A stretch of DNA of 9,666 nt. It comes from an uncultured Clostridia bacterium (GTDB lineage: Bacteria; Bacillota_A; Clostridia; TANB77; CAG-508). The stretch is taken from assembly GCA_947628465.1 (NCBI GenBank), contig CANQZZ010000044.1:1-9666 (forward strand), read 5' to 3'. Within the stretch, counting starts at the first letter, position 1. Each line of letters starts with the position of its first letter. Under the pieces are notes generated by a model. It saw nothing but the letters and a program-made list of their open reading frames with translations, did no database searches and was not told the DNA's origin. The position numbers and the translations under genes are program-made. This document shows positions 1 through 9,666 of this stretch, piece by piece.

Positions 1-15
1 TATAAATTCAGTCAT
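1..15 (-). CDS. 5' end of a leftward gene, cut by the window edge
   Basis: On the minus strand an ATG at 15-13 opens the frame M-T-E-F-I and runs off the window. It is preceded by GGAGG (complement of 20-24) with a short 4-base spacer. The ribosome site and the AT-rich promoter-like DNA upstream suggest a real start, but five codons say nothing about function. It would be transcribed divergently from the tRNA genes. Confidence 0.4.
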
Positions 16-65
16 AAAACCTCCAATTTAGTAATTTTATTGGTTAATAAATATTTTATACTCAT

Positions 66-94
66 ATTTTATATTAGTTATTTTCATTTGTAAA
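66..94 (-). promoter_or_regulatory. Possible promoter for the leftward edge gene
   Basis: Read on the minus strand, TTTACA (94-89) is followed after 17 bases by TAAAAT (71-66). It lies about 45 bases upstream of the ribosome site at 20-24. The DNA around it is so AT-rich that chance matches are likely, so this is only a candidate. Confidence 0.3.
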
Positions 95-134
95 TATTAA
101 TTTAAAAAAACCTAAAAAAATTTACAAATTTGTA

Positions 135-163
135 TTGACAAAACGTTAAACCTAGTTTATAAT
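135..163 (+). promoter_or_regulatory. Strong promoter for the tRNA-Gly gene
   Basis: A perfect TTGACA (135-140), a 17-base spacer and a perfect TATAAT (158-163) place the start of transcription near 170, about 16 bases before the mature tRNA. A perfect 12-base palindrome (TACAAATTTGTA, 123-134) abuts the -35 box on its upstream side and could be a protein-binding site or just AT-rich chance. Confidence 0.88.
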
Positions 164-185
164 TTATAAACGTAGCAGGTAAAAT

Positions 186-259
<74 letters not shown>

Positions 260-266
260 GCATAAG

Positions 267-298
267 AATTCTTCCAGAACACTCTGGGAGAATTTTTT
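267..298 (+). terminator. Intrinsic terminator between the two tRNA-Gly genes
   Basis: A 12-bp stem (267-278 with 283-294, one T-G pair) closes an ACAC loop and runs straight into six T residues (293-298). It starts 8 bases after the first tRNA and ends only 10 bases before the second, so the second tRNA is expected to receive only read-through transcripts. A role as an RNA-processing hairpin is the alternative. Confidence 0.8.
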
Positions 299-308
299 AT
301 AAACAGAC

Positions 309-382
309 GCGGGATTAATTTAATGGTAGAATGCCATGCTTCCGACCTGGTCGTGCGAGTTCGATTCTCGCATCCCGCTCCA
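309..382 (+). tRNA. Second tRNA-Gly (TCC) with an imperfect anticodon stem
   Basis: The acceptor GCGGGAT/ATCCCGC, the T-arm GCGAG/CTCGC with loop TTCGATT, the D-arm ATTT/GAAT with GG in its loop, and the encoded CCA are all intact. In the anticodon arm, CCATG opposite CCTGG leaves a T-C mismatch at pair 30-40. The loop CTTCCGA carries G at position 37, where glycine tRNAs usually have A. The anticodon read in the standard register is TCC, the same as the upstream gene. It has no promoter of its own (10 bases after a terminator) and no clear terminator after it. It could be a decaying duplicate, a specialised non-canonical glycyl-tRNA, or a functional tRNA tolerating one mismatch. Confidence 0.82.
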
Positions 383-414
383 ATTAAATAAAATTGTCTC
401 ACTTTGGCGATATA

Positions 415-429
415 TTGATAAATCAACTG
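415..429 (+). repeat. Left copy of an inverted near-repeat bracketing the toxin islet
   Basis: TTGATAAATCAACTG (415-429) matches the reverse complement of 1442-1456 at 14 of 15 positions. A TTGGCGA word also lies outside each copy (404-410 and complement of 1490-1496), in the same order but at different spacing. The pair encloses about 1 kb holding the small RNA and the MazF-like gene. It may mark the ends of an acquired segment or be two sites for one regulator, since the core TTGATTAATCAA is itself palindromic. Confidence 0.4.
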
Positions 430-518
430 TAAAAAGATGAATTATTTGATAACTTTGGAAATTATTAAAAAGTACATTCAATAATGTATAAATTTAATAA
501 ATATTCATAGAATATTAG

Positions 519-560
519 TGTCAAATATAGTTTGACAAGTTAAATATTATATGTTAAAAT
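519..560 (+). promoter_or_regulatory. Promoter with an overlapping operator-like palindrome
   Basis: TTGACA (532-537), 17 bases, then TAAAAT (555-560) form a good rightward promoter with a start near 567. The -35 box lies inside a perfect inverted repeat, TGTCAAA-N5-TTTGACA (519-537), a typical layout for a repressor site. No open reading frame of note follows on this strand, so the likely product is a short RNA. Confidence 0.6.
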
Positions 561-566
561 ATATTT

Positions 567-645
567 AACTTAACCCATTGCTATTAAATAGTAATGCGGG
601 AGTCTAAAATGACATTGGAGAGTTCAAAAGCAACTCTCCTCTTTA
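567..645 (+). ncRNA. Putative small RNA, about 80 nt, convergent with the MazF-like gene
   Basis: The segment begins at the predicted start of the 532-560 promoter and ends at a hairpin with a short T-rich tail. It can form a first hairpin at 574-600 (CCC/GGG, a two-base CG bulge, then about seven more pairs) and a second 8-bp hairpin at 617-639. It has no plausible coding frame and I do not recognise the RNA family. Its 3' end meets, and slightly overlaps, the stop codon of the toxin-like gene on the other strand. It could act as an RNA partner of that gene, regulate elsewhere, or be an unused transcript. The call rests on promoter, folds and terminator only. Confidence 0.38.
617..644. terminator. 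Hairpin between convergent transcripts
   Basis: A perfect 8-bp stem, GGAGAGTT (617-624) with AACTCTCC (632-639), has a 7-base loop. Rightward it is followed by TCTTTATTT and would end the putative small RNA. Leftward it starts four bases after the stop of the MazF-like gene but its downstream T-content is weaker. It is probably a shared, modest terminator. Confidence 0.6.
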
Positions 646-1338
646 TTTGGTAAAAAACTTAATTATTTGTTCATCAATTAAATCAAGACTTTTGTTTGAT
701 AAACGTACATTTTTTAAAACGATATCATAAAATATTCTTTGTTTACTTATTGTAGTAATTTGATTAATTAAAACTATACTTTCTTTTTTATATTGATTAA
801 TACTTTTTCCTAATTGATCTATATATTTCATTTCTTTTGAAATAGATTCTTGTATAGATTTTGGTATTTCTTCCAAATCATCTAATTTAGTTAATAATTT
901 ATTTAATCTTTTATTTTCTTTTTGAATATTTTGATTAAGAATATTATAAAGCTCATTACTTAAATTTACACAAGACTTAGGATATTTTTTATTTTCCTTT
1001 TTCGATGTTAATGGTACAATATTCAACACTCCATTTTTGGGATTATCTTTTTTATTTAATACAACGCAATAATGTAATCCACCTAATTCACTACCTATGT
1101 TAAAACCTAGATTTACTTTTATTATATCTCCTCTATGAAATACGCCAGATTTAGTAACATCAAAATCTCTTTCTTGATCATGATAAACTGCGTAATCATG
1201 TATCCAATATGCTAATAATTCACTTTTTTTGTATTCGCTTAATTCTATATGTTTTAAAAAAGACAAATCTAATCTATTCAAAGATTTATCTTTATGAATA
1301 ATTGCATTGTTTTTTATTTCAATTTCATCTTCATTCAT
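643..1338 (-). CDS. MazF/PemK-family toxin-like protein with a helical insertion
   Basis: The 231-residue product carries the MazF/PemK signature in order: RGDIIKVNLG (69-78), NIGSELGGLHYCVVL (80-94), NIVPLTS (106-112), and near the C-terminus INQITTISKQRI (191-202). MazF-fold enzymes are usually ribosome-independent or ribosome-linked mRNA endonucleases of toxin-antitoxin modules. This one is about twice the usual length: it adds about 65 N-terminal residues and a charged, probably coiled-coil insertion at about 126-186. The Arg that follows the GG turn in classical MazF (GGxRP) is His here (GGLH), while the Thr of PLTS is kept, so nuclease activity is not assured. The ATG at 1338 is chosen over an upstream TTG because AAGGAG sits 8 bases before it. 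No antitoxin-like gene is adjacent; the only neighbour is the putative convergent RNA. Confidence 0.85.
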   Translation of the reverse strand: MNEDEIEIKNNAIIHKDKSLNRLDLSFLKHIELSEYKKSELLAYWIHDYAVYHDQERDFDVTKSGVFHRGDIIKVNLGFNIGSELGGLHYCVVLNKKDNPKNGVLNIVPLTSKKENKKYPKSCVNLSNELYNILNQNIQKENKRLNKLLTKLDDLEEIPKSIQESISKEMKYIDQLGKSINQYKKESIVLINQITTISKQRIFYDIVLKNVRLSNKSLDLIDEQIIKFFTK

Positions 1339-1370
1339 AATATCAGCTCCTTGCAATTTTATATAGTAGT

Positions 1371-1399
1371 ATTATATCAAACATTTGTTTTAAATACAA
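1371..1399 (-). promoter_or_regulatory. Promoter of the MazF-like gene
   Basis: On the minus strand, TTGTAT (1399-1394), 17 bases and a perfect TATAAT (1376-1371) lie about 20 bases before the ribosome site at 1352-1347. The spacing and the -10 box make this the best promoter for the gene. Confidence 0.65.
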
Positions 1400-1405
1400 T
1401 AACTG

Positions 1406-1433
1406 TTGAAAATTATTTTTAATATGTTATAAT
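1406..1433 (+). promoter_or_regulatory. Possible divergent promoter into the non-coding stretch
   Basis: TTGAAA (1406-1411), 16 bases, then TATAAT (1428-1433) face rightward, back to back with the toxin promoter. A transcript from about 1440 would run to the large hairpin at 1556-1598, giving an RNA of about 160 nt with no convincing reading frame. Confidence 0.38.
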
Positions 1434-1441
1434 TTATATAT

Positions 1442-1456
1442 CAGTTGATTAATCAA
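1442..1456 (-). repeat. Right copy of the inverted near-repeat
   Basis: This is the partner of 415-429 in opposite orientation. Its core TTGATTAATCAA (1445-1456) is a perfect 12-base palindrome. It lies just after the possible divergent promoter at 1406-1433, so a regulatory site is as plausible as an element end. Confidence 0.4.
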
Positions 1457-1555
1457 ATTATTTTTTGAGCAAAATGAGAGGAAAAATTTTCGCCAATAAC
1501 CTCCTTAATCACTCCATTTAAATAAAGAAGATCTGATAAAATAAATTATATGTTA
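1457..1555. other. Non-coding stretch between the toxin-like gene and the surface operon
   Basis: The gap between genes (1339-1673) exceeds 300 bases. Besides the promoters and palindrome listed separately, this part holds an AAGGAGG (complement of about 1501-1507) on the minus strand followed by a 12-codon TTG-started frame. The spacing to that TTG is only about 3 bases, so I do not call a gene. No RNA family is recognised. Confidence 0.3.
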
Positions 1556-1598
1556 AAATGACACTATGTCGCATATTGTATGTGACATAGTGTCATTT
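1556..1598 (-). terminator. Large 18-bp hairpin, probable terminator of the surface operon
   Basis: Positions 1556-1573 pair with 1581-1598 in an 18-bp stem (one G-U) around a 7-base loop. Leftward it is followed by ATTTTAAC-type sequence, rightward by TTTGTTAATAT. It lies about 75 bases past the stop at 1674. Its length exceeds a usual terminator, so a cruciform or miniature element is possible. Structured DNA downstream of variable regions is known in DGRs, but there it sits within a few bases, not about 110. Confidence 0.6.
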
Positions 1599-1673
1599 GT
1601 TAATATATTTTTATACTAATTTAATCTTTGATGAAGAGCAAAGGAAACAGTACCTATTCTCGTCTTTCATCTT

Positions 1674-2393
1674 TTACCTATTCCAAATAACAGGTCTAAA
1701 TGTAATTTCGCTATATTGGGCACCCGAAGCACGACCGCGATAGGGGGTGGAAAAGGTACCTACACCGTAACCGAACCAGCCTTGTCTTATTGAGATAGGA
1801 TAGTTCGGTTCAGTTGCTATATAATTCCAATCACTCGAAACTACTGAATCAGTTTCATAAAAAGCCATACCTAATGTGCTGTCTGCATTCCATGTTCCTG
1901 TATTTATATAATCTACAAAATCTGTGTCTCTATTATTATATAATGCTATTACATTTTCTTTTGCCGTTGATGTTTCATTATCATAAGCCTGTATTAATCC
2001 TGCTGTTTGTGTATACTTTGTAGCTTTTGGATTTGCTCCCCAATTCATTACTCCTGTTATATTTGGTGTTGTTGAATAGTATTCTACTCCTTCTATTTCA
2101 ACTGTGTTTCCTGTACCAATATTTTGTCCATTTGTTCCATATACACTATTTGCAAAGTATGATACTGCTCCCCAATCTTTATTTGTTGCTAAGTGTGGTT
2201 TTACTGTTGTGTTTACTAATGACTCTTCTCCTTGATTCATTTGTTGACATACTTCATACGATACTGTTGCTTTTATATTTACTATTGAGTCTGTTCCAGT
2301 TTTGCTTGGTGTTATATTTATTGCTGCATAGCTTGTGCTACATATTGCAACTATTATTAAAATTATCATTATACTTATTATTTTTTTTATCAT
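1674..2393 (-). CDS. Secreted C-type-lectin-like protein, probable DGR variable protein
   Basis: The product is about 239 residues, starting at the ATG at 2393: AAAGGA lies 10 bases upstream, whereas a GTG three codons earlier would be only 2 bases from it. Residues 1-24 form a Sec signal peptide (hydrophobic 5-18, then STSYAA). The mature part includes LATNKDWGAVSYFANSVYG (68-86), a pattern shared by formylglycine-generating-enzyme-like lectin-fold proteins of gut Clostridia, and ends in ITFRPVIW (230-237), resembling the FRP/FRV end of DGR target proteins. Residues 205-228 are coded by GC-rich, adenine-poor DNA quite unlike the rest. The gene follows the pilin-like gene on the same strand with no promoter between them. 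The likely role is surface ligand binding; the family assignment comes from remembered motifs, not from a search. Confidence 0.75.
   Translation of the reverse strand: MIKKIISIMIILIIVAICSTSYAAINITPSKTGTDSIVNIKATVSYEVCQQMNQGEESLVNTTVKPHLATNKDWGAVSYFANSVYGTNGQNIGTGNTVEIEGVEYYSTTPNITGVMNWGANPKATKYTQTAGLIQAYDNETSTAKENVIALYNNRDTDFVDYINTGTWNADSTLGMAFYETDSVVSSDWNYIATEPNYPISIRQGWFGYGVGTFSTPYRGRASGAQYSEITFRPVIWNR
1710..1781 (-). other. Putative variable region (VR) of a diversity-generating retroelement
   Basis: These 24 codons (residues 205-228) have 42 of 72 bases G or C and only 9 adenines on the coding strand, in a gene otherwise dominated by A-ending codons. Ten of the last 35 codons end in C (TTC, TAC, ACC, TCC, ACC, CCC, CGC, GCC among them). 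That is the pattern left when AAC/AAT codons of a template are mutated at adenines to NNC/NNT. It lies at the C-terminus just before a conserved FRPVI tail, where DGR variable regions sit. No reverse transcriptase, accessory protein or template repeat is in the window, so the call is inferred. Confidence 0.55.
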
Positions 2394-2489
2394 TTTTTTC
2401 ACTTTCCTTTCATTTGTTTTCTTTCTTTATTTTCTTCTTTTTTCTTTATTTTTATCTTTACCTTTTTCTTTATTTTTCTTTATATTTAT
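2394..2489 (-). other. Purine-rich spacer of the surface operon
   Basis: On the coding strand this spacer is almost only A and G and carries the AAAGGA ribosome site for the next gene. The distance from the upstream TGA to the downstream GTG is exactly 29 codons, so both genes share one frame. Read through, the spacer would be a Lys/Glu/Arg-rich linker interrupted by one TAA (2429-2427). It may be the remains of a linker or simply an A-rich leader. No promoter or terminator is seen in it. Confidence 0.4.
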
Positions 2490-4439
2490 TCAGTTTTTAC
2501 TTCTCCGACTTGGTTCATATTTACTTACCCATATTCCTTTTAAGTCGTTTCCAAAGGTTGGGTGTGGTATGTAACTACTTGGTAAGTCTCCTCCAGTAAA
2601 TGGTTTATTGTTTACATCTATAAATATTATTTTACTTGTTGTTCCTACTATTTCATATGCATACCTTGGTATCCATACCCACCAAGTTTCTGCGTTTGTT
2701 GCTGGATTTTTTATTTTTATGTTTGCATATATTCTTTTGTTATAGTCATACCATGTTCCTTTTAATTTATTTTTATCTATAATTGGATTTTTTACTATGT
2801 TATTTTCTATTGTACTTTCATTACTTAAAACGTCTTTTAGTGGTTGGTCTGTAAATTGTACTCCATCATATAGTTCTATATATGTATTGTTTATATCAAA
2901 TCCTTCTAAGTCTGGTTCATAGTATGTAGAATTTCCTGTGCTTACGTCTGGCAAAAGTACTGGTTCATATTTACTTACCCATATTCCTTTTAAATTACTT
3001 CCAAATGTTGGGTGTGGTATATATCCTGTTCCTAATTCTCCTCCTGTAAATGGTTTGTTGTTTGTGTCTATAAATACTATTGAACTTGTACTTCCTTCTA
3101 TTCTATATGCATACCTTGGTATCCATACCCACCAGCTTTCTGCTTTTGTTTCTGGATTTACTACTTTTATGTTTGCATATATTTTTTCTTCATAGTTATA
3201 CCAAGTTGCTTCTATCTTGTTTGATATTATTTCTGCTTCTTTTATTATTCCTTTTTCATCTATTGTACTGCTTTTAGCTAATATTTCTCTTAATGGTTGT
3301 TCTATAAATTTGTTGTTTTCTTTGTCGTATGATTCTATATATGTGTTGTCTGCATTAAATCCTTCTAAGTCTGGTATGTAATATGGAAAGTCTCCTGTAC
3401 TTATATTTGATACTTGTGTTGGTTCGTATTTGCTTACCCATATTCCTTTTAAATCGTTTCCAAATGTTGGGTGTGGTATATATCCTTCTTCTAGTTCTCC
3501 TCCACTTGCTTGTGCATTGTTTGTATCTATGAATATTATTGAGCTTTGTTTTGCTTCTGTATCTATTTTGTATGCATACCTTGGTATCCATACCCACCAA
3601 CTTTCTGTTCCTGTGTCTGGGTTCTCTACTTTTATGTTTGCCCATTTTTGTTTTTCATAGTTATAAAATTCATATGTTGTTCCATTTTTTTGTATTTCTC
3701 TTGGTTTTCCTTTTTTATAGTATTCTTCTGCTGATATTTCTTCTGTTTCTTCTCCGTTGTAATATACTAATGTTGTGTTTAGTGTATTAAATCCTGATAA
3801 GTCTGGTTCATAGTGTGATATGTTTCCTGTTTTTACTATTTTACTTTCTTCTTCTATTAAGTTTTCTATCGTTTCTTCTCTTGGTTCATTTTGTAATTCT
3901 TCTATACTGTGTACTACTCTAAAAACAATTCTTGTTTTTGCTACTTTGTATAATACATGTTCTTTTGTATCATATATATATGCTTCTTGCTCCCCATTTG
4001 CAAAACTTCCTTTTACATAGTATAGGTTTGGAATTATTCCCTCTTTATTTACTTGTTCTAATATTGAGTCTCCATTTTCTTTTGCATATTCTTTTGTTAT
4101 TTCGCTTATTCCTACTTTATATTTTCCCCAATATATAACTTCTTTTTTTAAGTCGTCATCCCACTCTAATGCTTCTTCTAATTTAACTTTTTTCCATGTT
4201 TTTTCTATTGTATTTTTTATTTTTTTATTCGATCTTTCTAATACTTCTTGTTCTTGTATTTTCCCTTTTATTTGCATCATTTCTTCCATAAATGCTGCTT
4301 TTCTTGCATTTGCTATGAGTCCATTTTCGTTAAATGCTACATTTACTGATACTCCTACTAGTATTAGCATTACTACTATTGTGATTATTAGTGCTATTAG
4401 AGTGATTCCTCTTTTTAGTCTTAAATTTTCTTTTGACAT
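2490..4439 (-). CDS. Pilin-like membrane-anchored surface protein with three tandem repeats
   Basis: The 649-residue protein starts at ATG 4439, six bases after AGAGGGAG. Residues 8-40 look like a type IV prepilin N-terminus: basic KR, then G11 before ITLIALIITIVVMLILVGVS, a cleavage-and-assembly helix. The usual Glu at position +5 of mature pilin is Ala here. Residues 50-210 form a charged, partly helical stalk. Then come three repeats (about 210-340, 353-493, 506-643), each running from a Y-x-P-D-L-x-G-F-N motif through WWVWIPRYAY, an FIDxNN segment and GYIPHPTFG to GIWVSKYEP. The WIPRYAY and GIWVSKYE motifs recall formylglycine-generating-enzyme/C-type-lectin proteins. The chain ends soon after the third GIWVSKYEP, without the EWGAVAYL...FRPV C-terminal half such proteins often have; the next gene encodes just such a domain. 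Probably displayed on the cell surface. Confidence 0.8.
   Translation of the reverse strand: MSKENLRLKRGITLIALIITIVVMLILVGVSVNVAFNENGLIANARKAAFMEEMMQIKGKIQEQEVLERSNKKIKNTIEKTWKKVKLEEALEWDDDLKKEVIYWGKYKVGISEITKEYAKENGDSILEQVNKEGIIPNLYYVKGSFANGEQEAYIYDTKEHVLYKVAKTRIVFRVVHSIEELQNEPREETIENLIEEESKIVKTGNISHYEPDLSGFNTLNTTLVYYNGEETEEISAEEYYKKGKPREIQKNGTTYEFYNYEKQKWANIKVENPDTGTESWWVWIPRYAYKIDTEAKQSSIIFIDTNNAQASGGELEEGYIPHPTFGNDLKGIWVSKYEPTQVSNISTGDFPYYIPDLEGFNADNTYIESYDKENNKFIEQPLREILAKSSTIDEKGIIKEAEIISNKIEATWYNYEEKIYANIKVVNPETKAESWWVWIPRYAYRIEGSTSSIVFIDTNNKPFTGGELGTGYIPHPTFGSNLKGIWVSKYEPVLLPDVSTGNSTYYEPDLEGFDINNTYIELYDGVQFTDQPLKDVLSNESTIENNIVKNPIIDKNKLKGTWYDYNKRIYANIKIKNPATNAETWWVWIPRYAYEIVGTTSKIIFIDVNNKPFTGGDLPSSYIPHPTFGNDLKGIWVSKYEPSRRSKN
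2511..3812 (-). repeat. Three tandem coding repeats of about 450 bp
   Basis: The codons for GIWVSKYEP recur at 2511, 2961 and about 3420, a spacing of 450 and 459 bases, and the PDLxGF codons recur near 2922, 3381 and 3812. The second and third repeats share more words (KPFTGG, STIxxxG-like spacers) than either does with the first, which suggests the most recent duplication was between them. Both spacings are multiples of three, so unit gain or loss keeps the frame. Confidence 0.85.
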
Positions 4440-4484
4440 TTTTTTCTCCCTCTTTAGTGTTTTATTTTTTTTATTACTAACTTA

Positions 4485-4514
4485 ATTATAGAATATATTT
4501 TTTATACCATTCAA
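4485..4514 (-). promoter_or_regulatory. Proximal promoter candidate of the surface operon
   Basis: On the minus strand, TTGAAT (4514-4509), 18 bases, then TATAAT (4490-4485) lie about 30 bases upstream of the ribosome site of the pilin-like gene. Confidence 0.5.
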
Positions 4515-4554
4515 AGTTGTAAAATCGTTATGTTTCATGGTGTTTATATATTTT

Positions 4555-4583
4555 ATAATACATCTTTCTTTTTTCTTTGTCAA
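4555..4583 (-). promoter_or_regulatory. Distal promoter candidate of the surface operon
   Basis: A perfect TTGACA on the minus strand (4583-4578), 17 bases, then TATTAT (4560-4555) predict a start near 4549 and an untranslated leader of about 110 bases. The 9-mer TATTGACAA holding this -35 box occurs twice here (complement of 4577-4585 and 4589-4597) and once on the other strand at the regulator promoter, so a shared binding site between divergent operons is possible. Confidence 0.5.
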
Positions 4584-4655
4584 TATGTTTGTCAATAGAT
4601 TTTTTTACTTTTTTCTCAAGAACTTGCGAATTATACACATTTTTTGACATTTTTA

Positions 4656-4684
4656 TTGACAATTATCGATAAAATTCGTATAAT
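4656..4684 (+). promoter_or_regulatory. Strong promoter of the regulator/SPFH operon
   Basis: A perfect TTGACA (4656-4661), 17 bases and a perfect TATAAT (4679-4684) put the start near 4690. The leader is only about 31 bases and consists almost wholly of the inverted repeat at 4697-4721. A second TTGACA lies 12 bases upstream (4644-4649). Confidence 0.85.
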
Positions 4685-4696
4685 ATAAGCAGAAAA

Positions 4697-4721
4697 AATA
4701 TAGTATTGGAGGTACTATATT
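4697..4721 (+). promoter_or_regulatory. Leader hairpin with the ribosome site in its loop
   Basis: A perfect 9-bp inverted repeat, AATATAGTA with TACTATATT, flanks the 7-base loop TTGGAGG, which is the Shine-Dalgarno sequence. The right arm ends on the base just before the start codon of the regulator. It may be a DNA operator for the dimeric regulator it precedes, or an RNA hairpin controlling translation. Confidence 0.7.
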
Positions 4722-4934
4722 ATGAGAATTAATTATAAAAAACTATGGATATTGTTAATTGAAAAAGGCATCACTCCAGTAAACTTAAGAAAAGACTTAA
4801 ATATAGCAACAGGTACAATGACAAAATTGAGGAGGAATGAAGAAGTTGCTGTGTCTGTATTAATGCGTATTTGTGAGTATCTAGATTGTGATATAGGCGA
4901 TATTTGTGAATTTGAAAGAATTCAAGATAATTAA
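4722..4934 (+). CDS. Small XRE/Cro-CI-type DNA-binding regulator
   Basis: The 70-residue product is almost entirely one helix-turn-helix domain. The pattern KLWILLIEKGITPVNLRKDL (7-26), then NIATGTMTKLRRNEEVAVSV (27-46) and LMRICEYLDCDIGDICEF (47-64) matches the single-domain Cro/CI-like regulators common in Bacillota (YozG-like), which typically bind as dimers to short palindromes. The ATG at 4722 follows GGAGG by nine bases. It leads an operon: the zinc-ribbon gene starts 14 bases after its stop. The palindrome that overlaps its ribosome site is a natural candidate for autoregulation. The target genes are not shown by the sequence. Confidence 0.88.
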   Translation: MRINYKKLWILLIEKGITPVNLRKDLNIATGTMTKLRRNEEVAVSVLMRICEYLDCDIGDICEFERIQDN

Positions 4935-4948
4935 AAAGGGGGATAATT

Positions 4949-6790
4949 ATGGTAGATTTAAAACTTGAAAATGATGAAGGGATAGTTAAACAAGCAAATG
5001 ATGTAGAAATGTATAAGGCAAATGATGTTTATGAGGAAATATATGAAATGTATTTAACTAATAAAAATTTAATTTGTTATTATGAAAAATCAAATGGATT
5101 ATTTGCTAAAAGTGAAGAAGTTACAGAAAAATTTCCATTAGAAAGCATAAGAATTGTTAACGATAAATTACAAATCTTTAAAGTGGATGATGATGAGAAT
5201 GGATTGGGCTTACAAATACTTTTTAAAAATGGAGAACGAGTACATTTTGTTTTTGAGAAAAAAAAGGAATTAGAAATTTGGTATAATGCTATTCTAGAAA
5301 CAATTACAGGGAAAAAAATTGAAGTAGATACTCCAAATAATAAAACTATAAAAAATGAAAACACAGTAGTTGGAAGTCTTTTAGGAGCTTTTCAAACTGT
5401 AAAAAATATTGCAAAAGACCAAATAGAAGAAGTAAAAGGAAAAATTGATGATGTAAAAGGTTCATTTATTGAAAATGAAGAAAATGATACAATATCAGAT
5501 AATATAGGTGAAGAAGAACAAAAAGAAGTAGAAAATAATAAGCTAATTAATAACAAAGAACAAGAAGATGTAAAAAAAGCAAATGGTATCAAAGAAGATA
5601 ATGCTATATATTGCAGAAATTGTGGAGCAAAATTAATGCCAAATTCAAAATTTTGTAATCATTGCGGAACATCTCTTGAAAATATAGAAAATGAAGTCAA
5701 AGATATTGAACAAAAAGTTGTTAAAGAAAAAAATGTTGAAGAAAAAGCTGATGTAGAAAATACGAAAAATGAAATAAAAGAAGAAATAATAACAAAACGA
5801 GAAAATGTTTATGATGGAAAAATTCATAAATGTCCAAATTGTGGAGAAGTATTAGATTCATTCGTAGCAAAATGTCCTTCTTGTGGATTTGAATTAAGTA
5901 GACAAGAAATTGCAGAATCTTTAAAAGACTTCATAAATAAAATAAATAAATGTGATGAGGAAATTGCAAGCAATAATCATACTAAAACAGGTTGGTCATC
6001 TTGGAGTAGTTCTAAAAAAATTATGTGGATAATACTTAATATTTTCTTTGTATGTATTCCATTGGTTATATACTTTGTGTTACCATTAGTTTTAATAAAT
6101 AAAACTCCAAAACTAAGTAAAGAAGAAAGACAAATGGCAAATCTAATTGAAAATTTTCCATTTCCAAATGATAGAGAGTCAATTTTAGCAGCATTGGTTT
6201 TTGCAAAAGAAAAAGTAAATTTTTTATCCAATGCAAATATTAATAGGAAATCTGCTTATTGGTTAAGACTATGGTCTACAAAAGCAGTGCAATTAAAACA
6301 AAAAGCAGATATGCTATTCCCAAATGACCCTATTGTAAAGAAAAGTTATGATGACTTAGTAAATGGTGAGAAAAAAGCAGACAAAATATTGAAAACCAAA
6401 TTATTCATAGGTATTATACTATTGATATTAGCAGTGATATTTTTAATATTTCTTTATAATAGTACAAATACAAGTACAGATAAAAAAGATTATAATGCAA
6501 CATTTGAATGGCAAACAAATGGAATATTTGCAAAACTTCCAGAACCTGAAACAGATAATGGAAAAATCACTATAGAAATGGAAAAACAACTTCAAATTGA
6601 ACTATATAATATTTCTTATAACCAATTTGAAGAATATGTAAAAGAATGTAAAGACAATGGCTTTACATATGATGTAAAAAAATTTAATAACTCTTTTAAT
6701 GCAAAAGATAAGGATAATTATAGTTTAAATATAAACTATAAGGATGAAAGTCAAGTAATGACAATTTATCTTGTTTGTTATGATATATAA
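4949..6790 (+). CDS. Membrane protein with PH-like N-terminus, two zinc ribbons and a DUF6591-like C-terminus
   Basis: The product has 613 residues. Residues about 25-120 look like a PH/GRAM-type beta domain ending in an amphipathic helix (KKELEIWYNAILETI). A charged coiled-coil linker follows (about 145-215). Zinc ribbon 1 uses C222/C225 and C236/C239; zinc ribbon 2 uses C295/C298 and C309/C312. Two membrane segments lie at about 358-383 and 484-503, enclosing about 100 probably cytoplasmic residues. The last 100 residues (F-E-W-Q-T-N-G-I-F-A-K-L-P then YVKECKDNGFTYD) resemble the extracellular domain I know as DUF6591. The ribosome site AAGGGGG lies 6 bases before the ATG. The architecture parallels B. 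subtilis YdjG, a zinc-ribbon membrane partner of the SPFH protein YdjI and of PspA, which fits the next gene. Function is otherwise unknown. Confidence 0.72.
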   Translation: MVDLKLENDEGIVKQANDVEMYKANDVYEEIYEMYLTNKNLICYYEKSNGLFAKSEEVTEKFPLESIRIVNDKLQIFKVDDDENGLGLQILFKNGERVHFVFEKKKELEIWYNAILETITGKKIEVDTPNNKTIKNENTVVGSLLGAFQTVKNIAKDQIEEVKGKIDDVKGSFIENEENDTISDNIGEEEQKEVENNKLINNKEQEDVKKANGIKEDNAIYCRNCGAKLMPNSKFCNHCGTSLENIENEVKDIEQKVVKEKNVEEKADVENTKNEIKEEIITKRENVYDGKIHKCPNCGEVLDSFVAKCPSCGFELSRQEIAESLKDFINKINKCDEEIASNNHTKTGWSSWSSSKKIMWIILNIFFVCIPLVIYFVLPLVLINKTPKLSKEERQMANLIENFPFPNDRESILAALVFAKEKVNFLSNANINRKSAYWLRLWSTKAVQLKQKADMLFPNDPIVKKSYDDLVNGEKKADKILKTKLFIGIILLILAVIFLIFLYNSTNTSTDKKDYNATFEWQTNGIFAKLPEPETDNGKITIEMEKQLQIELYNISYNQFEEYVKECKDNGFTYDVKKFNNSFNAKDKDNYSLNINYKDESQVMTIYLVCYDI

Positions 6791-6816
6791 AAATTAAATA
6801 GAAAGGATTGATTTTT

Positions 6817-8175
6817 ATGGGATTATTTAATCAAAAGAATAATGGAGGAGTATTAAATGAAATAAGATGTGATGAACAATCATATCTTATATGGAAATGG
6901 CATCCAAATGGAACACAAGAAGGAGATAATACTAGAGAAAACGCAATACGTTGGGGATCTGTATTAAGAGTAAAAGATGGAGAAGTTGCAGTTTTTGTAT
7001 ATAAACAAAAAAATGGAACCATGCAAGATTTCATTGTTGGACCTTTTGATCAAACAATAAAAACAGCCAACTTTCCTGTATTATCAAGTATTATAGGATT
7101 AGCTTATGATGGTGGAACACCATTTCAAGCAGAAATTTATTTTATAAATCTTGCACACCTAATTCAAACTAAGTTCGCAGTACCATTTTTTGATGTATAT
7201 GACCCTAGATTTGAAGATTTTGGGGTACCTGTTGCAATTAGAGGGTCAATAAATTTTAAGATAACAGATTATAAAGAATTTGTAAAATTACATAAACTTA
7301 ATACATTTAAACTTGAAGAATTTCAAGCACAAGTTCGTGATGCAGTATCTAGATATGTAAAAGATGTAATTGCTAATGTACCTGCTAAAAATAATATTCC
7401 ATTAGTCCAAATTGAAACAAAAACAGCTCAAATAAATGATGAAATTGAAATATATATAAAAGATAGATTTAGAGAAAATTTTGGAGTTGATGTTTCAGGA
7501 GTAGATTTGTCAGCAATAGAAGTAGATAAGACTAGTGAAGGATATAAGGAATTGATGAGTGTTACTAAAGATGTAGCAGGTGCTATTAAAAAAGCAGAAG
7601 TAGAGGCAAAATTAAAAGACATTGAAGGTAATCAAAGAATTGAAATGGAAAACAAAGAAGAAACTCTTAGAATACAAAGGGAAGAAGGACAATATGCTAT
7701 GCATAAAAAGACTCAATCTGATAATATAGGAGCATTTCAAATTGAAAAGCAAACAGAAGTTGGCGTTGCAGGTGCAAATGCATTAGGCAAAATGGGAGAA
7801 AATGGTGCAGGAAATGTTAATTTGTCAGGTGGTAGTGGAGATGGATTTAATCTAGCAGCAATGATGGCAAGTATGGCAGTTGGTGGTGCTGTTGGTCAAA
7901 ATATAGCAGGTTCAATGAATAATATGATGTCAGGAATAAATAATCCACCTCAAACTGAAAAGCCACCAGTTATTCCAACAGAAGAATATTACCTAGCAGT
8001 TGATGGAAAGCCAACAGGTCCATATAGTATAGAAAAATTAAAAGAGATGATTATATCTGGACAATTAACATCTTCTAGTTTATTATGGAAAAAAGGAATG
8101 AAAGAATGGGTAAAAGCAAACACAATAGAAGGATTAAAAGAAGAATTTATGCCACCTGTTCCACCAAGTAATTAA
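6817..8175 (+). CDS. SPFH-domain (YdjI/virion-core-like) protein with C-terminal GYF_2 domain
   Basis: The product has 452 residues from the ATG at 6817, chosen over a TTG at 6808 because AAAGG lies 10 bases before it. Residues about 20-250 form the SPFH region of the YdjI type: IWKWHPNG, RWGSVLRVKDGEVAVFVYKQ, PFFDVYDPRFEDFGVPVAIR, then a beta-rich stretch and a charged helix. SPFH proteins assemble as rings or patches on membranes; YdjI acts with PspA and YdjG in envelope stress. After a Lys/Glu helix (about 250-310) comes a Gly/Ala/Met-rich segment (311-372), then a GYF_2 domain (about 389-443: YYLAVDGKPTGPYS, LLWKKGMKEWVKA), which in other proteins binds proline-rich peptides. Family members often end in a zinc ribbon instead; here the ribbons sit in the upstream partner, 26 bases away in the same operon. 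Confidence 0.88.
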   Translation: MGLFNQKNNGGVLNEIRCDEQSYLIWKWHPNGTQEGDNTRENAIRWGSVLRVKDGEVAVFVYKQKNGTMQDFIVGPFDQTIKTANFPVLSSIIGLAYDGGTPFQAEIYFINLAHLIQTKFAVPFFDVYDPRFEDFGVPVAIRGSINFKITDYKEFVKLHKLNTFKLEEFQAQVRDAVSRYVKDVIANVPAKNNIPLVQIETKTAQINDEIEIYIKDRFRENFGVDVSGVDLSAIEVDKTSEGYKELMSVTKDVAGAIKKAEVEAKLKDIEGNQRIEMENKEETLRIQREEGQYAMHKKTQSDNIGAFQIEKQTEVGVAGANALGKMGENGAGNVNLSGGSGDGFNLAAMMASMAVGGAVGQNIAGSMNNMMSGINNPPQTEKPPVIPTEEYYLAVDGKPTGPYSIEKLKEMIISGQLTSSSLLWKKGMKEWVKANTIEGLKEEFMPPVPPSN

Positions 8176-8212
8176 AAATTTTTAACTATACAATATTTCT
8201 AAAAAAATAAGC

Positions 8213-8233
8213 AAGCGAAATGAATTTTTGCTT
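8213..8233 (-). terminator. Leftward hairpin with a long T-run
   Basis: An 8-bp stem (8213-8220 with 8226-8233, one G-U) closes a 5-base loop. On the minus strand it is followed within four bases by a run of seven T residues (complement of 8201-8207). It is a second terminator behind the gene at 8265-8981. It gives no T-run on the plus strand, so the SPFH operon lacks an obvious terminator of its own. Confidence 0.55.
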
Positions 8234-8251
8234 CAAATCAAAACAACAAAG

Positions 8252-8281
8252 AAGTCCTCTTGCCCTAGAGCAAAAGGACTT
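8252..8281 (-). terminator. Terminator overlapping the end of the unknown gene
   Basis: AAGTCCT (8252-8258) pairs with AGGACTT (8275-8281); after one mismatch four more pairs close a 6-base loop. The stop codon TAG (8267-8265) lies in the loop, so the last codons form one arm. Leftward it runs into CTTTGTTGTTTTGATTT. Confidence 0.6.
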
Positions 8282-8981
8282 CCTTGCGAAATCGGATAGT
8301 TTTTGAAAGTTCTTTTTGTAGAGATTCCAAAGTCGGCTGTTTTGCAATGTTTCTGAAATACAAATCATAGCACTTTATTTGCGCATCCAAAAATGCAATT
8401 TGTTTTTGCAGGCAATCAAGCAAAAGTTGTTTGTTTTTTTCTCGCTCTTGCAAGATTTTTTCTAGGCTAGAACCTACAATATTACTTATTAATTTAGTAG
8501 TATTAGCATCTACAATAAGAGATGTAATCCCCTTCTTTAATAAGTACTTAATTGCATATTTGCCTGTGCCATATTCCATTGCTAATTCACTTACACCAAT
8601 ACCTTCTACGTATTTTTTAGCGATATCCTTAATATCTTTTTCCGAAAAAGAAGATAAAAAGATAATTCTTTGGCGAAGAAGGAATTCATGATGCTTAATT
8701 GTGCCATCCGCATTTTCATTTGGATTGTGTGATTTGTAATTGGCAATAGATTTGGCTCTCAATTTCATGAAAGTCTTATTGTCGACAAGGCAACAAATAA
8801 CTGCAAAATCGCGTGCTTTATAAAATGCGCTTCTTGAAACATTGTACTTTTCACTATAAAATGAACGAGTGCAGTCAAAATCAGAGTTAGCATACTCTTG
8901 TATCATTTTGACTATCAATTCATTTGATAGCGAATGCCGGGTCTTGAAATCTACAAACCGCTTACAAATATCCTTTTTCAT
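8265..8981 (-). CDS. Unrecognised protein with two helix-turn-helix-like segments
   Basis: I do not recognise this 238-residue protein. It is basic, mostly helical and has no signal peptide or membrane segment. Two stretches look like DNA-binding helices: FYSEKYNVSRSAFYKARDFA (41-60) and, after an IKDIAKKYVEG helix, VSELAMEYGTGKYAIKYLLK (130-149), the second similar in layout to resolvase/transposase-type HTHs. The last 70 residues (SSLEKILQEREKNKQLLLDC onward) form a likely coiled coil. AGGAGG lies 8 bases before the ATG and a good promoter precedes it, so it is a single-gene unit, ended by its own terminators. Its DNA seems richer in G+C and in codons such as TTG and CGC than its neighbours, which would fit acquisition by transfer. 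A regulator or an element-encoded DNA-binding protein is possible; nothing more specific can be said. Confidence 0.7.
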   Translation of the reverse strand: MKKDICKRFVDFKTRHSLSNELIVKMIQEYANSDFDCTRSFYSEKYNVSRSAFYKARDFAVICCLVDNKTFMKLRAKSIANYKSHNPNENADGTIKHHEFLLRQRIIFLSSFSEKDIKDIAKKYVEGIGVSELAMEYGTGKYAIKYLLKKGITSLIVDANTTKLISNIVGSSLEKILQEREKNKQLLLDCLQKQIAFLDAQIKCYDLYFRNIAKQPTLESLQKELSKTIRFRKEVLLL

Positions 8982-9034
8982 CGTAATTTCCTCCTTTAAT
9001 TAAAGTATGTAAAAAATGAAGAATTTACAATGAT

Positions 9035-9063
9035 ATTATATACCATTTTATGTAAATAGTCAA
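9035..9063 (-). promoter_or_regulatory. Promoter of the unknown HTH gene with TGTAAA/TTTACA words
   Basis: On the minus strand, TTGACT (9063-9058), 17 bases and TATAAT (9040-9035) form a strong promoter about 40 bases before the ribosome site. The hexamer TGTAAA or its complement occurs at 9008-9013, 9024-9029 and 9051-9056, bracketing the -10 box, so an operator is possible. Confidence 0.7.
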
Positions 9064-9071
9064 CATAATTA

Positions 9072-9141
9072 TTAATACCCGCTTGCAGTTTCAGCCTGCA
9101 TCGTAACTGTAACCACACTTCCCTGTTCTACCTTTTTTCCG
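9072..9141 (-). pseudogene. Out-of-frame remainder of the second PASTA domain
   Basis: In the frame that follows if one base (G at 9141 on the plus strand) is skipped, the sequence reads GKKVEQGSVVTVTMQAETAS then GY and stops at 9072. GTKVEQGSxVT-type endings are the normal last strand of PASTA domains, so this is the lost C-terminus of the penicillin-binding protein. The site lies beside a run of six A (coding strand), where slippage or a sequencing error is common. Confidence 0.8.
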
Positions 9142-9666
9142 TGATGCAACATCTTGACTTACAACTGTACCATATCCATCTATAACTACATTTAAATTAG
9201 CCGATTGCATAGAGTTTAAAACTTCTGAATAACTTTTTCCTCTTAAATCTGGAACTGTTGTAGATGAACGGGTATTGTTATTTGCAGTATACAAATATAT
9301 GGTTGAATTTTGCAATAATGTAACACCAGGTTTTGGAACTTGATCTACAATTAGGGTAGAGTTTTCATCTTCATTTCCTGTTATTTTTACATTAAATCCA
9401 GCAGATTTTAAAATAGATTTAGCTTCAGCTATACTTTTATTTCTTATATCTGGAATTAATGCTGTTTTATTGCTAGATGAAGTATTTTCAGTAATAACAT
9501 TGTTAGATGCAACACCAATATATGGAAGAACTTCTGATAATATTTGTTTTATAACAGGGCCTGCAACTTGACTTCCTTGATGGCTATCGCCTTTAGGATT
9601 ATATATTGCAACTAAAACTACAACTTGAGTATTTACTGTAGGAGACATTGCAATAAATGAAGCTAC
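9091..9666 (-). CDS. C-terminal part of a PASTA penicillin-binding protein (SpoVD/PBP2 type), frameshifted
   Basis: The frame is open to the window edge, so the gene begins outside. The visible part starts at the end of the transpeptidase domain: ASFIAMSPTVNTQVVVLVAI, then YNPKGDSHQGSQVAGPVI, which is typical of class B penicillin-binding proteins that cross-link peptidoglycan on the outer face of the membrane. Two PASTA domains follow: one from about 9465 (ALIPDIRNKSIAEAKSILKS) and one from about 9261 (TVPDLRGKSYSEVLNSMQ). PASTA tails mark SpoVD and PBP2x/2B-like proteins; spore-cortex versus division use cannot be told here. After VVSQDVAS the frame changes to an unrelated RKKGRTGKCGYSYDAG tail and stops at 9091. 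One base fewer near 9141 restores a normal PASTA ending that stops at 9072. The catalytic motifs lie outside the window. Confidence 0.85.
   Translation of the reverse strand, partial: VASFIAMSPTVNTQVVVLVAIYNPKGDSHQGSQVAGPVIKQILSEVLPYIGVASNNVITENTSSSNKTALIPDIRNKSIAEAKSILKSAGFNVKITGNEDENSTLIVDQVPKPGVTLLQNSTIYLYTANNNTRSSTTVPDLRGKSYSEVLNSMQSANLNVVIDGYGTVVSQDVASRKKGRTGKCGYSYDAG

Follow-up and report, generated by a model that had tools for sequence, protein, structure and literature searches.

At the 3' end of a gene for a lectin-like protein, the stretch of DNA analyzed here (the window; 9,666 bases) contains a short segment that stands apart in composition from the rest of the gene. The locus raises the question of whether this segment is the variable region (VR) in the target of a diversity-generating retroelement (DGR) and, if so, what supplies it with new sequence. 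In a DGR, the RNA of a template repeat (TR) is reverse-transcribed with errors at template adenines into cDNA that takes the place of the VR. We conclude that the segment is very probably the VR of a DGR target whose cassette is remote or lost, and that it was probably rewritten recently. A DGR VR is established for relatives of the target; for the window we infer it, with high confidence, from sequence comparison.

Composition and variation of the target gene

The target gene is a 242-codon open reading frame on the reverse strand (positions 1674-2402), for which a protein search returned 191 relatives and for which we obtained a structure model. Translation probably begins at the ATG at 2391-2393 and not at the GTG at 2400-2402, because the nearest relative, P0001, begins at the equivalent ATG. 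An N-terminal hydrophobic helix, presumably a signal or anchor, is followed by a lectin-like framework, the VR (1710-1781, reverse strand; codons 208-231, with a hypervariable core at about codons 213-224) and a constant tail, EITFRPVIWNR (1677-1709, reverse strand), which lies 3' of the VR and in frame with it. The protein is probably secreted.

The original prediction had singled out 24 codons with 58 percent G+C and 9 adenines among 72 nucleotides, inside an A-rich gene that prefers A-ending codons, and these figures were confirmed. The G+C content of the VR is 0.583, compared with 0.336 in the whole target gene (305 A among 729 bases) and 0.285 in the window overall, and no 72-nt stretch of the 9,666 bases exceeds the VR value. 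Measured against 2472 codon-stepped 72-nt segments from other coding DNA (mean 0.290, s.d. 0.059, maximum 0.472), the VR lies 4.9 s.d. above the mean. This distance argues against chance composition, which, together with an assembly chimera, we consider highly improbable as an explanation of the segment. VRs from mixed strains may well be difficult to assemble, but here the VR reads in frame into a conserved tail, present in 112 of the 120 listed relatives (absent in 8), and P0001 has the same motifs flanking the variable loop as the window (QGWFG, VG, and SGAQYS).

Codon usage changes at the same place. Third codon bases are dominated by A in residues 1-207 (A 120, T 56, G 17, C 14), whereas residues 208-231 have C 10, T 10, G 2, and A 2, so that NNY codons make up 20 of the 24, in agreement with the predicted abundance of NNC and NNT codons. 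In the nine hypervariable columns that fall within residues 213-224, defined across a 126-row alignment of the 120 listed relatives, the window, and five loci, the window codons are NNY in 9/9 cases versus 70/206 upstream (binomial P = 6e-5). NNY codons are unable to encode K, E, Q, M, or W; these residues occupy 76 of 1014 positions in hypervariable columns versus 1138 of 5569 in variable framework columns, that is, they are fewer, yet still present. The NNY bias and the depletion of these residues are consistent with AAY templates. The contrast in composition is not shared by all targets: VR G+C ranges from 0.37 to 0.65 across 27 targets, and a crude test for NNY excess reached P below 0.05 for 12 of the 25 testable targets, the target of locus L008 (see below) not being among these.

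Variation within the family is concentrated in the same short 3' stretch. Mean entropy in the 126-row alignment is 1.26 bits in the framework, 2.79 bits in the hypervariable stretch, which coincides with the segment originally proposed, and 0.56 bits in the constant tail (TFRPVIWN); these family figures rest on the 120 listed of the 191 relatives. The window target differs from P0001 at 12 of 26 VR positions and at 25 of 195 elsewhere. Two pairs of relatives show the same pattern (P0075 and P0081, 11/26 inside and 1/204 outside the VR; P0075 and P0087, 8/26 inside and 4/204 outside), and an excess of VR differences was seen in 9 of 10 chosen close pairs, P0045/P0071 being the pair with no excess. 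Because its VR is far more changed than its framework relative to P0001, the window VR was probably rewritten recently.

The predicted C-type-lectin fold is supported by the structure model, in which the last strands lie in the constant tail after the VR. A first model, built from 51 sequences, gave weak matches, and Foldseek alone found no significant match for the target model (best E 1.1). The solved Thermus aquaticus DGR variable protein TaqVP (5vf4; 380 residues) is 13% identical to the target. Neither the target nor its upstream partner matched a Pfam or NCBIfam family over the cut-off, and PHROGs gave nothing meaningful.

An alignment-based search returned nine genome loci, all titled Clostridia, and later searches added further loci; L156 was excluded from the counts as a duplicate of the L006 gene. 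Single-protein scans of genome and viral contigs found no target, the alignment-based search of viral contigs found no target locus, and phage and plasmid records contained no target match. The family occurs in uncultured Clostridia, several of them from animal guts according to their record titles. One genome, G173, carries nine target copies across several contigs, with a cassette beside only some of them. The family adds to DGR targets of predicted lectin fold one with no Pfam or NCBIfam name and with a pilin-like partner.

Cassettes in relatives and the search for a template

Evidence for a DGR comes from loci of relatives. In L008, whose target is only 29% identical to that of the window, the gene order is pilin-like partner, target, template, Avd, and RT. 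The RT carries the motifs IGNYTSQ and YMDD, the Avd (NF033474/PF22296) reaches a score of 93.6, the cut-off being 80, and the 56-nt template has nine mismatches to the VR, all nine at template adenines. L105 and L112 share this layout, with 8/8 mismatches at template adenines in each, although in gapped TR/VR alignments the scoring favours adenine changes and a gap could conceal a difference; the L105 sequence starts within the target gene, so that the partner falls outside it. A fourth cassette, in L107, is more distant. All four loci contain a DGR-type RT with IGNYTSQ. The matched TRs are 56, 70, and 55 nt long in three cassettes and about 106 nt in L107, and are based on AAC arrays. A constant tail follows the VR in the window, L008, and L105, and in L107 the gene ends with the VR.

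The identification of the segment as the VR of a DGR-type target is therefore supported by the template, adenine-only substitutions, Avd, and RT of relatives and by variation in these very codons. In the mechanism that we propose for the family, whose steps are those established for DGRs and whose traces appear in the cassettes of relatives when sequences are compared, an AAC-codon-rich TR RNA would be reverse-transcribed by the DGR RT with Avd, errors would arise at template adenines during copying, and the cDNA would then replace the VR. The product would be a secreted lectin-fold protein with the variable loop as its putative binding face, presented together with, or on, the pilin-like partner whose gene lies directly upstream. 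The window target itself would be fed by a distant cassette, as the original prediction had it, or have been stranded after cassette loss.

The cassettes of relatives resemble BPP-1-type DGRs (RT, Avd, TR, VR) in their adenine-only TR/VR substitutions, Avd, IGNYTSQ RT, and predicted lectin-fold target. They differ in that the matched TRs are short and based on AAC arrays, in three of four cassettes the TR exceeds the VR in length, and, in the window, L008, and L105, a constant tail takes the place of a VR-terminated gene; the window differs further in containing the target only.

No TR was found in the window by a repeat search or an adenine-tolerant scan, the latter of which also missed the degenerate template of L004 (see below), and tblastn detected neither an RT nor an Avd there. 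Because no cassette lies beside the gene, the window target appears to be either served by a remote cassette or left behind after loss of its own. Among the three nearest genomes examined, G001 carries a target relative and no DGR-type RT; its sole RT is of the QGGNLSP type, which we take to be the group II-like class. The DGR-type RT of G002 serves a gene other than the family target, and that of G003 is truncated and lies beside another lectin-like gene. BLAST with VR queries detected no template serving the family gene in these three genomes: the best other matches had E values of 0.16 in G001 and 0.07 in G003, with none up to 1 in G002, and spanned no VR-like stretch. As a local control, VR queries recovered the template of 4/4 intact cassettes, with E values no higher than 0.002, and matched the decayed L004 template at E 0.023.

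L004 (3475-4240) has neighbours like those of L008, a degenerate template, and an RT that lacks its middle; its target is still open, and Avd was not found at the locus. It represents a decaying DGR whose target has outlived its cassette. The DiGReF survey (PMC3521204) describes RT-inactivated DGRs with intact repeats; L004 resembles decayed or RT-inactivated DGRs in keeping the target and remnants of TR and RT, and differs in its drifted TR and missing Avd.

The window VR may likewise be a fossil, with a DGR having once written it, the cassette since lost, and the gene now fixed or drifting. This reading is compatible with our best explanation, from which it differs only on present activity, and we regard it as possible rather than probable. 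It would account for the lack of a cassette in the window, and L004, with its open target, degenerate template, and internally deleted RT, stands at such a stage; G001, with a target and neither DGR-type RT nor template, and the truncated RT of G003 point the same way. On the other hand, the excess of VR differences between the window and P0001 suggests that rewriting continued past their split, the NNY signature is still present in the VR codons, and assemblies may be prone to breaking at such repeats, which would make the absence of a cassette weak evidence.

A recently rewritten VR with a remote cassette would fit the DGRs with remote targets mentioned in PMC8144416, since the window target has no adjacent RT; no RT or TR was located in the window. 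The same paper notes that remote targets are missed by surveys starting from the RT, and targets with no adjacent cassette, as here, escape such RT-first surveys. In DiGReF (PMC3521204) and DGRscan (PMC4159848), template seeding allows no indels, so length-variable VRs would also tend to escape template finding by these tools.

DGR-type RTs are present in seven of the first nine genomes (G002, G003 in truncated form, and G004-G008), and some of them serve other targets. The loci L041 (G002), L035 (G005), L036 (G004), and L038 (G007) are further DGRs with ungapped TR/VR pairs of 114-124 nt, and in L041 the target, too, is pilin-like and carries a VR of its own. In G003, L017 (3-1995) combines the other lectin-like gene with an Avd-like ORF and the truncated RT, which contains the motif LGNYTSQ. 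A conserved VR-flank pattern, searched for in G001-G009, matched nothing other than the L008 template and the targets of G004, G005, and G008. The sequence AACAACAACAAC is present in all 15 genomes (62 occurrences versus 43 for the reversed control) and is therefore no template finder by itself.

Length of the VR and reading frame of the tail

The VR varies in length as well as in letters. Among pairs with tails present, VR length differs in 53/71 pairs of at least 85% framework identity, in 27/33 at 90%, and in 5/6 at 95%, compared with differences in framework length in 22/71, 6/33, and 0/6 pairs, respectively; with the tail filter removed, VR length differs in 86/110 pairs at 85%. Relative to its template, the VR is shorter by 13 nt in L105, 6 nt in L112, and 3 nt in L107 and equal in L008, and the deficits fall in or beside the AAC array. 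Indels in AAC repeats, in threes, have already been posited; PMC12875486 credits them to its reference 16.

Such length differences go beyond adenine substitution alone, and together with the multiple target copies of some genomes (nine in G173) and the lack of a TR for the window target in the searches made, they could be explained by recombination between paralogues and diversifying selection, the G+C contrast being imported with no DGR involved. We consider this unlikely: the cassettes of relatives show adenine-only substitutions, the window framework has a G+C content of 0.33 against 0.56 for the VR, and the NNY bias and K/E/Q/M/W depletion match AAY templates.

If the VR is written by a DGR, as we favour, an AAC-array template may let the RT lose or gain units, so that the size of the binding loop could change with each rewriting, and a change that is not a multiple of three would put the constant tail, and so the final strands of the lectin fold, out of frame. 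The tail is out of frame in 8 of 27 targets with DNA, namely L007 and 7 of 11 in G173, G104, and G088, and the open 5' parts span 94-212 codons; a further set of six includes two with the tail out of frame and one, L160, that enters template-like sequence. The break lies inside the VR, or just before it in two cases (the first copy on C41 of G173, and L162). In protein-database matches to the G104 target, itself included, the tail is absent from 16 of 24, counting P0142 (ending YRPTIWN) as tail-bearing and with some of the 24 being genes of the loci; among the listed relatives of the window target it is absent from 8 of 120. In several tail-less proteins the C terminus is the tail read in another frame; some proteins may, however, be cut by contig ends, and mixed-strain assembly could create false frames. 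VR frame loss finds no mention in the portions of the open-access DGR literature on which we drew.

In L160 (1950-2420; G467), the target runs into template-like sequence with no constant tail, and Avd and RT lie downstream; this arrangement reflects either VR-TR recombination or assembly collapse.

We tentatively raise the idea, which we think rather doubtful, that the DGR rewrites length and reading frame along with letters, so that retrohoming also switches the adhesin on and off, with a second switch perhaps provided by dinucleotide tracts upstream of the operon in the G173/G104 subclade. Tracts of 12-17 units occur in 4 of 26 loci, as (AG)13-17 or (AC)12 (L099 1-26, L101 6185-6214, L104 338-371, and L112 1995-2018), in every case 211-287 nt upstream of the open frame that encodes the partner's pilin-like N terminus, and are possibly phase-variation tracts. 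Tracts of 18 nt or more were absent from the window and the other 21 of the 26 loci scanned; in L105, the CAA template array is the only such repeat. The frame-switching idea is weakened by the partner genes of G173, which are split as well, so that frame breaks in this genome extend beyond the VR. The three partners with an N terminus present (L099, L101, and L104) are each split at one and the same place into two frames overlapping by about 44 nt, and the L112 partner (G104) is whole. If true, on/off switching of the adhesin would be a retroelement-driven form of phase variation, and if retrohoming itself causes the frame loss, DGR diversification and switching would occur in one step.

The split in L099 (303-2355), L101 (6425-8534), and L104 (636-2199) separates a pilin-like frame of about 160 amino acids from a longer repeat frame, and may represent a pair of coupled genes, a frameshift, or programmed frameshifting.

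Partner gene and neighbouring features

The original prediction had also proposed a pilin-like partner for the target, and the analysis supports this. The partner gene (2490-4439, reverse strand) encodes 649 amino acids; the N terminus, GITLIALIITIVVMLILVG, is pilin-like, and three repeats of about 150 amino acids contain the motifs WWVWIPRYAY and GIWVSKYEP. Its match to the prepilin N-terminal methylation motif (PF07963, N_methyl) is under the cut-off (E 0.14; 12.2 bits versus 21.2), and the hydrophobic N terminus looks similar by eye. Of 27 targets, 21, among them that of the window, have a partner with WxWIP repeats upstream; the pilin-like N terminus shares the frame of the repeats in 11 of these partners, occupies a separate overlapping frame in 4, and is unmatched in 6. 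From this conserved gene order, display of the target with or on the partner is plausible. TaqVP, to our knowledge, is not encoded in a pilin-like operon.

A promoter-like site upstream of the partner (TTGACA-17-TATTAT; 4555-4583, reverse strand) is a consensus match only, 17 such sites being found in the region versus 19.4 expected from shuffles. Between the target and the next gene lies a strong stem-loop (1556-1598, reverse strand; -17.4 kcal/mol, z -7.7). We considered it as a DGR hairpin and rejected this, as three cassette-bearing relatives have no comparable fold; a similar hairpin is present in L001. It probably serves as a terminator instead.

Downstream of the target are a gene for a PemK/MazF-like domain with a long C-terminal extension (643-1332, reverse strand) and two tRNA-Gly genes. 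Of two adjacent genes on the forward strand (4949-8175), one encodes a zinc-ribbon/DUF6591 protein that is weakly similar to PH, and the other an SPFH (Band 7) protein with a GYF domain at its end.
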